NCBI GenBank assembly: GCA_009692585.1
Contig: SHYX01000007.1
Span: 1 to 64,000, forward strand
Source: Myxococcales bacterium
GTDB lineage: Bacteria > Myxococcota > UBA796 > SXON01
Direction: 5' to 3'
DNA: 64,000 bases
Shown here piece by piece: positions 1 to 64,000 of the stretch. Under the pieces are notes generated by a model, which saw nothing but the letters and a program-made list of their open reading frames with translations, did not search any database and was not told where the DNA came from. The stretch's first letter is position 1; each line of letters starts with the position of its first letter. Made by a program: the position numbers and the translations under genes.

Positions 1-143
1 GGGGCCGGAGGGTGAAGGTGTGCCTGGGACTGCGAGACCGGCCCGATCGCGGTCCTGCAAGGCGGCCTTCGGGGGTCGCAGGGCTTGCCGACGGCGCCCG
101 CCAGGGTGTACGCTCCCGCGGTACGCTCACCGAAAGGCCGTTC

Positions 144-1481
144 ATGTTTCCTTTCCTCTGCCTGTCTACCAGCCTTTTGTCCGCTCTCGCCGGGGCGGGG
201 TGCGCATGGATCACGGACAACGACTTCGATGCCCGGATGGACCTGGACGGCGACGGTATCGCCAGGCCCGAAGACTGTGATGACGCGGATGGCGGCAACG
301 GGGTGGCTGCGGACATGTACGCGGACCGCGATCTCGATGGCTTCGGAGCAGGCGAGCCCACGGCGAACTGCACGCTTCTCGAAGGGTACGCCCGCGATGG
401 CCTGGACTGCGACGACGGTCGGGTCGCAGTGAACCCTGCCGCGGTCGAGTCGTGCAACGGCATCGATGATGACTGCGATCTCCAGGTGGACGAGCCGGGG
501 GCCAGCGGCGAGGTTGATTGGTACCTGGATGCCGACGGCGATGGCTACGGTGCCATCGGCTCCGAACCGGAGAGCGCATGTAGCCCCCCCGAGGGGTACG
601 TTTCTGCCGCCTCGGATTGTGACGACGGTGACCCGGCGATCTCGCCTTCCGCGGCCGAGGTCGGGAACGACGGCATCGACCAGGATTGCAGTGGCTCGGA
701 TGCGACCGACTACGCCAGTGACTACGGCGTGGACCTGTTGGTCATCTCCGCCGGCAGCTTCTCCATGGGGAGCGGCTCGGCGGACGCGACGGACGAATAC
801 ATCGACCACGTGGTCACGCTCACGCACTCCTTCTGGCTTGGTCGCAGTGAAGTGACCCATGCTGAATGGTCGGCCTGGACCGGTGCTCCCGACCCCGCAC
901 CCTCCTTGCACGGCGCAGGATGCGACGACTGCCCGGTGGAGGGGGTGTCGTGGGAAGATGCGGGACAGTACGCGAACGCGCTCTCCGCCGCGGAGGGTCT
1001 GCAACGGTGCTACGAATCGGACGGTTCGGGTCTCCTGGCAGACTACGCCGGGAATCCGTACCCATGTCCAGGCTACCGCCTCCCGACCGAGGCCGAGTGG
1101 GAGTACGCGGCCCGGGCCGACGAGGACACGCCGTACGCCGGCGGCGAGTCCCTTGACGAAGTGGCCTGGTATCTCTCCAACGCCGGGGCTGACACGCACC
1201 CTGTCTGCTCCCTCCTGCCGAACGCGTGGGGCCTCTTCGACATGAGCGGGAACGTGTTCGAGTGGACGAATGACTGGCATGCCCCGAGCTACGGCGGATA
1301 CGCCGACGGCGCTGCGGCCACCGATCCACCAGGGCCGGACTCCGGGTCGGAGCGCGAGGCTCGGGGGGGCTATTACTATGGCTCCGAGTCCTACGAGCGG
1401 GTGACCGCCCGCAAGAGCAGCCCGCAGGACTACCGCAATGGCGGCATCGGGTTCCGCCTGGCCCGGTCGGTCATCCCCTGA
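144..1481 (+). CDS. SUMF1/FGE-like lipoprotein with DCDD metal-binding repeats
   Basis: A 445-residue exported protein. The start is placed at ATG 144, because the upstream in-frame extension is basic and unlike a secreted N-terminus. From 144 there is a hydrophobic segment ending in AGAGC at Cys20, a weak lipobox (Gly rather than Leu at -3). Residues 30-185 carry acidic repeats (DLDGDG, DCDD, DADGDGYG, NDGIDQDC) of the calcium-binding, MopE-like type common in myxobacterial surface proteins. Residues 198-443 form a formylglycine-generating-enzyme / sulfatase-modifying-factor fold (SFSMGS, RLPTEAEWEYAAR, DMSGNVFEW, GIGFRLAR). The catalytic Cys pair of true FGE near the C-terminal RGG segment is absent (RGGYYYGSESYERV). 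It is therefore probably a binding or structural member of the family rather than an active FGE. Fold assignment is confident; function is unknown. Confidence 0.85.
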   Translation: MFPFLCLSTSLLSALAGAGCAWITDNDFDARMDLDGDGIARPEDCDDADGGNGVAADMYADRDLDGFGAGEPTANCTLLEGYARDGLDCDDGRVAVNPAAVESCNGIDDDCDLQVDEPGASGEVDWYLDADGDGYGAIGSEPESACSPPEGYVSAASDCDDGDPAISPSAAEVGNDGIDQDCSGSDATDYASDYGVDLLVISAGSFSMGSGSADATDEYIDHVVTLTHSFWLGRSEVTHAEWSAWTGAPDPAPSLHGAGCDDCPVEGVSWEDAGQYANALSAAEGLQRCYESDGSGLLADYAGNPYPCPGYRLPTEAEWEYAARADEDTPYAGGESLDEVAWYLSNAGADTHPVCSLLPNAWGLFDMSGNVFEWTNDWHAPSYGGYADGAAATDPPGPDSGSEREARGGYYYGSESYERVTARKSSPQDYRNGGIGFRLARSVIP

Positions 1482-1526
1482 CCCCAGCCTCGCCGAGCGC
1501 CGGCGGCGTCGCGGCCACGCGGGACG

Positions 1527-1868
1527 CTACGCGTCGCAGACCTCGAGGTCGAGCGCCGGCTGCGCCGTGCAGTCCACCCACCCCTGCGGCGGCTGGCATC
1601 CGGTGTACGAGTAGCAGGTGTCCGTCGGGTTGCCGTCCTCGTCGGCCGGTGCGGCGTACTTCCCGCCGGCGTCGCAGTCCGGGTCCGGGCTCGTCATGCA
1701 CTCGACGGGGCCGCTGACGACGTCCGGCGGGATGCACCAGCCGGTGCCCTGCTGGTCGAGCTCAAAGCCCGAGAACACGCTGCACCCCTCGGTGTGGCCG
1801 CAGATCTCGGTGTCGTACTTCGCACAGGGGTCCGCGGTGTTGCAGGCGGCGAGCAGGGTGAGCTGAAG
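1527..1868 (-). pseudogene. Cys-rich lipoprotein gene truncated at its start codon
   Basis: Reading leftwards from about 1868 the frame gives LQLTLLAAC, a good lipobox, then 104 residues with about a dozen cysteines (DPCAKYD, CGHTEGC, GWCIPPD, CYSYTGC, WVDC) ending at a TAG at 1527. This looks like a small secreted Cys-rich lipoprotein of about 105 mature residues. No ATG, GTG or TTG lies just upstream of the hydrophobic stretch. The frame stays open but non-protein-like into the neighbouring sequence. The lipoprotein-like sequence stops at the base where transposase-like sequence begins on the other strand (1869). I infer that an insertion or rearrangement removed the start codon and promoter. 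The body of the gene has no stops or frameshifts, so the event may be recent. Confidence 0.6.
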
Positions 1869-2100
1869 CGGGTCTTTAGCGACGGGACTGGAGCTATTGA
1901 ACTTTCGCCTTGCGAATTCGTAGAGAAGCTGGCCGCCCTGATTCCTCCTCCTTTCGCGAATCTCGTGATCTACAGCGGCGTCCTCGCTGGAAATGCGGCG
2001 CTGCGCGCCGAGGTAGTGCCGAGGGTCGCCACGTCCACCCAGGCGCAGCAGGACGCGAGAGCGGCGCTCAAGCTCTCGAAGCAGGAGTGCAAGCGGACAG
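1869..2100 (+). mobile_element. Degenerate transposase remnant (IS91/Y2-type C-terminal part)
   Basis: In the plus frame from 1869 the translation reads [26 protein letters not shown] and [17 protein letters not shown]. This matches my recollection of the C-terminal region of the IS91-like 'putative transposase' family (DGT...LSPLEL.EKLAALVPPP...YHGVLAPNA..R..VVP). Only about 50-75 residues of similarity remain. There is no catalytic N-terminal part and the similarity fades after VVPR into a lysine/glutamine-rich stretch. The frame is open into the mutase gene downstream, which makes one artefactual long reading frame. Inverted ends were not recognised. This is best read as a fossil of an element that landed between the two neighbours. 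Confidence 0.55.
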
Positions 2101-2144
2101 GCAGGATGAACGGCGGGGCACGCGGACATGATAGCCCCGCGCGC

Positions 2145-3647
2145 ATGTCGACCGACCGCCCCGGCCAGTTCCCGTACACCCGCGGAATCCACCCGACCAT
2201 GTACCAGGGCCGCCTGTGGACGATGCGTCAGTATGCCGGCTTCGGCGATGCCGCGGACACCAACCGTCGCTTCAAGTATCTGCTCGGGAAGGGGCAGACC
2301 GGCTTGAGCTGCGCCTTCGATCTGCCCACCCAGATGGGCTACGACAGCGACCACGCCATGGCGCTCGGCGAGGTCGGGAAAGTGGGCGTGGCCATCAGCT
2401 CGGTCGAGGACATGGGCACGCTCCTGGACGGGTTGCCGCTTGGCGAGGTCAGCACGTCGATGACCATCAACGCCACGGCCGGCACGCTTCTGGCGTTCTA
2501 CACCGCGGTCGCTCGTGCGCGCGGGGTGCCGTCACCCGCGCTGCGCGGGACCATCCAGAACGACGTGCTCAAGGAATACATCGCCCGCGGCACCTACATC
2601 TACCCGCCCCGCGCCAGCATGCGGCTGATCACCGACATCTTCGCGTGGTGCGGCGAGCACGCGCCCCAATGGAACACCATCTCGATCAGCGGGTACCACA
2701 TCCGCGAGGCAGGGAGCACGGCCGCCCAGGAGGTGGCGTTCACCCTGGCGGACGGCATCGCCTACGTCGAAGCGGCGGCGGCGGCCGGACTGGCGGTCGA
2801 CACCTTCGCGCCGCGATTGTCGTTCTTCTTCAACGCCCACAACGACTTTCTGGAAGAGGTCGCAAAGTACCGCGCCGCGCGACGCATGTGGGCGCACATC
2901 ATGCGTGAGCGGTTCGGCGCCACGGACCCGAAGTCCCAGACGCTGCGATTCCACACCCAGACAGCGGGCAGCACGCTCACGGCGCAGCAGGTGGACAACA
3001 ACGTCGTGCGCGTCACGCTTCAAGCACTCGCGGCGGTGATGGGGGGCACTCAATCGTTGCACACCAATGGAAGAGACGAGGCCCTGGCTCTACCCAGCGA
3101 GGCCAGCGCCCGTCTGGCACTTCGCACCCAACAGGTGATCGCGTTGGAGTCGGGCGTGGCACGGCACCCAGATCCCTTCGGTGGCAGCTATGTCGTAGAG
3201 GAGTTGACCGACCGCCTGGAGGCCGAAGCGAGCCGACTCATCGCCGAGATCGATTCGTTCGGCGGCATGGTCGCCGCAATCGAGCGGGGCTTCCCCCAGC
3301 GCGAGATCCAAGACAGCGCGTGGCGGGCCCAACGGGACGTCGAGGACAAAAGGGCGATCGTGGTCGGCGTGAACCAATACGTCGAAGAGGAGGCCAGGGT
3401 CGAGGGACTGTTGCGGGTAGACCGCGCGTTGGAGCGCGCCCAGGTGGAGCGCCTGCGCCGCTTTCGGGATGGGCGGGACCCGGGAACGGTGACGGACGCG
3501 CTCGACGCGCTGCAACAGGCCGCCGCTGGCGACGCCAACACCATGCCCTTTGTCCTGGCGGCGGTGGTCGCGAAGGCGACCCTCGGTGAGGTCGCCGATC
3601 GCCTTCGGGCGGTCTTCGGTGTGTACCAGCAGAGCGTGGTGGTGTAG
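2145..3647 (+). CDS. Methylmalonyl-CoA mutase large (catalytic) subunit, no B12 domain
   Basis: A 500-residue catalytic TIM-barrel protein of the acyl-CoA mutase family, which interconverts (R)-methylmalonyl-CoA and succinyl-CoA using adenosylcobalamin. TMRQYAGFG places Tyr30 at the position of Tyr89 of the Propionibacterium enzyme. [11 protein letters not shown] places Arg147 at Arg207. [10 protein letters not shown] places Tyr183-His184 at Tyr243-His244. The Tyr/Arg pair fits methylmalonyl rather than isobutyryl specificity. The C-terminal B12-binding domain (DxHxxG) is missing, so a separate small cobalamin-binding subunit would be needed; none is in this window. The start is ATG 2145. The protein begins almost directly at the [11 protein letters not shown] motif, whereas most family members carry some tens of extra residues before it. 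The adjacent transposase remnant may have removed them. The CotH gene starts 9 bases downstream. Confidence 0.9.
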
Positions 3648-3656
3648 AATGCCCAC

Positions 3657-5321
3657 GTGCTGATCCTCGCCCTCGTCGCATGCCATTCACCTTCTACGGG
3701 TGGTAACAGTGATGTCGTGGTTGGGCTCCCCGACTACGAACTGGACACCGCGCTGCCGGATTCGGGCCCGATGGGACACACCGGCCTGGCCGAAGACGAC
3801 GTCCTGACCCGTCCGGATCCGGAAGCGCCGGCGCTCCTGATCAACGAGGTGGTCGCCCGCAACGAATCCACCTGGCCCGGCGACGACGCCTCGTGGCCCG
3901 ATTGGGTCGAGTTGTATAACGCCAGCGAGGTGTCGATTCCGCTGTCCGATGTTGCCTTGCGCGATCCCTCGGACCTTCCGTGGCTGGGCGGGGAGGGGAC
4001 CATCGAGCCCGGCCAGCACCTCGTGGTCGCGATTGACGACAGCCTCGCGGGCGGGCTGCACGCGCCGTTCCAACTCGACGGAGGCGGCGGAGAGCGCCTG
4101 GTACTCAGCGTCGCCGGGCTGGTGTCGGATCGCCTCTCGCTCGGCGCGATGCGCAAGGACGTCGCCTGGGCACGGATTCCCGACGGCGGGAACTGGGCGA
4201 TCACCACCGACACCACGCCGGACGCGGTGAATCCCGACGCGGCCAGCCTCTCGTTGGACCTCTCGGCGCGGGTCTTCCAACTCGACGACGTGACCGACCT
4301 CAACCTGCGCCTGTCAGCCGATGCCATCCAGTCCCTTCGCGTGAGCCGGCTGAGTTGGGTCGACGGTGAGTTGGATGTGCCCGAGGGCGATTGGGGCGAC
4401 GTCCGCACCCGCCTGAAGGCCTACGTGGGCTCGGCGCGCTCGATCGACCAGAAATGTGCGTGGAAGATCGACCTCAACGACATCTCTGGTCGCGAGTGGC
4501 GTGGGGTTCGTGGGCTCACGGTGAACAACATGGTCCAGGACAACACCTACGTTCATGAGTTCGCCGCCTACGAACTCTATCGGGCGCTGGATGTGCCCGC
4601 GCCGCGGGTGGGCTACGCCTGGCTGACGGTCAACGACGGCGACTATGGCCTGTACCTGCTCGTCGAGAGCATCGACGGCGCTTTCCTGGATCGGTGGTTC
4701 GGAGACGACAGCGGCAACCTCTACGAAGGGGCGTACGGCGTCGATCTGTACGCCGGCTACCTGGGCAGTTTCGACCTCGAATCGGGGAGTGACACCTCTC
4801 GCAGTGACCTGAGTGAGGTGATCGGCATCCTCGACGGGGGCGCGTCAGCGGACGCCTACGCCGAGATCTCGATGGTCTTCGACATGGAGCGGTTCTTGTC
4901 ACTCATGGCGGTGGAGGCGCTCAGCTACCATTGGGACGGCTACTCCACCGCCAACAACTACCGACTCTACAAGGATCCGCGTACCGATCTGTTCACGATG
5001 ATCCCGTGGGGGTCCGACCAGACCTTCATCAGCGCCTACTTCAGCCCGTGGACGGGTCGAGGCCGCCTGTTCCAGTGGTGCCTGACCATCGACAGTTGCG
5101 CGGCGCGCTACGACGAGATCCTGCTCGACGCGACGTACACGATGGACGCGCTGGACCTCGGCGCCCAGATCCAGGACCTCGAGGACTGGCTCTACCCCTA
5201 CATCGAGGCCGATCCCCGCAAGGAGTTCGCCGTCGGCACCCACACCTACTACCTCGCCTACACCGTCACCAACATGGCGGCCATCCCCCAGTCGGTCCGG
5301 GACCAGTTGTCGGCGAGGTAG
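3657..5321 (+). CDS. Lipoprotein with lamin-tail and CotH-kinase domains
   Basis: A 554-residue surface protein starting at GTG 3657, nine bases after the mutase stop and the only start in the frame. The signal is extremely short: MLILALVAC, with Cys9 as the lipidated residue. An Asp/Thr/Gly-rich spacer follows. Residues about 57-195 resemble a lamin-tail domain (LLINEVVARN, DWVELYN, LHAPFQL). Residues about 205-550 resemble the CotH atypical protein kinase family (CAWKIDLND, RGLTVNNM, YVHEFAAYELYRAL, GLYLLVES, MIPWGSDQTF). CotH of Bacillus phosphorylates spore-coat protein; bacterial relatives on lipoproteins are of unknown target. It could be co-transcribed with the mutase gene, although no functional link is evident. 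A second CotH lipoprotein lies at 55206-56771. Confidence 0.82.
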   Translation: MLILALVACHSPSTGGNSDVVVGLPDYELDTALPDSGPMGHTGLAEDDVLTRPDPEAPALLINEVVARNESTWPGDDASWPDWVELYNASEVSIPLSDVALRDPSDLPWLGGEGTIEPGQHLVVAIDDSLAGGLHAPFQLDGGGGERLVLSVAGLVSDRLSLGAMRKDVAWARIPDGGNWAITTDTTPDAVNPDAASLSLDLSARVFQLDDVTDLNLRLSADAIQSLRVSRLSWVDGELDVPEGDWGDVRTRLKAYVGSARSIDQKCAWKIDLNDISGREWRGVRGLTVNNMVQDNTYVHEFAAYELYRALDVPAPRVGYAWLTVNDGDYGLYLLVESIDGAFLDRWFGDDSGNLYEGAYGVDLYAGYLGSFDLESGSDTSRSDLSEVIGILDGGASADAYAEISMVFDMERFLSLMAVEALSYHWDGYSTANNYRLYKDPRTDLFTMIPWGSDQTFISAYFSPWTGRGRLFQWCLTIDSCAARYDEILLDATYTMDALDLGAQIQDLEDWLYPYIEADPRKEFAVGTHTYYLAYTVTNMAAIPQSVRDQLSAR

Positions 5322-5329
5322 CCGCCCCG

Positions 5330-6604
5330 TCAGCCCCGCCGCTCCGCAAGGCGCTTCTTCCACCACGCCAGTCGTTCGGCGATCGCCTTCTCGGCACCCT
5401 GCTGGGTCGGCGAATAAAACACCGTACCGGCCAGCGCCTCGGGCAGGTGGGTCTGATCGGCAAGGTGGTCGGGCTCTTCGTGCGGGTAGACGTAGTCTCG
5501 CCCATGACCGAGCGAGGTGGCCAGGCCGGTGGGCGCGTTTCGCAGGTGGATGGGGACCGGAAGCGCACCTGTGGCCTTCACCGCGGCGATGGCGGCGTCT
5601 ACCGCTTTGTAGGCCGCGTTGGATTTCGGGGAGGTCGCCAGGAAAGTGCAGCACTGCCCGAGCAGGATCCGCGCCTCCGGCATTCCGATTCGCGCGCACC
5701 CCTCGAGGGTGGCCACCGCCAGTGGCAGCGCCCGCGGGTCCGCATTTCCGATGTCCTCGCTCGAAAAAATCACCATGCGCCGCGCCACGAAGATCGGGTC
5801 CTCGCCCCCTTCGAGCATCCGCGCCATCCAATACAACGCCGCGTCCGCGTCCGATCCGCGCATCGACTTGATGAAGGCGCTGACCACGTCGTAATGTGCG
5901 TCGCCGCCGCGATCGTGGAAGATCGTGTTCCCCGCCGCGCGAACGGCATCGACCGTAACCGCGCCGCGATCCGCGAGGCGCTCCAACATCGACAGGGCCC
6001 GCCGCGCATCCCCGTCGCAGGCGCGGGCGATGAGGTCGAGCGCCTCCGCTTCGACGCGGGTCGCGGGGGGCAGGCCGCGCTCTCCGTCGGCAAGGGCGCG
6101 CTCCAGCAACTTGCCGATGGCGGTGGGCGCGACCGGTTCGAGAATCAGGAGCTCGCATCGGCTTCTCAGCGCAGGAATCAGGTAGAAGGATGGGTTTTCA
6201 GTGGTTGCCCCCACAAGGATCAGGGCGCCGCTCTCGACGTGCGGCAAGAGCGCGTCCTGCTGCGCTTTGTTCCACCGGTGGATCTCGTCCACGAAGAGCA
6301 GGAGCGGGCGCCGGTCGAGCGCCGGCCGCGTTTCCAGCAACTCCCGCAGGTCCTTGACGCCGCTGAGCACCGCGGACAGCGCCACCAATCGGAACCCTGT
6401 GGCCTCGGCGAGCACCCGCGCGAGTGTCGTCTTTCCGCAGCCGGGCGGTCCCCACATCAACAAGGAGCGCAGGCGGCCGGCGTCGAGCGCGCGCCGGAAT
6501 GGGGCGCCGGGCGCGAGCAGGGCCTCCTGACCGACGATCTCGTCCACGTGGCGGGGCCGCATCCGTTCGGCGAGCGGCGGGCGGACCTGGGGATCGTGGG
6601 TCAT
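5330..6604 (-). CDS. rarA: Replication-associated recombination protein RarA (AAA+)
   Basis: A 424-residue AAA+ ATPase of the RarA/MgsA/WRNIP1 family, which acts at stalled replication forks. Walker A is GPPGCGKT at residues 52-59, Walker B is LLLFVDEIH at 101-109, and sensor 1 lies in ILVGATTENPSF. The family's C-terminal tetramerisation region is clear (KSMRGSDADAALYWMARML, VIFSSEDIGNADP, FLATSPKSNAAYKA, PIHLRNAP). Length matches the family. It faces the CotH gene with an 8-base gap. Its start codon (6604) overlaps an upstream ATG of the divergent phosphoesterase frame, so the two promoters must share the region around 6605-6662. Confidence 0.96.
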   Translation of the reverse strand: MTHDPQVRPPLAERMRPRHVDEIVGQEALLAPGAPFRRALDAGRLRSLLMWGPPGCGKTTLARVLAEATGFRLVALSAVLSGVKDLRELLETRPALDRRPLLLFVDEIHRWNKAQQDALLPHVESGALILVGATTENPSFYLIPALRSRCELLILEPVAPTAIGKLLERALADGERGLPPATRVEAEALDLIARACDGDARRALSMLERLADRGAVTVDAVRAAGNTIFHDRGGDAHYDVVSAFIKSMRGSDADAALYWMARMLEGGEDPIFVARRMVIFSSEDIGNADPRALPLAVATLEGCARIGMPEARILLGQCCTFLATSPKSNAAYKAVDAAIAAVKATGALPVPIHLRNAPTGLATSLGHGRDYVYPHEEPDHLADQTHLPEALAGTVFYSPTQQGAEKAIAERLAWWKKRLAERRG

Positions 6605-6662
6605 GTCGGGCTGCCGAAGCTATATCGTTGACGCTCGCGGCTCACCCCGCTACCGTCGCCCG

Positions 6663-7343
6663 GTGTTCGATGTTGCCATCGTCAGCGACGTGCACTGCGA
6701 TGGGCCCGACTCCCCCACCCAGCAGTCCTTTCTACGTTTCCTGGAGTGGTGTCCCGCTCCGACCCTCGTGCTGGGCGGCGACGTGTTCCACGCGTTCTGG
6801 GCGCCGGGTGGCGTCCCCTTTGCCGCCTACCAGCCGGTGCTCACTGCGCTCGCGCGGTTCGAGCTCGTCGTGCTCCCGGGCAATCACGACTTCCACCTCC
6901 CCGGGTATTACGGTCAGGTCGGCGCGTCGGGTATCGGAACGCTCATCCATCGTCGGCTCGGAGGGCTGACGTCGGTGCTGTCGCACGGCGACGAGGTCGA
7001 GGGCTCGATGGACTATCGCCTGTTCCACGCGGCGCTTCGCAGTCGGGCTTTTTCCTGGCTCCTCGATCGCGTCGGGAGTCCCAGGGCGTGGACGATCCTG
7101 CACCAACTTGCGGGGCCATTGGGCCGCGGACAGCCGGATGCCGTGCTGGTCGCCGCGCAGCTGAGCCTGGCCACGCGGCGCATCGCCGCGGGGGCGGAGC
7201 TGGTGGTGATGGGACATACGCACGCCCCGAGCTGCGCCCGGATCGACGGCGGCTGGTTCCTCAACCCCGGGGACTGGATCGCTCACCGCACCTACGGCGT
7301 GGTGAGAGGACGCGACGTGGAGCTGAGGTGTTTCGACGCGTAG
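6663..7343 (+). CDS. Metallophosphoesterase, LpxH-like
   Basis: A 226-residue calcineurin-like phosphoesterase. The metal-binding motifs are complete: SDVH (Asp9, His11), LGGD (Asp40), PGNHDFH (Asn74-His75), SHGDE (His108) and MGHTHAP (His185, His187). The set, the spacing and the size of about 230-240 residues resemble UDP-2,3-diacylglucosamine diphosphatase LpxH, a lipid A enzyme, but specific assignment needs a phylogeny. I chose GTG 6663 because it places MFDVAIVSDVH at the N-terminus as in the family; the ATG at 6603 would add 20 unlike residues and overlap rarA. It is expected to be cytoplasmic or peripheral at the inner membrane. Confidence 0.8.
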   Translation: MFDVAIVSDVHCDGPDSPTQQSFLRFLEWCPAPTLVLGGDVFHAFWAPGGVPFAAYQPVLTALARFELVVLPGNHDFHLPGYYGQVGASGIGTLIHRRLGGLTSVLSHGDEVEGSMDYRLFHAALRSRAFSWLLDRVGSPRAWTILHQLAGPLGRGQPDAVLVAAQLSLATRRIAAGAELVVMGHTHAPSCARIDGGWFLNPGDWIAHRTYGVVRGRDVELRCFDA

Positions 7344-7397
7344 GCCGCGACTGGAGCTAAAGCTAAAGCCGGCGCCACCCACACCGATGGCGGCGGG

Positions 7398-7942
7398 ATG
7401 CGCGTCGGCTCCTGCGTGGTCTCCTGTCTGTGTCTGCTCGCGCTGGCCTGCCGCACGGAGAATGCGGGCGTTCGGGGCTCAGCAGTCGGGGATGCGCGAC
7501 CGGGCGTTGAGGAGTCCGACAGCGCCGACACCGGGGCGCCGACAGCGCCGACACCGGGGGTGCCGACGACGAGGACGCGGAGGAGCCCGCGGACAGCGCC
7601 GATACCGGCGGCGGAGAGACCGGGGAGGGGGACCCGAGCGGCGACAGTGGGGACAGCGGCGCGACCGGCGTCGTCATCGGCGCCTGGAGCGAGAACACCG
7701 GCGGAGCCGCCGCCGGTGCGGCCTATCTGTGGCGAGGTCCGCTCTCCGGTGCCTACTCGTTGGGCGACGCCGATGGGAAGCTCCTGGGGCAGCATTCCTA
7801 CGCGCACCTGGGCAGCTCAGTGAGCATCGCCGGCGACGCCGACGGCGACGGGTTCAGCGACGTGCTGGTCGGCTCTCCCGGGGGCGAGGCAGCCGGCGCC
7901 GAAGCGGGCGCGGCCTGGCTGTTCTACGGCATGGAGTCCTGA
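7398..7942 (+). pseudogene. Short FG-GAP lipoprotein gene with a frameshift
   Basis: ATG 7398 begins a clear lipoprotein signal (CLLALAC, Cys18) followed by an acidic linker DSADTG. The frame then turns into Arg/Pro-rich noise, while the +2 frame supplies the expected continuation: an Asp/Glu/Gly linker from about 7545 (DTGGADDEDAEEPADSADTG), then FG-GAP-type sequence (VVIGAWSENTGG, SIAGDADGDGFSDVLVGSP) to a stop at 7942. The break coincides with an imperfect tandem duplication: a 23-base copy at 7518-7540 and a 24-base copy at 7541-7564. A missing base in the first copy explains the shift. The repaired product would be about 181 residues with barely two FG-GAP repeats, so it may also be 3' truncated. 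A sequencing error is possible. Confidence 0.65.
7518..7564 (+). repeat. Imperfect tandem duplication (23 + 24 bases) at the frameshift
   Basis: Two adjacent copies begin with the same 19 bases (gacagcgccgacaccgggg) and differ near their ends: the first continues gcgcc... and totals 23 bases, the second continues with an extra G and a T and totals 24. The one-base difference moves the lipoprotein coding frame. Slippage in a GC-rich acidic linker is a simple explanation. Confidence 0.7.
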
Positions 7943-7961
7943 GTCTGCTACATTCACCCGG

Positions 7962-9812
7962 ATGCAAGAACACCCCGAGGGCTCACCCGACCCGCTGCCG
8001 GGTACCGTCGTGGAGAGTTTCCGCGTCCAGAGTCCGGTGACCACGGCGGAGCGGGCGTGGAAAATGGTCGGCGACACCGACTTCATGAACCGCGCCGCTG
8101 GCAACGGCGCTGTCGTGAAGCTGGACGTCGCGCGGCAGACGGACGGCTTCATGATGCTGACCGGCGTAATGGCCGCACCGATGGGCATGCGCATCCCATT
8201 CGAGGAGACGTGGACGAGTTGGGTGCATCAACGTTTCTTCCGGCAGGTGCGCGACCTGACCTCACCGTTCGTCGCGCGCAGCGACTATCGGGCTTCGTTG
8301 GTGCCGGCGCCGGGAGGCGTGCGAGCGGTGGTGGACCTTTCGCTCACCGGGCCGGGCTGGGCGGCGATGGTCCGGCGGGGATTGTCCCTCACGACCATGC
8401 AGCGGCGATGGGAAACCGTCCTGCAACGCCTGGGAGACGAGGCGGCGGACGAAGACGGGACCGCCGCGCGGGTGCTGGGTGCAGAAGCCCAGGCCGCGGT
8501 GCGCCGGTGGAAGGACGGAGCGGACCCCGCGATGGTCGCCCGCCTCGAGAGCCACTACCGGTGCGGGCGTCCGAGCGACCTCTCGCGGATGCGGGCCTTT
8601 GTCCTTGCGGACCGGTGGGGGCTGCCCCGCGAGGCCCTGTTGGAGACCCTGCTGGCGGGCGTGGACGTCGGCGCCACCGAGCTGTTCTGGTCGGTCCGCT
8701 GCGTGCGGTGCTATGGGCAGGTCGCCGGCGGGCGGGTGCTGTCCGACCTCGCCGACCATGCCGAGTGCCCGGCCTGTGCGGTGACGACCGAGACGGACCT
8801 GGGTGAAAACGTCGAGGTGCTTTTCGCGCCCCATCCGGGCGTCATGCGCGATCTCGATGTCAACTTCTGCACGATCTATCCGGCCCAGGCCCCGGCCCAG
8901 TACGCCCTGTTGACCCTCGCGCCCAAGCAGGGGGTCGTCCTGGACGCGCCCGTCCCGCCCGGCGAGTGGCGGATCGGCCCCGGCGGCGGCCAACCCGACG
9001 TGGTGGTGGACGCGGGGGGCGAGGGGGTTCCGGTGATCCGGTGGCGGTCCGGCGACGTGGGGACGGCCCAGGTGCGGGCGGGGGACGTCACTCTCGACAT
9101 CAAGAACGACACGGCCCGGCGAGGCCGAGTCCAGCTGACCAGAAGCGGGGGCGAGGTGGCGATCGTGCCGGCCAGCTACCTGACCACCCGGGAGAACTTT
9201 CGGCGCCGGCTCGGCCACCAGGTCCTCGCGCGGGATCTTCGGGTGGGCGTCCGCAGCGTGGCGCTGTTGTTCACCGACCTGTCAGGCAGCACGATGATGT
9301 ACGAAGAACTCGGGGACGCGCGGGCGTTCGCGGTGGTTCGCGACCACTTCGTCATCCTGCGCGCGGCGGCCGCCGCCCAGGGCGGCACAGTGGTCAAGAC
9401 CATCGGAGACGCAGTGATGGCCGCGTTCTTCGATGCGGCGGCCGCCGTCGCGGCCGCCTGTCAGATGCAGGCGCAATTCACAGCGTGGGCGTCGACATTG
9501 AAGATGGACAACCCCCCGTCGCTCAAGGTGGGCGTCCACGTGGGTTCGGCGTTGGTGGTACACTCCGACGCGGCGGGCCTGGACTACTTCGGCGGGACGG
9601 TGAACCTCGCGGCGCGGGCGCAGGGGGCGGCCGCCGCCGGCGAGGTCGTCCTGACCGATGCCGTCGCCCAACAGGAGCGCGTCGTGACGCTCCTCGCGGA
9701 GCTGGGTGTGGTACCCGAGTCCTTTCACACGCCGCTCAAGGGCCTCGGAGAGGTGCGCCTCTGGCGGGTCCGAGGACCGTTGACTCAAAAACTCGTGCCC
9801 GCCTCCGCGTAG
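7962..9812 (+). CDS. Class III adenylate/guanylate cyclase with zinc ribbon
   Basis: A 616-residue cytoplasmic signalling enzyme. Residues 1-150 resemble an SRPBCC/START-like fold. Residues 245-400 hold a CxxC...CxxC zinc ribbon (Cys247, Cys250, Cys269, Cys272) and a beta-rich domain of the type I recall as DUF5939 in myxobacterial cyclases. Residues 430-605 are the class III cyclase domain: ALLFTDLSGST carries metal ligand Asp439, TIGDAVMAAF carries Asp483, and DYFGGTVNLAARA carries Asn548 and Arg552 for transition-state binding. The catalytic residues look intact, so it should make cAMP (or cGMP). No membrane segment is seen. The 3' end overlaps the convergent gene by 28 bases. Confidence 0.88.
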   Translation: MQEHPEGSPDPLPGTVVESFRVQSPVTTAERAWKMVGDTDFMNRAAGNGAVVKLDVARQTDGFMMLTGVMAAPMGMRIPFEETWTSWVHQRFFRQVRDLTSPFVARSDYRASLVPAPGGVRAVVDLSLTGPGWAAMVRRGLSLTTMQRRWETVLQRLGDEAADEDGTAARVLGAEAQAAVRRWKDGADPAMVARLESHYRCGRPSDLSRMRAFVLADRWGLPREALLETLLAGVDVGATELFWSVRCVRCYGQVAGGRVLSDLADHAECPACAVTTETDLGENVEVLFAPHPGVMRDLDVNFCTIYPAQAPAQYALLTLAPKQGVVLDAPVPPGEWRIGPGGGQPDVVVDAGGEGVPVIRWRSGDVGTAQVRAGDVTLDIKNDTARRGRVQLTRSGGEVAIVPASYLTTRENFRRRLGHQVLARDLRVGVRSVALLFTDLSGSTMMYEELGDARAFAVVRDHFVILRAAAAAQGGTVVKTIGDAVMAAFFDAAAAVAAACQMQAQFTAWASTLKMDNPPSLKVGVHVGSALVVHSDAAGLDYFGGTVNLAARAQGAAAAGEVVLTDAVAQQERVVTLLAELGVVPESFHTPLKGLGEVRLWRVRGPLTQKLVPASA

Positions 9813-12800
9813 AGTCCGTCGATGCTTCCGGGCTGGACTCCCGGGCCGAGCAGTGGGACCGCGTAGCCGAGGCGGCCGTACAGGCTCATCCCATAAAAGG
9901 CGATCGCCGCCACCCGGAGTTCGGCGCCGATCCCCACCAACGAGCGCTCCAGGGTGGCATCGTCCGGATCCTCCCAGGCGTTGCCGGCGTCGAGCACGAT
10001 GGCCCCGCTGATATAGCGTAGGAAGATCGGGACGGTTCCGAGTCCGCGGTCCACCCGCCAGATCGGGAAGCGGTACTCGCCGCTGGCCAACCAGAACGCC
10101 TCGCCGTCGCGAGTGGACGGATAGAAGCCCCGGAGCGATCGCCATTCCGCGGGGATCACGGTGATGCCGTTCTCCGAAAAGCTACCCCCCAGGCGGAAGC
10201 TTCCGTAGCGGAAGGTGCTCCCCACCGAGAAGCCGCCCGAGAGTTTCCAGGCAAAGACGTGGTTCGCCGCCCACGGCGCCGGCACGTATTCGCGCCACTC
10301 CCCGTTGAGCTGCAGTTGGTCGAACGGCTGCGGAACGTTGTCCGAGTCGATCGCGTAGCTGCCGAGCCAGCCGGGCGTGTACTCGAGTCCGAGGCCGAAG
10401 CTGCGGGCCTTCTCGGGAGAGATGGAGAGGGCGTAGCTTTCGCCTTTGGCGTGCGTCCAGCCCACGGTGAGGGTGCCGAAGTAGCCGCGCGTGGGGAGCG
10501 CCGCATAGTACACATCGGCGGGCACCGGGTCCTTCGGTTGACGGGATTCGGCCCGGAAAGTCGCGCTGACGGAGCTGTTACCGTCGAGCGGATAGCCCAC
10601 GGCAAGCGAACCACGGATACGATGATCCCAATACCGACTTTCGGTGTCCTGCACACCGGGGATCCAGGCACCCCCCGCCGGATCGACGGGCGTGTATTCG
10701 GACATCGTTCCGTACGGAGAGACGTAGGTCTGCACACTGCCAGAGAACACCGGACGCCATTTGTTCACGGCGAAGCTGCCGCCGCCGCCGAGGAAGTGCG
10801 CATCGGTGCGATACGTCGCGTACCCGCTGTACCCGTACTGCCGCAGCAGGTCGACGCCACCGGTGTACGCGCTCAGGTACAGACCGTAGCCCTGGCCGGT
10901 CGTAGTCAGGAGTGTGCCCGGCAGCCAGTACCGCGGGGGGAACAGGCTCGGCACCGGATTGTACGGGGTGATCCGCGGCGGGGGCGTGTCCGAGGCCAAA
11001 GGCGGCGGCGCGTCGGTGGGCGCCGGTGTCGTCGGCGCCGATGGCGCTTCGGCGGGGAGCACCTGCGTCGCCGCTGGGGCGATGATTCCCCGCTTCCGGG
11101 CCTCGCGGTCCGCCTCCCGCGCTTCTTTCTTCTCGGCGCGTTCGGCGCGTTCGGCGCGGGCCGCGCGACCGGCCACCGGCTCCGCCTCGGTCGCGACGCG
11201 GCTGCGGAGGGAGGGTGCGGGCGCCTTGCTCAACGCCGGTGCCCCCGTTTCGAACGTCGGGAGCAGGCCGAGGTCCTTCCACAACGTGCGATCGAGCGTC
11301 AGCGTGGCCACTCTGGTGCCGCCCGCGGCAACCCACTGCATCGCCAGCCGACTGCCATCGGGGCTGGGATCGGGCGCGAAGGCGCCCACGACCACGTTGG
11401 TCACCCGCCACAGGTGCTCCGTCGTCAGGTCGATGGCGTAGATGTTCGGGACCCCGCTCCGATCCGACGCGAAGTACAGCGTGCGTCCATCGGGACTCCA
11501 CGCCGGGTGTACATCGAGCGCGCTGTCCCAGGTCAGTCGTCGCCACGGGTTGCCATCGGCCGTGTACAGCCAGAGATCGCGTTGTCCATCGGCCCACCGA
11601 CTCACCGCGATCCGCGTGCCGTCTGGGTGATAGCGTGGCGTCGCGAACTGGGCGTGTTCGGGCGCGTCGGTGAGGGGGAGCACACGCTGGTCGATCGTCA
11701 GCTCGGCGAGTTGGGTCTGTTGAAGCTCGTTGGTGACGCACACCACCCGGGTTCCGTCCGGAGAGAAGCTCGCATCACGTGCCCGCTTCCCGTCCGTCAG
11801 CGCCTTGCTCGTGGAGCTGTTCGTGCGGGCCAGCATCACGTCGTCCACGAGGTTGTAGAGCCCGTCGGAGTGGGTCGTAGTGTAGAGATAGGCCTTCCCG
11901 TCATTGCGCCACTGCATGTCGGCGGCGAACTTTCCGGTCCGCCAGACCGTGGGCGCGGCGGCACCCGCCTTCTGCCTCCAGATGGCGCTGCCGCGCCGCG
12001 GATCGGAGCAGCTGAAATACAGGTCGCCGGTCTTGGGATTCCAGCTCGGCGCCCCGCAGGCCTGGTCGGCGGGACCCACGAGTTCGACCTCGGTTTCGCC
12101 GTCGCTGCGGATCGCGGCGGCCTGGGCGGCGTAGCGCGCTTCGAGCTCGGCCTTCCACTGCCGATGCAGCGCGACGAAGTCCTCGCCGAAGGTGCGCCGG
12201 GCCGCGAGGAAGAACGGAATGCTCGCCCCGTAGCGATGCACCCACTCCGTCCACTTGTCCTCGCCGCGACTATCGGCGATGAATTGGATGAAATCCTGGC
12301 CGAAGAGGTAGCGCAGGTTTCCCGAGGGCCACAGGGCCTGGAGTCCGTCCAGGTTCCCGAGCGGCGGGAAGCGCCCGCCCAGCACCGCGGCTCGCTTGAT
12401 CATGTCGACCCCTGCCGAGCGCCCGCGCCCCCCGAGGGTGTGTCGGGTTTCCTCGAAGGTGGCCAGGCCCTCCACCGTCCACAGCGGAGCCACCTGGTGA
12501 GTCGAGATCAGCGACCCGAACACCCAGCGAGCCGCGCGAGGGAGCCCCTCGACGGTGTCGATGTGCAGGATGTGGGTCAGCTCGTGGGTGACGATGCCCT
12601 GACTCCAGTCTTCGTACAGCCCCAGGGTGCTGTCGCCGCCGGGATTGGTGGCGTAGATGGTGATCTGGTTGGTCGGCGTCGTCTGTGCCATACCGTTGGC
12701 GACGTCGGTGTGGTCGACCAGGACGATGGCGACCTTGCCCGCGGTCTGGTGGTCGAGCTCGACCGTCAGCGCCGACCAGGCCGCCTCGGCATCGACGGCC

Positions 12801-12928
12801 ATCTCCGCGGCGAGGGCCTCCTCACCGTCGTGGAAGGTGATCTCGAAGTGCTCGGTGTGGAGCGTGCGCCAGCGAAGCTCGGGATCCCAGCTCGCAGCGA
12901 AGGCCGGCGCAAGTTGAGCCCACAGCAT
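9785..12928 (-). CDS. Peptidase-like / TolB-type propeller / outer-membrane barrel fusion
   Basis: A 1047-residue envelope protein. ATG 12928 gives a signal peptide (MLWAQLAPAFA). Residues 20-160 are a gluzincin-like domain with HELTH (His115, Glu116, His119) and WTVEGLATFEE (third ligand Glu153), so zinc binding looks preserved. Residues about 320-620 are TolB/PD40 propeller repeats (FSPDGTRV, AWSPDGRTLYFASDRSG, PDPSPDGSRLA). A charged Ala/Arg/Glu then Pro/Ala linker spans about 625-710. The C-terminal 330 residues are beta-rich, resemble a surface-antigen/Omp85-type barrel and end in Phe, as outer-membrane proteins do. I infer an outer-membrane protein with a periplasmic propeller and peptidase. 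A longer in-frame start at 13063 would overlap the divergent MCE gene and lacks a signal. Substrate unknown. Confidence 0.8.
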   Translation of the reverse strand: MLWAQLAPAFAASWDPELRWRTLHTEHFEITFHDGEEALAAEMAVDAEAAWSALTVELDHQTAGKVAIVLVDHTDVANGMAQTTPTNQITIYATNPGGDSTLGLYEDWSQGIVTHELTHILHIDTVEGLPRAARWVFGSLISTHQVAPLWTVEGLATFEETRHTLGGRGRSAGVDMIKRAAVLGGRFPPLGNLDGLQALWPSGNLRYLFGQDFIQFIADSRGEDKWTEWVHRYGASIPFFLAARRTFGEDFVALHRQWKAELEARYAAQAAAIRSDGETEVELVGPADQACGAPSWNPKTGDLYFSCSDPRRGSAIWRQKAGAAAPTVWRTGKFAADMQWRNDGKAYLYTTTHSDGLYNLVDDVMLARTNSSTSKALTDGKRARDASFSPDGTRVVCVTNELQQTQLAELTIDQRVLPLTDAPEHAQFATPRYHPDGTRIAVSRWADGQRDLWLYTADGNPWRRLTWDSALDVHPAWSPDGRTLYFASDRSGVPNIYAIDLTTEHLWRVTNVVVGAFAPDPSPDGSRLAMQWVAAGGTRVATLTLDRTLWKDLGLLPTFETGAPALSKAPAPSLRSRVATEAEPVAGRAARAERAERAEKKEAREADREARKRGIIAPAATQVLPAEAPSAPTTPAPTDAPPPLASDTPPPRITPYNPVPSLFPPRYWLPGTLLTTTGQGYGLYLSAYTGGVDLLRQYGYSGYATYRTDAHFLGGGGSFAVNKWRPVFSGSVQTYVSPYGTMSEYTPVDPAGGAWIPGVQDTESRYWDHRIRGSLAVGYPLDGNSSVSATFRAESRQPKDPVPADVYYAALPTRGYFGTLTVGWTHAKGESYALSISPEKARSFGLGLEYTPGWLGSYAIDSDNVPQPFDQLQLNGEWREYVPAPWAANHVFAWKLSGGFSVGSTFRYGSFRLGGSFSENGITVIPAEWRSLRGFYPSTRDGEAFWLASGEYRFPIWRVDRGLGTVPIFLRYISGAIVLDAGNAWEDPDDATLERSLVGIGAELRVAAIAFYGMSLYGRLGYAVPLLGPGVQPGSIDGLYAEAGTSF

Positions 12929-12983
12929 CAGCACCCCGCCTTCGTATCCGGAAAGCGGCCGCCCGGATATGCTCGCCGGGCCC
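12929..12983. promoter_or_regulatory. Short divergent intergenic region shared by two envelope genes
   Basis: Only 55 bases separate the start of the propeller/barrel gene (leftward) from the MCE gene (rightward). Any promoters of the two must lie here or inside the opposite gene. I see no convincing -35/-10 pair. The arrangement suggests, but does not prove, coordinate expression of two envelope proteins. Confidence 0.3.
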
Positions 12984-14447
12984 ATGCTCCGGTTCAGCAG
13001 CGAGTTCCGCGTCGGTCTGTTCACCCTCCTCGTCCTCGGCGCGCTCGGCTGGGCGATCACCAAGGTCGACGATCGGCCGGGCGAGTCGGGTGCACCGTAC
13101 GCGCTCTACGCTGACTTCCCCACGGTCGAAGGAGTGTTCGTCACCACGCCGATCCGCATTGCCGGGGTGCGGGTGGGTCATGTGGACGAGGTCGAACTCC
13201 GAGGCGGGGTCGCGCATCTGACGCTCGCGGTGCTCGACCACGTCGAGTTGCCGGTGGACAGCGTCGCCAGCCTGAAGTCCGAGGGGCTGCTCGGTGACAA
13301 GAGCGTGCGCATCACGCCGGGTACCAGCACCACCTTGCTGAAGGCCGGTGACAGCATCATGGTGGGGGACCTTGCGCCCGACATGGAACGAGTCACCCGG
13401 CAGGTCAACGACATCGCCGCCGACATCAAGGTCATCACCAGCAACGTGCGCGCGCTCACTGAAGACGAGACGACCAAACAAGAGCTGCTGATCACCATCC
13501 GGAACGTCCGGCAGCTTTCGGAGCAGCTCAACGCGATCGCGGCGAACAACAGCGACGACATCAGCGTGATCGCTGCGAACTTGCGAGAGGTCTCCGAGGC
13601 GCTGAAGCTCCTGGTCGCCAACTCAGCCGACGACGTCGCGGCCGAACTCGACACGATCCAGTCGGCGACCGCGAAGTTGGACGCCACGCTGGCGCACGTG
13701 GAGTCGATTGCCGCCGGAATCGAGCGCGGAGAGGGGACCCTTGGCAAGTTGGTGAAGGACCCCACCACCATCGATTCGGTCAATGGGACGATCGAGTCCG
13801 TCAACGACACCATCGAGACCGTCAACGGCATCCTTGGTGACGCGCCAAAGCTTCGCACGGAAGTCTACTATCGCGGTGACGTCTACTTCGGTTCCGAGCC
13901 CACCGACGCCGTCTTGACCGAGAATCCGGTCGCGGGCCGGTCCCGCAACGGCGTCGGGGTGCGGCTGTTCACCGCCGAGGATCATTGGTATCTCTTCGAG
14001 CTCGCCGGGCACCCGCAAGGCGACATCTCGACGCAGACGCACGTCTTCCCCGATTTCGGCTCCAGCTACGAGGAGATCGTGGTCAAGCCGGGTTTCCGGA
14101 TGTCGTTCCAGTTCGCGCGCCGTTGGCACGATGCGGTGCTGCGCTTCGGGGTCAAGGACAACGCCGGCGGCGTCGGCTTCGACTACTACCTGGCGCACGA
14201 CAAGCTGGTCCTCGGAGTCGACCTGTTCGACTTCGTGTACGGCAGCTACCCGCTCATGAACGGCACGCCGAACCTCCAGGTCAACGCTCGGTTCAGCCCG
14301 TGGCGTCACGTGTATGTGGAGGCGGGTCTCGACAGTGTGCTCATGGGCGCCCGACACGGGTATGTGGCGGGGTACGGCGGCGGCGGCTTCTACTTCGACG
14401 ACGCCGATGTGAAGTTCATTCTCGCGGCATTGCCGCTGAAGCCATGA
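12984..14447 (+). CDS. MCE/MlaD-family lipid-transport protein with beta-rich C-terminus
   Basis: A 487-residue protein of the mammalian-cell-entry family, which forms hexameric rings that carry lipids between membranes. ATG 12984 gives a single N-terminal membrane segment (residues 9-26). The MCE domain follows at about 36-118 (GVFVTTPIRIAGVRVGHVDEV, SEGLLGDKSVRI). A long helical region from 120 to 290 contains repeated SVNxTIE/V heptad-like units. The last 190 residues are unusual: aromatic, alternating beta-type sequence (YYRGDVYFGSEP, VGVRLFTAED, GFRMSFQFARRW, FDYYLAHDKLVLGVDLF) resembling an outer-membrane strand domain. No permease or ATPase partner genes (mlaE, mlaF) lie next to it. 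Family assignment is firm; the barrel-like tail is my inference. Confidence 0.85.
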   Translation: MLRFSSEFRVGLFTLLVLGALGWAITKVDDRPGESGAPYALYADFPTVEGVFVTTPIRIAGVRVGHVDEVELRGGVAHLTLAVLDHVELPVDSVASLKSEGLLGDKSVRITPGTSTTLLKAGDSIMVGDLAPDMERVTRQVNDIAADIKVITSNVRALTEDETTKQELLITIRNVRQLSEQLNAIAANNSDDISVIAANLREVSEALKLLVANSADDVAAELDTIQSATAKLDATLAHVESIAAGIERGEGTLGKLVKDPTTIDSVNGTIESVNDTIETVNGILGDAPKLRTEVYYRGDVYFGSEPTDAVLTENPVAGRSRNGVGVRLFTAEDHWYLFELAGHPQGDISTQTHVFPDFGSSYEEIVVKPGFRMSFQFARRWHDAVLRFGVKDNAGGVGFDYYLAHDKLVLGVDLFDFVYGSYPLMNGTPNLQVNARFSPWRHVYVEAGLDSVLMGARHGYVAGYGGGGFYFDDADVKFILAALPLKP

Positions 14448-14525
14448 CAGAAGGCTTACCGAGAACCTCCCCCTGGCCGGAGACGCCGGTTAGGCTGCGA
14501 GGCTGTCGCCTTCAAGGAGTCCTCT

Positions 14526-17500
14526 ATGTCGCGCAAGAACTCGAATGACCAGGGTTTTGGAGACCTCGAGGACGACTTCTTCAACTCCGACCCCGACTCC
14601 CCGGACGATGGGGCGGCCAAGGCCGACGCGGTGCGGGCCGAAGCCGCAAAGGTCGAAGCGGCCAGGGTCGAGGCTGAAAAACTGGCAGCGACCAGGGCCG
14701 AGGACGGCAAGCGCGCCGGCTCCAAGAAGGCCGAGGCCGCCAAGCGGGCCGAGGCAGACCGGCGCGCGGCCGAGGCTGCCGAGGCGGCGCTCGCCGAAGT
14801 GACCCTGCAGGCGGGGCTGGATGCCGAGGCCCGCCGGGAGGCGCGCCAGATCCAGGATCAGTCCACCCGGGTGTACAAGCGGAAGTCTCGTGCCGAGCTC
14901 CTCGCCGACGAGGATGCCGCGGATGCGATGCTCGAAGCGGTGACCTCTGCGCCCGCGGTGGTCGCGGGCCAGGAAGCGACACCGCTGGTGGTGGCAGACG
15001 ACGCGGCGGCGCTCGCGGGTCCGGCGCCCGCCGCGGGGGCGACCGAGATCGAGGCCGCCTCCTCGATGGCCGCGGCGGTCGACGACGAGGAGGAGCCACC
15101 CCCTCCGGTCGTGTTGTCGAGCCCGACGGTCGTCCCCGACGTCGACCCCGAGCCGATTCCGGGCCCCTCACCGTTGTCGTTGCTTCCGCCCATCCTCACC
15201 GAAGAGAGTTTCCCCACCGAGGTGGTCACGTCGATGCCGACCGAGGAGCTCCCGCATGGTGCGCCGGTGTTGGGCCAGCCCCCGGAGGTCAACCCGGCCG
15301 CCATGCTCGCGTGGACTCCACCCACCGATGTTCGCGCCGCATGGCGTGCGGTCGTCGACGAGTTGGAAGCGGCTGCGGACGGCGCCTCCGCAGAGACCAG
15401 GGCCCAGATCCTGGGCGCCGCGGCGCACCTCGCCCGCACCCGGGCCGTCGACGTGGAGCTTGCTGGCAGGCTGCTCGTCGCGCTCGACGGCAGCGCGGGG
15501 CCGGCTTCCGCGCAGTGGTGGCGCGAACGTACGGCGGTCGCGATGGCCGTCGGGGACGCCGAGCGCGCTCGAAGCGCGGCGGAGGGTCTGGCCGCCCACT
15601 CGGCGGGGGGTGCGGCGGCCGAGGCGCTCGTGGTGGCGGCGCGCATCATCCGCGACCAGCTCGGGCAGGAACAACTGGCCCGCGCCGAACTCGTGCGGAC
15701 TCACGCGGCGCATCCAACCGACGCCAGCGTGCTCGTGGTCTTGCGTGAGGTGGCGCGCGCGGCGCAGGACGCCGAGCTGGAGCTGCTTGCGCTCGACGGC
15801 CTCGCGACGATACAGACTGGCGTTGCCAGCATGCAGGCCCAGCTCGAGCGTGCCGAGCTGCTCGAGCGGAAGCTCGGTCGTCCGGAAGATGCGGTCGCGG
15901 CGACCGAGCTCGCCCGTGTGGCGGCGCCTGCCGATGGCGCGACGTTCCTCGCGTTGGAGCGTCGATATCGTGCCGCTGGACTCTGGGCACCGCTCGCGCA
16001 GCTCTACGCCGCCGAGGGCCTGCGCCTGGCGGCGCTGGGTTGCGGTGAGGATGCGGCGTGGTGGCACGCCCGGTCCGGACGGGTCCGCCGGGTGCAGCTT
16101 CTGGACGAGACCGGCGCCGGTGAGGCCCTGCGGGCCGCGGTGCTCGCGGCGCCCCGGGCTCACGACCTGCGCGTGGAATACCACGTCTGGTGTGCCGAAT
16201 CGGAACAGTGGCCGGCGCTGGCCGAGTCTTTGCGCGAAGAGATCGCGCTGTCCGGCGCCGAGCAGAGCTCGTTCTTGTCCTACCGCCTCGGTAGCGTGCT
16301 GGAAGAACGGCTGCGTGACAAGGCGGGCGCGCTCGCCGCGTACCGCGCCGCTGCCGTCGATGCTGCCGCGTCTCCCGCCGCCGAAGCCGTGCTGCGCCTG
16401 CTGCAGGACACCGCGGCGTGGCCCGAGCTGATCTCCTTCCTGGAGGAGCGGTTGACCCATGTGGACGATCCCTCCATCCAGGTCGTGGTTCTCTTCCGGA
16501 TGGGCGAAGTGTGCGAGGGCCCGTTGGCCGATTTCGCCGGCGCACGCAAGCACTATGAGCGGGTTCTCGACATCGCCCCGGGCTACCTGCCCGCGCTCGA
16601 AGGGTTGGAACGCGTGTACACCTGCACGCAGGCCTGGGCCGAGCTGGCTGCCGTGTACGAGCAACGTGCCATCCTCGCGGAAGACCCGGCGGCGGCAGCG
16701 TTGCAGCGCCATCGTGCCGGGGCGGTGTACGAGTTTCGCCTTGGGGAAGGGGCGCGCGCACACGAACAATACCGCCTGGCGCTCAGCGCCGTGCCCGACT
16801 TCTCGCCCAGCCTGGACGGCTACACCCGGGCGATGGAAGCCAACCAACAGTGGGCTGAGCTGGCCCGCGTCCTGATCAACGCGGCCAATGGGACGCGGGA
16901 CTCGAATGCGGCGGTGACCCTCGCCTACCGCGCCGGTCGTGTCCTCGCCGACCGCACGGACAAACTCGCCGACGCCATGTCGGCATTGCAGAAGTGTCTG
17001 GATGTCTCTCCGGGCTTCTTGCCGGCGGTGCTGTTGCTGAAGGAGCTCGCGGCGCGGCAGGGCGACTGGTCCACCTGCTTCCGGCTCGAGCGTACCCAGG
17101 CCGACATGGGCGAGGACATCGCGCGGCGCCATTGGCGCCTGTTCGCAGCGGCCGAGGCGGCGCAACGCCTGCCCGACGCGGACCCGGCGGAACTCGTGCG
17201 CGAAGTCCTCCGAGACGACCCCGCCCACTTCGGCGCTGGGCAATTGGCCGAACGGATGGCGTGGTCGCAGAGTGACCTCGCCGCGTTGGTGGACCTTCAT
17301 GTCAAGCGGGCAGCGGCCTCACAGGACGAAGCCGAGCGCGCCCGTGGCTACGCGCGCGCCGCCGAGGTCGCCGCCGACGCCGGAAACGCCGAGGTCCTGC
17401 TCTTGGGACTCGGGGAGGTGCTCGCCGCGTCGGGTGTCGCGGGGCGGCCGCTGGGCGCGCTGGCGCGGGTGGCGGAGACCGCCGGTTACCCCGAAGAAGC

Positions 17501-20063
17501 ACTGCGCGTGCTCCAAGCGGCCGGCGAAGCGGACAGCGTCGACGCCGCCCGTCTGCGCCAAAACGCGCTGGGCGACGCGGAAGGGGCGGCCAGGGTCCTG
17601 GGTCGGGTGCTCGAAGCGAGCGACGATGCAGGGGCTGCGGCCATGCTCCTGCGCGTCGCGCGGGACGCGGGCACCCGGGCAGCGGCGCACCGCGTGCTCG
17701 CGCAGACCGCCACCGACGACGGCATGCGCGCCGTGCACGCGATCGAGGCGTCCTCGCTGTACGAGACGATCGGCTCCGGTGACGAGGCCCTCGCCTGTTG
17801 GCGACTCGCCGCGGCGGCGGCGCCGCGGCCGGGGCGCGCCTTCGACGGCCTGCGTGGCGCGCTGGTGCGGTCCCAGGACAGCGAGGGTCTGCGCGCCCTG
17901 TTCGCGACGGTAGACGCCGACGCCCAGAGTGGGCTCGGCGATGCCCTGGAAGAGGCGGGGGACGTCGTCGGTGCCATCGCTGCCTGGCGGGAGCAACTGG
18001 GTCGGACCGCGGTCGCGTTGCCCTGGCAGCTGCGCCTGGAACGGGGGCTGGAGACCGCGGGAGACTGGCGTGGGCTCCTGGAACTGGTGCAGGGGCGGAT
18101 TGCCGCCGCGGTTGGCCCGACCGCGGATCGGTTGGCCGCCAAGGCCCGCTGGCTGTTGGCCGAGAAGCTCACCGAAAGCGAGGAGGCCTGGGAGTTCTAC
18201 CGCACCCTCGCCGAACAGCGCCCCAACGACGTCGAGGTGCTCGAGGCGCTCGCCCGCATCGCGGGTGCCCGTGGCGACGAGGTCCTCGCGGTGTCCTATC
18301 TGGACCGGCTCTCCGAACAGTCGACCTCGCCGGACGAGAAAGCGCGGCTGCAGCGCCGCCGCGCCGAGGTGCTCGAGCGGAGTGGCAACCTCGAAGGCGC
18401 GCGGAGCGCGCTCACCCGCGCGCTGGACCACGCGCCCGACGACCGCGAGGCGCTCGCCGGGATCGAGCGGCTTGCCGGCGCGATGGGCGATTGGCAGGGG
18501 GTGGTCGGGGTGCTCGCCCGCCTCGCCTCGCTTGCGAGCGGTCGGGAACAGATGGAGCGCTACGCCCAGATTGCGCGAACGTGGGAGGACCGCGTCAAGG
18601 ATCCGGCGGTCGCCATCGAGGCGTGGAAAAAGGTGCTCGACATCGCGGCGGACGACCGCGAGGCGCTCGGTCATGTCGCGGCGCTCGCCGAAGGTCGTCG
18701 TGATTGGGGCGCCTTCGTGGAGTACGGGCGCGGCCTGGTCGCCCACCTCGAAGGAAAGGATCGCACTGCGTTCCTGCGCCGACTCGGCGAGGTCAGCGCG
18801 CAGTTTCTCCGTCGTGAGGACGACGCGATTCTCTTCCTGGAGTCCGCCACCTCGGGCGCCCATGCCGACGTGGCGGCGTTCGCCACCTACGAGCGCCTGC
18901 TCGGGGCCCGCGGCGACAACGTCCGGCTGGTCGACCTCCTGATCCGGCGTGCCCGGGCCAGCACCGATCAGCCCGAGCGCATCGAGCTGCTGGCCAGGGC
19001 CGCCCGCAAGCGCCTGGAAGCGCTTCAGGACAAAGTGGGGGCGGCGGCGATCTACGACGAGATCCTGGCGGCCGATCCCTCCCAGAGCGACGCCCTCAGG
19101 TTCCGCGGCGACTTCCTGTTCGACAATGGCGATGCCACTGGCGCCGCGGAGTTCTTCGCAAGGCTCGAGCCCCAGGAGCTGGAGACTGATCGCGACGATT
19201 TCGACGCGCAGATCGAGGGTAGCAGCTTCTTCTACCGGTTCGCCGAAGCACTTCGGCAGGCGGGTGACGCCCCAGGTGCGATCGTTCGGTATGAACGGGC
19301 CCTGGGGCTCAATCCCACCCACCTGCCCACCCTGGAGGCGGTCGGTCCGCTCTACCTGGCCGCTCGGCAATGGGCGACCGCCGAGAAGGTGTACAAACAG
19401 CTGATGCAGCTGACCGGCGGCCTCGGCCAGAACGAGGCGCTCGCCCGGACCTACGCGCGCCTCGGGATCGCCGAGTTCCACCTCGGGCACATCGATCGGG
19501 CACGCAAACGGCTGTCCAAGGCCCTGGAGATGAGGCCCAACGACATCGACGCGTTCAAGGGCCTCGGCCTGGTGATGGCCGCACAGGAAGACTGGAACAA
19601 CCTGTTGAATATTTATAACAACATCATCTACCACACCCACGAGCCCGCCGACGTGACCGAGGCGTACCTCGCCAAGGGGCTCATCCTCGATGTGCAGATG
19701 ACGATGCCGGAAAAGGCGGGGCAACACTACGAGAAGAGCCTCGCCTTCGACGGGGCCCAGCCGCTCGCGCTCCTGCGGCTCGCCGAGCTGGCGCTGCGCC
19801 GTCAGGACTGGCCGGAAGCGGCGTCCTTCGCGGACCGGGGACTGGCCCTGCAGAGCCATCGCTCCGACATAAGCTCAGCGTTACACCTGGCACGTTCCAT
19901 CGCCTGCCAGGCCTGTGGGGACGGCGACGCCGCCAAGGCGGCGTGGACCGCAGCGGTCAACGCGGATGGGGCCTTCATCACCGCGCTCGAGGTGCAGACG
20001 GTGGAGGATCACGACAAGCTCCACGAGGCGCTGCGGGCCCGAATCGCGGCAGGCGCGCTCTAA
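14526..20063 (+). CDS. Giant tetratricopeptide-repeat protein (1845 residues)
   Basis: A very long, apparently cytoplasmic protein with a strong ribosome binding site (aaggag, 6 bases before ATG 14526). The N-terminus is acidic (DLEDDFFNSDPDSPDDG), then an Ala/Glu/Arg/Lys coiled-coil-like segment (about 35-125) and a Pro/Val/Ala-rich spacer to about 255. From there to the end it is made of TPR-like helical pairs with typical signatures (HYERVLDIAPGYLPALEGLERVY, ALTRALDHAPDDREALAGIERLA, RYERALGLNPTHLPTLEAVGPLY, RLSKALEMRPNDIDAFKGLGLVM). There is no signal peptide, membrane segment or catalytic domain. It probably acts as a scaffold; partners are unknown. The next gene starts 6 bases after the stop, so a transcriptional unit with the following three genes is likely. 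Confidence 0.85.
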   Translation: MSRKNSNDQGFGDLEDDFFNSDPDSPDDGAAKADAVRAEAAKVEAARVEAEKLAATRAEDGKRAGSKKAEAAKRAEADRRAAEAAEAALAEVTLQAGLDAEARREARQIQDQSTRVYKRKSRAELLADEDAADAMLEAVTSAPAVVAGQEATPLVVADDAAALAGPAPAAGATEIEAASSMAAAVDDEEEPPPPVVLSSPTVVPDVDPEPIPGPSPLSLLPPILTEESFPTEVVTSMPTEELPHGAPVLGQPPEVNPAAMLAWTPPTDVRAAWRAVVDELEAAADGASAETRAQILGAAAHLARTRAVDVELAGRLLVALDGSAGPASAQWWRERTAVAMAVGDAERARSAAEGLAAHSAGGAAAEALVVAARIIRDQLGQEQLARAELVRTHAAHPTDASVLVVLREVARAAQDAELELLALDGLATIQTGVASMQAQLERAELLERKLGRPEDAVAATELARVAAPADGATFLALERRYRAAGLWAPLAQLYAAEGLRLAALGCGEDAAWWHARSGRVRRVQLLDETGAGEALRAAVLAAPRAHDLRVEYHVWCAESEQWPALAESLREEIALSGAEQSSFLSYRLGSVLEERLRDKAGALAAYRAAAVDAAASPAAEAVLRLLQDTAAWPELISFLEERLTHVDDPSIQVVVLFRMGEVCEGPLADFAGARKHYERVLDIAPGYLPALEGLERVYTCTQAWAELAAVYEQRAILAEDPAAAALQRHRAGAVYEFRLGEGARAHEQYRLALSAVPDFSPSLDGYTRAMEANQQWAELARVLINAANGTRDSNAAVTLAYRAGRVLADRTDKLADAMSALQKCLDVSPGFLPAVLLLKELAARQGDWSTCFRLERTQADMGEDIARRHWRLFAAAEAAQRLPDADPAELVREVLRDDPAHFGAGQLAERMAWSQSDLAALVDLHVKRAAASQDEAERARGYARAAEVAADAGNAEVLLLGLGEVLAASGVAGRPLGALARVAETAGYPEEALRVLQAAGEADSVDAARLRQNALGDAEGAARVLGRVLEASDDAGAAAMLLRVARDAGTRAAAHRVLAQTATDDGMRAVHAIEASSLYETIGSGDEALACWRLAAAAAPRPGRAFDGLRGALVRSQDSEGLRALFATVDADAQSGLGDALEEAGDVVGAIAAWREQLGRTAVALPWQLRLERGLETAGDWRGLLELVQGRIAAAVGPTADRLAAKARWLLAEKLTESEEAWEFYRTLAEQRPNDVEVLEALARIAGARGDEVLAVSYLDRLSEQSTSPDEKARLQRRRAEVLERSGNLEGARSALTRALDHAPDDREALAGIERLAGAMGDWQGVVGVLARLASLASGREQMERYAQIARTWEDRVKDPAVAIEAWKKVLDIAADDREALGHVAALAEGRRDWGAFVEYGRGLVAHLEGKDRTAFLRRLGEVSAQFLRREDDAILFLESATSGAHADVAAFATYERLLGARGDNVRLVDLLIRRARASTDQPERIELLARAARKRLEALQDKVGAAAIYDEILAADPSQSDALRFRGDFLFDNGDATGAAEFFARLEPQELETDRDDFDAQIEGSSFFYRFAEALRQAGDAPGAIVRYERALGLNPTHLPTLEAVGPLYLAARQWATAEKVYKQLMQLTGGLGQNEALARTYARLGIAEFHLGHIDRARKRLSKALEMRPNDIDAFKGLGLVMAAQEDWNNLLNIYNNIIYHTHEPADVTEAYLAKGLILDVQMTMPEKAGQHYEKSLAFDGAQPLALLRLAELALRRQDWPEAASFADRGLALQSHRSDISSALHLARSIACQACGDGDAAKAAWTAAVNADGAFITALEVQTVEDHDKLHEALRARIAAGAL

Positions 20064-20069
20064 GCCTGC

Positions 20070-20612
20070 ATGGTGCGAGTCGGCGGCTGGCTGTTTCGCC
20101 ACCGAGGCTGGTTGCCGGTGCCGCTTTTTGCGGCCTGCCTGGTGCCCATGCCGCAGGCTCGACCGGAGGGCTTCCTCTTGTTGGCGATGGGGGAAGCGCT
20201 TCGCGTGTGGGCCGTCGGGCACATCGGGCGGAAGAGCCGAACCCGCGATGCAGGCGTCGGCGCCTTGTCGGAAGCGGGGCCGTACGCGCGCCTCCGAAAC
20301 CCGATCTACGTGGGGAACCTGCTCATCTGGAGCGGCATCGGTGTCCTGTCTTGGCCCTCGGTGCTCTGGGTCGCGCCGATCCTGGTGGTCTACTACGCCG
20401 TCATCGTCAGGTGGGAGGAACGGCAGTTGGAGGCGCAGCTGGGGGCGCCCTACCTTGCGTATCGTCAACGGGTGCCGCGGTGGCTCCCGCTCGGCGCCCC
20501 GCGCGCGGGTCGCTGGAGCGGCCGCGAGGCGCTCCGCTCCGAACGCGGCACCTTCGTCGTTGTCGCGTTGGTGGGCGCCGCGCTCGCGGTGCGATGCTAT
20601 CTTGGCGGCTAG
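20070..20612 (+). CDS. ICMT/PEMT-type membrane methyltransferase
   Basis: A 180-residue integral membrane protein with about four hydrophobic segments. It has the C-terminal signature of the isoprenylcysteine carboxyl methyltransferase / phospholipid methyltransferase family: SEAGPYARLRNPIYVGNLL, then RWEERQLEAQLGAPYLAYRQRVPRW. These residues bind S-adenosylmethionine in ICMT structures. Bacterial members mostly have unknown substrates (lipids or small isoprenoids). ATG 20070 starts 6 bases after the TPR gene. Family is fairly certain; substrate is not. Confidence 0.78.
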   Translation: MVRVGGWLFRHRGWLPVPLFAACLVPMPQARPEGFLLLAMGEALRVWAVGHIGRKSRTRDAGVGALSEAGPYARLRNPIYVGNLLIWSGIGVLSWPSVLWVAPILVVYYAVIVRWEERQLEAQLGAPYLAYRQRVPRWLPLGAPRAGRWSGREALRSERGTFVVVALVGAALAVRCYLGG

Positions 20613-20618
20613 GCCCCT

Positions 20619-21980
20619 TTGGAACGCCCACCCCGCCTCCGCCGGTACCTGAAGAAAGACTACACCTCGCGGGTGGAGTTTCCCGTCGAGATCCTCGGCC
20701 GCGACAATCAGGTGCGACGCTACCCGTTCGACGACGCGGTGAGGCTGTACCACCGGCGAATCGAGACCGCGTCGTTGCGGTATGCTGATGCCGACACCGT
20801 CGACGCCGAGGTCGGACACTGCCGCCTGCGCATCGACCAGCTCCGCCGTAGTTACATCGCCGCGGCTGGCGCGGGGCGGCCGTCGGCGGCGTCGGGGCTG
20901 CTCGGGGGTCCGATGGCGGCGGACATCCTGTTCTTCTTGCGGCGGATGCTCGGAGAGACCGACGGTGACGCGGCCTCGGCGGCGTTGGTCGCCCTTCCCG
21001 GAGACGGGACGGGCGAGCTCTGGTGGTGGAGCGGGGCGGTCCCTACCGGCGGCTGCACGCTCTATGCCTTTCGCCTGGACGGGGAAGGCCCGCCCGGTGC
21101 CCGCCTCGCGTTGGAACGCGAGCTGGCGCGACTCCGTGCTGCCGAACGGGAGTGTGGTGCGGAGCACCTCTACGCTGGACTCATCACCGCCGATCTGGCG
21201 CTGTTGATGGCGGGAACGGAGCCATGGGCGGGCCCGAGCGGGATCCTCAACCTCGCCACGTCCACCGGCGACGACGCCGATCGCCCCGTCGACCCGTGGC
21301 GGGCGGCGATGCTCGCGCTCCAGGAGGGGCAGGTGCACCACGCGCTGCGCACCCTCGAAGACGCGCTCGACGCGGACCCGACGCGGCGCGTCCTGGCGCG
21401 CAGCGGGGCGGTGGTCGCGGTGATGGCCGGGGAGCCGGGTCGGGCCGAGTTCATCGCCCGGTTCGGGCTGTGCGCCGAGCCCGGCGATGGCCTGCTGCGG
21501 TACCTGCTGGCGCTGTCACGCTGCATGCAAGGACAGCGCCTCGACGAAGCGGCCTTCGGCCCGGGCACCCCCCGGGGCATACTGGCGATGCTCGGTGCGC
21601 TCCACGCGCTGGGAGACGGACGGCCCCTGCGGTGCCTGTCGGCAGGGGCACGCGCCCGTTTGCAACTCGGCGATACCGACTGGTTTGCGCTTCGGGTGGC
21701 GAGGGCGGCGCGCTTCTGCGCGTGGGCGATGGTGCTTTCGCGCTCCAGCGCCGCCGCGGTCGTCGCGATGTCCCTGTGGTTGGCGACCTCGGCGGAGTGG
21801 GTGCCCAGCCTTGGTGCTGCCCTTCTGGCCGCCGGGTTGGCGGTGGTCGCCGACCTTCGGTGCCGGCGGATCGCCCGGTCGGCGCTGCGTTCGGGGCAGA
21901 TCGGCACCGTGCGATTGTGCCCGCCGGAGTTGCTGCCGCGCGAGGTCGAGGCACGGGGTATGATCCCCGGATGCGCCTGA
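20619..21980 (+). CDS. Uncharacterised protein with two C-terminal membrane segments
   Basis: A 453-residue protein I do not recognise. The frame opens at TTG 20619, 6 bases after the previous stop; MERPPRLRRYLKKDYTSRVEFP looks like a natural N-terminus, but the start is uncertain. Residues 15-70 contain a conserved-looking segment (VEFPVEILGRDNQVRRYPFDDAVRLYHRRI). The middle (about 205-360) is Ala/Leu-rich helical, possibly TPR-like (HHALRTLEDALDADPTRRVLA). Two hydrophobic helices occupy about 365-412. The C-terminus (LCPPELLPREVEARGM) would be cytoplasmic if the N-terminus is. The 3' end overlaps the downstream lipoprotein by 10 bases. Confidence 0.7.
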   Translation: MERPPRLRRYLKKDYTSRVEFPVEILGRDNQVRRYPFDDAVRLYHRRIETASLRYADADTVDAEVGHCRLRIDQLRRSYIAAAGAGRPSAASGLLGGPMAADILFFLRRMLGETDGDAASAALVALPGDGTGELWWWSGAVPTGGCTLYAFRLDGEGPPGARLALERELARLRAAERECGAEHLYAGLITADLALLMAGTEPWAGPSGILNLATSTGDDADRPVDPWRAAMLALQEGQVHHALRTLEDALDADPTRRVLARSGAVVAVMAGEPGRAEFIARFGLCAEPGDGLLRYLLALSRCMQGQRLDEAAFGPGTPRGILAMLGALHALGDGRPLRCLSAGARARLQLGDTDWFALRVARAARFCAWAMVLSRSSAAAVVAMSLWLATSAEWVPSLGAALLAAGLAVVADLRCRRIARSALRSGQIGTVRLCPPELLPREVEARGMIPGCA

Positions 21981-24046
21981 ACTCTCTGGTGGAGATGCCC
22001 ATCCTCGTCTCGCTGGTCCTTGGGGCGTGTGACGCCGACGTCGTCCAGCACAAAGACCCGGCCGCCGACAGCGGCAACGACTCAGCCGAGGACACGGCCG
22101 GGGACACCGGCGACGCCCAGGACGAGGACAAGGATGGCTTCGACACCACCACCGATTGCGACGATCACGACTACCGGGTTTTTCCCGGCGCGGTCGAGGA
22201 GTGCAACGGGCTGGACGAGAACTGCGACGGGGTCGCCGACGAGAGCTTCGACCAGGACCAGGACGGGGCCACCGACGCCGAGGCCTGCGTCGACGGCACC
22301 GACTGCGATGACAGCGAGGCCACGATCGGGCCGGCGGCGCCGGAGATCCCGTATGACGGGATCGACCAGGACTGTGATGGTGCCGATCTGATCGACGTCG
22401 ACGGGGACCGGTACGACTACATCTTCGATTGCGATGACGAAAACGCAGCCGTGAACCCCGGCGCCGCCGAGGTGCCCAAGAACGGCCTCGATGACGACTG
22501 TGCAGACGGCGACGCGCACGACGGCGATGGTGACGGTTACGACGACGAAGAGTGGTCGGGCGACGATTGCGACGACGCGGACCCCGCGGTGCACCCAGGC
22601 GCGCGGGACCTCTGGAACGACGGCATCGATCCGGATTGCGATGGGTTCGACGGGGGGATCGAGCCGCTCGCCGACGCCTCCGCGACCATCGAGGGCGATG
22701 GAGCTGACCAGGGCCTCATCGGAGAATCGGTGGCCTGGTGCGACATCGACGCCGACGGGCTCGACGACCTGGTGGTCACCGCTCCCTTCGAGGCCACCTA
22801 CGCCGGGCAGATCGGCATCTGGTACGGGAGCGGGCGCGCCTCGTGGGGACCGGGCATGTTGATGACCGACGCCGACACGCTGATCGAGAGCACCGAGCTA
22901 TTCCTCGGCTTCGGACTCTCCTGTGACGACATCGACGGTGACGGCAACCTGGACCTCGTCGTGAGCCGCGGCGAGATCGACTACACCGTGACCTACCAGG
23001 CCGACTATGAGCTGGTCTTCTTCTATGGGAGGGGGGGCACCTTCGCGGCCACCCTCGATGACGGCGATGCCGACGCGTTCCTGAGCTATCCGCTCGGCGT
23101 CGCCTACGGCGCCACGGTCTACGCCCAGGCTTTCGTCACCGGCGACCTCGATGGCGACGGCGCCGCCGAGATCATCGTCAATGACGGCATGCAGTCCACC
23201 CTCGCCGACGCGACCGGAAACCTGCTCGTGCTGCACGGGGAGCGGTACAGCGGCGACATCGACCTCGATGACCAGATCATCGCCATCATCGACACCGAGA
23301 CCGAGGGCGTGGACCGGGTGCGGATCCTCGATGACATCGACGCCGACGGGACCGTGGACCTGTTCTTGGGGTCGGCTGGCTACGACGCGGACACCGGTGG
23401 CGGGGGTGCCAGCGCCCACACCGGCAGCGACACGGGCGCCGCGAGCTTCCCGGTGTCGGCCGGCCGCGCCTTCTTCGCCGACTCGGCGATGGTGGACGCC
23501 GCGGTCTCCGAGCTGGTCTGGCGTACCTGGAACGGTCGCGACGGTGATGGATACGGGTGGGACCTGGTCCTCACCGACATCAGCGGGGACGGCGCCGACG
23601 ACGCCACGGTGACGGCCATCGGCGTGGGCGAGTACGACGGTGCCCTCTATCTCTTCGACGGGGTGCCACTTTCCGGGTCGCCTGCAGATGCCCAGGCCGA
23701 GCTGATGGGGACCACGGACCAGGGCTACTTCGGCTACGAGACCATCGCGGCCGGCGACGTGGACGGCGACGGGAACGGCGACCTGCTGGTCACCGAGCGG
23801 GACGGCGGCGCGTCCAAGGAAGGCCTGGTCTGGCTGGTGAGCGGCGCGCTGGCGTGGTCGGGGGTGGGCGACGTGGAGAGCGCGGCCCTGCTCGCCTGGT
23901 CGGGCGAGGCGGCCGAGGCCTACACCGGCAATTCGCTGGCCATCGGCGACCCGGCCGGGACGGGCGGGAGCACCGTCGCCGTCGGCGCGTACCAACTGCT
24001 CAACAGCGCCGGTTACACCGAGGGCAAGGTGTACATTCTGGAGTAG
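21971..24046 (+). CDS. FG-GAP lipoprotein with DCDD repeats
   Basis: A 691-residue surface lipoprotein. ATG 21971 overlaps the upstream gene by 10 bases and gives a normal signal ending LVLGAC (Cys20). An acidic linker (DSAEDTAGDTGD) leads into five or so DCDD/NGLDENCDG calcium-binding-type repeats (about 45-225), the MopE-like pattern. Residues 240-690 hold FG-GAP/integrin-alpha-like propeller repeats with DxDxDG loops (CDIDADGLDDLVV, DDIDGDGNLDLVV, GDLDGDGAAEIIV, GDVDGDGNGDLLV). It is likely a calcium-stabilised extracellular beta-propeller, perhaps adhesive. A much longer in-frame reading to 21023 is noise over the upstream gene. Confidence 0.88.
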   Translation: MRLNSLVEMPILVSLVLGACDADVVQHKDPAADSGNDSAEDTAGDTGDAQDEDKDGFDTTTDCDDHDYRVFPGAVEECNGLDENCDGVADESFDQDQDGATDAEACVDGTDCDDSEATIGPAAPEIPYDGIDQDCDGADLIDVDGDRYDYIFDCDDENAAVNPGAAEVPKNGLDDDCADGDAHDGDGDGYDDEEWSGDDCDDADPAVHPGARDLWNDGIDPDCDGFDGGIEPLADASATIEGDGADQGLIGESVAWCDIDADGLDDLVVTAPFEATYAGQIGIWYGSGRASWGPGMLMTDADTLIESTELFLGFGLSCDDIDGDGNLDLVVSRGEIDYTVTYQADYELVFFYGRGGTFAATLDDGDADAFLSYPLGVAYGATVYAQAFVTGDLDGDGAAEIIVNDGMQSTLADATGNLLVLHGERYSGDIDLDDQIIAIIDTETEGVDRVRILDDIDADGTVDLFLGSAGYDADTGGGGASAHTGSDTGAASFPVSAGRAFFADSAMVDAAVSELVWRTWNGRDGDGYGWDLVLTDISGDGADDATVTAIGVGEYDGALYLFDGVPLSGSPADAQAELMGTTDQGYFGYETIAAGDVDGDGNGDLLVTERDGGASKEGLVWLVSGALAWSGVGDVESAALLAWSGEAAEAYTGNSLAIGDPAGTGGSTVAVGAYQLLNSAGYTEGKVYILE

Positions 24047-24052
24047 GCGCCA

Positions 24053-24520
24053 CTACGCCGGCAAGAACCGGTAGATGCACTCGGCCACGCATCCCGGCTT
24101 GGGCGAGCCCTCGAGCTCGATCGTAGCCAGGAACGGTGCTTCCAGCCACCCGCCGCCGACGTCCCTGACCTCGCCGAGCTTCATGGCCAGGCGCCAGCGG
24201 GCCCCCTCCTTCATCGGTGAAGGAAATCGGACCTTTCCGCATCCATAGTTGATGATCATCTTGAAGTTGTGCAGCTCGAGCAGCTCGAAGAACTGACCGG
24301 CCACCAGCGCCAGGGTCAGATACCCATGGGCGATCGGCGCGCCGAAGGGGGATTCCTTGGCGATGCGCTCCCTGTCGACGTGGATCCATTGGTGATCCCC
24401 GGTCGCGTCGGCGAAGGTGGTGATCTGGGTGAACGCCAGGGTCTGCCAGGCCGCGGCGCCGAGGTCGGCTCCGGAGAGCGCGCTGAGCGCGGGGCCACCG
24501 TCGATTCGGGTCTTGGTCAT
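24053..24520 (-). CDS. MaoC-like (R)-specific enoyl-CoA hydratase
   Basis: A 155-residue hot-dog-fold protein. TFADATGDHQWIHVD carries the catalytic Asp-His pair of the MaoC/(R)-hydratase family, and FGAPIAHGYLTLAL is the hydratase motif downstream. Such enzymes hydrate trans-2-enoyl-CoA in fatty acid breakdown or supply (R)-3-hydroxyacyl-CoA. The start ATG 24520 overlaps the stop of the upstream membrane-protein gene (ATGA), so the two are translationally coupled, although a functional relation is not obvious. Confidence in the family is high. Confidence 0.9.
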   Translation of the reverse strand: MTKTRIDGGPALSALSGADLGAAAWQTLAFTQITTFADATGDHQWIHVDRERIAKESPFGAPIAHGYLTLALVAGQFFELLELHNFKMIINYGCGKVRFPSPMKEGARWRLAMKLGEVRDVGGGWLEAPFLATIELEGSPKPGCVAECIYRFLPA

Positions 24521-26343
24521 GGGGGGGCGCCTAACCCCGGGAGCGCCCGCTCGCGAGCGAACGGCGGCACCCGCGTCCCCGCGGCGATGTCCTCGGCACC
24601 CGCCCTGACGTCGTGCTCGAACGTGGCAACGCTCGTCGCCATCCGCGTGATGTCAGCGGGGTCGTGGAGCGAAGGAGCCCACGCCCTGCCACAGCCGAAG
24701 GCGGCCCGGCGAGCCTGTCCAGGGGGGAGCAGCGCCAGGTGGCGGGCCAGGCAGGCGCCGACCACTGCGACCTCGCTCTGGGGCGCGGCGGCACAGCGCG
24801 CCACCAACGCCGGGCCGGCAACCGCCGCCAGGGCGCCGCCTCCCAGGGCCATCAGCGGCCCGAGCGTCTCGAGCGTGGCGGTGCGGCGCTCCTCGCACAA
24901 ACCCAGCGTCAGGGCCATCCCGCGGCCTACGTCGAGACGAGCAGGCTCGGGGACCTGCTCGACCACCGCAGCGACGCGCGCGAGCTCGGCGCATGGCTCA
25001 ACCAGCGCCTCACCCACCCCCGAGCGCACGATCGGATCGTCGCCGGCCCGCTCCAACGCGCCGCTCAGTGCGTACTCACGACCGAGTCGCAGGCCGCGGA
25101 GCCGGCGCAACAGCGCGTCGGCGCGCGGGTCGTCGGACCGGCCGAGCGCGTCGCTCGGCACCCGCGGCGCGACCGTCTGGACGAAGCCCGCCAGATCGAC
25201 GACGGGCGCGCTCCAGGCCCGCGGATCGCTCCGCCACGGCAAGCGCGCGAGCACCAGTCCGTTGCCAGCCAGGAGCAGCGCCAATCCGAGCGCGGCGCTC
25301 CGGCGCCAGCCGCGCTGCCACGCGGTCCCGAAACCGACGGCCACACCGAGCGTCAACAAGAGCGCCCAAGGCGCGTGGTAGCGGATGTTGTTGACCGGTA
25401 CCCGCGCGCTGACCAGGAAGATAGGGAAGGTAGTGCCGCAGTAGGCCGCGACCCACGCGACCTGGAGCGCGAGGACGAGGCGAATACGGCCCATGGCGGC
25501 CAACGCGGCGCCGCCTAGCCCCGCGACCAGCCAGAGCGCCCCGAGGGGTGCGGCGTCCCGGGCCGGCAACCACAAGCGCGCACCGAGCGCACTGGGCGAC
25601 AAGAGCGTCATCGCACGCTTGGGGACCCCGGCGACGTCGACGGCGAGCGCATCGCCGAAGCGGTACCACCCCGCGTCGCCACCCCCGGCATCGACGAGGA
25701 CCGGCGCGGCGCCGAGCGCCATCGCCAACAAGAAGCGTCCCCGTTGCCCGTGGAGGCTCAAGAGCGCCGCGGGCGCCAGGACGACCATCGCGTACGCGCT
25801 GGTCCGGGCGAACCAGAAGCCGAGACCCAGCGTCAGACCCAGCAGAACGCCCCGCCGGGCCGCGAACGCCCAGGCCGCCAGCAGGACGAAGAGGCCGCTC
25901 TCCTGGTGGTTTCCCCACAGCATCAGCGAAAGGTCGAGCGCGCCGACCGGGGGAAGGCACCAGAGCGCCACCCAGGCCCACGCTGCGGCGCGACCGGCGA
26001 TGCGCCCAAGCGCGAAGAACCCGGCCAACATCGCGGCCACCCCCCACAAGAGCGGCGCCGCTTTCCAGGCCCAGAGCGCGTCCCCGCCAAAGCGGAGGAA
26101 GGGAACGCCGAGAACGCTGACCGCGCTGCAGCCCCCGCAGAAGCTTCGATATTGCAGGTCGGGAAGCAACTCCCACATGGGCGCCCGAGCCAGGAGCCAG
26201 GCGACGGTGGCGTTGTAGGACTCCTCGACGTTCACGAAGCGGAACGGGGCCGCGTTGAAGCGCGCCGTCCCGAGCAGGACGCGACACACGACCGCCGCAA
26301 ACAGCAGCGCTGCGTCCCGATGAGGAACGCCCCGCCCGACCAC
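24517..26343 (-). CDS. Polytopic membrane protein, glycosyltransferase-like
   Basis: A 608-residue protein with about ten hydrophobic helices in its first 400 residues, followed by a soluble Ala/Arg/Leu-rich C-terminal part of about 200 residues. An early VEESYNATVAWLL segment just after the first membrane helix recalls the acidic motif of GT-C glycosyltransferases (PMT/GT39-like), but no family signature is secure. Translation would start at GTG 26343, whose G is shared with the stop of the upstream NYN gene (TAGTG). It overlaps the MaoC gene by 4 bases. Function unknown. Confidence 0.7.
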   Translation of the reverse strand: MVGRGVPHRDAALLFAAVVCRVLLGTARFNAAPFRFVNVEESYNATVAWLLARAPMWELLPDLQYRSFCGGCSAVSVLGVPFLRFGGDALWAWKAAPLLWGVAAMLAGFFALGRIAGRAAAWAWVALWCLPPVGALDLSLMLWGNHQESGLFVLLAAWAFAARRGVLLGLTLGLGFWFARTSAYAMVVLAPAALLSLHGQRGRFLLAMALGAAPVLVDAGGGDAGWYRFGDALAVDVAGVPKRAMTLLSPSALGARLWLPARDAAPLGALWLVAGLGGAALAAMGRIRLVLALQVAWVAAYCGTTFPIFLVSARVPVNNIRYHAPWALLLTLGVAVGFGTAWQRGWRRSAALGLALLLAGNGLVLARLPWRSDPRAWSAPVVDLAGFVQTVAPRVPSDALGRSDDPRADALLRRLRGLRLGREYALSGALERAGDDPIVRSGVGEALVEPCAELARVAAVVEQVPEPARLDVGRGMALTLGLCEERRTATLETLGPLMALGGGALAAVAGPALVARCAAAPQSEVAVVGACLARHLALLPPGQARRAAFGCGRAWAPSLHDPADITRMATSVATFEHDVRAGAEDIAAGTRVPPFARERALPGLGAPP

Positions 26344-27893
26344 TACCGACTGCGACCACCGCCCCGGCGACCGCGGCGTCGGGGCAGGTCCCCGTCCGGG
26401 GCATCGGCGGCGGGCGGCAACTCGGCCTGGGACCCGCCGGACTCGGCGGGGTCAGCCTCGGCCACCCGGGGAGCCAGGCGACGGCGGGGGGCGCGCTTCG
26501 GGGCCGGCGGGGCCGTTTCTTCGGGTGCCGGGGCGGGCTCCGCGTCGACGGTCGCCACGCCGCCCTCGGTCGAAGGGTCCTCGGACGACTCGTCGTCGCC
26601 GCCGGCCGGCCGATCGGCCTCGGGGTCGCCGAAGAGCACCAGACGGGCCTCGGCATCGAGCTTGACGAGGCGTCCACCGAGGATTTCCAGGGCCCGCTCC
26701 TCGAGCAGCGCATTGAGCTCTCCCAGGGGCGGCGGCGGCTGCATGGGCGAGGTCGGACCGCGCACCGGGTCCCCGTCGGCATGCAACAATGCCCCGAGCC
26801 TCCCGAGCGACCCGAGCACGCCGCGCACCAGCTCGGGCTCGTACCCCGACTGCACCAGGTCGCCTTGGAGGTACTGCACCGCCAGCCGGCGCCCGCGGGC
26901 GACCCGTTCGTTGCAGGCGCTGACGAAGGCCTCCAAGATCCGGCGACGTTCGGCGGAGGTGCCGATATCCAGCCCCTCGTCGCGCAAGAGCGTAAGCGCG
27001 GCGGCCGCTTCGCCCGTGGGCTGGTCACGCTCGATGAGGGTGACCTCCGGCGCCGGGCCCGGATCCTGCTGAGGCTGGGGTGGCGCCTGGCTCACCGCGG
27101 GACCAGGGCGATCTTCGCCGGGGGCCATCGCCAGCTCGACCCGGTAGCCACCGGCACGACCGTCGCGAGACAGGGTCACGAGCCCCTCGGCCTGGGCGCG
27201 CTCCAGGAAGCGCGCGAAGGTCCGCACGCCCAGGTCGTTTTCGTTGAAGGTCGACAGCTTGCGTTTCATCGAGGTCTTCACCACGCTGGCATGCACGGGA
27301 CCGGCTTCGTCGCGGGCGTGGTTCTCCAACGATTCGGTGAGCAGGTTGAACGCCACGTCCAACTTCAGCTTGCCGGGGCCGGCCGAACCGCGCTCGTCCT
27401 CGTCGTGCTCGTCGACGATGCCCATACGCTGCTGTCGAACCAACGTGTCGTAGAAGAAGAACTCGTCGCACACATTCGCGATCAGTCGCGACGTGCTTCC
27501 GCGCGTACCGATGCCGATGACGGAGCGGTTGAGTTCCTTGAGGCGCAACACCAGCGGGGTGAAGTCACTGTCGCCGCTGAGGATGACGAAGGTGTCCAGG
27601 AAGTCGCGGGAAAAGGCGATCTCCATGGCGTCGACCACCAGCGCGATGTCGCCTCGGTTCTTGTCGCCATGACCGGTGGCCGGCAACTCGATCATGGTGA
27701 CGCCCTGTTCGGCCAGCATCTGCCGGTGCCGCGGCCATCGGTCCCAGTCGCAGTACGCACGCGCCACCAGCACCCGGCCGATGTCCTTGAGCCGCCGCAT
27801 GACCAGGCGAATGTCGAACTCACCCAGTCCTTCGAGGCGGCTGCCCTTGGCGATGTTGTCGAAGTCGATGAGGACGCAGAGATTGTGGTCCAA
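26343..27893 (-). CDS. NYN ribonuclease-like protein with LOTUS/OST-HTH domain
   Basis: A protein of about 516 residues. The N-terminal NYN (PIN-like) domain shows the acidic cluster LIDFDNIA (Asp10, Asp12), NRGDIALVVDAMEIAF and ILSGDSDFTPLVLRL, which chelates metal in RNases. It is followed by a LOTUS/OST-HTH-like segment (LGVRTFARFLERAQAEGLVTL, GYRVEL) that binds RNA in eukaryotic relatives, a Pro/Gln linker, a second helical domain and an Arg/Gly-rich tail (RRRGRRGGGRSR). I prefer TTG 27893, which starts directly at DHNLCVLIDFDN. ATG 27974 would add 27 Pro-rich residues and overlap the divergent moxR start by two bases. It is likely an RNA-processing or decay enzyme. Confidence 0.82.
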   Translation of the reverse strand: MDHNLCVLIDFDNIAKGSRLEGLGEFDIRLVMRRLKDIGRVLVARAYCDWDRWPRHRQMLAEQGVTMIELPATGHGDKNRGDIALVVDAMEIAFSRDFLDTFVILSGDSDFTPLVLRLKELNRSVIGIGTRGSTSRLIANVCDEFFFYDTLVRQQRMGIVDEHDEDERGSAGPGKLKLDVAFNLLTESLENHARDEAGPVHASVVKTSMKRKLSTFNENDLGVRTFARFLERAQAEGLVTLSRDGRAGGYRVELAMAPGEDRPGPAVSQAPPQPQQDPGPAPEVTLIERDQPTGEAAAALTLLRDEGLDIGTSAERRRILEAFVSACNERVARGRRLAVQYLQGDLVQSGYEPELVRGVLGSLGRLGALLHADGDPVRGPTSPMQPPPPLGELNALLEERALEILGGRLVKLDAEARLVLFGDPEADRPAGGDDESSEDPSTEGGVATVDAEPAPAPEETAPPAPKRAPRRRLAPRVAEADPAESGGSQAELPPAADAPDGDLPRRRGRRGGGRSR

Positions 27894-27972
27894 GGGGGCA
27901 GTCCGGGGAGGGGAGAACGAGGATGGCGGGGGCGGCGCGCATAACCCGCCGGCATCGGATAGCGGCGCCGCC

Positions 27973-28779
27973 ATGTCCAGCTTCGAGGGCTCAGCCCGCT
28001 ATATCGCCGACGACGGCCTCCTCGCCGACGTCAATGCCGCGGTGGTACTGGGTCGCCCTCTCCTGGTGAAGGGTGAGCCCGGCACCGGCAAGACCGTGCT
28101 CGCGGCGGCGGTGGCCGAATCGTTGGGCATGACCGTGGCGACGTGGGCGATCAAGAGCACGACCAAGGCGGTGGAGGGACTCTACACCTACGATGTCGTC
28201 CAGCGCCTGAACGACGCCCGATTCGGCGAGGGCGACGTGCGCGACATCCGCCGCTACATCCGCTTCGGGGTGCTCGGCAAGGCCTTCGTCGCCTCCGAGC
28301 GAACGGTGGTCCTGATCGACGAGATCGACAAGGCCGACCTGGAATTTCCCAACGACCTCCTCCGCGAGCTCGACGAGATGGTCTTCCACATCCCCGAATT
28401 GGACGAGACCGTCCGCGCCGTACACCGGCCGGTGGTGATCATCACCAGCAACGCTGAGAAGGAGCTTCCCGATGCGTTCCTGCGCCGCTGCGTCTTTCAC
28501 TACATCGCGTTCCCGGACCGCGAGCGGATGAAGAAGATCGTCGAGGTGCATCTCCCCGGCCTGCCCGACCGGCTCCTCGACGCCGCGTTCTCGCGCTTTT
28601 ACGGCCTTCGTCGCCTCGACGGTCTCCGCAAGCGCCCGAGTACCAGCGAGCTGTTGGATTGGCTGACGGTGCTGGTGCGCGCCGGCATCCCGCCCGAGGA
28701 TGTGTTGGCGAAGTTTCCTTTCCCTGGCGTCCTGCTCAAACAGGAGGCGGACCTCGACGTCGCGAAGATCCGCCGCTAG
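27973..28779 (+). CDS. MoxR-family AAA+ ATPase
   Basis: A 268-residue AAA+ chaperone-like ATPase. Walker A is GEPGTGKT (residues 34-41), Walker B is VVLIDEIDKAD (about 112-122), sensor 1 is IITSNAEKELPDAFLRRC and the sensor-2 region follows. ATG 27973 starts MSSFEGSARYIADDGLL; upstream in-frame sequence is antisense noise. The next gene encodes a VWA protein and overlaps it by one base (TAGTG), the usual MoxR-VWA pairing in which the ATPase remodels or loads a cofactor or metal into a client bound through the MIDAS domain. The client is not identifiable here. Confidence 0.93.
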   Translation: MSSFEGSARYIADDGLLADVNAAVVLGRPLLVKGEPGTGKTVLAAAVAESLGMTVATWAIKSTTKAVEGLYTYDVVQRLNDARFGEGDVRDIRRYIRFGVLGKAFVASERTVVLIDEIDKADLEFPNDLLRELDEMVFHIPELDETVRAVHRPVVIITSNAEKELPDAFLRRCVFHYIAFPDRERMKKIVEVHLPGLPDRLLDAAFSRFYGLRRLDGLRKRPSTSELLDWLTVLVRAGIPPEDVLAKFPFPGVLLKQEADLDVAKIRR

Positions 28780-29924
28780 TGTTGCTGAACCTGCTCTTCA
28801 ACCTACGCAATGGGGGCCTGAAGGTCGGGACGGGCGAGTGGATTGCTTTTTTGCGCGGTCTGGAGCTTGGCCTGGCGGTCTCGCTCGACCAACTCTACTA
28901 CCTCGCTCGGACGGTCCTGGTGCACACCGAGGCCCACTATGACGCGTTCGACGTGGCTTTCAAGGGCACCTTCGACGGAGTCGAGCTTCCCGCCCCGCTG
29001 AAAGACGAGCTGAGCACGTGGCTGGCGCAGGCGCGGCAACTCGAGGAGGGTCGGGTCGGTCATCACGATTTCGATTCGTTGGAAGCGCTTCGCAAGGAGC
29101 TCGAGAAACGCCTGACCGAGCAGAAGGAGCGTCACGATGGTGGGAACCACTGGGTGGGGACGGGGGGAACCTCCCCCTTCGGCAACTCCGGCCGGGCCGA
29201 CCAGGGCATTCGCATCGGCGGCGAGGGGGGTGGGCGGACCGCGGTCGCGGTCGCCGGCGAACGACGGTGGGCCGGCTACCGCACCGACGTCCAGTTGGAC
29301 GTGCGCGATTTCAAGGTGGCACTTTCGATGTTGCGGCGGTTTGGTCGGGAGGGCGCCGAGCACCTGGACATCGACGGCACCATCGACAAGACCGCCAGGA
29401 ATGCGGGGGAGCTCGAGCTCGATATCAAGCGGGAGCGCATCAATCGGGTGCGGCTCGTCCTGTTGATGGACACGGGGGGCAGCATGGAGCCGAACGCGGC
29501 GCTGGTCAGCCGCTTGTTCACCGCGGCAAAACAACTCAAGACCTTCAAGACCTTCGAAGCCTGGCACTTCCACAACTGCCCGTACCAGTGGTTGTACAGC
29601 GACTATCGGACCTTTCAGCGCCGGCCCACCGCCCAGGTCCTCGACGAGCTCACGGCGCAGCACCGTGTGGTCTGGGTAGGCGACGCGTCGATGGCGCCCT
29701 GGGAGCTTTTCCAAGGCGCCGGATGGGGCGAGGCCGGACCGACCGGGTTGCAGTGGTTGCAGCGGTTCTCGCAGCGTTGCCCGGCCAGCATCTGGCTCAA
29801 TCCGGACCCCGAGCGCTACTGGGACCACCCGACCGTGCGCGCAATCGGCGCGACGGTGCCGATGTTTCCGCTCACCGTCGACGGTCTTCGCCGCGGCATG
29901 CAACGCCTCCGCGCCGCGAGTTGA
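28779..29924 (+). CDS. CoxE-like von Willebrand factor A protein, MoxR partner
   Basis: A 381-residue protein starting at GTG 28779, which shares its first base with the moxR stop. The N-terminal half (LLFNLRNGGLKVGTGEW, then an Arg/Glu helical region) and the C-terminal VWA domain match the CoxE-like family. The MIDAS motif reads LLMDTGGSMEP at about residue 230, a DxGxS variant typical of this subgroup. AWHFHNCPY and WVGDASMAPWELF follow. A Gly-rich stretch at about 125-160 is probably a flexible linker. It likely works with the MoxR ATPase. The convergent small secreted protein ends 10 bases away. Confidence 0.88.
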   Translation: MLLNLLFNLRNGGLKVGTGEWIAFLRGLELGLAVSLDQLYYLARTVLVHTEAHYDAFDVAFKGTFDGVELPAPLKDELSTWLAQARQLEEGRVGHHDFDSLEALRKELEKRLTEQKERHDGGNHWVGTGGTSPFGNSGRADQGIRIGGEGGGRTAVAVAGERRWAGYRTDVQLDVRDFKVALSMLRRFGREGAEHLDIDGTIDKTARNAGELELDIKRERINRVRLVLLMDTGGSMEPNAALVSRLFTAAKQLKTFKTFEAWHFHNCPYQWLYSDYRTFQRRPTAQVLDELTAQHRVVWVGDASMAPWELFQGAGWGEAGPTGLQWLQRFSQRCPASIWLNPDPERYWDHPTVRAIGATVPMFPLTVDGLRRGMQRLRAAS

Positions 29925-29933
29925 CCGGCCCGG

Positions 29934-30236
29934 TCAGTCACACTCGCGCACGAGGCCCCCGAAGCTGACCCACTGCCAGGTGAGGTCCTTGCCCTGCACA
30001 CACACGCACGCGATCGCCCCGGCATCGCGCATCTTGACGTCGAAGTACATCCAGCCGGCGCGCACGGCCTCGCAGTAACCCGGGGGGGACTCGGCCATCG
30101 GCAGCGCCATCGCCACCGTCGCGGCGGGGGTCTTCCGGAGCTTCATGATCTCCTCCGGCGAGAGGGCGAAGGCGGTTCCGGCGGCACCGAGTACGGCGGC
30201 GGCGGCGGCCAAGGTGAGCGGACGAAGGCGAGACAT
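29934..30236 (-). CDS. Small secreted protein of unknown function
   Basis: A 100-residue protein with a clear Sec signal peptide (basic MSRLRP, Ala-rich core, cleavage after TAFA at about residue 24). The mature part of about 76 residues has four cysteines (GYCEAV, IACVCVQGK, VRECD) and two aromatic clusters (WMYFDVK, LTWQWVSFGG), suggesting a small disulfide-stabilised periplasmic or extracellular domain. I do not recognise a family. It converges with the VWA gene, and its upstream region (30237-30365) has no other gene before tRNA-Gln on the opposite strand. Confidence 0.65.
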   Translation of the reverse strand: MSRLRPLTLAAAAAVLGAAGTAFALSPEEIMKLRKTPAATVAMALPMAESPPGYCEAVRAGWMYFDVKMRDAGAIACVCVQGKDLTWQWVSFGGLVRECD

Positions 30237-30365
30237 CGGGTTTCCGGGAATGCGCCACTGCTAACTCGCAGCTGGCCGCTGGCGAGCCTGCGCGGGCGGG
30301 GCGCGCGAGGATCGACGGTGGCCACCTACCCGGCGGACCGACCGGCGATTAGAGGGGGGGCACGC

Positions 30366-30440
30366 TGGGGCGTCGTCAAGCGGTAAGACACGAGCCTTTG
30401 ACGCTCGCATTCGTAGGTTCGAATCCTACCGCCCCAACCA
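30366..30440 (+). tRNA. tRNA-Gln (anticodon UUG)
   Basis: A complete 75-base cloverleaf with the CCA end encoded. The acceptor stem pairs TGGGGCG with CGCCCCA, followed by discriminator A and CCA. The anticodon stem CGAGC/GCTCG holds the loop CTTTGAC, giving anticodon TTG. The T arm contains GGTTCGAATCC. The U1-A72 pair is typical of glutamine tRNAs. Confidence 0.97.
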
Positions 30441-30514
30441 CATTGATTGTACGGGTAGAACGGCGGTAGTTTTGGGAGACGTGTCCCCATCTGCACATCT
30501 CGGCGTTCACGCTG

Positions 30515-30540
30515 CATATCCGGAGTTCGAATCCAGTCAG
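30515..30540 (+). other. T-arm-like partial tRNA sequence (possible att remnant)
   Basis: About 75 bases behind tRNA-Gln there is a short segment containing gcat...gGAGTTCGAATCCag, which resembles the T-arm region of the tRNA (gcattcgtaGGTTCGAATCC). It does not fold into a full tRNA. It could be a decayed attachment-site duplication left by an integrative element, or chance similarity around the universal TTCGAATCC. Low confidence. Confidence 0.25.
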
Positions 30541-30617
30541 CCGCCGGAGCCGCTGGGTGGTGGGCAGGGCTTGACGATCCCGGAAATCTCCCTCATATCG
30601 GAGGGGAGGATCTGGCC

Positions 30618-30710
30618 ATGCGCGTCGAAGCCACACTCCCTCACAGTCGCGGTCTCGCCGTCGGACAGCTCGCGGAGGAGCTTGGGTTGAGCCGAAGCCA
30701 GATCGGGTGA
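30618..30710 (+). pseudogene. Ribbon-helix-helix protein fragment (30 residues)
   Basis: An ATG preceded by a good ribosome binding site (ggaggggagg) opens 30 codons: MRVEATLPHS, then GLAVGQLAEELGLSRSQIG, then TGA. The pattern is the N-terminal strand and first helices of a CopG/ribbon-helix-helix transcription factor or antitoxin, which normally continues ...VDEALALFL for another 10-50 residues. The stop therefore looks premature and the rest is gone. Position close behind a tRNA gene suggests a relic of an integrated element. The surrounding 30441-30741 interval holds no other convincing gene. Confidence 0.45.
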
Positions 30711-30741
30711 GGCGGCGGCGATTCCGCGGGCGGCCGCAGAC

Positions 30742-31782
30742 TCAGCCGCGCCGGCGCCGCCCGACCAGCAGGGCTGCGCCCACCAGGGCGGCCACCCCCG
30801 TGCGGCTGTCGACGCCACACACGCCGACCCCCACGGCCACGTCGTAATTCTGATCGACCTCGTCCGGAGCGTTCGGCTGGTCGAACGGGGTGTCCTCCGC
30901 CGCGGTGTCGGTATCGGCATCGGCATCGGTATCGGTATCGGTATCGGTATCAGTATCGGTATCGGTATCAGTATCGGTATCAGTATCGGTATCAGTATCG
31001 GCATCCCCGCCGTACATCTCCTCCCAGCTCTGCACCGGCGTAAATTCTTCGATAAAGCTGATGAAGTGATCGACGCGCGCGCCGCCGGTGGCACCGTCGG
31101 TGCACGGATTGCCCCCAGCGATGGCGTACACGAAGCCGTTGACCGCGGCAAGTTCATACATGCCATCGCCGAGGATCTCGAGGCCGGCCCCACCGGAGTC
31201 GCCGTAACAGACGTTCTGGTCGTCGACCGGGTCGTAGGCGTAGAGCAGCGTGGTGTCAATTTCGTACAACGGGAGGTCGGCGGTGCGCTTGCGACCGCTG
31301 TCGCTCGCGTTGTCAGAGGTGACGCCCCACCCGACATAGCGGAAATCATCCCCGATCTGGGAGTTCCGGACCGTGTCCTTGTTCACCGGCATGGGATCGA
31401 TCGAGGTGATCCTGCTGGAGAGTTGGACGACGGCGATGTCGTAGAAGCTGTTGTCGCCATCCCAACTGGAGTGGGTGGTCCACTTCGCAACCGCCGCGTA
31501 GTCGTCGATCCCGTTGTCGGTCGCGATGTTGTCCCCGACCATCACGTAGTGTTGGTCCAGGCCGTAATCCTCTTCGTTGTCGGTGAATCCGTCGGCGCAA
31601 TGCGCGGCGGTGAGCACGAATTTCTCCGCGATGAGCGTGCCCGAGCAGAACGCGGTGCCCTGGCCCCGGCTGTCCTGCGAATAGAGAACTACGACCTGCG
31701 GGTAGTCCTTGGTCGTGTCGCCATTGACGATGGGCGGCGGCGCGGCGTCAGAAGCGTGGGCGAACGCGAATGCCAGGAGCAT
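30742..31782 (-). CDS. Secreted trypsin-like serine protease with MYXO-CTERM-type tail
   Basis: A 346-residue S1-family protease. ATG 31782 has a good ribosome binding site (ggagg) and a signal peptide (MLLAFAFAHASDA). PIVNGD marks a trypsin-like mature start. The triad is complete: TAAHC (His61), YDIAVVQL (Asp115) and GDSGGAG (Ser196). A run of about 14 Asp-Thr dipeptides (about residues 260-292) encoded by a hexamer array separates the protease from the C-terminus. The tail has a Cys (VCGVDSRTG), a hydrophobic helix (VAALVGAALLV) and a terminal GRRRRG, the pattern of MYXO-CTERM sorting signals, so the enzyme is probably anchored at the cell surface. Substrate unknown. Confidence 0.9.
   Translation of the reverse strand: MLLAFAFAHASDAAPPPIVNGDTTKDYPQVVVLYSQDSRGQGTAFCSGTLIAEKFVLTAAHCADGFTDNEEDYGLDQHYVMVGDNIATDNGIDDYAAVAKWTTHSSWDGDNSFYDIAVVQLSSRITSIDPMPVNKDTVRNSQIGDDFRYVGWGVTSDNASDSGRKRTADLPLYEIDTTLLYAYDPVDDQNVCYGDSGGAGLEILGDGMYELAAVNGFVYAIAGGNPCTDGATGGARVDHFISFIEEFTPVQSWEEMYGGDADTDTDTDTDTDTDTDTDTDTDTDTDADADTDTAAEDTPFDQPNAPDEVDQNYDVAVGVGVCGVDSRTGVAALVGAALLVGRRRRG
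30905..31006 (-). repeat. Hexanucleotide repeat array coding for (Asp-Thr)n
   Basis: Seventeen consecutive six-base units, variants of gtatcg/gtatca/gcatcg/gtgtcg on the plus strand, encode alternating Asp and Thr/Ala in the protease linker. Because each unit is six bases, gain or loss of units keeps the frame and only changes linker length. It is a plausible hypervariable site. Confidence 0.9.
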
Positions 31783-31867
31783 GGGCCCCTCCGAAGCGCC
31801 GATCATAGCTCGCTCGGTGCGGTCCCGCGGGGACTCGCGGGATAGGTACCGAGGCCTGGGGTGCGCC

Positions 31868-32713
31868 GTGGTCCTGTTCCTTGCCTCCTGCACGGCGCTA
31901 AAGCCGACTTGGATCGAGGCGCCGGCCTGTGATGCCGAGCCATACGCCTGGTCCGACGACCTGTTGTCATGGATCGGTGAAGGGGCGGGAGATGGCTCTT
32001 TCTCGACGGACCCGCCCGGTGATCCGGCGACGCTGATCGAGGGGAACTACAACCCGTACTCGGGCTCATTCTCCTGGGAGCGGTTCTATGGCGAGGAGTA
32101 CTACCTCACCGTCGACGTGGTCCAGGACGGGTTCGGGACCGCGTGGCACAACGGCGATCTCGACATCGAGTACGTCACCACGACGACAGACCGCCTGGAC
32201 GAACGAATGCGTGTCGCGAGGAGAATACAACGGGAGGGCTGCGACCAGCAGTGGTGGGTCTGGGACCCCGACGCCGACAGCCTCACCTACACCCGATTCA
32301 GCGGGACGTTCTCGGGGGAGGCTCTTTCCTGGGCGGCGGACATCGCCGATGTCGAGTGGTCGGGCAGGCAGGCACCGGATGGCTCGACGGTCGAGGACCA
32401 CGTCGCGGCCGGGCTGGCGGAGCACATCGAGCGTGGGGCGGACGGCACGGCAGAGCGCAGCTTCGTCCAGGAGGGGACCGACTACACCTACGACGGCACG
32501 GAGTCCCGCGCCTGGAACGGGGACCGCTCGCAAGCCTACGACATCCTCCAAAACGACAAGGTGGTCTGCTCGGTCCAGGCGGAGTTCGACTACTCGGGCG
32601 ACGGCCAGGCCCACTACGACTGCGGCAGCACCGATGTGGACTGCGCGTACGTCGTCGACGCCGACGGCGCCTGCGCCTACACCTGCACCGACGGGCAGAA
32701 GGGCGACTGCTGA
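31868..32713 (+). CDS. Uncharacterised lipoprotein
   Basis: A lipoprotein with lipobox LASC. GTG 31868 gives the ultra-short signal MVLFLASC (281 residues), like several others in this window. ATG 31781 would give a longer Arg-rich signal but overlaps the start of the divergent protease, so the start is open. The mature protein is rich in Trp, Tyr and Asp (ACDAEPYAWSDDLLSW, NYNPYSGSFSWERFYGEEYY, DQQWWVWDPDADSLTYTRFSG), consistent with a beta-sheet fold. The C-terminal part has six or so cysteines (HYDCGSTDVDCAYVV, CAYTCTDGQKGDC). I do not recognise a family. Confidence 0.7.
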   Translation: MVLFLASCTALKPTWIEAPACDAEPYAWSDDLLSWIGEGAGDGSFSTDPPGDPATLIEGNYNPYSGSFSWERFYGEEYYLTVDVVQDGFGTAWHNGDLDIEYVTTTTDRLDERMRVARRIQREGCDQQWWVWDPDADSLTYTRFSGTFSGEALSWAADIADVEWSGRQAPDGSTVEDHVAAGLAEHIERGADGTAERSFVQEGTDYTYDGTESRAWNGDRSQAYDILQNDKVVCSVQAEFDYSGDGQAHYDCGSTDVDCAYVVDADGACAYTCTDGQKGDC

Positions 32714-32739
32714 ACCCTGCGGTTAGCTGATAGTACCTG

Positions 32740-33855
32740 CTAGTACGGCGCCGACGCGCAGCGTAGGCCGATCGTTCCCTTGAAGTCAGGGGTGTGCTCA
32801 TGCAAGTTCGCGGCCATCGTGCAGGCCAACGGCGAACCGGTGTAGTAGGCGCATCCGCGCTTGCTGGTAAGCGGCATGCCCTCGCGGACGTCGTCCAGAA
32901 CGAACCGCACGATCTCGGCGTCGTCGATGGTGAGGGTCACCGCCAGGTAGGTGTCGGCGAGCGTGGACGACGGGGAGTTGTTCATCAGGTACCCGGCCAT
33001 GGAGATGTCGTCGGACCGAGCGAGTCGGCTGGCGTCCAGGCTGACCAGGCCGTCGGCATCCACCTGCGGCTGCAGCGTAAAAAACACCACGCCGCGATAG
33101 ACGAGCCAGGACACGTCGCCGTCCGTGGACCGGAGCTGGCCCTCCGCTCCGAGCTCGACGCCGTGGCCCTCGGCCGCGGCCCGTGCGAACCAGGCGTCGC
33201 GATCGCTGTCCTCCTGGGGATCGACCCACTCCCACGCGTTGCCGATCTGATCGTACACCCCGAACACGCTCACACAGCCCGGCGCGGACCCCGTGAGCTG
33301 GAGCGCGTCGAACTGAGGCACCCCGAGGCTGTCGGGAAGCATGCAAACGCCCTCTTCCGGCGCGTCGCCGTAGGGGAAACGCCGTCCGCCATCACCGACG
33401 ATCCCGTCCCCGGCGTCCTCCCATTCGGCGTCGGTCGCCAGGTGTTTGAAGCCGACGACGTCCCCGGCCTCGGACAGCACCGGTGTCGCTTCGCAGGCCG
33501 CCCGGGCCTCGACGAAGGAGATATCCACCGCGGGCAGGACGCCCGCCACGCTGGTGTAGGTCCCGTCCCCGCTCACCTCGTAGGCGTCGATGCAGTAGAA
33601 CGGGTCGTCGGTGGGCACCGGCACCATTCCCGACGCGCAGCGCGGGCCCGGCTCGGCGGTATCGGCCGAGTCGTCGGAATCCGTCGCAGTGTCCCCGGTC
33701 TCCGTCGCAGTGTCCCCGGTCTCCGTCGCGGTGTCGCCCGTGTCGCGGTCGGTTTCGCCGGTGTCCGTAGACTGCGGTGGGTCGCGATCACCGGTGGGTG
33801 TCGCCACGCAGCCGGGCAACAGGGCAAGCCAGGGCAACGCGGCCAGAATCCACAC
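32740..33855 (-). CDS. SUMF1/FGE-like lipoprotein with Thr/Asp repeat linker
   Basis: A lipoprotein of about 371 residues. GTG 33855, five bases after GGGAG, gives MWILAALPWLALLPGC (lipobox LLPGC). GTG 33861 is an alternative, and a stronger GGAGGAGGT at 33880-33889 sits too far from either. A linker of repeated TGDTATE units is followed by a formylglycine-generating-enzyme-like domain: GMVPVP, FYCIDAYEV, KHLATDAEWEDAG, GGRRFPYGDAP, FGVYDQIGNAWEWVDP and a terminal RCASAPY. The FGE catalytic Cys pair is not evident. It is divergent from the selenoprotein W gene with only 45 bases between the starts. Confidence 0.78.
   Translation of the reverse strand: MWILAALPWLALLPGCVATPTGDRDPPQSTDTGETDRDTGDTATETGDTATETGDTATDSDDSADTAEPGPRCASGMVPVPTDDPFYCIDAYEVSGDGTYTSVAGVLPAVDISFVEARAACEATPVLSEAGDVVGFKHLATDAEWEDAGDGIVGDGGRRFPYGDAPEEGVCMLPDSLGVPQFDALQLTGSAPGCVSVFGVYDQIGNAWEWVDPQEDSDRDAWFARAAAEGHGVELGAEGQLRSTDGDVSWLVYRGVVFFTLQPQVDADGLVSLDASRLARSDDISMAGYLMNNSPSSTLADTYLAVTLTIDDAEIVRFVLDDVREGMPLTSKRGCAYYTGSPLACTMAANLHEHTPDFKGTIGLRCASAPY
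33681..33745 (-). repeat. 21-base tandem repeat encoding the TATETGD linker
   Basis: Two exact 21-base copies (33681-33701 and 33702-33722) and a degenerate third encode Thr-Ala-Thr-Glu-Thr-Gly-Asp units between the lipobox and the folded domain of the SUMF1-like lipoprotein. The period is a multiple of three, so copy-number change would preserve the frame. Confidence 0.75.
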
Positions 33856-33900
33856 TTCCACTCCCAGCGACGCGATGATACCTCCTCCCGAGGAGAGGTC

Positions 33901-34140
33901 ATGTCCCGCGTCGTCATTACGTACTGCACCGCCTGAGGCTACCTTCCGCACGCCAGCCGGGCGCTGGAATCCCTGCGGGAGGAGTTGCAGATCGAGTCCG
34001 AGCTGGTCCCGGGGCGGGGCGGGGTATTCACCATCGAGGTCGACGGTCGCACCGTCGCGAAAAAGACCATCGAGGGTTTCCCGACGACCGAGGACATCGT
34101 CCGTAGCGTCGCGCAGGCCTTGGCGCAGGGGTCGGCGTAG
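33901..34140 (+). CDS. Selenoprotein W-like (Rdx family), in-frame UGA = selenocysteine
   Basis: ATG 33901 is preceded by gaggagaggtc, a strong ribosome binding site. The frame reads MSRVVITYCTA, TGA (33934-33936), GYLPHASRALESLREELQ... to a TAG at 34140, 79 residues if the UGA is selenocysteine. The sequence matches the thioredoxin-like Rdx family: CxxU at residues 9-12, aligned with the CxxU of vertebrate SelW (YCGAUGY), a central VPGRGGVFTIEVDG strand pair, AKKTIEGFP and a C-terminal AQALAQG. Downstream of the UGA codon usage and homology continue without interruption, which rules out a simple stop. A hairpin suitable as bacterial SECIS starts 9 bases after the UGA. Predicted role: small redox protein. 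SelA, SelB, SelD and tRNA-Sec are not in this window. Confidence 0.88.
33946..33978 (+). promoter_or_regulatory. Candidate bacterial SECIS hairpin for selenocysteine insertion
   Basis: Nine bases after the UGA the RNA can form an outer stem CCGCA/UGCGG (33946-33950 with 33974-33978) and an inner stem CCAGC/GCUGG (33953-33957 with 33963-33967), closed by the loop CGGGC. The apical loop begins 21 bases after the UGA and has a G at its second position, within the spacing and loop rules known for bacterial SECIS elements recognised by SelB. Assigned by eye; no folding energy was computed. Confidence 0.65.
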
Positions 34141-34145
34141 GCCGG

Positions 34146-34874
34146 CTATCCGCACGGCAACCGGCGTATCCAGGCCCCATACACGGGCTGCCCCGCCCTT
34201 TGGAACTTCGCCTGGTACCCGGTCACGATGTCATCGGGCCAGGGCGCACCTGCTCTGCCGATGTCGTCGCTGGCGCCAATGATCGTCCAGGTCGGCGAGG
34301 CCGCCACCGCGGCGAGCAGGGCCCGATGATGGCCGTCGAAGTCCGTCTTGAGGCGCAGCTCGCCGCCGGGTGCCACGACGCGGCCCGCGCCCTCGAGAAA
34401 GCCCGGCGTGATCAGGCGGTGTTTGGCATCGCTGGGATGCGACCAGGGGTCGGGGTGGTTGATGTGGATCCCGGCCAGCTCCCCGGTGGCGAAGAGTCGC
34501 TCCAACTCGAACCAGGAGTACCGTGCCACCCGGGCATTGGTCGCCCCCGCTGCACGCAGCTTCTCCGCGGCCTGGACGCATCGTTTGTACCGGATTTCCA
34601 GACCGATCCAGTCCCCCGCCGGGGCGCGGGCCGCCGACGCGGCGAGCCAGCTCCCGTTGCCGACCCCCAGCTCCAGGTGCCGGGGAGCATCGCGACCAAA
34701 CTCCGTGAGCCAACGCCCCTGGTACGATGGTGCCTGCTCCGCAGCGATGATCTCTTTGCCGAAGCGCTGGTGTTCGTCCCGGTAGGGGTTCACCTCCGGC
34801 CTGCTGCCGCGGCCGTGCGCGCGGGTGGAGAAGGGGGCGGCGCTCGGACCGGGACGGCGGTTCATCGCCACCAT
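34146..34874 (-). CDS. trmB: tRNA (guanine-N7)-methyltransferase TrmB
   Basis: A 242-residue class I SAM-dependent methyltransferase that makes m7G46 in tRNA. The SAM-binding motif is LELGVGNGSW, followed by GLEIRYKRC, the TrmB motif region INHPDPWSHPSDAKHRL (FPDPW..KxxHxKRR in other members), GELRLKTDF and the C-terminal GYQAKFQRAGQPVYGAWIRR. The protein starts at ATG 34874 or nine bases later; neither has a clear ribosome binding site. It converges with the selenoprotein gene, 5 bases apart. Upstream (34875-35008) no gene is seen. Confidence 0.92.
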   Translation of the reverse strand: MVAMNRRPGPSAAPFSTRAHGRGSRPEVNPYRDEHQRFGKEIIAAEQAPSYQGRWLTEFGRDAPRHLELGVGNGSWLAASAARAPAGDWIGLEIRYKRCVQAAEKLRAAGATNARVARYSWFELERLFATGELAGIHINHPDPWSHPSDAKHRLITPGFLEGAGRVVAPGGELRLKTDFDGHHRALLAAVAASPTWTIIGASDDIGRAGAPWPDDIVTGYQAKFQRAGQPVYGAWIRRLPCG

Positions 34875-35008
34875 GGTTATCGCGGCAGATCAGTCGCCCA
34901 CGCCGCCGCTCGCGGCTCCCAGGCCCATGAAACGCCCATGCGGCAGGGGGGGCGGTCCGGGGCGCGACCGTCTTCCCCCGTTTCTTGTTAGGTTACGTCA
35001 GCCCTCCC

Positions 35009-36253
35009 ATGATCGACGACATTCTCAGGGCCAAGCGCGCCGGCCAGCCGCTCTCCGACGCGCAGGTCGCGGCCTTCGTGCGCGGTGTCGTCGACGGCAC
35101 GGTCTCACGGCCACAGGCGGCCGCGTGGCTGGCGTTCGTTTTTATTCGCGGCATGGACAACGGGGAGGCGGTGGCCCTGACGCGGGAGATGACGAACTCT
35201 GGCGCGCGCCTGACCTGGCCGGACATCGAGGGGCCCTTCGTGGACAAACACAGCACCGGGGGGGTTGGCGACAAGGTCAGCCTGGTGCTCGCCCCGCTGT
35301 GGGCCGAGTTGGGGTGGCGGGTGCCGATGATCTCCGGCCGCGGCCTGGGACACACCGGCGGCACCCTGGACAAACTCGAAGCGATCCCCGGTTTTCGCAC
35401 CGATCTCGATGACGCGGAGCTGCGCACGGTGCTCGGTTCGGTAGGTGCCTTCATCTCCGGGCAGACCGGGGAGCTCGCCCCGGCCGATCGGGTGTTGTAC
35501 GGCTTGCGCAACGAGACGCAGACGGTGGAGTGCATCCCGCTCATCGTGGCCAGCATCCTGTCGAAGAAGCTGGCCGAGGGGCTCGACCGGCTCGTACTGG
35601 ACGTCAAGGTCGGGGCCGGCGCGTTCATGAAGACCGAGGCCGACGCACGCTCCCTCGCCGAGGCCATGGTGGCGGTGGGCAACGGGGCCGGGGTGGCCAC
35701 CAGCGCCGACCTCACCGACATGGAGCAGCCCCTCGGCATCGCCGCCGGCAACGCGAACGAGGTCAGGGAGGCGATGGACACCCTCCGGGGCGGCGGCCCC
35801 GCCGACCTTCGGGCGCTGACCGTGTCGCTGGCGCGCCATCCCGACGCCGCCCGGGTGCTCGCCAGCGGCGCCGCCTTCGCTCGATTCGAGCGCATGGTCC
35901 ATGCGCAGGGCGGCCGCCTCGACGAACTTCCCCGGGGGGCCCCAGCCGAGGAGGTGCTCGCCGCCTCGGCGTCCGGAGTGGTCACCCGCTGTGATGCGCT
36001 CGCCATCGGCCGCGCGGCGTTCGTCCTCGGCGCGGGGCGCCTGCGCGCCGAGGACGCCGTCGACCCGCGGGTTGGCGTGCTGGTGCACAAGAAGGTGGGC
36101 GAGCGGGTGGAGCGCGGCGAGCCGCTCGCGACGCTGCAACACGCCGAAAAGAACCTGGAAAGAGCGCGCCACGCCCTGGCGGCGGCCTTCAGCATCGGTG
36201 ACAGTGCCGCGCCGCGCCCCCTGTTCTACGCCCGCATCGAGGCTCCGTCGTGA
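35009..36253 (+). CDS. deoA: Thymidine/pyrimidine-nucleoside phosphorylase
   Basis: A 414-residue glycosyltransferase-family-3 enzyme that phosphorolyses thymidine (or uridine) to the free base and (deoxy)ribose 1-phosphate. The family signature is VDKHSTGGVGDKVSL at about residues 79-92, with GRGLGHTGGTLDKLEAIPG following and the SILSKKLAEGLDRLVLDVKVGAGAFMK region. Length fits the family. I chose ATG 35009 (MIDDILRAKR); an upstream TTG frame is not family-like. Its TGA overlaps the next ATG (TGATG), and the nucleoside transporter nupC lies two genes downstream, supporting a nucleoside-salvage operon. DeoA and the pyrimidine-nucleoside phosphorylase Pdp cannot be separated by eye. Confidence 0.92.
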   Translation: MIDDILRAKRAGQPLSDAQVAAFVRGVVDGTVSRPQAAAWLAFVFIRGMDNGEAVALTREMTNSGARLTWPDIEGPFVDKHSTGGVGDKVSLVLAPLWAELGWRVPMISGRGLGHTGGTLDKLEAIPGFRTDLDDAELRTVLGSVGAFISGQTGELAPADRVLYGLRNETQTVECIPLIVASILSKKLAEGLDRLVLDVKVGAGAFMKTEADARSLAEAMVAVGNGAGVATSADLTDMEQPLGIAAGNANEVREAMDTLRGGGPADLRALTVSLARHPDAARVLASGAAFARFERMVHAQGGRLDELPRGAPAEEVLAASASGVVTRCDALAIGRAAFVLGAGRLRAEDAVDPRVGVLVHKKVGERVERGEPLATLQHAEKNLERARHALAAAFSIGDSAAPRPLFYARIEAPS

Positions 36254-37869
36254 TGCTCCTGCTCGCTGCCCTGACCGCTCTCGCCGACGACACCGCGCCG
36301 GCGGCCCCGCCCGCATCGGTGCCCGCCGAGCCGGCGCCGCCTCTTGCCACCGGCGAAGCCGCTCCGCCGCCTCGTGCCGGCTACGTTCCGCCCGTCCCCC
36401 ACCCGACGGTCGATGCGCTGATGCCGCAGTCCTACCGCACCGTTCCCCGTGGAGACTACCTCTGCAAGGTGCGGATCCTGGTGTCGGAATCGGGCACCGT
36501 GAAGGACGTCGAGAACCTGGAGTGCGACGAGGAGGCCTACTACGCCCTCGCCACGGCCATCGTTCAGTGGAAGTTCGATCCGGCGCTCCAGGACGGCCAG
36601 CCGGTCGCCGGCGAACTGCTCTACGACAACACCTTCTCCGTTCAGAGTTACCTGCCGCGAAAGCACATCGTCGGCTTCGTGGGCGCGGTCGCCAGCGCGG
36701 GCGGTGCCGGGTGGTTCGGCGCCGAGGCGCGGGTTCACTTCGGGGAGCAGCTGAGCTTCTCGGGCGGCGTGTCGTTCGACCAGGATTACCTCCCCGGCAG
36801 CAACGACCCCCTCTGGGTGCCGAACGTGCAGGTCGACGTCGCGATCTCGAGTCGACGCCGACACTTCGAGCATCGCGGCATCTTCGGGTTCGCGGTGGGC
36901 GGCTTCGGCGATGGGTACGGCTCGGTGGGGATGTTGGCCGCCTTTCGCGGCGAGTTGATGACCCCGCTTCCGGGTCTGTCCCTGGGCGGCGACGCGGGAA
37001 TCTCGCTGTTGTTCGCTGACTCGCTCACGATCTCCGACGTCGGGCTGTGGCAGCGCGACGGGAGCAACCCCGTCTATCCCTGGCTCCGCGCCTCGGTCAT
37101 CTGGTACGCGCCCCTGCCCAAGGACCGCTTCGTCGTGGTGCCTCGCGAACACGATCCCACCGTCTACGAGGCGGTGATCCCCCCGCCCGACCCGCCCATC
37201 GACACCGGTCGGGCCTTCGAGGGCGTCCACAGCCTGCACTGGTCGGAGATCGAGGCGAGCGAGGGGCAGAACACCCCGGTAAGCGACGCGTTTGCCCTGT
37301 ACCCGCCGGGGGTCTATCGCTGTGACATCCGGGCGCTGATCAACAACGAAGGGGCAGCGGAGGTCACCCGCGCCGAGCTCTGCCCGAAAGCGGCACGGGC
37401 GGCCGCGGAGCAGAACGTCAAGGAGTGGACGTGGGCAGAAGACCAGGCCTACGAGGCCCTCAAGAAGGTCCGCAAAGCGCCGGACGCCCGGGGCGACGCC
37501 CGCGTGCAGGCCCTGTTCCCCGCGCCAATCTTCGTCCGGCGCGACGATGCCGAGCCCGTGCCAGCCGCCTCGGTGCTGGTGCTCGAGGACGGAATCGCGC
37601 GGCCCCTCCCGCGGCGTGTCGCGACCCCTACTGTGTGGGTTTCCACCTTCGTCCCGCCCGACTGGGGCCAGACGCGGCCCTCCGACGCGTGTTTTGTGGA
37701 CGTCGACCTGGACGACACCGGTGCCGTCCAGAAGATGCGCTGGGCGTCCGGCGAGATCGAAGTGAGCGGGCAGGTGCTCCAGGCCCTACAGGGTTGGGTT
37801 TTCTTCCCGATCATCGTGCAAGGAGAACGGGTGGCCGCTCGCGTCCGACTGTCGATGTGTGAGTACTAG
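36253..37869 (+). CDS. Exported protein with two TonB-C-like domains
   Basis: A 538-residue protein with a signal peptide (MLLLAALTALA) and a Pro/Ala-rich spacer. Two regions resemble the TonB C-terminal fold: about 65-130 (GDYLCKVRILVSESGTVKDVE, ATAIVQWKFDPALQDGQPVAG) and about 460-538 (ACFVDVDLDDTGAVQKM, VLQALQGWVFFPIIVQGERV). A glycine-rich, beta-type region between them (about 135-300) could be a small barrel or sheet domain, and a third, weaker unit lies at about 345-420 (GVYRCDIRALINNEGAAEVT). It lacks the TonB N-terminal membrane helix and XXXPXX box. ATG 36253 shares a base with the deoA stop. Function in this operon is unknown; a periplasmic role is inferred. Confidence 0.7.
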   Translation: MLLLAALTALADDTAPAAPPASVPAEPAPPLATGEAAPPPRAGYVPPVPHPTVDALMPQSYRTVPRGDYLCKVRILVSESGTVKDVENLECDEEAYYALATAIVQWKFDPALQDGQPVAGELLYDNTFSVQSYLPRKHIVGFVGAVASAGGAGWFGAEARVHFGEQLSFSGGVSFDQDYLPGSNDPLWVPNVQVDVAISSRRRHFEHRGIFGFAVGGFGDGYGSVGMLAAFRGELMTPLPGLSLGGDAGISLLFADSLTISDVGLWQRDGSNPVYPWLRASVIWYAPLPKDRFVVVPREHDPTVYEAVIPPPDPPIDTGRAFEGVHSLHWSEIEASEGQNTPVSDAFALYPPGVYRCDIRALINNEGAAEVTRAELCPKAARAAAEQNVKEWTWAEDQAYEALKKVRKAPDARGDARVQALFPAPIFVRRDDAEPVPAASVLVLEDGIARPLPRRVATPTVWVSTFVPPDWGQTRPSDACFVDVDLDDTGAVQKMRWASGEIEVSGQVLQALQGWVFFPIIVQGERVAARVRLSMCEY

Positions 37870-37922
37870 TTGGTCGGCTACCCCGACAGCCGCGTGATCC
37901 GCGAGCCCGACGAGCTGTCGGG

Positions 37923-39206
37923 ATGAACATGCGCCTGATGTCGGCGGTGGGCCTCCTGGTCATGGTGCTGCTGGCGTGGTTTCTGAGCGAGAACCGCCGC
38001 CACGTGCCGTGGCGGGTCATCGGCTGGGGCCTGTTCTTGCAACTTGCGTTCGGCCTGGTGGTGTTGTCGCCTGCTGCCCAGGAGTTCTTCTTCACCTGGA
38101 TCGACACCGGCGTTCGCACGCTCATCGGCTTCTCCGAAAAAGGCGCCGACTTCGCCTTCCAGACGGTCGAGCCGCACCAGATCGCGGGCCCGGACGGCCA
38201 GCTGAGCTTCTACGCCGGCCACATCTCGCCCCCGATGAAGAGCTTCGCCTTCTGGATCTTGCCGAGCATCATCTTCTTCTCGGCGCTGATGGCCGTCACC
38301 TACCACATCGGCCTGATGCAGAAGGTGGTCCACGGCATGGCGTGGCTGATGTTCCGGACGATGGGGACCAGCGGCGCCGAAACGCTGTCGACCGCGGCGA
38401 ACATCTTCCTCGGCCAGACCGAGGCGCCTCTCCTGGTCAAGCCGTTCCTGGCGCGGATGACTCGGAGCGAGCTGTTTTGCGTCATGCTCGGCGGCTTCGC
38501 CAACACCGCCGGCGGTGTCCTTGTCGCGTATGTCGCCTTCCTGCACGACGTGCCGGGGATCGCCGGCCACCTCGTCACCAGCAGCATCCTGAGCGCACCG
38601 GCCGCGTTGGTCGTCGCCAAGGTCATGGTGCCCGAGTTGCACACCCCGGAGACCGCGCGCGACCTGGGGTTGCACGACGAGCGTCCCGACGGCAACGTCA
38701 TGGCAGCGGCCGCGCGGGGCGCCACCGAGGGGATGCAGCTGGCGATCAATGTCGCGGCGATGCTCATCGCCTTTGTCGCCCTGATGGCCATGGCCGACTG
38801 GGCGCTGGGGCTCGTGTCGTTCGGGGCCGAGCCGCTTTCGCTGTCGCGCATCCTCGGCTGGGCGTTCACGCCGATGGCTTTCGTGATGGGGGTTCCCTGG
38901 GGCGAGGCGGGCGCGGTGGGGATCTTGCTTGGCGAAAAGCTGGTGCTCACCGAATTCATCGCCTACATCGACCTGGGCAAGCTCCAGGCCAGCGCCAACC
39001 CGCTCTCCGCCCGCAGCGCGGTGATCGCCAGCTACGCGCTCTGCGGGTTCGCGAACTTCGCGAGCGTCGGCATCCAATTGGGCGGAATCGGTCCGTTGGC
39101 ACCTCACCGAAAGGACGAGTTGGCCACCCTTTCCATCCGCGCGATGCTCGGTGGCTCCCTCGCCACGTTCATGACGGCCTGCGTTGCGGGCATGATGACA
39201 CCGTGA
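37923..39206 (+). CDS. nupC: Concentrative nucleoside transporter (CNT/NupC family)
   Basis: A 427-residue inner-membrane protein with about 9-10 hydrophobic helices. Conserved CNT segments are visible: GQTEAPLLVKPFL, ELFCVMLGGFANTAGGVLVAYV, SSILSAPAALVVAK, NVAAMLIAFVALMAM, and ALCGFANFASVGIQLGGIGPLAP. CNT proteins import nucleosides with Na+ or H+. Placement downstream of deoA fits uptake followed by phosphorolysis. Start ATG 37923; a second ATG lies six bases later. Confidence 0.92.
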   Translation: MNMRLMSAVGLLVMVLLAWFLSENRRHVPWRVIGWGLFLQLAFGLVVLSPAAQEFFFTWIDTGVRTLIGFSEKGADFAFQTVEPHQIAGPDGQLSFYAGHISPPMKSFAFWILPSIIFFSALMAVTYHIGLMQKVVHGMAWLMFRTMGTSGAETLSTAANIFLGQTEAPLLVKPFLARMTRSELFCVMLGGFANTAGGVLVAYVAFLHDVPGIAGHLVTSSILSAPAALVVAKVMVPELHTPETARDLGLHDERPDGNVMAAAARGATEGMQLAINVAAMLIAFVALMAMADWALGLVSFGAEPLSLSRILGWAFTPMAFVMGVPWGEAGAVGILLGEKLVLTEFIAYIDLGKLQASANPLSARSAVIASYALCGFANFASVGIQLGGIGPLAPHRKDELATLSIRAMLGGSLATFMTACVAGMMTP

Positions 39207-39213
39207 TCATCCG

Positions 39214-39879
39214 ATGAACGACCTCGTCCAGCTCCACACCTGCGAGCCCATCGACGCCGAGCGGCTCGTTCGGGAGCTGCGCCCGCGCATCGACCCGCAG
39301 TGGCTGCATCGATGGGCGCGCCTGAGCGTGGCCGTCACCGGGCCCTGGCGGCCGGCCGACGTGTGGGCGGGGGGGCTGGAGCGACTGGTGTGGTCGGCGA
39401 CCTTCTCCTACCCGGATGGTGGCTTCTTCACCGAGGCCGGCGAACGCGCGGCGGGGGAGCGGAATGGGCTGGCGCGGCGGCAGGCGCCGATCCACCCGGC
39501 GGAGATCCTGGGGCCGGCCTTCTCCGCGGCGCTGGTGCTCTGGCACAGCGATGCCGGGCGCACCACCTGCGCCTCGGTGTGGAGAGAACGCCACCTGCGC
39601 TGGAGCCTGCGACTCGACGACGGACAGCGCCTGGCGCGGTGTGATGGCGAGCGCGTGGTCATCGAGGCCCCGCCGCGGCACCTGCCCGAGGTCGATCGGG
39701 TAGGGGTGCTCCTCGGCGGCTGGACCCGACTGCTCGGCGAGTTCCCTCGCATCGAGGGTCGTGATCGATTGATGTTCGTCGACACCTTGGAGGCCCTGAC
39801 TGCCGAGGCGCCGGCGGAGTCCCTGTATGCCGAGGGTAGCTGGGCGGGGGAGCGGGTCCGGGCGTATGCGCGGGGGTAG
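39214..39879 (+). CDS. Uncharacterised 221-residue protein
   Basis: A soluble protein with no signal peptide, starting at ATG 39214, 7 bases after nupC. It is rich in Trp and Arg (QWLHRWARLSVAVTGPW, LERLVWSATFSYPDGGFF, RHLRWSLRLDDGQRLARCDG). I see no catalytic or binding motif I can name. Spacing suggests co-transcription with nupC, and its end overlaps the next lipoprotein by 14 bases. Confidence 0.7.
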   Translation: MNDLVQLHTCEPIDAERLVRELRPRIDPQWLHRWARLSVAVTGPWRPADVWAGGLERLVWSATFSYPDGGFFTEAGERAAGERNGLARRQAPIHPAEILGPAFSAALVLWHSDAGRTTCASVWRERHLRWSLRLDDGQRLARCDGERVVIEAPPRHLPEVDRVGVLLGGWTRLLGEFPRIEGRDRLMFVDTLEALTAEAPAESLYAEGSWAGERVRAYARG

Positions 39880-41308
39880 CGTCGCCCTCGGCGTCGCGCT
39901 GACCGTTGGCGGGTGCGAGGCCGGTCCGCCGACGGTCGGCCCGCCGACGCTCACCCCCGACGAGACCATCCCCGCCGTCGTCCACGCCAGCTGGACCGTC
40001 GCCGCGGGCGCCTCCACGTGGTTGGAGATCGGCCTCGACGGCGAGCTCGTGCGCACCACGTCGGCAGGGGCAGCGCCCGAGGCGATCGTCCTCGGCCTCA
40101 AGGCGGGCCGCACGTACGCCGCGCGCGCCGTCGCCGAGAGCGAAGCTGGACTCCGCGCCTGGTCCGAGGAGGTCGCGTGGACCACGGTCGGGGCGCCGGC
40201 CCAGCTGCCTGACCTGACGGTGACCGAGGCGGACCCGACGGCCTGGGCGGGGGAGGGGCCCTTCCTCGTTCCGGTGTTGCAGGCGAAGGCGACGTTCGTC
40301 ACGTTCATCGATCGCGCCGGCGACTACGTGTGGTGGGAGACCATCGAGTCTGGCCTCATCATGCCGAGCGTGCGCATCACCGCCGATCGGCGGCACGTGC
40401 TCTACGAGGTCAACGACGTGACCTACACCCACCCCGACGCCGGTGTCCATGTCGTCGCGCTCGACGGGTCGGCGCGCAGCTTCACCTCCGCGCCCCTCGT
40501 CCACCACGATGGCATCGACCTTCCGGACGGACGGGTGGCGTGGCTCGAGCACGAGGAGCGCGAGATCGTGGACGAGGACGGCACCCTGCAGTGGTACTCC
40601 GGCGACGTGCTGATGGAGGCGGAGCCTGGCGGGGCGGCGGGGACGGCGCAGCGGGTGTTCTCCTGGCTCGACGACTGGGGGCATTCGCCATGGCCCGGCT
40701 GCACCCACATGCAGGAGACCCCGTACGAGGGGCTCTCCTTCGATTGGACGCACACCAACTCATTGGGCTACGACGCCACCTCTGACAACTACTTCCTCCT
40801 GTCGCACCACAATGACGCCCTGCTGCGCATCGACCGCGAGGGCGCACTGCTCTGGCAGCTTGGCGGAAGATTTGGTGAGTTCGCCGACGAGGCCGGGGAT
40901 CAGATCGATCCCGAGCAGCCCTGGAAGGTCGACGGCCCGGCGAATACCTGGTGGAGTCACGGACACATCGGCGATTTCTGGGAGGGCGGCTTCGTGCTCT
41001 TCGACAACGGGCCGCACCACGTCCGCCCGGTGTCCCGCGCCGTCGCCTACCGTTACGACGAGGAGACCCGGACTGTCGAGCAGACCTTCAGCTTCGAGTC
41101 GGAGAACGAGAGCTTCTCTCCGGCGCTCGGCGATGTTCGCCGGTTGCCGAACGGGAATTGGCTGATCGTCTGGTCGCTCGAGGGGATGCTCACCGAAGTG
41201 ACCCCCGACGGTCGGGTGGTGTGGCGGGTCCGCGCGGAGTTGGGGAGCGCGCTCTTGCGTTCGGGGTTTCTCGACACCGTGGAGATGGTCACCGAGGGGG
41301 GCGGATAG
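39866..41308 (+). CDS. Arylsulfotransferase (ASST)-like lipoprotein
   Basis: A 480-residue lipoprotein. ATG 39866 gives a signal ending LTVGGC (Cys17). A fibronectin-III-like N-terminal module (about 25-115, VVHASWTVAAG...EEVAWTTV) precedes a six-bladed propeller of the arylsulfotransferase family (HHDGIDLPDGRVAWLEHE, DWTHTNSLGYDATSDNYFLLSHHNDALLRID, GALLWQLGG, GHIGDFWEGGFVLFDNG, DVRRLPNGNWLIVWS). Of the catalytic histidines of ASST, the HTN and SHGH positions are plausible counterparts, but activity is not certain. A related protein is encoded convergently at 42309-43628. Confidence 0.83.
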   Translation: MRGGSVALGVALTVGGCEAGPPTVGPPTLTPDETIPAVVHASWTVAAGASTWLEIGLDGELVRTTSAGAAPEAIVLGLKAGRTYAARAVAESEAGLRAWSEEVAWTTVGAPAQLPDLTVTEADPTAWAGEGPFLVPVLQAKATFVTFIDRAGDYVWWETIESGLIMPSVRITADRRHVLYEVNDVTYTHPDAGVHVVALDGSARSFTSAPLVHHDGIDLPDGRVAWLEHEEREIVDEDGTLQWYSGDVLMEAEPGGAAGTAQRVFSWLDDWGHSPWPGCTHMQETPYEGLSFDWTHTNSLGYDATSDNYFLLSHHNDALLRIDREGALLWQLGGRFGEFADEAGDQIDPEQPWKVDGPANTWWSHGHIGDFWEGGFVLFDNGPHHVRPVSRAVAYRYDEETRTVEQTFSFESENESFSPALGDVRRLPNGNWLIVWSLEGMLTEVTPDGRVVWRVRAELGSALLRSGFLDTVEMVTEGGG

Positions 41309-41323
41309 GTGATACCGCCACCA

Positions 41324-41339
41324 CCGGCCGTCTTGCCGG
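41324..41339. terminator. Hairpin between convergent genes, possible terminator
   Basis: Within the 80-base gap between two convergent lipoprotein genes, CCGGC and GCCGG can pair across a six-base loop. There is no T tract, so it would be at best a weak or factor-dependent terminator. Confidence 0.2.
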
Positions 41340-41388
41340 CCGAGTTCGAGCGCTGCGTCGGCAGGCTCGCCCGTCGTTCACGAGTCCA

Positions 41389-42312
41389 TCAAGGGGTCGT
41401 CAGTCGGATGACGACCGGCGGCGCGAAGCTCAGGCAGGACCGGCAGCCGAGCCACAGCAGCCAGGTGCCCTCTCCCGAAATGCCGGGGAAAGCCCCACCC
41501 TCGACGGTTTGAAGTCTCGCCGACGCGGCCGACGTCTCCCCTTTGACGCTCATCGACCAGATCTCGCTGGCCAGCAGTTCGAGGTGGGCGAAGTCCGCTT
41601 CCAGCGAGGCGGCATCGGCGTCGAAGCGGGCGATCGTCAGCTGGTCGAAGCCGTCCGCAACCACGGCGGCCCCTCGTGCGTCGACCGTCAGCCTCGACCA
41701 GTCGAAGCGAGGCGTCTCGCCCGGGGGGATGGCGACGGGCGCGCCGCGATCGAGGTCGGCCGCGAACGTGAGGGTGGCGCTGTCGTTGGCAAAGGCGAGC
41801 CCCGTGACCCCGCCTGGTTCGGGAGTCAGCAGTTGGAAACTCGAAGCCGCTTCGGCATCGTTCTTCAACAGCAGCAGCCACGTGCCCGCGCCGCCCACGA
41901 GGTACTCCTCGGGCTCGAACCGGCCGGCGCCTGATGCAAGCTGGTTCAGGTGCACCGAGACCGTCCCGAGCGGCGGCTTTCCAAAGGCGCTCAAGGCGAT
42001 GTCCCCCTGGGTGAGCGGGCCGCCTTCGAGCGCGCTGAGCACCTGGGCGGGCTCGAGCGCTTGGAGCCACCACAGCTCGATGGTGCGGACATCGATCGCG
42101 CTGATCGCGGTGCCGCGCAGGTCCACGCTGAGGTCCTCCCAGCTGACGAGGCTGTCGTAGCGCTCCGCGACCGCGATGGGTTCGGCCGCGAGCTCGAGGG
42201 TCAGCGCGTAGTTGTTCGCGTCGTCAATGGGGACCGGTAGGGTCTCGGAGTCGACGTCGGCCGAGTCAGGCGGGGTGTCGTCCGGGCAGGCCAGAAGCGC
42301 GACCAGGATCAC
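41389..42312 (-). CDS. Uncharacterised lipoprotein at the end of the fds operon
   Basis: A 307-residue lipoprotein. The start is fixed by context: GTG 42312 overlaps the stop of the upstream ASST-like gene as GTGA, giving the ultra-short signal MILVALLAC with Cys9 lipidated. The mature protein has a Pro/Asp-rich start (PDDTPPDSADVDSE) and two similar-looking halves of beta-type sequence with repeated ending phrases (YLVGGAGTWLLLLKNDAEAASSF and ISGEGTWLLWLGCRSCLSF), suggesting an internal duplication. No family recognised. Confidence 0.75.
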   Translation of the reverse strand: MILVALLACPDDTPPDSADVDSETLPVPIDDANNYALTLELAAEPIAVAERYDSLVSWEDLSVDLRGTAISAIDVRTIELWWLQALEPAQVLSALEGGPLTQGDIALSAFGKPPLGTVSVHLNQLASGAGRFEPEEYLVGGAGTWLLLLKNDAEAASSFQLLTPEPGGVTGLAFANDSATLTFAADLDRGAPVAIPPGETPRFDWSRLTVDARGAAVVADGFDQLTIARFDADAASLEADFAHLELLASEIWSMSVKGETSAASARLQTVEGGAFPGISGEGTWLLWLGCRSCLSFAPPVVIRLTTP

Positions 42313-43628
42313 GGCACTCCCGAGAGCGCGACCACGGGATGGGCGAACCCGAAGGCACTTCCGAGCGGCGAAGCGGCGTCCCACGTCGGCATGCCGTCCG
42401 CGCCGAGGACGGTCAGCCGCCCGGCACTACCCCACCCGATGAACCGGCCCTCGTCGGCCATCGGCTCGACGTTGCCGAAAACCGTGGTGAACAGGCTACG
42501 ATCGGCGTCGTAGCTCGATCGGCGGGAGGACTCGCGCTTGTCCATGTCCAGGGTGAACTCCACCGCCTCGCTCCACAACGGGGGCGTCTCGAGGGGCCGG
42601 TTGTTGAACAAGAGGAAGCCCGCTTCGGTTGGGATTGGCGAGTGTTGGGGGCCGAAGCCCTCGTCCCCGGCCAGGAGCACATCGGCGTCGGCGCCGCCGA
42701 TCTGCCCGACCAGCGCGCCTGCCTCGCCATCCACCAGAAACAAACAACGGAGCTGGTAGCTCGACAGCCAATAGATCCCGTCGTCATACGCGATGCTGTT
42801 GAGGTGGGTCCAGTCGGGGCCGACCCCCTTCACCATCGGGTACTGATCGAGGTCGCCGGGCTCTCGGTCATCCCAGGTACTCCACACCGGGGTGGTGGCG
42901 CCGTCGGCGTCCACGGCGACGAGCACATCGCCCCGCACATCTTGCCCCTCGAGCGGCCGGGTGTCGTGCTGCAGCGTCGCGTAGCCGCCGCCGACCAGCT
43001 CGATGAAGTCGTGATGCGCGTTGCCGAGAGGGGTGATCGCCGCGTCGCCGCCCGCAATCGGGAAGCGGTGGAGCGCGGTCTCGGAGCCGTCCAGCGCCGG
43101 GTCGTCTCCCATCGCCACCACCGACCGGCCGTCAAGGCTCAGCCGCGCCTGCGTCAGGAGCACCAGCGCGTCGGCCAACTTGCGCCACCAGACGACGCGC
43201 CCCTCGCCGTCGTACATGGCCACGAAGGTCCCGAGGCCGAGGAGCGGCGTCACCACGAGGCCGTCGTAGTCACCCGTGACCGTGAGCTCCGGGATTTCGG
43301 GCGGAGCCCGCTTGGGGAGGAAAAGCTGGTCCGCTGAAACCTCGGTCGCCGCGCCCGTGGAGACCGCTCGCCAATGCCACTCATGGCCCGCGGCCAATCC
43401 GGCCAGCACCACCGCATGCTCCCGGCCATCCTCCGACGACCAGCCCACCACGAGGTCCCCGTACTGGTCGTCCCCGCCGTACTCGATGGCCGCATCCGCT
43501 GGCTTGTCGGTCGTCCACCTGGCAGTCAGCGCGGTTTCGCTCTCGGCATCGAGGGTAACGGTGGGGGTGAGGGCGCCGGCGGCCTCACCGGTGTCGGGGC
43601 GGGTGCAGGCGAAAAGCAGGACGAACAT
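42309..43628 (-). CDS. Arylsulfotransferase (ASST)-like lipoprotein in the fds operon
   Basis: A 439-residue lipoprotein beginning MFVLLFAC, a signal of only eight residues. ATG 43628 lies 6 bases after fdsD. A fibronectin-III-like module (about 22-105, TVTLDAESETALTARWTTDKPADAAIEYGG) precedes an ASST-type propeller (HHDFIELVGGGYATLQHD, WTHLNSIAYDDGIYWLSSYQLRCLFLVD, LVGQIGGADADVL, GFGPQHSPIPTEAGFLLFNN). Its fold and domain order match the other ASST-like lipoprotein at 39866-41308. Position directly behind formate dehydrogenase genes is unexpected for this family. Confidence 0.82.
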   Translation of the reverse strand: MFVLLFACTRPDTGEAAGALTPTVTLDAESETALTARWTTDKPADAAIEYGGDDQYGDLVVGWSSEDGREHAVVLAGLAAGHEWHWRAVSTGAATEVSADQLFLPKRAPPEIPELTVTGDYDGLVVTPLLGLGTFVAMYDGEGRVVWWRKLADALVLLTQARLSLDGRSVVAMGDDPALDGSETALHRFPIAGGDAAITPLGNAHHDFIELVGGGYATLQHDTRPLEGQDVRGDVLVAVDADGATTPVWSTWDDREPGDLDQYPMVKGVGPDWTHLNSIAYDDGIYWLSSYQLRCLFLVDGEAGALVGQIGGADADVLLAGDEGFGPQHSPIPTEAGFLLFNNRPLETPPLWSEAVEFTLDMDKRESSRRSSYDADRSLFTTVFGNVEPMADEGRFIGWGSAGRLTVLGADGMPTWDAASPLGSAFGFAHPVVALSGVP

Positions 43629-43634
43629 CTCGTG

Positions 43635-43889
43635 TCACTGCCCGGTGAGGGGGCGCGAGACCCCGGGCTCCACGCGGGCGCGGTGCTTGCCGAGCGCCTG
43701 GACGACGGAAGGTCGCAGCGCTCCAGCCGCCCCGGCATCCACGAGCGCCAAGAGCTCCCGCCGCATCCGCGGGTCCCAGAAGCGGCAGAGGTGGTTCGCG
43801 ATGCCTTCGAGCACGGCGTCCGGCTGGGGCTCGCCCTCGAAGAACGCGGCGATCTCGTTGGCCATCTTCACCAGCTTGTCGGTGTTCAT
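43635..43889 (-). CDS. fdsD: NAD-dependent formate dehydrogenase subunit delta
   Basis: An 84-residue protein matching FdsD: KLVKMANEIAAFFEGEPQPDAVLEGIANHLCRFWDPRMRREL is the characteristic segment (positions about 5-46). It is a small accessory subunit of the soluble molybdenum formate dehydrogenase. Its ATG overlaps the fdsA stop by 4 bases (ATGA), consistent with translational coupling. Confidence 0.92.
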   Translation of the reverse strand: MNTDKLVKMANEIAAFFEGEPQPDAVLEGIANHLCRFWDPRMRRELLALVDAGAAGALRPSVVQALGKHRARVEPGVSRPLTGQ

Positions 43890-46726
43890 CTTCGGTCCGC
43901 ATGGGGCACCAGCGCCGCCTGCGCCTGCTCGACGTCGGCGAAGCGGCGCTGCCAGGTGCTCGGCGCCTCGGCCAGCGACACCTGCACCGCGGTGACCTTG
44001 TACTCAGGGCAGTTGGTGGCCCAGTCGGAGTTCTCGGTGGTGACCACGTTGGCGCCGCTCTCGGGGTGATGAAAAGTCGTATAGACGACCCCGGGCTGCA
44101 CCCGCTCGGTGATCTCCACGTGCAGCGTCGTTTCTCCTTGGCGAGAGACCACCCGGACCCGGTCTCCAGCCTGGATTCCCCGCTGTTCGGCGTCGTGCGG
44201 GTGCAACTCCAGCACATCCTCGTCGTGCCACTCGATGTTGCGCGTGCGGCGGGTCTGGGCGCCGACGTTGTATTGGCTGAGGATGCGCCCGGTGGTGAGC
44301 AACAACGGAAAGCGACGGCTGGTCCGCTCTTCGGTGGGCACGTACTCGGTGACCACGAACCTGCCCTTGCCGCGCACGAACCGGTCGATGTGCATGACCG
44401 GCGTTCCGTTGGGCGCCGCATCGTTGCAGGGCCACTGGATGCTGCCGAGCCGATCGAGCTTTTCGTAACTGACTCCGGTGAAGGTGGGCGTGAGGCTCGC
44501 GATCTCGGCCATGATCTGCGCCGGGTGGTCGTAGTGCATGGGGTAGCCCAGCGCCTGCGCGAACCGAACCGTGATCTCCCAGTCGGCGAGGCCGGTCAAC
44601 GGGGGCATGACCTTGCGGACGCGCGAGATGCGGCGCTCAGCGTTGGTGAAGGTGCCGTCCTTCTCCAGGAAGGACGAGCCCGGAAAGAAGACATGCGCGT
44701 ACTTGGCGGTCTCGTTGAGGAACAGGTCCTGGACGATGACACACTCCATGGCTTCCATTGCGGCAATGACGTGCTGGGTGTCGGGATCGGACTGCACGAT
44801 GTCTTCGCCCTGGACGTACAGCGCCCGGAAGGAACCGTCATGCGCGGCGTCGAACATGTTCGGGATGCGCAGCCCCGGCTCCGAGTCGAGGGTCACGCCC
44901 CACACGCCCTCGAAAAGGCCCCGCACGGCGCCGTCGCTGACGTGTCGATAGCCGGGAAGCTCGTGTGGGAAGCTGCCCATGTCGCAGGCGCCCTGCACGT
45001 TGTTCTGGCCGCGCAGGGGATTGACGCCCACGCCGTCGCGACCGATGTTGCCGGTGGCCATCGCGAGGTTGGCGATGCCCATCACCATCGTCGAGCCCTG
45101 GCTGTGTTCGGTGACACCGAGCCCGTAGTAGATCGCCCCGTTGCCAGCGCTGCCGTAGAGGCGCGCCGCCCCGCGGATGTCGGCCGCGGGGACGCCGGTG
45201 ACCGACTCCATCGCCTCTGGCGAGTTGCGGTCGAGCGAGACGAAACTTTTCCACTTTTCGTACTCGGCCACGTCGCAACGCTGCTGAATGTACTCCTCGC
45301 GGACGAGACCCTCGGTCACCACCACATGGGCGATCGCGTTGATGAGCGCAACGTTGGTGCCGGGACGGAGGGGCAGGTGGTAGTCGGCTTCGACGTGGGC
45401 GGAGCGCACCAGGGCGGTGGCGCGCGGGTCGATGATGATGAGTCGGGCGCCCTGGCGGAGGCGGCGCTTCATCTGCGAGGCGAAGACCGGGTGGGCGTCG
45501 GGCGGGTTGGCGCCGATGACCACGATGACGTCCGCTTTCATCACCGAATCGAACTGCTGGGTGCCGGCCGACTCACCGAGTGTCGTCTTCAGGCCGTACC
45601 CGGTGGGCGAGTGACAGACGCGCGCGCAGGTGTCGACGTTGTTGTTGCCGAAGGCGGCGCGCACCAACTTCTGCACCAGGAATGTCTCTTCGTTGGTGCA
45701 GCGCGAGGAGGTGATGCCCCCGACCGAACCCCGCCCGTAGGTCGCCTGGATGCGCTTCATCTCGCCGGCGGCGTGGGCGAAGGCCTCCTCCCAGCTGACC
45801 GAGCGCCAGGGATCGGTGATCTTCGCCCGGATCATCGGGAGCTTCATCCGGTCGGGGTGGGAGGCGTACCCCCAGGCGAAGCGGCCCTTGACGCAGGAGT
45901 GTCCGTGATTGGCGTGCCCGTCCTTGTTCGGGACCATGCGCACCACCTCGTTGCCCTGCATCTCGGCACGGAACGAACAGCCGACCCCACAGTAGGCGCA
46001 GGTGGTCACCACGCTGTGATCGGGCTGACCGGCGTCGATCAGCGACTTCTCCATGAGCGTCGCGGTCGGGCAGGCCTGGACACACGCACCACAGCTGACA
46101 CACTCCGAGGACAAGAAATCTCCCGCCCCCGGGGCAATGGTCGAAGCGAACCCGCGGCCAGCCACGGTGAGCGCGAAGGTGCCCTGAACCTCCTCGCAGG
46201 CGCGCACGCAGCGCGAACACACGATGCACTTGGTGGGGTCAAAGCTGAAATAGGGATTGGATTCGTCCTTTTCTGCCTTCAGGTGGTTTTCGCCCTCGTA
46301 GCCGTAGCGGACCTCGCGCAGACCGACGACGCCGGCCATCTCCTGGAGCTCACAGTTTCCGTTGGCCGGACAGGTGAGGCAGTCGAGCGGGTGGTCGGAG
46401 ATGTAGAGCTCCATCGTGTTGCGTCGGAGTTTGGCCAACGCTGGCGACTGGGTGTGCACCTTCATCCCGGGCTCGGCGAGCGTGGTGCAGGAAGCGGGAA
46501 AGCCGCGCCGACCCTCGATCTGCACGACGCACAGCCGGCAGGATCCGAAGGCCTCCAGGCTGTCGGTGGCGCACAGCTTGGGTACGCGAACTCCCGCCTC
46601 GACCGCGGCGCGCATGAGGGAGGTCCCACGGGGAACCTCGACCATGACCCCGTCGATTTCGACGCGGACGCCTTCCGGGTGCACGCGGAGGGGAGTGCCT
46701 GAGTCGGGTTCTTTGACGGAGTACAT
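43886..46726 (-). CDS. fdsA: NAD-dependent formate dehydrogenase subunit alpha (Mo-bisMGD)
   Basis: The 946-residue catalytic subunit that oxidises formate to CO2. It has an N-terminal [2Fe-2S] ferredoxin domain (CATDSLEAFGSCRLCVVQIEG), a His-Cys3 cluster region (HPLDCLTCPANGNCELQ), two 4Fe-4S motifs (CIVCSRCVRACEE, CVSCGACVQACPT) and a prosthetic-group-near cluster (CAYCGVGC). The molybdopterin domain follows. The active-site residue is Cys371 in ARVCHSPTGYG, so this is the cysteine form, not the selenocysteine form. The C-terminal dinucleotide-binding domain includes TGRILSQYNVGAQTRRT. It is cytoplasmic, in complex with FdsB, FdsG and FdsD. Confidence 0.97.
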   Translation of the reverse strand: MYSVKEPDSGTPLRVHPEGVRVEIDGVMVEVPRGTSLMRAAVEAGVRVPKLCATDSLEAFGSCRLCVVQIEGRRGFPASCTTLAEPGMKVHTQSPALAKLRRNTMELYISDHPLDCLTCPANGNCELQEMAGVVGLREVRYGYEGENHLKAEKDESNPYFSFDPTKCIVCSRCVRACEEVQGTFALTVAGRGFASTIAPGAGDFLSSECVSCGACVQACPTATLMEKSLIDAGQPDHSVVTTCAYCGVGCSFRAEMQGNEVVRMVPNKDGHANHGHSCVKGRFAWGYASHPDRMKLPMIRAKITDPWRSVSWEEAFAHAAGEMKRIQATYGRGSVGGITSSRCTNEETFLVQKLVRAAFGNNNVDTCARVCHSPTGYGLKTTLGESAGTQQFDSVMKADVIVVIGANPPDAHPVFASQMKRRLRQGARLIIIDPRATALVRSAHVEADYHLPLRPGTNVALINAIAHVVVTEGLVREEYIQQRCDVAEYEKWKSFVSLDRNSPEAMESVTGVPAADIRGAARLYGSAGNGAIYYGLGVTEHSQGSTMVMGIANLAMATGNIGRDGVGVNPLRGQNNVQGACDMGSFPHELPGYRHVSDGAVRGLFEGVWGVTLDSEPGLRIPNMFDAAHDGSFRALYVQGEDIVQSDPDTQHVIAAMEAMECVIVQDLFLNETAKYAHVFFPGSSFLEKDGTFTNAERRISRVRKVMPPLTGLADWEITVRFAQALGYPMHYDHPAQIMAEIASLTPTFTGVSYEKLDRLGSIQWPCNDAAPNGTPVMHIDRFVRGKGRFVVTEYVPTEERTSRRFPLLLTTGRILSQYNVGAQTRRTRNIEWHDEDVLELHPHDAEQRGIQAGDRVRVVSRQGETTLHVEITERVQPGVVYTTFHHPESGANVVTTENSDWATNCPEYKVTAVQVSLAEAPSTWQRRFADVEQAQAALVPHADRR

Positions 46727-46735
46727 GGAACCTCG

Positions 46736-48271
46736 CTACGAGGGGAGGGGAGCGGCCCTGGGCAGCCCGAAGTCTTCCGGAAAGTGCTGTAGCGCGCTTC
46801 GGACCGGGTAGGGGGTCATGCCCCCCATGGCGCAGAGCGAGCCCTGCTCGAGCGTGTCGCAGAGATCGCGCAACAACGACAACTGCGCGTCGCGACGAGG
46901 ACCGCCGGCCAGGAGTCGGTCGATGACCTCGACTCCACGAACCGACCCGATCCGGCACGGGGTGCACTTGCCGCAGGATTCCACGGCGCAGAACTCCATC
47001 GCGTACCGGGCCATCGCCGCCATGTCGACGGTGTCGTCGAAGACCACGACGCCGCCGTGCCCGATCATGCCGCCGGCCGAGGCGAAGGCCTCGTAGTCCA
47101 ACGGCGTATCGAGGGCGGAAGCGGGAAGATACGGCCCAAGTGGTCCGCCCACCTGCACCGCCCGCACGGGACGCCCCGTGGCGGTCCCGCCCCCGAAATC
47201 GTAGATGAGCTGGCGCAGCGTGAGCCCGAACGGCACCTCGATGAGGCCGCCGCAGCGGATGTTTCCGGCAAGCTGGAACGGGAGGGTACCACGGGAGCGC
47301 CCCATGCCAAACTCGGCGTAGAACGCCCCCCCTCTGTCGAGAATTGTCGGAACGGCCGCCAGCGTCAGCACGTTATTAATCACCGTCGGCTTCCCGAACA
47401 GCCCCGCGACCGCCGGCAGGGGTGGCTTCGGGCGCACCATGCCGCGTTTTCCTTCGAGGCTCTCGAGCATCGCGGTCTCTTCGCCGCAGATGTACGCGCC
47501 GGCGCCGCGGCGGAGGTGGAGCGCAAACGGGCGGCCGCTCCCCGCCACGTTCGCCCCGAGGAAGCCCGCGGCGTTCGCCCGCCGGACGGCCTCCGCGAAG
47601 ACGCGCTCCGCATCGGGGTACTCCGAGCGGATGTAGATGAAGCCCTGGTCCGCGCCGACGGCAAGCCCGGCGATGAGGATCCCTTCGATGAGGAGGTAGG
47701 GGTCGCCTTCCATGACCATGCGGTCCGCGAAGGTGCCCGAGTCGCCCTCGTCGGCGTTGCAGGCGATGTACTTCTGGTCAGCCGGTGTCGCCAGCACCGT
47801 GCGCCACTTGATGCCGGCCGGGAAGGCGGCGCCGCCGCGGCCACGAAGTCCGGACCGCACGACCTCCTCCACGATCGCGGCGCCATCGAGCTGAAGGGCG
47901 GCCTTCAGTCCCTGCCAGCCGCCGGTGGCGGCGTAGGCGTCGAGGTCCAGCGGGTCGTGGAGCCCGGCGCGCGCGAAGGTCAGCCGGCGTTGGCCGGCCA
48001 ACCAGGGGTGGGCGGCGATGAGCCCTTGTCCGAGCGGATGCGCGGCGCCGGTGCGAAGCGAGTCGATCAGAGCAACAATGTCTTCGGTCGCGACCGGTCC
48101 GTAGGCCCTCCGCCCGTTCGGCGTGTCCACCTCGATCAGCGGCTCGAGCCAGAACATCCCGCGCGAGCTGGTGCGGACCACCTCGACGTCGCTGAAGGCA
48201 GCGAGCACAGTCGCGACAGCATCCGCGCCGACGGCCCGCGCGGCCGCGTCGATGGGCACGTAGACTCTCAC
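46736..48271 (-). CDS. fdsB: NAD-dependent formate dehydrogenase subunit beta (diaphorase)
   Basis: A 511-residue NuoF-like flavoprotein that passes electrons from FdsA to NAD+. The N-terminus has a thioredoxin-like segment, followed by the FMN/NADH site (SGLRGRGGAAFPAGIKW, CNADEGDSGTFADR, GAGAYICGEETAMLESLEGKRG) and the 4Fe-4S motif ESCGKCTPCRIGS. GTG 48271 is preceded by ggaggaac and overlaps the fdsG stop as GTGA. It is followed by fdsA after 9 bases. Confidence 0.96.
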   Translation of the reverse strand: MRVYVPIDAAARAVGADAVATVLAAFSDVEVVRTSSRGMFWLEPLIEVDTPNGRRAYGPVATEDIVALIDSLRTGAAHPLGQGLIAAHPWLAGQRRLTFARAGLHDPLDLDAYAATGGWQGLKAALQLDGAAIVEEVVRSGLRGRGGAAFPAGIKWRTVLATPADQKYIACNADEGDSGTFADRMVMEGDPYLLIEGILIAGLAVGADQGFIYIRSEYPDAERVFAEAVRRANAAGFLGANVAGSGRPFALHLRRGAGAYICGEETAMLESLEGKRGMVRPKPPLPAVAGLFGKPTVINNVLTLAAVPTILDRGGAFYAEFGMGRSRGTLPFQLAGNIRCGGLIEVPFGLTLRQLIYDFGGGTATGRPVRAVQVGGPLGPYLPASALDTPLDYEAFASAGGMIGHGGVVVFDDTVDMAAMARYAMEFCAVESCGKCTPCRIGSVRGVEVIDRLLAGGPRRDAQLSLLRDLCDTLEQGSLCAMGGMTPYPVRSALQHFPEDFGLPRAAPLPS

Positions 48272-48717
48272 CGTTCCTCCGCGAATCCGCTCAGCACCTT
48301 GTCCAGGCGCGCGGGCGACAGGCGGGCGACGAGGTGGCCGTCGATCATCCCCGCCGGGGCGCTGGCGCAAAGACCCAGACAGTAGACCGGCTCAAGCGTG
48401 ACGTCGGGCGGCGCCACCCGCTTCAGCAACAGCGCCAGCGCCTCGCCCCCCATGGCCTGACAGGCCTCGGCCCTGCACAGTCGGACCACGTGCCGTCGCG
48501 GCGGGGCGCTGCGAAAGTCGTGGTAGAAGCTGATGACACCGTGGACATCCGCCTGCGAGAGGTTCAGCGCCCTGGCGATGCCCGGTACTGCGCCCGGGGG
48601 CACGTACCCGAGCGCGTCGTGGAGGTGATGCAACAGCGGCAGACAGGCCCCGGCAAGCGCGGCGCAGGCGGCGATGGCATCGTTGACCGCGTCGGTCTCG
48701 GGGGCGGACAGGCTCAC
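48268..48717 (-). CDS. fdsG: NAD-dependent formate dehydrogenase subunit gamma
   Basis: A 149-residue NuoE-like [2Fe-2S] protein and the first gene of the operon. Cluster ligands are CRAEAC (CxxxxC) and CLGLC (CxxxC). The helical domain shows LPLLHHLHDALGYVPPGAVPGIARALNLS and GVISFYHDF. GTG 48717 gives the usual family length; the in-frame extension beyond it is unlike the family. A divergent MFS fragment begins 70 bases upstream, so the operon promoter should lie in 48718-48787, although I could not identify it. Confidence 0.93.
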   Translation of the reverse strand: MSLSAPETDAVNDAIAACAALAGACLPLLHHLHDALGYVPPGAVPGIARALNLSQADVHGVISFYHDFRSAPPRRHVVRLCRAEACQAMGGEALALLLKRVAPPDVTLEPVYCLGLCASAPAGMIDGHLVARLSPARLDKVLSGFAEER

Positions 48718-48787
48718 GTTCGGCTCACGCGCGCAACGTACCCGATGGCGGGCGCCCCGGCTGGCCGGGCTCGTTACCCTGGTCGAG

Positions 48788-49045
48788 ATGTCGAAGCTCC
48801 CGGCCAGCGTCGTCCTGTTGGGCTTCACCAGCTTGTTCGCCGATGTCAGCGCCGAGATGATCGTTCCGTTCCTCCCCATTTTCGTCACAGTGACCCTCGG
48901 TGCGTCCCCGGCGCTGTTGGGGGTGGTCGAAGGGGTGGCCGACACGGTGTCGAGCCTCCTGAAGCTCGTGGCCGGCCGCCTCTCCGATCGACTCGGCCGA
49001 CGAAAGCCGCTGGTGCTCTTGGGCTATGGACTCGCCGGTGTATTG
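48788..49045 (+). pseudogene. MFS transporter, N-terminal fragment only
   Basis: ATG 48788 opens a typical major-facilitator N-terminus: FTSLFADVSAEMIVPFLPIFV, then GVVEGVADTVSSLLKLVAGRLSDRLGRRKPLVLLGYGLAG, covering the first two to three helices and the cytoplasmic loop motif between helices 2 and 3. Similarity ends abruptly at about 49045; the frame runs on for some 50 residues of non-protein-like sequence that is antisense to a histidine-kinase fragment. About 85 residues of an expected 400 remain. A 3' deletion is inferred. Confidence 0.7.
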
Positions 49046-49240
49046 CCGCCCCGGTGCCCGCGGACGATGCCCACGGCCGCGGCCAGACCCAGTCCATGGC
49101 CGTGCGCGTTGGTGGTGAAGACGGGATCGAAGATGCGCCGACGGGTGCGCTCGTCCATCCCGCAGCCGCTGTCGAAGGCCTCCACGCAGACGTAGCTGCC
49201 GGACAGGAGTTCGCCGTCCCCCTGCGCGTGGGCGCCGCAT
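49046..49240 (-). pseudogene. Histidine-kinase ATPase-domain fragment
   Basis: On the minus strand a stretch of about 60 residues reads GSYVCVEAFDSGCGMDERTR, RRIFDPVFTTNAHGHGLGLA, then AVGIVRGHRGG. This is the N/G1/F/G2-box region of a sensor histidine kinase (typically ...VSDTGCGMD..T...IFEPFFTTK..GRGLGLA.V.GIVRGH.G). There is no H-box and no start; the sequence before it changes frame (HERETAILLERIVEN lies in another frame). It abuts the MFS fragment at about 49045. No functional protein can be made from it. Confidence 0.6.
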
Positions 49241-49502
49241 CCGCACGTTCTCGACGATGCGTTCCAAAAGGATCGCGGTCTCTCGCTCGTGGCGCTTTAC
49301 CGGCCGGCGGCCGTCGCTGTCGCAAGGAAACCGCGGATGAATGGTTAAATGCGTCGCATCAAGAGGACATCCGAGGCTATCATCCGTCGGGTCCGGCGCG
49401 GGGGTGGCGCCCCCAGCGGCGGGTGGTGTCGAGCATGCAGTCCGGCAGTCGGTGACGTCCGTTGCCCTCCCCGGTGCAGACCGAAGAACCAACCTTTCTG
49501 CC
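49241..49502. other. Non-coding remainder downstream of pyruvate kinase
   Basis: Together with the two fragments before it, this makes a 785-base interval without an intact gene. I see no family-like reading frame, RNA or repeat in these 262 bases. Frames on both strands are rich in Arg and Pro, as expected for random high-GC sequence. Confidence 0.5.
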
Positions 49503-50933
49503 CTAGTTCGTCCCAATCGCAAACACCTTCATGGTGTTGGTCGCCCCCTTCATCGGGGTGTTCCCCGCCAGCACGACGACCTCCTGTCCCCGCTGCACCA
49601 GCCCCTTGGCCAGCAGGCGCTCCTCGCCGAGGGCGATGAGGTCGTCGGTGTTGTGCACGCTCGGCGCCATCAGCGGGGTGACCCCCCACGCGAGCGCCAG
49701 GCGGTCGAAGGTGGCGCGGTTGGGGGTGAGCGCGAAGATCGGGCCGGGCGGACGGGACTTCGAGGCCAGGATCGCGGTGGCGCCGCTCCACGTGAAGACC
49801 ACCAGCGGTCGCGACACCTCCTGAACGGCATAGCAGGCCGATCGCACGACGGTCTGGGCGGGACCGGCCAGGACGCTGACCTCGTCGATCGGCGCGCGCA
49901 TCCAGCGGCTGCTCTCGACCTCCCTCGCGATGCGGTCCATCGCTTCGACCGAGCGCACCGGGTAGCGCCCGGCGGCAGTCTCCCCTGAAAGCATGATGGC
50001 GTCGGTGCCGTCGAGGATCGCGTTGGCGACGTCGGTGGTCTCCGCGCGGGTGGGGCGCGGGTTCCGCTCCATCGAGTCGAGCATCTGGGTGGCGGTGATC
50101 ACCAGGACGCCCGCCTTGTTGGCGGCCGCGATCAACTCTTTCTGGAGCACCGGAACCCGCGCGAAGTGGACCTCGACGCCGAGGTCGCCACGCGCGACCA
50201 TGATGCCGTCCGCCACCGCGAGGATCTCCGGCAGATTGACAACGGCCTGCGGCTTCTCGATCTTGGCGATGATCGGCACGGTCGGATGTCCGAGCTTCTC
50301 CAACTCTTCGCGCAGGCCGAGCACGTCACCCGCCTCCCGCACGAAGCTCAACGCCACGTAGTCGACGCCGGCTTCGACCCCGACGACCAGGTCCTGGCGG
50401 TCCTTTTCAGTGAGCGACGGCGCCGAAACCGCGACGCCCGGTAGGTTGATGCCCTTGTGTGAGCCGAGGTCGCCGCCGTCGACGATGGTGATGTCGACCT
50501 CGGGAGGCAACGCCTCCAGCCGAACCGCACTGACGGTCCCCGAGAGCGCCCCGTCGGCGAAGAGCACGGCGTCACCCACACGGACGTCACCCGCCATCCC
50601 GACGTAGGTGGTGCCCATGCGTTTGCCATCGGCGACGTAGTCTTCGTCCATGACCAGGGTCACGACGTCGCCGGTGACGAGTGAAATCGGGGACGGGAGA
50701 TGACCGGTGCGGATCTTGGGACCCTGCAGGTCCAGAAGGATGGCGATGCTGACGTCGGCCAGGAGCGCGGCGCGCCGGACCCGCGAGACCGACTCGCGAA
50801 TGCTGTCGGGCGTCGCGTGGGAGCAGTTGATGCGGAAGACGTTCACCCCGGCGACGATGAGGGCGGCAACGATGTCGGGATCGCGGGAGGCGGGGCCGAG
50901 GGTGGCGACGATGCGGGTGCGGCGGGGGAGCAT
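49503..50933 (-). CDS. pyk: Pyruvate kinase
   Basis: A 476-residue glycolytic enzyme (phosphoenolpyruvate + ADP to pyruvate + ATP). Conserved blocks include RTRIVATLGPASRD, FRINCSHA, LLDLQGPKIRTG, the active-site IIAKIEKPQAVVNL, GIMVARGDLGVEV and ITATQMLDSMERNPRPTRAETTDVANAILDGTDAIMLSGETAAGRYPV (positions about 285-330). The C-terminal allosteric-type domain ends with a GxTNxMKV phrase. ATG 50933 is chosen because the conserved N-terminus begins there. It is divergent from the DUF1304 gene. Confidence 0.96.
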   Translation of the reverse strand: MLPRRTRIVATLGPASRDPDIVAALIVAGVNVFRINCSHATPDSIRESVSRVRRAALLADVSIAILLDLQGPKIRTGHLPSPISLVTGDVVTLVMDEDYVADGKRMGTTYVGMAGDVRVGDAVLFADGALSGTVSAVRLEALPPEVDITIVDGGDLGSHKGINLPGVAVSAPSLTEKDRQDLVVGVEAGVDYVALSFVREAGDVLGLREELEKLGHPTVPIIAKIEKPQAVVNLPEILAVADGIMVARGDLGVEVHFARVPVLQKELIAAANKAGVLVITATQMLDSMERNPRPTRAETTDVANAILDGTDAIMLSGETAAGRYPVRSVEAMDRIAREVESSRWMRAPIDEVSVLAGPAQTVVRSACYAVQEVSRPLVVFTWSGATAILASKSRPPGPIFALTPNRATFDRLALAWGVTPLMAPSVHNTDDLIALGEERLLAKGLVQRGQEVVVLAGNTPMKGATNTMKVFAIGTN

Positions 50934-50975
50934 GCGTGCCCTGTATCCGCGGCGGCCCCGGTGATACGCCGCGGC

Positions 50976-51341
50976 ATGCTCCTCGCCGCCAGAATCGCCG
51001 CCGCGGTCGTCGCGCTCTTGCATGTGCACTTCCTGGTCTTGGAGATGTTCCTCGGGGAGAAGCCGATCGGGCTCCGGACCTTCCGGCAGTCGGCCGAGCA
51101 GGCGGCGCGCACCGCGGTGCTCGCCAAGAACCAGCGGCTGTACAACGGGATTCTTGCGGCGGGCCTCGTCTGGGCCCTGGCGCTGTCGGTGCAGGGGGCG
51201 CCGCACGCGCGGCAGGTGCTGACCTTCTTCCTGGGGGCGGTGGTGGTGGCGGGGCTCTTTGGCGGCGCCACCGTGTCGAAGGGCATCTTCTTCATACAGG
51301 CCGCACCCGCCGCGCTGGCGCTCGTGTGGTTGGCACCGTAG
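50976..51341 (+). CDS. DUF1304 family membrane protein
   Basis: A 121-residue inner-membrane protein with four hydrophobic helices. MLLAARIAAAVVALLHVHFLVLEMFL followed by NQRLYNGILAAGLVWAL matches the DUF1304 family (usually FLVLEMFLW..P and NQGLYNGFLAAGL). Function is not known. ATG 50976 aligns with family N-termini; a GTG at 50961 is possible. Confidence 0.85.
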   Translation: MLLAARIAAAVVALLHVHFLVLEMFLGEKPIGLRTFRQSAEQAARTAVLAKNQRLYNGILAAGLVWALALSVQGAPHARQVLTFFLGAVVVAGLFGGATVSKGIFFIQAAPAALALVWLAP

Positions 51342-51373
51342 CCCCCGGCGACGGGTCGCGGTGCTGAACTGGT

Positions 51374-52957
51374 ATGACTCCCCGCTCCCCGCTGCCCGCC
51401 GAGGACTTGCGCACCGCCGTCATCTGGGCGCTGCAACGTGAGTCACACCTGTTCGCCGCGGGCGAGCGCGTCGTGCTGGCGGCCATCCTGGCGCTGAGCG
51501 ACGACGCGGCGGAGCTCTACGCCCGCCTCAACCTCCGGGTCGGCGATGTCTTCCGCGTCGCGGGGCTCGCCTATGCCTGCGCCAGCACCGCGGTGCTCCA
51601 CGAGCTCGACGCCGCCGAGTTGATCACGCACGCCTTGCCCGACGCCCTGACGCTGCCGGCCTTCACCGCGCACCACCTGAGGGCGGTGTGTGCGCGCCTC
51701 GGCTTGCCCAGGAACGGGCCGCGAGCCGACCTCGAGGCGCGGCTCGCCGGTCGACGCTGGCGAGGCGCGGACGAGGACGCCCTTGTCGTTCGTCATCGTC
51801 AGCTCCTGGAACGGGTGGAGCGGCTCGGCGGGTACGATCGAAGACTGGCCCCCCTGGAGCGCATCGCCGGCACGCGGTGGGCCGAGTACGGCCCGACCTC
51901 GGGTGCCGGCGCCTTCGCGGACCGCCGGGCGATGTTGACGTACGAGCGCGCGCGCCGGGGCGAACTCGCACCGGACGAGGCCCTCCGGATCGCGCGGACC
52001 GGACCCCCGCCGTGGGGTCGGTCCCCCTTCCGCTACGCCGTCGCCGCCGTGCTCGACGCGTCCCCGGACGCCGACGTGCTGGCCGGCATCCCCGGCCTCG
52101 CCCTCCAGACCGTCCGAGCGTTGGAGCATCAAGGCCGCCGGGCCGAGGCGCTCGACGCCTGCCGGAAGCGCGACATCGACCCCGAGACCGCGCTGGCGAT
52201 CGCGCGCACCGGGAAGCGGCTGGCGCGCGCCCTCGGCCAGCCCTGGAAGCCGGCGGAGCCGTTGCGTGCGCCACCAGAGCGCCGGTTGTGGCTCGTACGC
52301 GAGGGCATCGGTCCCGATGGCCGCCCCACCTGGCGCGGCCCCGGCGATGGGGGCGCGGCCACGATCGAGGCGGCGGTCCTTCGCCGCATCGCCGCCGCCG
52401 GACGCGAGGCCATCCACGCGGAAAACTGGCTGTGGTCCAGCCTGTTTGCCCTGGTCTTCCGCGAGCTGTACTGGGCGCCGCTCCCGGGTCGACTCCCAAC
52501 GGCGCGTCGCGGGGGCCCCACCGACCTCGGCACGCCCGCCTTCTACGAGGCGCGCCGCGCGCTTGCCGACGCGACCCTCGGTCGGCTCCGGACCGAGGGC
52601 TTCGCTCCCTTCGCTGCCGCCTGGTCCGGCGAGCGCCTCGACGGGCTCATCGCGGCCGAACTCTCCCTGTCGATCGGGCGTCGTTTGGATGGTGAGCTGA
52701 TCGCCACCGTGCTCCACCGCATCCTGCGGTTGGGGTGGTCTGCGGCGCGGGGACTCCCCGACCTCCTGGTCTTGACAGGTCCGACGGCCAGGATGGAACA
52801 GGCCATACCGAGCATCCTGCCAGAGTGCTCATTCTTCGCCGAAGTAAAGGGGCCGACCGACACCCTCCGCGACGCCCAACGCCTGTGGCATGACAATCTC
52901 GTCATGTCATCACAACGTGTGGAAATATGGTATGTTACGGAGCATAAGATAACGTGA
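51374..52957 (+). CDS. FAN1-like structure-specific nuclease (VRR-NUC)
   Basis: A 527-residue protein resembling bacterial homologues of Fanconi-associated nuclease 1, which cleaves flaps and resolves interstrand crosslinks. A SAP-like segment lies at about 95-125 (HHLRAVCARLGLPRNGPRADLEARL). A helical TPR-like middle follows (about 190-290). The C-terminal VRR-NUC domain carries the PD-ExK site: GLPDLLVL (Asp) and FFAEVKGPTD (Glu-x-Lys), then LRDAQRLWHDNLVMSSQRVEIWYV. Length is close to characterised bacterial FAN1 (about 560). The last 60 codons and the region after the stop are clearly richer in A and T than the rest of the gene. Confidence 0.88.
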   Translation: MTPRSPLPAEDLRTAVIWALQRESHLFAAGERVVLAAILALSDDAAELYARLNLRVGDVFRVAGLAYACASTAVLHELDAAELITHALPDALTLPAFTAHHLRAVCARLGLPRNGPRADLEARLAGRRWRGADEDALVVRHRQLLERVERLGGYDRRLAPLERIAGTRWAEYGPTSGAGAFADRRAMLTYERARRGELAPDEALRIARTGPPPWGRSPFRYAVAAVLDASPDADVLAGIPGLALQTVRALEHQGRRAEALDACRKRDIDPETALAIARTGKRLARALGQPWKPAEPLRAPPERRLWLVREGIGPDGRPTWRGPGDGGAATIEAAVLRRIAAAGREAIHAENWLWSSLFALVFRELYWAPLPGRLPTARRGGPTDLGTPAFYEARRALADATLGRLRTEGFAPFAAAWSGERLDGLIAAELSLSIGRRLDGELIATVLHRILRLGWSAARGLPDLLVLTGPTARMEQAIPSILPECSFFAEVKGPTDTLRDAQRLWHDNLVMSSQRVEIWYVTEHKIT

Positions 52958-53003
52958 TACATAGCAGGTGGATTCGAGTCATGAATTTGTGATTCTCCGT
53001 GCA

Positions 53004-53031
53004 TTGACACGTCAACGGGCTGGTGTATGCT
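53004..53031 (+). promoter_or_regulatory. Sigma-70-like promoter upstream of the small HTH gene
   Basis: TTGACA at 53004-53009 and TATGCT at 53026-53031, spaced by 16 bases, lie in an AT-richer island (about 52900-53087). Initiation near 53038 would leave a leader of about 50 bases before the HTH start codon at 53088. Confidence 0.5.
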
Positions 53032-53087
53032 GTGCCTGCGGGGTGTACAGACCCCGGTTGGGAACAGGACCAGAAACCGAGGGAATC

Positions 53088-53336
53088 ATGCCAATTGCAT
53101 CGACCCGCAGCCGAGAGCGCGTCGCACGAAACTTCGTCAAGAGCTACGGGCGCACCCGCTTCCGCCGGCTCCTCGAAGCGCTCGCCCAGTCCGAATCCGG
53201 GCAGACGCTGGCCGACGAGTTCAACGTCAGCCGCGAACGCATCCGCCAGTGGAAGAACACCTTCGGGACGGTGATCACCGTGTACCAGGTGCACCCCGAG
53301 GTCGAGCGCCTGCTGCGCGAGCGTCGTACCGCTTAG
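53088..53336 (+). CDS. Small helix-turn-helix DNA-binding protein
   Basis: An 82-residue basic protein starting at ATG 53088. The centre reads GQTLADEFNVSRERIRQWKNTFG (about 38-60), a helix-turn-helix of the homeodomain-like or sigma-4-like kind, flanked by a basic N-terminal helix (RSRERVARNFVKSYGRTRFRRLLEAL) and a C-terminal acidic/basic helix. No other domain is present. It could be an autoregulator or a phage- or plasmid-type regulator. It has its own promoter-like sequence and overlaps the convergent GNAT gene by 4 bases. Confidence 0.75.
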   Translation: MPIASTRSRERVARNFVKSYGRTRFRRLLEALAQSESGQTLADEFNVSRERIRQWKNTFGTVITVYQVHPEVERLLRERRTA

Positions 53337-53851
53337 TCCAACTCCAGGCGCATCAGGTGGTACTCCTGGCCATTGTTGAACTCGTTCGGCAACAGGTCCA
53401 CCGAGACGAAGCCGAATTTGGCGCGGTACACGGCGATGGCGCGGTGATTGTTGCTGGCGACCGCGAGGACGATGCGCCTGACAGCGTGCGCCTTGAGTTT
53501 TTCGATCACGCCGCTGAGGAGGCGGGTGCCGAGCCCGTGGCCCCGCCAACCGGGACGCAGCGCCATGTTGAAGATCACCACCTCGTCCGGGTCGTCGAAG
53601 TTCCGGAAGGTGTGACAGGCACCGATGACCAGGTTGTCTGCCTTGATGAGGAACAACCGGCCGAAGCGCATCAGGCCGCCGAGGGTGTATCGGCTGAAGG
53701 TCGGCTCGGTGTAGCTGTGGAGATCAAGCTCGGTGAGCACCGGGATGAGCGCCGGATCGTGGATGTCGCCTTCGACGATCGAAAGGTCGTACCCGTCACT
53801 GTTGAGCGAGCGGGTGAGGTGGTATCGATCCATCGGGGCGGTGGTTATCAT
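53333..53851 (-). CDS. GNAT-family N-acetyltransferase
   Basis: A protein of about 172 residues (166 if ATG 53833 is used). The acetyl-CoA-binding motif A is MALRPGWRGHGLGTRLLSGVIEKL (R/Q-x-x-G-x-G/A as RGHGLG), followed by motif B, with VLAVASNNHRAIAVYRAKFGFVSVD as in RimI-like enzymes. The substrate cannot be read from sequence. The start at 53851 overlaps the start of the divergent aminopeptidase by two bases, so one of the two alternative downstream starts is probably used. Confidence 0.85.
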   Translation of the reverse strand: MITTAPMDRYHLTRSLNSDGYDLSIVEGDIHDPALIPVLTELDLHSYTEPTFSRYTLGGLMRFGRLFLIKADNLVIGACHTFRNFDDPDEVVIFNMALRPGWRGHGLGTRLLSGVIEKLKAHAVRRIVLAVASNNHRAIAVYRAKFGFVSVDLLPNEFNNGQEYHLMRLELD

Positions 53852-55187
53852 GAAACGGATAGCCTTCCGAATGTTGACTCCCATCGACGGCGCGGCGTTC
53901 GCGGCCCGGCGCGCCCGCTTTCTTGACGGCCTGGGGCAGGACGCCGCGCTCCTCCTGGCGCCGCCGCACCACCATCGCAACGCGGACACCGAGTATCGGT
54001 ATCGGCAGAGCAGCGATCTCGTCTACCTGACTGGGTGGGAGGACCCCGAGGTCGTGGCGTTGTTCCGGCCCCGGAGCGATCAACCCTTCGTGCTGTTCGT
54101 CCAGCCCAAGGACCCCGAGCGCGAGGTGTGGACGGGAATCCGCGAGGGCGTCGCGGGCGCCAGGGAACGCTACGGGGCCGATGCCGCCTACCCGATCCAC
54201 GAGTTGCCCTCCCGCCTGCCGGCGCTGTTGATGGGCTACGGAACCCTCCACTACCGGCCGGGCGACGACCTAGTCATGGACCGCTCCGTGTTCGGCGCCA
54301 TCCGCGGCATGGCGAAGCCGGCCGCGCGCAACGGCGGTGACATTCCCTGGCGTTTTGCCGATCCGGGCCGCCTGGTCGGTGAGCTGCGGCTGAAGAAGGA
54401 GCCGGCTGAGCTCGCGCTTTTGAGGGAGGCGGCGCGCATCTCGTGCGACGCGCACATCCGCGCCATGGCGACGGGACGGCCCGGTGTCGCCGAGTACGAG
54501 GTCGAGGCGGTGGTGGACGGTCACTTTCGCCGTCAGGGCGGCAACGGACCGGGGTACACCACGATCGTGGGCGGTGGGAAGAACGCCTGCATCCTGCACT
54601 ACGTCACCAATCGGGAGCTTCTGCGTGACGGCGACCTCTGCCTCGTCGACGCGGGTTGCGAGGTCAACTACTACACCGCGGACATCACCCGGACGTGGCC
54701 CGTAGGTGGGCACTTCTCGGGCGCGCAACGTGAGCTCTACGAGGTCGTGCTCGACGCGCAGCTCGACGCGATCGACGCCGCTCGCGTGGGGCGCCCGTAC
54801 CGGCAGATGCACGACATCGCCGTGCGCCGGCTGACCGAGGGCATGGTCCGGCTGGGCATCCTGCACGGCGACGTGGACGAGAACATCCATAACGAGAGCT
54901 TCAAGCGGTATTACATGCACGGAACCGGCCACTGGCTGGGCCTTGACGTGCACGACGCCGGCGTGTACTGGCATGGCTTCAAGAGCCGCACCCTCGAGGC
55001 CGGCATGGTCCTCACCGTCGAGCCCGGACTCTACATCCCGGCTGACGACGCCCTGGCACCCGAGGCCTTCCGCGGCATCGGCATCCGGATCGAAGACGAC
55101 ATCCACGTCACCGTCCACGGCCCTGAAAATCTGACGGCGGCGTGCCCGAAGCACCCTCGGGAGGTGGAGGCCGCCTGTGGCTCCTGA
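53850..55187 (+). CDS. pepP: Xaa-Pro aminopeptidase (aminopeptidase P)
   Basis: A 445-residue M24 metallopeptidase that removes N-terminal residues preceding proline. The N-terminal creatinase-like domain contains PHHHRNADTEYRYRQSSDLVYLTGW. In the pita-bread domain the metal ligands are visible: LVDAGCEVNYYTADITRTWP (two Asp), YMHGTGHWLGLDVHD (His), LTVEPGLYIP (Glu) and IRIEDDIHVT (Glu). ATG 53850 or ATG 53871 (MLTPIDGAAFAARRARFL) may be the start; the second looks more family-like and would free the divergent start region. Confidence 0.94.
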   Translation: MKRIAFRMLTPIDGAAFAARRARFLDGLGQDAALLLAPPHHHRNADTEYRYRQSSDLVYLTGWEDPEVVALFRPRSDQPFVLFVQPKDPEREVWTGIREGVAGARERYGADAAYPIHELPSRLPALLMGYGTLHYRPGDDLVMDRSVFGAIRGMAKPAARNGGDIPWRFADPGRLVGELRLKKEPAELALLREAARISCDAHIRAMATGRPGVAEYEVEAVVDGHFRRQGGNGPGYTTIVGGGKNACILHYVTNRELLRDGDLCLVDAGCEVNYYTADITRTWPVGGHFSGAQRELYEVVLDAQLDAIDAARVGRPYRQMHDIAVRRLTEGMVRLGILHGDVDENIHNESFKRYYMHGTGHWLGLDVHDAGVYWHGFKSRTLEAGMVLTVEPGLYIPADDALAPEAFRGIGIRIEDDIHVTVHGPENLTAACPKHPREVEAACGS

Positions 55188-55205
55188 GTCAGCTATCCTG
55201 TGACA

Positions 55206-56771
55206 ATGGTCCTGCTCCTCTGGCTGTTGGCATGCAATCCGGTGTCGTCGGTCGCTCTGGCCCCCGGCGCCGATCCCGCCGGCCAGCCCGCCGACACCGC
55301 TCCCGAAGCCCTCCCCGGCGACAGTGATCCGGCCACGGTCGAGTTCGGCTGCGCGCCCCAGGCCAAGGACCAGGACGTCGACGAGCGCGACGCGGTCGTG
55401 CTGAGCTTCCACTGCACCGGGAGCACCCCGGCGGACGCCTGGGAGCTCGTTTCCGGCCCCCCCGAGGCGGCGTTCGACGGGGCGACCGGCGCGCTCACCT
55501 GGCAGACCGACCTTGCCTCGGGGGGCACCTGGCCGGTGGTCGTGCACGCGGTGCATGGCACCGACCGCGAGGAGGGGACGGCCACGATCTGGGTGGTCGA
55601 CGCCTGGGATGCGCGCGGCAACGAGGAGATCAACCCCTCCACCTACACCATGGAGCACGGAATTCCGGTCATCCACCTCGAAGGCGTGGACGCGCTCGAG
55701 GGGGTCGGGATGCAACCCCTCGAGGTCACCTACCGCGGGCGCCCGTTCGTCGGCGCCGAGGGGCAGTACCGCGGGGCGGCGTCGAGCTACTACCCCAAGA
55801 AGTCGTACCGCATCGATTTTGCACCAGACGACGAGTTCGAGGACGAGGAGGAGGGTTTTCCCAAGCGCCGAAGCATCGTCCTGACCACGCTGTTCGACGA
55901 CAACGCCTACTTCCGCCAGATGATGGTGTTCGACATCTGGAACCTGTTGGGTGAGCCCCGGCCCGTCGTGACCACATTTGTGATTGTCTACCTGGATCGG
56001 CAGTACCAGGGGCTGTACCTGCTCGGGGATCACCTCGATGGGGAGTGGTTCGAAGACCAGGGGTATCCAGAGGACGGCAACCTCTACAAATCGGTCGATC
56101 ACTCGGCCAATTTCTACGAGACCTTCAACGGCGGCGCCAAGTCCAGCTGGCACTCGGGGTATGAGAAGAAAGACGGCCTGCCCGATACGGACTTCTCCGA
56201 CCTCGACGCCCTGGTGGAGTTCGTCTCGACCGCGTCCGACGCCGAGTTCGACGCCGGCATCGCCGACCGCGTCGACCTCGAGGACGTCTACGACTGGTGG
56301 GCGCTGGTGGTGTTCACCGAGGCCGACGATTCCGGCGGAAAGAACTGCTACCTCTACAATGATCCGGCGGCGCCCACGTTCCGCTTCGAACCGTGGGACT
56401 ACAACCACTCGCTGGGACAGACCTGGCAGACCGAGCGGGAGTCGGGCCGCTACGACTACGACTTCGGGGGCAACAACGGACTGTTTGCGCGGCTCATCGG
56501 CTCCGAGACCTACGGGCCGGAGATCAGCGAGCGCTTCCGCACCGCACGGCGGACCGTGCTCGCCAACGAACAAATGCAGACGCTCATCGACAGCTACATC
56601 GAGCGCATCGACGACAGCGCTCGTCGTGACTGGGACAAGTGGGGGTCCGAGTACCGGGCCTATGCGGGCTGGAACTGGCGAACCGATTGGACCAGCCATG
56701 ACGAGGAGGTTCAGTACGTTCGGGACTGGGTCGAGATCCGGACCGACTTCATCGACCAGTGGGACCCGTAG
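55206..56771 (+). CDS. CotH-kinase lipoprotein
   Basis: A 521-residue lipoprotein starting MVLLLWLLAC (Cys10), another ultra-short signal; GTG 55200 would add only two residues. An acidic Ala/Pro linker leads to a cadherin-/Ig-like module (about 45-135, LTWQTDLASGGTWPVVVHAVHGTD) and then a CotH domain: GQYRGAASSYYPKKSYRIDF with the Lys of the family, IVLTTLFDDNAYFRQMMVFDIW, VYLDRQYQGLYLLGDHLDG, NLYKSVD and the late FRFEPWDYNHSLGQTW, where Asp follows PW as in active CotH kinases. Target unknown. It overlaps the convergent hydrolase by 23 bases. Confidence 0.82.
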   Translation: MVLLLWLLACNPVSSVALAPGADPAGQPADTAPEALPGDSDPATVEFGCAPQAKDQDVDERDAVVLSFHCTGSTPADAWELVSGPPEAAFDGATGALTWQTDLASGGTWPVVVHAVHGTDREEGTATIWVVDAWDARGNEEINPSTYTMEHGIPVIHLEGVDALEGVGMQPLEVTYRGRPFVGAEGQYRGAASSYYPKKSYRIDFAPDDEFEDEEEGFPKRRSIVLTTLFDDNAYFRQMMVFDIWNLLGEPRPVVTTFVIVYLDRQYQGLYLLGDHLDGEWFEDQGYPEDGNLYKSVDHSANFYETFNGGAKSSWHSGYEKKDGLPDTDFSDLDALVEFVSTASDAEFDAGIADRVDLEDVYDWWALVVFTEADDSGGKNCYLYNDPAAPTFRFEPWDYNHSLGQTWQTERESGRYDYDFGGNNGLFARLIGSETYGPEISERFRTARRTVLANEQMQTLIDSYIERIDDSARRDWDKWGSEYRAYAGWNWRTDWTSHDEEVQYVRDWVEIRTDFIDQWDP

Positions 56772-57402
56772 CGCGCCCCCGCAACCAGCGCGCCACCTCG
56801 CTCGGATGGCTCAGATGGGGCCGGTGCCCGCCGGGCAGCTCGTGGGGCTCGTGCCCCGCCTGGCGAACGCTCGCGTGGTCCCAGGTGACGAAGGGGTCGG
56901 TGGCTCCCCACAGCCAGGCGGCCGGCACCGGCGGAGACGGCGGCAACTCCCACCCGCCGATGGCACGCAGCCTGGCGGCGAGGACCGCCTGGTCCGGTTC
57001 GTAGACCCGCAGACGCAGCTCGGCGTCGGCGCCGTCGGCTTCGAGGGAAGCCCGGAGGCGCCGCCGAACCCACCGCCGGTAGAGCGCTGCTGGGAGCGCC
57101 GGGAGCGCGCAACCGACCCGCCCGCTCCGGGTCGCGGCGGGCGTCCGGTACGGAAGGGTTCCGATCGTCGTCAGTGAACGCAGCCGACCCGCCGGCAACG
57201 CCCAGGCGACGAGACCGCCGAAGCTGACCCCGACGAGGTCGTGGGCCCCGGGCGGCAACGCCGCGTCGACGAGCGCGGCGATCGCGGGGAGCGTGTCGGC
57301 GGTGGCGTCCGGCAACGCGAGCGCGAGGTGCTCGCCCAGCAGCGGCCGGAGTCGCTCGAATTCGGCGAGACCGGCCTGGATCCCGGGAAGGAGGACCAGC
57401 AT
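56749..57402 (-). CDS. Alpha/beta hydrolase
   Basis: A 217-residue hydrolase-fold protein. LVLLPGIQAGLAEFERL is the first strand and oxyanion region, LVGVSFGGLVAW holds the nucleophile Ser in GxSxG, WGATDPFVTWDHA supplies the acid Asp and GGHRPHLSHPSEVARWL the His. No lid or substrate-defining motif is evident. ATG 57402 shares a base with the stop of the upstream lipoprotein gene (TGATG). Confidence 0.85.
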   Translation of the reverse strand: MLVLLPGIQAGLAEFERLRPLLGEHLALALPDATADTLPAIAALVDAALPPGAHDLVGVSFGGLVAWALPAGRLRSLTTIGTLPYRTPAATRSGRVGCALPALPAALYRRWVRRRLRASLEADGADAELRLRVYEPDQAVLAARLRAIGGWELPPSPPVPAAWLWGATDPFVTWDHASVRQAGHEPHELPGGHRPHLSHPSEVARWLRGRATGPTGR

Positions 57403-58334
57403 CAGGGCTCAGCGAGGGCGACGACGCGCCCGGCGCTCGCGGCGGGCCCCGGCGCGCCGATGTAGAGGCGGCCACCGCCGACGGCCAGGGCGGTGCCGGC
57501 CTCGTCCAGGGCGTCGCCGGCGTGCAGGAGCTCCGCTTCGCCGAGGCGCATCAGGCGGAACACCGCACCGGCATGCAGGGTCCCGGTGGCCGGGGCCCCG
57601 ACGTAGAGCGCGCCGGGAGTGCTGCCGCAGGCGAGGGCCGCGCCGAACCGGCCGGTGCCCGGTCCGTGCGCCTGCCCGTCCACGACGATCACCCCCTGAC
57701 CCGGCGCGCCCACCACCACCTCCACAACACCGTCCCCATCGACATCGCAGCGCAACAACGCGAAGCCCGCCTCGTCGCCGGGCGTCAGGCGCGCACCGGG
57801 AGTCGCACCTCGCCAGGTGCTGGTCTCGCCGAAGGCCGCCCCCGCCACCACGACCCCCTGGTCGTCCAAGAGGGCGTCCGGGCGCCGGCCGAGCGACCCG
57901 CGCGATCCGTCGGCGGCCAGCCATCCCGTCGGCGTCGACGCGAGCCAGCGGCCGGCATCCGCGGCCAGGACCCCGCCCAGACCCGTCTCCTCGGCAATCA
58001 CCGCGCCGTCCGCCCACACCCGCCCCGGGAGGGGCTCGCCGATGAGGAGGGCGCCCTCGTCGGTCGTGAGTCCGGCGCCGAAGAAGCTGCCCGCCGCTCC
58101 CGCGGCCACCAGCACCGGGCCGGCGTCGTCGAGCCGATACACCCGGGCCGCGAACGGCGCCGCCGCGTAAACCGCGCCCCCCCCGGCGGCAAGCCGAGCG
58201 CCGAAGCCGCCGTCGCGCCGCGTCCCAGCCCACTGGGAGACCGGCCGCGCTGTGGCGTCGTGTTCGCGGTCGAGGGCGACGCCCGCGCCGTCGCAGGCGA
58301 TGAGGAAGCACAACGGGACGCAGCCGCGCAGCAT
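57402..58334 (-). CDS. FG-GAP-like propeller lipoprotein
   Basis: A 310-residue lipoprotein (signal MLRGCVPLCFLIAC, Cys14). The mature protein is a Gly/Ala-rich chain of about seven repeated units with the pattern GAALACG...LYVGAPATG / FGARLAAGGGAVYAAAP / GTALAVGGGRLYIGAPG, i.e. FG-GAP-like propeller blades, one of which retains a calcium-type loop (CDVDGDGVVEVVVGAP). It is likely a small extracellular beta-propeller. Coupled with the downstream hydrolase through TGATG. Confidence 0.75.
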   Translation of the reverse strand: MLRGCVPLCFLIACDGAGVALDREHDATARPVSQWAGTRRDGGFGARLAAGGGAVYAAAPFAARVYRLDDAGPVLVAAGAAGSFFGAGLTTDEGALLIGEPLPGRVWADGAVIAEETGLGGVLAADAGRWLASTPTGWLAADGSRGSLGRRPDALLDDQGVVVAGAAFGETSTWRGATPGARLTPGDEAGFALLRCDVDGDGVVEVVVGAPGQGVIVVDGQAHGPGTGRFGAALACGSTPGALYVGAPATGTLHAGAVFRLMRLGEAELLHAGDALDEAGTALAVGGGRLYIGAPGPAASAGRVVALAEP

Positions 58335-58385
58335 TCCCGAAACGTAGCCGGCGCTGCGTCCGATGGCGGGCTAAGACACCCCCCC

Positions 58386-58796
58386 ATGGCCACTGTACGT
58401 CGTCAGATCATCATCGACGCGAGCACCCGCTCCATCTGGGCGGCGCTCACCACGCCCGCCGGCCTCACGTCCTGGCTGGCGGACGACGCCACGGTGAACC
58501 TGTCGGCGGCGGGGCGCATCGGCATCACGATGGAAGGGGAGGATGGCCCGATCACCGAGTCGGGGCGCTTCCACACCGTGCGGCCTACGTCGAAACTCGA
58601 GATCCACTTCGAGAAACACAGCCCCGGCCCCTGGAAGGACACGGCCCTGGAGTACACCATCGCCCGCGAAGGCAAGCAGTCGGTGCTCAGCCTCGTACAG
58701 AGCGGCGGCAACCTGGACGATCCGGCGATCTTCAAGGAGGTCGACGACAGCTGGCGGCGCGCGCTGGTCGCGCTGCGGGACGGGTTGGAGGGGTAG
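58386..58796 (+). CDS. SRPBCC (AHSA1/START-like) domain protein
   Basis: A 136-residue soluble protein: VRRQIIIDASTRSIWAALTTPAGLTSWLADDATVNLSAAG is the canonical AHSA1/polyketide-cyclase-like opening (positions about 4-43), with HTVRPTSKLEIHFEKH and the C-terminal amphipathic helix VDDSWRRALVALRDGLEG. Such proteins bind hydrophobic ligands or act as co-chaperone-like modules. ATG 58386 is the natural start; the longer in-frame reading is antisense to the upstream gene. Confidence 0.85.
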   Translation: MATVRRQIIIDASTRSIWAALTTPAGLTSWLADDATVNLSAAGRIGITMEGEDGPITESGRFHTVRPTSKLEIHFEKHSPGPWKDTALEYTIAREGKQSVLSLVQSGGNLDDPAIFKEVDDSWRRALVALRDGLEG

Positions 58797-58804
58797 TTGG
58801 GGGC

Positions 58805-60217
58805 TCACCGGAGGTCCAGCGCCACCACCGACGCCGCGGTCGACAGGGCAGGGGACTCGCGGCGAAGGTCCTCGGGTCCCGCACCCAGCGGGTAGGCATC
58901 GACATAGAGCCCGACCCGGACCGCCTCGGGCTTGCGACTGATCTGCACCGTCACGCGCACCACGCCGTCGCGTGCCTCCGCGGCGGCGACGGGCGCGCTT
59001 CCCAGCGCCACGGCCCCCGGAGTCGCGGCATCCCGAACGTCGAGCACCATCGGCGACGACATCGCGGGCACCTTCACCTCCAGGACCAGGGCCTCAGGCC
59101 GCTGGGCGGCGGCCTCCCTCACGGTGCCGTGCCCCTCGAAGCGGTCGGTCACGGGCGGCGGCGCGCCCACCGGGGCCCGGACCGACATCACCTCGTCCGG
59201 CCACGACATCGCCAGCAGCACGCTCTCGACGAGGTTGGCGAGCAGGCGGTGCCCCTCCGCGGTGGGGTGCATGAGGTCCAGGAACAGCGCGTCGGCGCTC
59301 TGCCCGCTGGCGCGGAAGGCTGCGGGACCATCAGCCAGGGGGGCCCCGCAACGGTCGGACGCCGAGCGCATGGCGTCGCGATAGGGCTGCCACGCCGGAT
59401 CGGCCGCCTCCGCCACGATGTCCTCACGATTGGGCAACAGCACGAACACCACCCCCCCGCGGCGCGCCGCCATGATCGAGCAGAAGGTCTCGAGGTTGCG
59501 CGCATAGTCCGCGATCGCGACACGCCGGGCACCGGACCGGGGGTCGTCGCCACCGACCTGCCACCCGACCGCCCGGGCGCGCGCCGCCGTCCACTTGACC
59601 CGTAGCTGGTAGTCCAGCCCCCGAAACAACGCCGAGCCCGTGAGCGACTGCCGCACCGCCGCCGCCGGCGTATCGCTCCATCCGGCGTAGGATGCCAGCA
59701 GATCGACGTCGGAGAAACTGTCGAAGTTGTTGTCGGACCACAGGGTGCCGATCAAGAGCAGGTCCGGCTCCAACGTCAGTCCGCGGCCCCGCAGAAGGTT
59801 GAGCGCCTGGAAGCTGGAGTAGCCGGGGACGCCTCCGTTGATGAAGTCGGCGTCGAAGGCCTGTTCCAAGCGTGCGGTGAACACCTCCTGGTCGTCGTTT
59901 CCAAACCCGTAGATGCTGCTGTCGCCGAGCGCCAGCGCCCGCGGCCGGGTCTTCTCTCCCCGCTCCCGGTCGCGAAAGCCGCGCTTGTTGACGTGGACGT
60001 GCCCGCCGCGTTCGAGGTGATCTCCAGGGATGAGCTCCCACAACAGCCACGGGTTTCCGTTCATGATCGTCTCGCCGCTGGCCCCTTCCGCGGGGAGCCC
60101 TCCGAGCCAGGGCGCGGGGAAGGCCCGGAACCAGCCCTCGCCTGCCAACAGTACTCCGGTCGCGACCGCGAGCCCGGCCAGGGCCCGCCGAGCGCCGGCC
60201 CGCGCCCCCAGGCTCAT
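58805..60217 (-). CDS. SGNH/GDSL hydrolase-like exported protein
   Basis: A 470-residue protein with an N-terminal hydrophobic anchor (ALAGLAVATGVLLAG). ALALGDSSIYGFG is block I (GDSx with nucleophile Ser), NGGVPGYSSFQALNLL is block II (Gly), TLWSDNNFDSF contains the block III Asn, and DLMHPTAEGHRLLANLV is block V (Asp-x-x-His). The C-terminal 140 residues form a separate beta-type domain. It may deacylate or deacetylate a cell-surface polymer. ATG 60217 follows the upstream lipoprotein stop after a single base. Confidence 0.83.
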   Translation of the reverse strand: MSLGARAGARRALAGLAVATGVLLAGEGWFRAFPAPWLGGLPAEGASGETIMNGNPWLLWELIPGDHLERGGHVHVNKRGFRDRERGEKTRPRALALGDSSIYGFGNDDQEVFTARLEQAFDADFINGGVPGYSSFQALNLLRGRGLTLEPDLLLIGTLWSDNNFDSFSDVDLLASYAGWSDTPAAAVRQSLTGSALFRGLDYQLRVKWTAARARAVGWQVGGDDPRSGARRVAIADYARNLETFCSIMAARRGGVVFVLLPNREDIVAEAADPAWQPYRDAMRSASDRCGAPLADGPAAFRASGQSADALFLDLMHPTAEGHRLLANLVESVLLAMSWPDEVMSVRAPVGAPPPVTDRFEGHGTVREAAAQRPEALVLEVKVPAMSSPMVLDVRDAATPGAVALGSAPVAAAEARDGVVRVTVQISRKPEAVRVGLYVDAYPLGAGPEDLRRESPALSTAASVVALDLR

Positions 60218-60218
60218 G

Positions 60219-61388
60219 TCACTCCCTGGCCCGCACGACGCGGAGCTCGCCCCCGAGCAAGAGCGTGTGGGCAAGGCCGGACACCTGGGTCGCGGTCGCC
60301 TGCAGGCCGACCACCCCGAGGCTCTCTTTGTGGGCAGCGGGGAGGGTGCGATCAAGGTTGGTGGCGATCGCTTCAAGAATCTTCGCCTGGAAGAGCGCCG
60401 CGAGCGGATCGACCAGTCCGGCGCCGGGGGAGGCGCCGACCTGTTTCACCAGGCGCTCGTCGGTGCGCAGGTGCAGCTTCCCGTTCTCGATGGCGAGCGT
60501 CCCCTGGACGTCGTAGTCCCGCCACCAACCCTGCCCTTCGAGCCGCCAGATGCGCAGCGCCAGGCCGAAGCGGTCACCGTCGACGGTGACCGCGCGGGGA
60601 TCGACGGCGATGTTCATCTCGTGGAGCCCGGAGGCGAAGGCCTCCCTCCGCAACAGGCCCGCCAGCGCGGTTTCGGAGATGCCAACAATGATGCCCTCGC
60701 GACCGGGGTTGGGTGCGATGGCCGGGAGCGCCCCGGGGACATCGGTCAACACCTCGATGCGCACCGCGTCGATCCCGTTTCTGATCCGCACCAACCGGAT
60801 GGGAAGCCCACTCTCGGCCAGGTCGACCAGCGGCACCGGTGGCAAGGCCTCGCCGATGGCGGCCCGGACGTAGTCCTGGAGCAAGGCCGAGGGATCGACG
60901 CGCAGGGCGCCGAAGTCGCCGCCGGCGATGACCACCTTGCCGAGACGGAAGGGACGGGCGACGACCCGCGTGCCGTTTTCCACGACGAGCTTGAGTTGCC
61001 CCCCGACCTCGACGCGCACGGGGAAGCTGCCGCCCAGGAGCCCAAGTGACCACTTGACCTCGCCGCGGATGTCGAGGTCGAAGTGCAGGCAGCTCTCACA
61101 GCCTTCGCCGGGTTCCAACTCGGCCCTGGTCACCCGGAGCTTGGGCTTGAGCTGGACGGCGGCGCCGAGGGGCAGACTCAACGACAGGAGCTTGGAGGAG
61201 CGCTCGAGCGCTTCGGTCCCCGCGGCGTCGACGGCGTGGCCAAGGGCGGTCTCTCCGATGCCGATCACCAGGTCGGGCTCCCACTGCGTCGGGGCGTCGG
61301 TCGCGGTGATCGCCGCCCGCGCTTTTTCCTCTTCGTAGAGCGGTCGCACATCGGGAACGCATCCCCACAGGCCGAGCACGAGCAGCAT
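60219..61388 (-). CDS. Lipoprotein with internally repeated, lipid-binding-like fold
   Basis: A 389-residue lipoprotein starting MLLVLGLWGC (Cys10). Two halves share a phrase: DLVIGIGETALGHAVDAAG (about 36-54) and GIIVGISETALAGLLRREA (about 215-233). Long amphipathic beta segments (LHFDLDIRGEVKWSLGLLGG, VRVEVGGQLKLVVENGTR) and C-terminal helical stretches recall TULIP/BPI-like lipid-carrier proteins, but this is an inference from pattern only. The frame stays open far upstream of 61388, but that part is antisense to the HEAT-repeat gene. Paired with the SGNH hydrolase downstream. Confidence 0.72.
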   Translation of the reverse strand: MLLVLGLWGCVPDVRPLYEEEKARAAITATDAPTQWEPDLVIGIGETALGHAVDAAGTEALERSSKLLSLSLPLGAAVQLKPKLRVTRAELEPGEGCESCLHFDLDIRGEVKWSLGLLGGSFPVRVEVGGQLKLVVENGTRVVARPFRLGKVVIAGGDFGALRVDPSALLQDYVRAAIGEALPPVPLVDLAESGLPIRLVRIRNGIDAVRIEVLTDVPGALPAIAPNPGREGIIVGISETALAGLLRREAFASGLHEMNIAVDPRAVTVDGDRFGLALRIWRLEGQGWWRDYDVQGTLAIENGKLHLRTDERLVKQVGASPGAGLVDPLAALFQAKILEAIATNLDRTLPAAHKESLGVVGLQATATQVSGLAHTLLLGGELRVVRARE

Positions 61389-61415
61389 AGGCTGAGCGTA
61401 ACCGCCAGAGTGTCC

Positions 61416-62621
61416 ATGCCCGAGACCGAAGACCCGATCGCCGCGCTCGACGCCAAGGATATCCCCATCCGCGCCGCCGGCGCGCGCGACCTGTCGCTCG
61501 CGGGGACACCGGCGGCGATCCCGCGCCTTCTCGCATCGGCCGTCGGCGACAAGTCTCCGGGGGTGCGGCTGGCGGCGGCGGCGGCGGTCGCCGACATCCT
61601 GAGTCGACACCGCTTCCCGCCGCGCCGCGCGGCGATCTCGCCCGAGCTGCGGCAGGAGTGGTTTCGGCTGGTGGCGGGGCTGGACCCCATCCTCAACACC
61701 GGACTGTTCGCCGTGTGTGGTACGCTCGCGACCCCGGAGGCCTTCACCCGGGTGATCGTGGGCCTCCGCGATCCGCGCCAGGACGTGCGCGCCGGCGCAT
61801 GCGTCGGGCTCTGGCGCGCGGTCGCCAGCGCTGCCTACAACGGCGATGTCGCGACCGAGGCGAGGGTGGTCGCCACGCTCACGGACACCCGCATCCGCGT
61901 GGAGACGCGCGTAGAGATCGCGCGCATCTGCGTCGACGTCGGGTACGTCTCGGCGCTGGAGTCGGCACGGCCGCTGGTCGAACAATGCGTGCGGCAGAAC
62001 CTCGCGCTGGCGGAGTCGCTCATCCAGCGGCTGGAGAGTCCGCCGTCCGCGGTGGGTCTCTGGGTGTGCACCGGCCTGGACGTGGCGGCCGTGGACCCCA
62101 CCGCGTCGCGCTGTGACCTTCTCTGTGTGCTCGGCCTGACTGACGCGGTGCTCGCGCCCGAGTCGGGTGCGGTCGAGCGGCTTGTGCCCACGGGTGCGTT
62201 CCGGGTGCTCCGCGCGCGGGCGGTCGACAAAGAGGCCGAGGGGCTCGTGGTGCAGGTCGGCGAGCGCTCCTATTGGCCGGCTGGCAACGAGCATCTCTGC
62301 ACGTTCGGCGATCGGCTCGGCGCGGCCGGCCGTCATGATCTGGTCGACCTCTGCGATGAGGTCTTCGGCGGCGGGGCCACCGCGCTGCGGGTACGCGGCG
62401 CGTCCTTGTTGGCTCGTGGGGATGTTGCGGGCGCGATCCTGGTGTTGGAGGCGGCGATCGATGGCAAACGGGTGCCCATCGACACCTGGTGGTTCCTGGC
62501 CGATGCGCTCGACCGGGCGGGTCGGCCGCAGGACGCGCGGCCCCACCTGGAGAAGTATGTGTCCCGGGCGGCGAAACGCGCGCCGCACATGGAGGCGGCG
62601 CGGCGGCGCCTCGCCCTCTGA
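61416..62621 (+). CDS. HEAT/TPR-repeat protein of unknown function
   Basis: A 401-residue soluble protein. The N-terminal half is HEAT-like (AARDLSLAGTPAAIPRLLASAVGDKSPGVRLAAAAAVADIL, RDPRQDVRAGACVGLWRAV; positions about 20-140). The C-terminal 110 residues look TPR-like (GASLLARGDVAGAILVLEAAI, WWFLADALDRAGRPQDARPHLEKYV). No enzymatic motif is visible. ATG 61416 is 27 bases from the divergent lipoprotein start. Confidence 0.75.
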   Translation: MPETEDPIAALDAKDIPIRAAGARDLSLAGTPAAIPRLLASAVGDKSPGVRLAAAAAVADILSRHRFPPRRAAISPELRQEWFRLVAGLDPILNTGLFAVCGTLATPEAFTRVIVGLRDPRQDVRAGACVGLWRAVASAAYNGDVATEARVVATLTDTRIRVETRVEIARICVDVGYVSALESARPLVEQCVRQNLALAESLIQRLESPPSAVGLWVCTGLDVAAVDPTASRCDLLCVLGLTDAVLAPESGAVERLVPTGAFRVLRARAVDKEAEGLVVQVGERSYWPAGNEHLCTFGDRLGAAGRHDLVDLCDEVFGGGATALRVRGASLLARGDVAGAILVLEAAIDGKRVPIDTWWFLADALDRAGRPQDARPHLEKYVSRAAKRAPHMEAARRRLAL

Positions 62622-63629
62622 TCAGTCCCGCCGTGGTGGCGGTCCTGAAGGCAGGTCCTCCCAGCTGATCACGCCCGGCTCGTAGATGGTCGCGGTGAAC
62701 TGCCGGTGCACCACCTTCTCGTCACGCGCCGTCGGGTCTTCCGACGGATGTCGGTCCACAAACGCCGTCCGGGCGGCCTCGTCGTAGGGGGTGAGGGGAA
62801 TGCCGAAGGTCGTTGCCATCGCCCCACCGTCGACGGCGCTCGCATACGAGTAGTGCTCAGCCAACGCCCGCGCGTGATTGCTCCAGCGCCGACCGAACGG
62901 CCGGGCGACCGCGGCGAGCGCCCGCAGGCCCGCGGGAGGGAGCGGCCAATGGGACTCGGGGAGGGCGTTTACCCGGCACATCCGCGAAAGGGCATCCCCG
63001 ATGGTCATCCGCTCCGGGCCGCCCACTCGGAGGGTGGCGTTCTTCAAAGCCGGGAGCTCCAGGCTCGCGAGCGCCATCAGCGCCAGATCGCGGGTGTGGA
63101 TTGGGCTCACCGGCGTGGCCGGGCTGCCGGGCAGAAAGACGTTGCCGTTGGCTTCGACCCGCCGCGCCAGGTCCGCGAAGTTCTGCACGAACAGGCCGGG
63201 CCGCAGCACGGTGTAGGACAGCCCGCTCGACGCCAGGGCCGCTTCGGCGGCGCGCTTGCTGGACAGGGCCGGGGTGTCACCCTCCGACTCGACGGCCGCG
63301 CAGCTGATGTAGACGAGGTGTTCGACGCCACGCGACCGTGCCGCCTCGAACAACGCCGCGCTGCCATCGGCGTTGACAGCCCGGTGGTCATTCCCGGTGC
63401 GCTCCACCCGGACGCCGTGCGCCGCGATCACGTGCTGTACGCCCTGCATCGCACGCCCCAGGCTGGCGGCATCCCGCAAATCGCCGAAAAAGTAGGCGGC
63501 GCCCGTGTCGTTGAGCCAGAAGTACTCGCTGCCTTTGCGGACGAGGCAGCGCACGTCCAGCCCGATCGAGCGCAGGACGCGCACCACCTGCGTGCCCAGT
63601 CGTCCGGTCGCTCCGGTCACGAGGATCAT
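62622..63629 (-). CDS. NAD(P)-binding atypical SDR / NmrA-like protein
   Basis: A 335-residue Rossmann-fold protein. MILVTGATGRLGTQVVRVL carries the GxxGxxG dinucleotide site at the very N-terminus, typical of atypical short-chain dehydrogenases (Ycf39/NmrA group). YISCAAVESEGDTPALSSKRAAEAALASSGLSYTVLRPG follows the pattern of the second half (residues about 109-147) but without a classical YxxxK pair. The C-terminal domain has VGGPERMTIGDALSRMC. It may be a redox sensor or assembly factor rather than an oxidoreductase. It ends flush against the convergent HEAT gene. Confidence 0.85.
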   Translation of the reverse strand: MILVTGATGRLGTQVVRVLRSIGLDVRCLVRKGSEYFWLNDTGAAYFFGDLRDAASLGRAMQGVQHVIAAHGVRVERTGNDHRAVNADGSAALFEAARSRGVEHLVYISCAAVESEGDTPALSSKRAAEAALASSGLSYTVLRPGLFVQNFADLARRVEANGNVFLPGSPATPVSPIHTRDLALMALASLELPALKNATLRVGGPERMTIGDALSRMCRVNALPESHWPLPPAGLRALAAVARPFGRRWSNHARALAEHYSYASAVDGGAMATTFGIPLTPYDEAARTAFVDRHPSEDPTARDEKVVHRQFTATIYEPGVISWEDLPSGPPPRRD

Positions 63630-63860
63630 GGACGCGGGCTAACATCGAACCAGAAACGGGGGAACGGGCTCGCCGCCCTCTCCCTCTACGGCGCCATGCC
63701 CTCCGGCGCCCAGCGCGTTGAGTAACGCGCCGACTCATCCCATCTCTCCCCCTCACCGCAGTACCCGATGCCGACTGGGCGTTTCATGCATCTGGGAGCC
63801 GCAGACATCGGCATGGGCGACTGTCATGCCGTGCCCCGGGGACGATCGCGCGGCGCCCCC

Positions 63861-63889
63861 TTGACCCGTCGCCCCCCTGCACTTAGGAG
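63861..63889 (+). promoter_or_regulatory. Weak promoter candidate for tRNA-Ala
   Basis: TTGACC (63861-63866) and TAGGAG (63884-63889), spaced by 17 bases, end 12 bases before the tRNA. The -35 is good and the -10 poor. The remainder of the 272-base interval 63630-63901 shows no gene or other feature. Confidence 0.3.
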
Positions 63890-63901
63890 GCGCCGCGTCT
63901 T

Positions 63902-63978
63902 GGGGCTGTAGCTCAGCTTGGGAGAGCATCAGAATGGCATTCTGGGGGTCACCGGTTCGATCCCGGTCAGCTCCACCA
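63902..63978 (+). tRNA. tRNA-Ala (anticodon GGC)
   Basis: A complete 77-base cloverleaf with encoded CCA. The acceptor stem GGGGCTG/CAGCTCC contains the G3-U70 wobble pair that defines alanine tRNAs. The anticodon stem TCAGA/TCTGG holds the loop ATGGCAT, giving anticodon GGC. The T arm has GGTTCGATCCC. Confidence 0.97.
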
Positions 63979-64000
63979 CTTCGCACTCAAACCGCCCGCC

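What the first reader, a model, noticed from the sequence alone, without database searches (positions are those of the whole stretch)
33901..34140. Overlooked selenoprotein W gene with in-frame UGA and SECIS-like hairpin
Seen: a strong ribosome binding site, an 11-codon start, TGA in a CxxU context, then 67 sense codons before TAG. The sequence on both sides of the TGA fits the Rdx/SelW family, including YCxAUGY, a GVFxIxVDG strand and a C-terminal ALAQG. A two-part hairpin begins 9 bases after the UGA. Standard gene callers stop at the TGA and miss the gene. It implies a selenocysteine machinery in this genome.
Basis: partly seen in the sequence, partly recalled or inferred. Interest (0 to 1): 0.85.

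Follow-up and report, generated by a model that had tools for sequence, protein, structure and literature searches.

The report
Unannotated bacterial selenoprotein W gene
A small redox-protein gene that a gene caller cut short very probably uses the stop codon UGA to insert the rare amino acid selenocysteine, as related bacterial genes do; it is a solid new example of a known kind of gene.

Summary
Window 33901-34140 (+) encodes a 79-residue Rdx/SelW protein (Pfam 48.7 bits, cut-off 22.6) with UGA at codon 12 in a CxxU motif and a bacterial SECIS-type hairpin after it. The window's own genome is not held, so its Sec machinery could not be tested. The two closest genomes found (RarA 92% and 90%) carry the orthologue (75% and 81%) with the UGA and like neighbours. 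Both have tRNA-Sec, SelA and SelD; SelB is whole in one and partial in the other. In 74 relative loci read, nearly all picked for holding a TGA, it stands at the Sec site. The hairpin covaries; at least four of five apical pairs form in 75 of 75 Sec sequences against 2 of 17 Cys homologues. Codons after the UGA are under purifying selection. SelW-like bacterial selenoproteins have been in print since at least 2005, so this is a new member of a known kind, overlooked (a 58-residue fragment is listed) and widespread in its phylum.

The parts
33901..34140 (+). selW-like (Rdx family) selenoprotein gene, 79 residues with Sec at residue 12, stop TAG
33890..33898 (+). Shine-Dalgarno-like GAGGAGAGG, ending 2 bases before the ATG
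   Evidence: by sequence only
33934..33936 (+). in-frame UGA read as selenocysteine (C9-T-A-U12)
   Evidence: same place in the window and the 74 relative loci read (nearly all picked because a TGA had been reported in them)
33943..33981 (+). bacterial SECIS hairpin: outer stem 33943-33950 with 33974-33981; apical stem 33953-33957 with 33963-33967
   Evidence: the outer stem is supported in the near group only
33958..33962 (+). SECIS apical loop CGGGC; G at loop position 2 followed by G
   Evidence: G then G/U in 75 of 75 Sec sequences, but also in 14 of 17 Cys homologues, so it does not discriminate
32740..34155 (-). longest minus-strand ORF (FGE-sulfatase-type protein, probably a lipoprotein); its true start is likely near 33850, so that the gene is a divergent neighbour of selW; like neighbours in L132 and L133
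   Evidence: start and lipoprotein nature inferred by eye
34146..34874 (-). Methyltransf_4 (trmB-like) gene, convergent neighbour; like neighbours in L132 and L133
   Evidence: L133 by position, length and strand only

Best explanation
This is a functional gene for a bacterial SelW-like selenoprotein. The ribosome starts at the ATG (33901). At UGA codon 12, SelB carrying GTP and Sec-tRNA-Sec binds the SECIS hairpin just downstream and inserts selenocysteine instead of letting release factor 2 end the chain. The remaining 67 residues are then made, and the protein folds as a small thioredoxin-like domain with a Cys9-x-x-Sec12 redox centre. Shown here by computation: the gene, the conserved UGA, the covarying hairpin, purifying selection, the predicted fold, and Sec machinery in the nearest genomes found. 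Inferred: actual Sec insertion, a working Sec system in this organism, and a thiol/selenol redox role.
For: Rdx 48.7 bits, cut-off 22.6; TIGR02174 43.4 bits, cut-off 34.2. Matches in 118 of 282 genomes of the phylum sample, 107 of them with a TGA-bearing match by my tally. SECIS: 13 pairs, 87.3% of cells paired (slid controls 39.5-61.3%), 7 of 13 pairs with a change on both sides (reached in 5 of 500 shuffles), covariation score reached in 0 of 500. At least four of five apical pairs in 75 of 75 Sec sequences against 2 of 17 distinct Cys homologues. dN/dS after the UGA 0.119/0.647 and 0.160/0.569 to the two closest orthologues found. tRNA-Sec with anticodon UCA in both closest genomes; SelA and SelD in both; SelB whole in G176, a C-terminal piece in G118. 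Model pLDDT 94.4; Foldseek ranks 1-10 in the PDB are Rdx-type bacterial proteins with query TM 0.82-0.86.
Against: The window's own genome is not held, and no Sec machinery gene turned up in what was examined of the window (RNA families and tRNAs of the whole window; Pfam on 10 of 43 chosen ORFs). The window hairpin alone is not significant; the synonymous-codon test, run with the window's codon usage, gives p <= 0.05 in 16 of 33 sequences. Two hairpin features do not separate Sec from Cys forms: the middle apical pair forms in 17 of 17 Cys homologues but in 48 of 75 Sec sequences, and the loop G-[G/U] stands in 14 of 17 Cys homologues. The outer stem is no better formed in 42 further Sec loci (0.45) than in the Cys rows (0.53). 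5 of 107 UGA-bearing genomes showed neither a strong tRNA-Sec nor a strong SelB match. G001, 71% in RarA, has the machinery but no SelW match. No experiment.
Confidence: 0.97

Rival explanations
1. The TGA is a true stop and the rest is a decaying pseudogene.
For: The standard code reads TGA as stop; 23 of 43 chosen window ORFs end in TGA.
Against: TGA at the same site in the 74 relative loci read; dN/dS far below 1 after the TGA and no gap against the two closest orthologues; the Rdx match spans the TGA.
Confidence: 0.01
2. The real product is the 58-residue piece that begins after the UGA (as in the database entry P0002), made from its own start.
For: That fragment is what the protein collection lists, on a 125,377-base contig.
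Against: It lacks the first strand and the CxxU centre; the N-terminal codons, the UGA and the hairpin, which begins before the fragment's start, are conserved.
Confidence: 0.01
3. UGA is read as another amino acid (for example Trp or Gly) because the organism uses a different code.
For: Little beyond an open frame; one database relative, P0009, has Trp at the Sec position.
Against: 23 of 43 chosen window ORFs end in TGA; the site aligns with Cys in other homologues; the UCA-anticodon tRNA of the closest genomes is tRNA-Sec; the hairpin fits the SECIS model.
Confidence: 0.005

Closest known systems
SelW-like bacterial selenoproteins (Rdx family, PF10262; TIGR02174)
   Same: CxxU motif, size, Rdx domain, downstream bacterial SECIS; reported for example in Desulfotalea psychrophila and Geobacter sulfurreducens (PMC1794560, passages seen) and as 48 unique Sargasso Sea sequences (PMC1088965, passages seen)
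   Different: From a lineage, probably Myxococcota, for which my searches showed no SelW report; below the NF041051 equivalog cut-off (65.1 against 88 bits)
Cys-type Rdx proteins of bacteria (PDB 3dex, 2oka, 2fa8, 2obk, 2p0g)
   Same: Fold, query TM 0.80-0.86, and sequence profile; CxxC seen at the Sec site in database relatives
   Different: Cys instead of Sec (for the PDB entries themselves seen only for 3dex); at least four of five apical SECIS pairs in only 2 of 17 Cys homologues of the phylum sample
Mammalian SelW (PDB 2npb)
   Same: Same sequence family and fold (query TM 0.66)
   Different: Distant in sequence; eukaryotic SECIS elements lie in 3' UTRs (PMC1088965, passage seen)

Membership tests
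Rdx / SelW family | Sequence match above the curated cut-off | tested here: met
   PF10262 48.7 against 22.6 bits; TIGR02174 43.4 against 34.2
Rdx / SelW family | CxxC/CxxU redox motif after the first strand | tested here: met
   C9-T-A-U12; columns Y8, C9 and C/U12 invariant in A2, 31 sequences
Rdx / SelW family | Small thioredoxin-like fold | tested here: met
   Predicted model only: pLDDT 94.4; Foldseek ranks 1-23 are Rdx-type entries including MIEN1 and mouse SelW, then thioredoxins
Rdx / SelW family | Redox activity | not testable with these tools
   No biochemistry
NF041051 SelTWH_Campy equivalog | Score above curated cut-off | tested here: not met
   65.1 against 88 bits
Bacterial selenoprotein gene | In-frame UGA conserved at a Cys/Sec site | tested here: met
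   Window and 74 loci read, nearly all picked for a reported TGA; Cys in other homologues
Bacterial selenoprotein gene | bSECIS model: 3-9 nt loop, 4-16 bp upper stem, G in first two loop bases, 16-37 nt from UGA, MFE <= -7.5 (PMC13188914, section 5 read) | tested here: met
   5 nt, 5 bp, G at position 2, 21 nt, -17.8 kcal/mol; covariation
Bacterial selenoprotein gene | selA, selB, selD and tRNA-Sec in the same genome | not testable with these tools
   Own genome not held. In the 90-92% RarA relatives: tRNA-Sec, SelA, SelD in both; SelB whole in one, partial in the other
Bacterial selenoprotein gene | Selenium in the protein | not testable with these tools
   Needs 75Se or mass spectrometry

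The most novel reading that the evidence does not exclude
Sec-type SelW is one of the main, long-kept selenoproteins of this phylum, nearly invisible in public annotation because its UGA lies at codon 12. In the group around the window the overlapping SECIS also governs which amino-acid pairs stand at protein residues 19 and 22 (Ser-Leu, Thr-Val, Ala-Ala, Ile-Met), so that an RNA structure shapes the protein's helix. (Odds lowered from 0.4 to 0.35 on re-reading: the middle pair is open in 27 of 75 Sec sequences and formed in 17 of 17 Cys homologues, there because of their Ala/Gly/Glu codons.)
Probability: 0.35. Interest if true: 0.45.

Novelty: new member of a known kind. Interest (0 to 1): 0.3.

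Why it matters
It corrects a gene that the protein collection searched lists only as a 58-residue fragment. It also shows how common the gene is in its group: of 282 genomes sampled in the phylum, 107 carry a UGA-bearing SelW match, so selenium use in these bacteria is easy to undercount. The aligned hairpins give a set for testing how a SECIS inside a coding region constrains a protein. It does not change how Sec insertion is understood.

Tried and rejected
Single-sequence folding as proof of the SECIS: rejected, because the window's z-score is only -1.52 in G+C-rich DNA and p is 0.066 against synonymous-codon shuffles. RNAalifold on A1 returned only the apical hairpin. The outer stem rests on the named-structure count in A1 and is not better formed in the 42 further Sec loci (mean 0.45 of eight pairs) than in the 19 Cys rows (0.53), so beyond the near group only the apical part is supported. 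The loop G-[G/U] pattern was dropped as a discriminating feature (75 of 75 Sec, but 14 of 17 Cys).

Other leads without result: viral contigs gave no relative. Plasmid records gave two distant matches, 37-45% identity, not followed. A crude scan of the window for further CxxU or UxxC frames gave three hits that I judged antisense artefacts and did not test; the scan also missed the gene in hand, so it says nothing about absence.

Weak controls, stated as such: the Cys homologues are a separate subfamily, not close Cys orthologues. The loci read were, but for two (L136, L137), picked because searches reported a TGA in them, so '74 of 74' tells where the TGA stands, not how often it occurs. The co-occurrence table used thresholds that I chose (tRNA-Sec best E <= 1e-10, SelB best E <= 1e-65), was typed by hand, counts draft genomes and is not corrected for kinship. 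The Rfam cut-off for tRNA-Sec was also passed in 5 of 14 control genomes and the SelB cut-off in 2 of 14, and one search scored only 14 candidates per genome. By my reading, the match holds a second stop codon in 13 of the 107 TGA-bearing genomes; I did not check whether that is the gene's own end.

Rows dropped before counts: L081 and L082 were left out of A1 and A2; L090 and L099 were left out of A2. One search counts identical rows once (29 distinct of 31). In one search the duplicates L161 and L162 were dropped (19 Cys rows, 17 distinct). Not all TGA-bearing matches were read.

Full report
What was checked. Read through the UGA, the 79 residues match Pfam Rdx at 48.7 bits against a cut-off of 22.6 and TIGR02174 above its cut-off, but not the NF041051 equivalog. 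The codon-position G+C of 0.63/0.49/0.89 is like that of the chosen ORFs in this 69% G+C window. The protein collection lists, among three matches, a 58-residue piece on a 125,377-base contig that begins after the UGA and is marked as encoded by the window itself.

Where the window comes from. No whole genome is held for it. The phylum sample drawn around G001 (282 genomes) also holds G007, the genome of a locus titled 'Myxococcota bacterium', so the lineage is most likely Myxococcota; this is an inference from one record title.

The gene in relatives. A six-frame search with stop codons read through gave a match in 118 of 282 genomes. By my tally 107 of them have a match with an in-frame TGA and 11 have only matches without. 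The best are G118 (81%) and G176 (75%), each with one TGA, and each of these two genomes has a single Rdx match. In the 74 relative loci whose letters I read, the TGA stands at the Sec site; all but two of these loci had been picked because a TGA was reported in them. Gene order around selW in G118 (L132) is FGE-sulfatase-type gene, selW, a transporter gene (named by eye), trmB-like, deoA-like, that is, the window's order with one gene inserted. In G176 (L133) ORFs of fitting position, length and strand give the window's order without the insertion (no translations compared). After the UGA, dN/dS is 0.119/0.647 to G118 and 0.160/0.569 to G176. Synonymous differences are fewer in the hairpin codons (0.31 and 0.23 per site) than further on (0.48 and 0.46), as an overlapping RNA signal predicts (short stretches, not tested for significance).

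The hairpin. In 31 gapless sequences a 13-pair structure is formed in 87.3% of cells, against 39.5-61.3% when slid by 1 to 3 columns. Seven of 13 pairs show changes on both sides (reached in 5 of 500 shuffles), and the covariation score was reached in 0 of 500 (relatedness is not removed by that control). The apical stem in the near group changes as CCAGC/GCTGG, CCACC/GGTGG, CCGCC/GGCGG and CCATC/GATGG. Across 75 Sec sequences (73 unique) four of the five apical pairs form in every one and the middle pair in 48; in 17 distinct Cys homologues the five pairs form in 3, 6, 17, 10 and 9, from the bottom up. Put together, at least four of five form in 75 of 75 Sec sequences and in 2 of 17 Cys homologues. 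A G followed by G or U stands at loop positions 2-3 in 75 of 75 Sec sequences but also in 14 of 17 Cys homologues, so that feature does not discriminate. The window's hairpin meets each limit of the bacterial SECIS model as printed in PMC13188914 (section 5 read): loop 5 nt, upper stem 5 bp, G at loop position 2, 21 nt from the UGA, -17.8 kcal/mol. Against this, the window hairpin alone is not significant, and the outer stem does not carry over to the more distant relatives.

Sec machinery. In the phylum sample 180 of 282 genomes have tRNA-Sec over the Rfam cut-off and 153 of 282 have SelB over its cut-off; among 14 control genomes 5 and 2 pass the same cut-offs. With my stricter tRNA and looser SelB thresholds, 102 of the 107 UGA-SelW genomes have a strong tRNA-Sec or SelB match, against 72 of the other 175 (Fisher p 1.5e-22, not corrected for kinship); 5 of 107 have neither. 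In 20 chosen genomes (19 with SelW, plus G001) SelA is over the cut-off in 18 and SelD in 19. G176 has SelB at 298 bits. G118 has a C-terminal SelB piece, 81% identical to that of G176; whether a contig end cut it was not checked. tRNA-Sec in G118 and G176 aligns letter for letter alike and bears anticodon UCA. SelD of both is itself interrupted by one TGA. The step from these relatives to the window's organism is inference.

Fold and function. The model (pLDDT 94.4) matches bacterial Rdx-type structures best, then MIEN1, mouse SelW and thioredoxins; sequence searches of the PDB agree. A thiol/selenol redox role follows from the family and motif; no substrate is known from this work.

What is known. 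SelW-like bacterial selenoproteins are reported in PMC1088965 and PMC1794560 (passages seen). The latter counts 10 and says that SelW-like and some other selenoproteins have very few or no Cys forms in Sec-containing organisms; its entry for Anaeromyxobacter dehalogenans names no SelW. [quoted passage not shown] My searches for SelW or selenoproteins with Myxococcota, Myxococcales or Deltaproteobacteria (listings) and term look-ups in PMC5029168, PMC8318568, PMC9312934 and PMC13188914 showed no report of SelW in this phylum; that covers only the open library held. Verdict: a real, overlooked member of a known family.

Noticed in passing
window codons 19 and 22, and the same codons in the loci: Codon 19 pairs with codon 22 in the SECIS and the amino acids covary: of 75 Sec sequences Ala-Ala 28, Thr-Val 13, Ser-Leu 3, Ile-Met 2; but Thr-Ala 15 and Ser-Ala 12, with the middle pair open, also occur.
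   Followed up: partly
G118:C42:39358-40278, G176:C14:111887-112813: selD of the two closest genomes carries one in-frame TGA, as in Sec-type SelD.
   Followed up: no
G134:C546:11297-11757: A match without TGA and a UGA-type SelW match lie side by side on one strand, 23 bases apart, as in a tandem pair.
   Followed up: no
window 43635-48370, minus strand: NAD-type formate dehydrogenase genes (fdsB-, fdsA- and probably fdsD-like); the alpha-subunit ORF of 946 codons is open without a UGA (gene names recalled).
   Followed up: partly
window 33881-33898: CCTCCT and GAGGAGAGG form a short palindrome between the divergent genes, perhaps ribosome-binding sites for both strands.
   Followed up: no
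P0009: A database relative has Trp at the Sec position (YCVPW), perhaps a changed codon or a different code used by the gene caller.
   Followed up: no
G001: Genome at 71% RarA identity has tRNA-Sec, SelA, SelB and SelD matches but no Rdx/SelW match, so the gene may have been lost there or lie in a gap.
   Followed up: no
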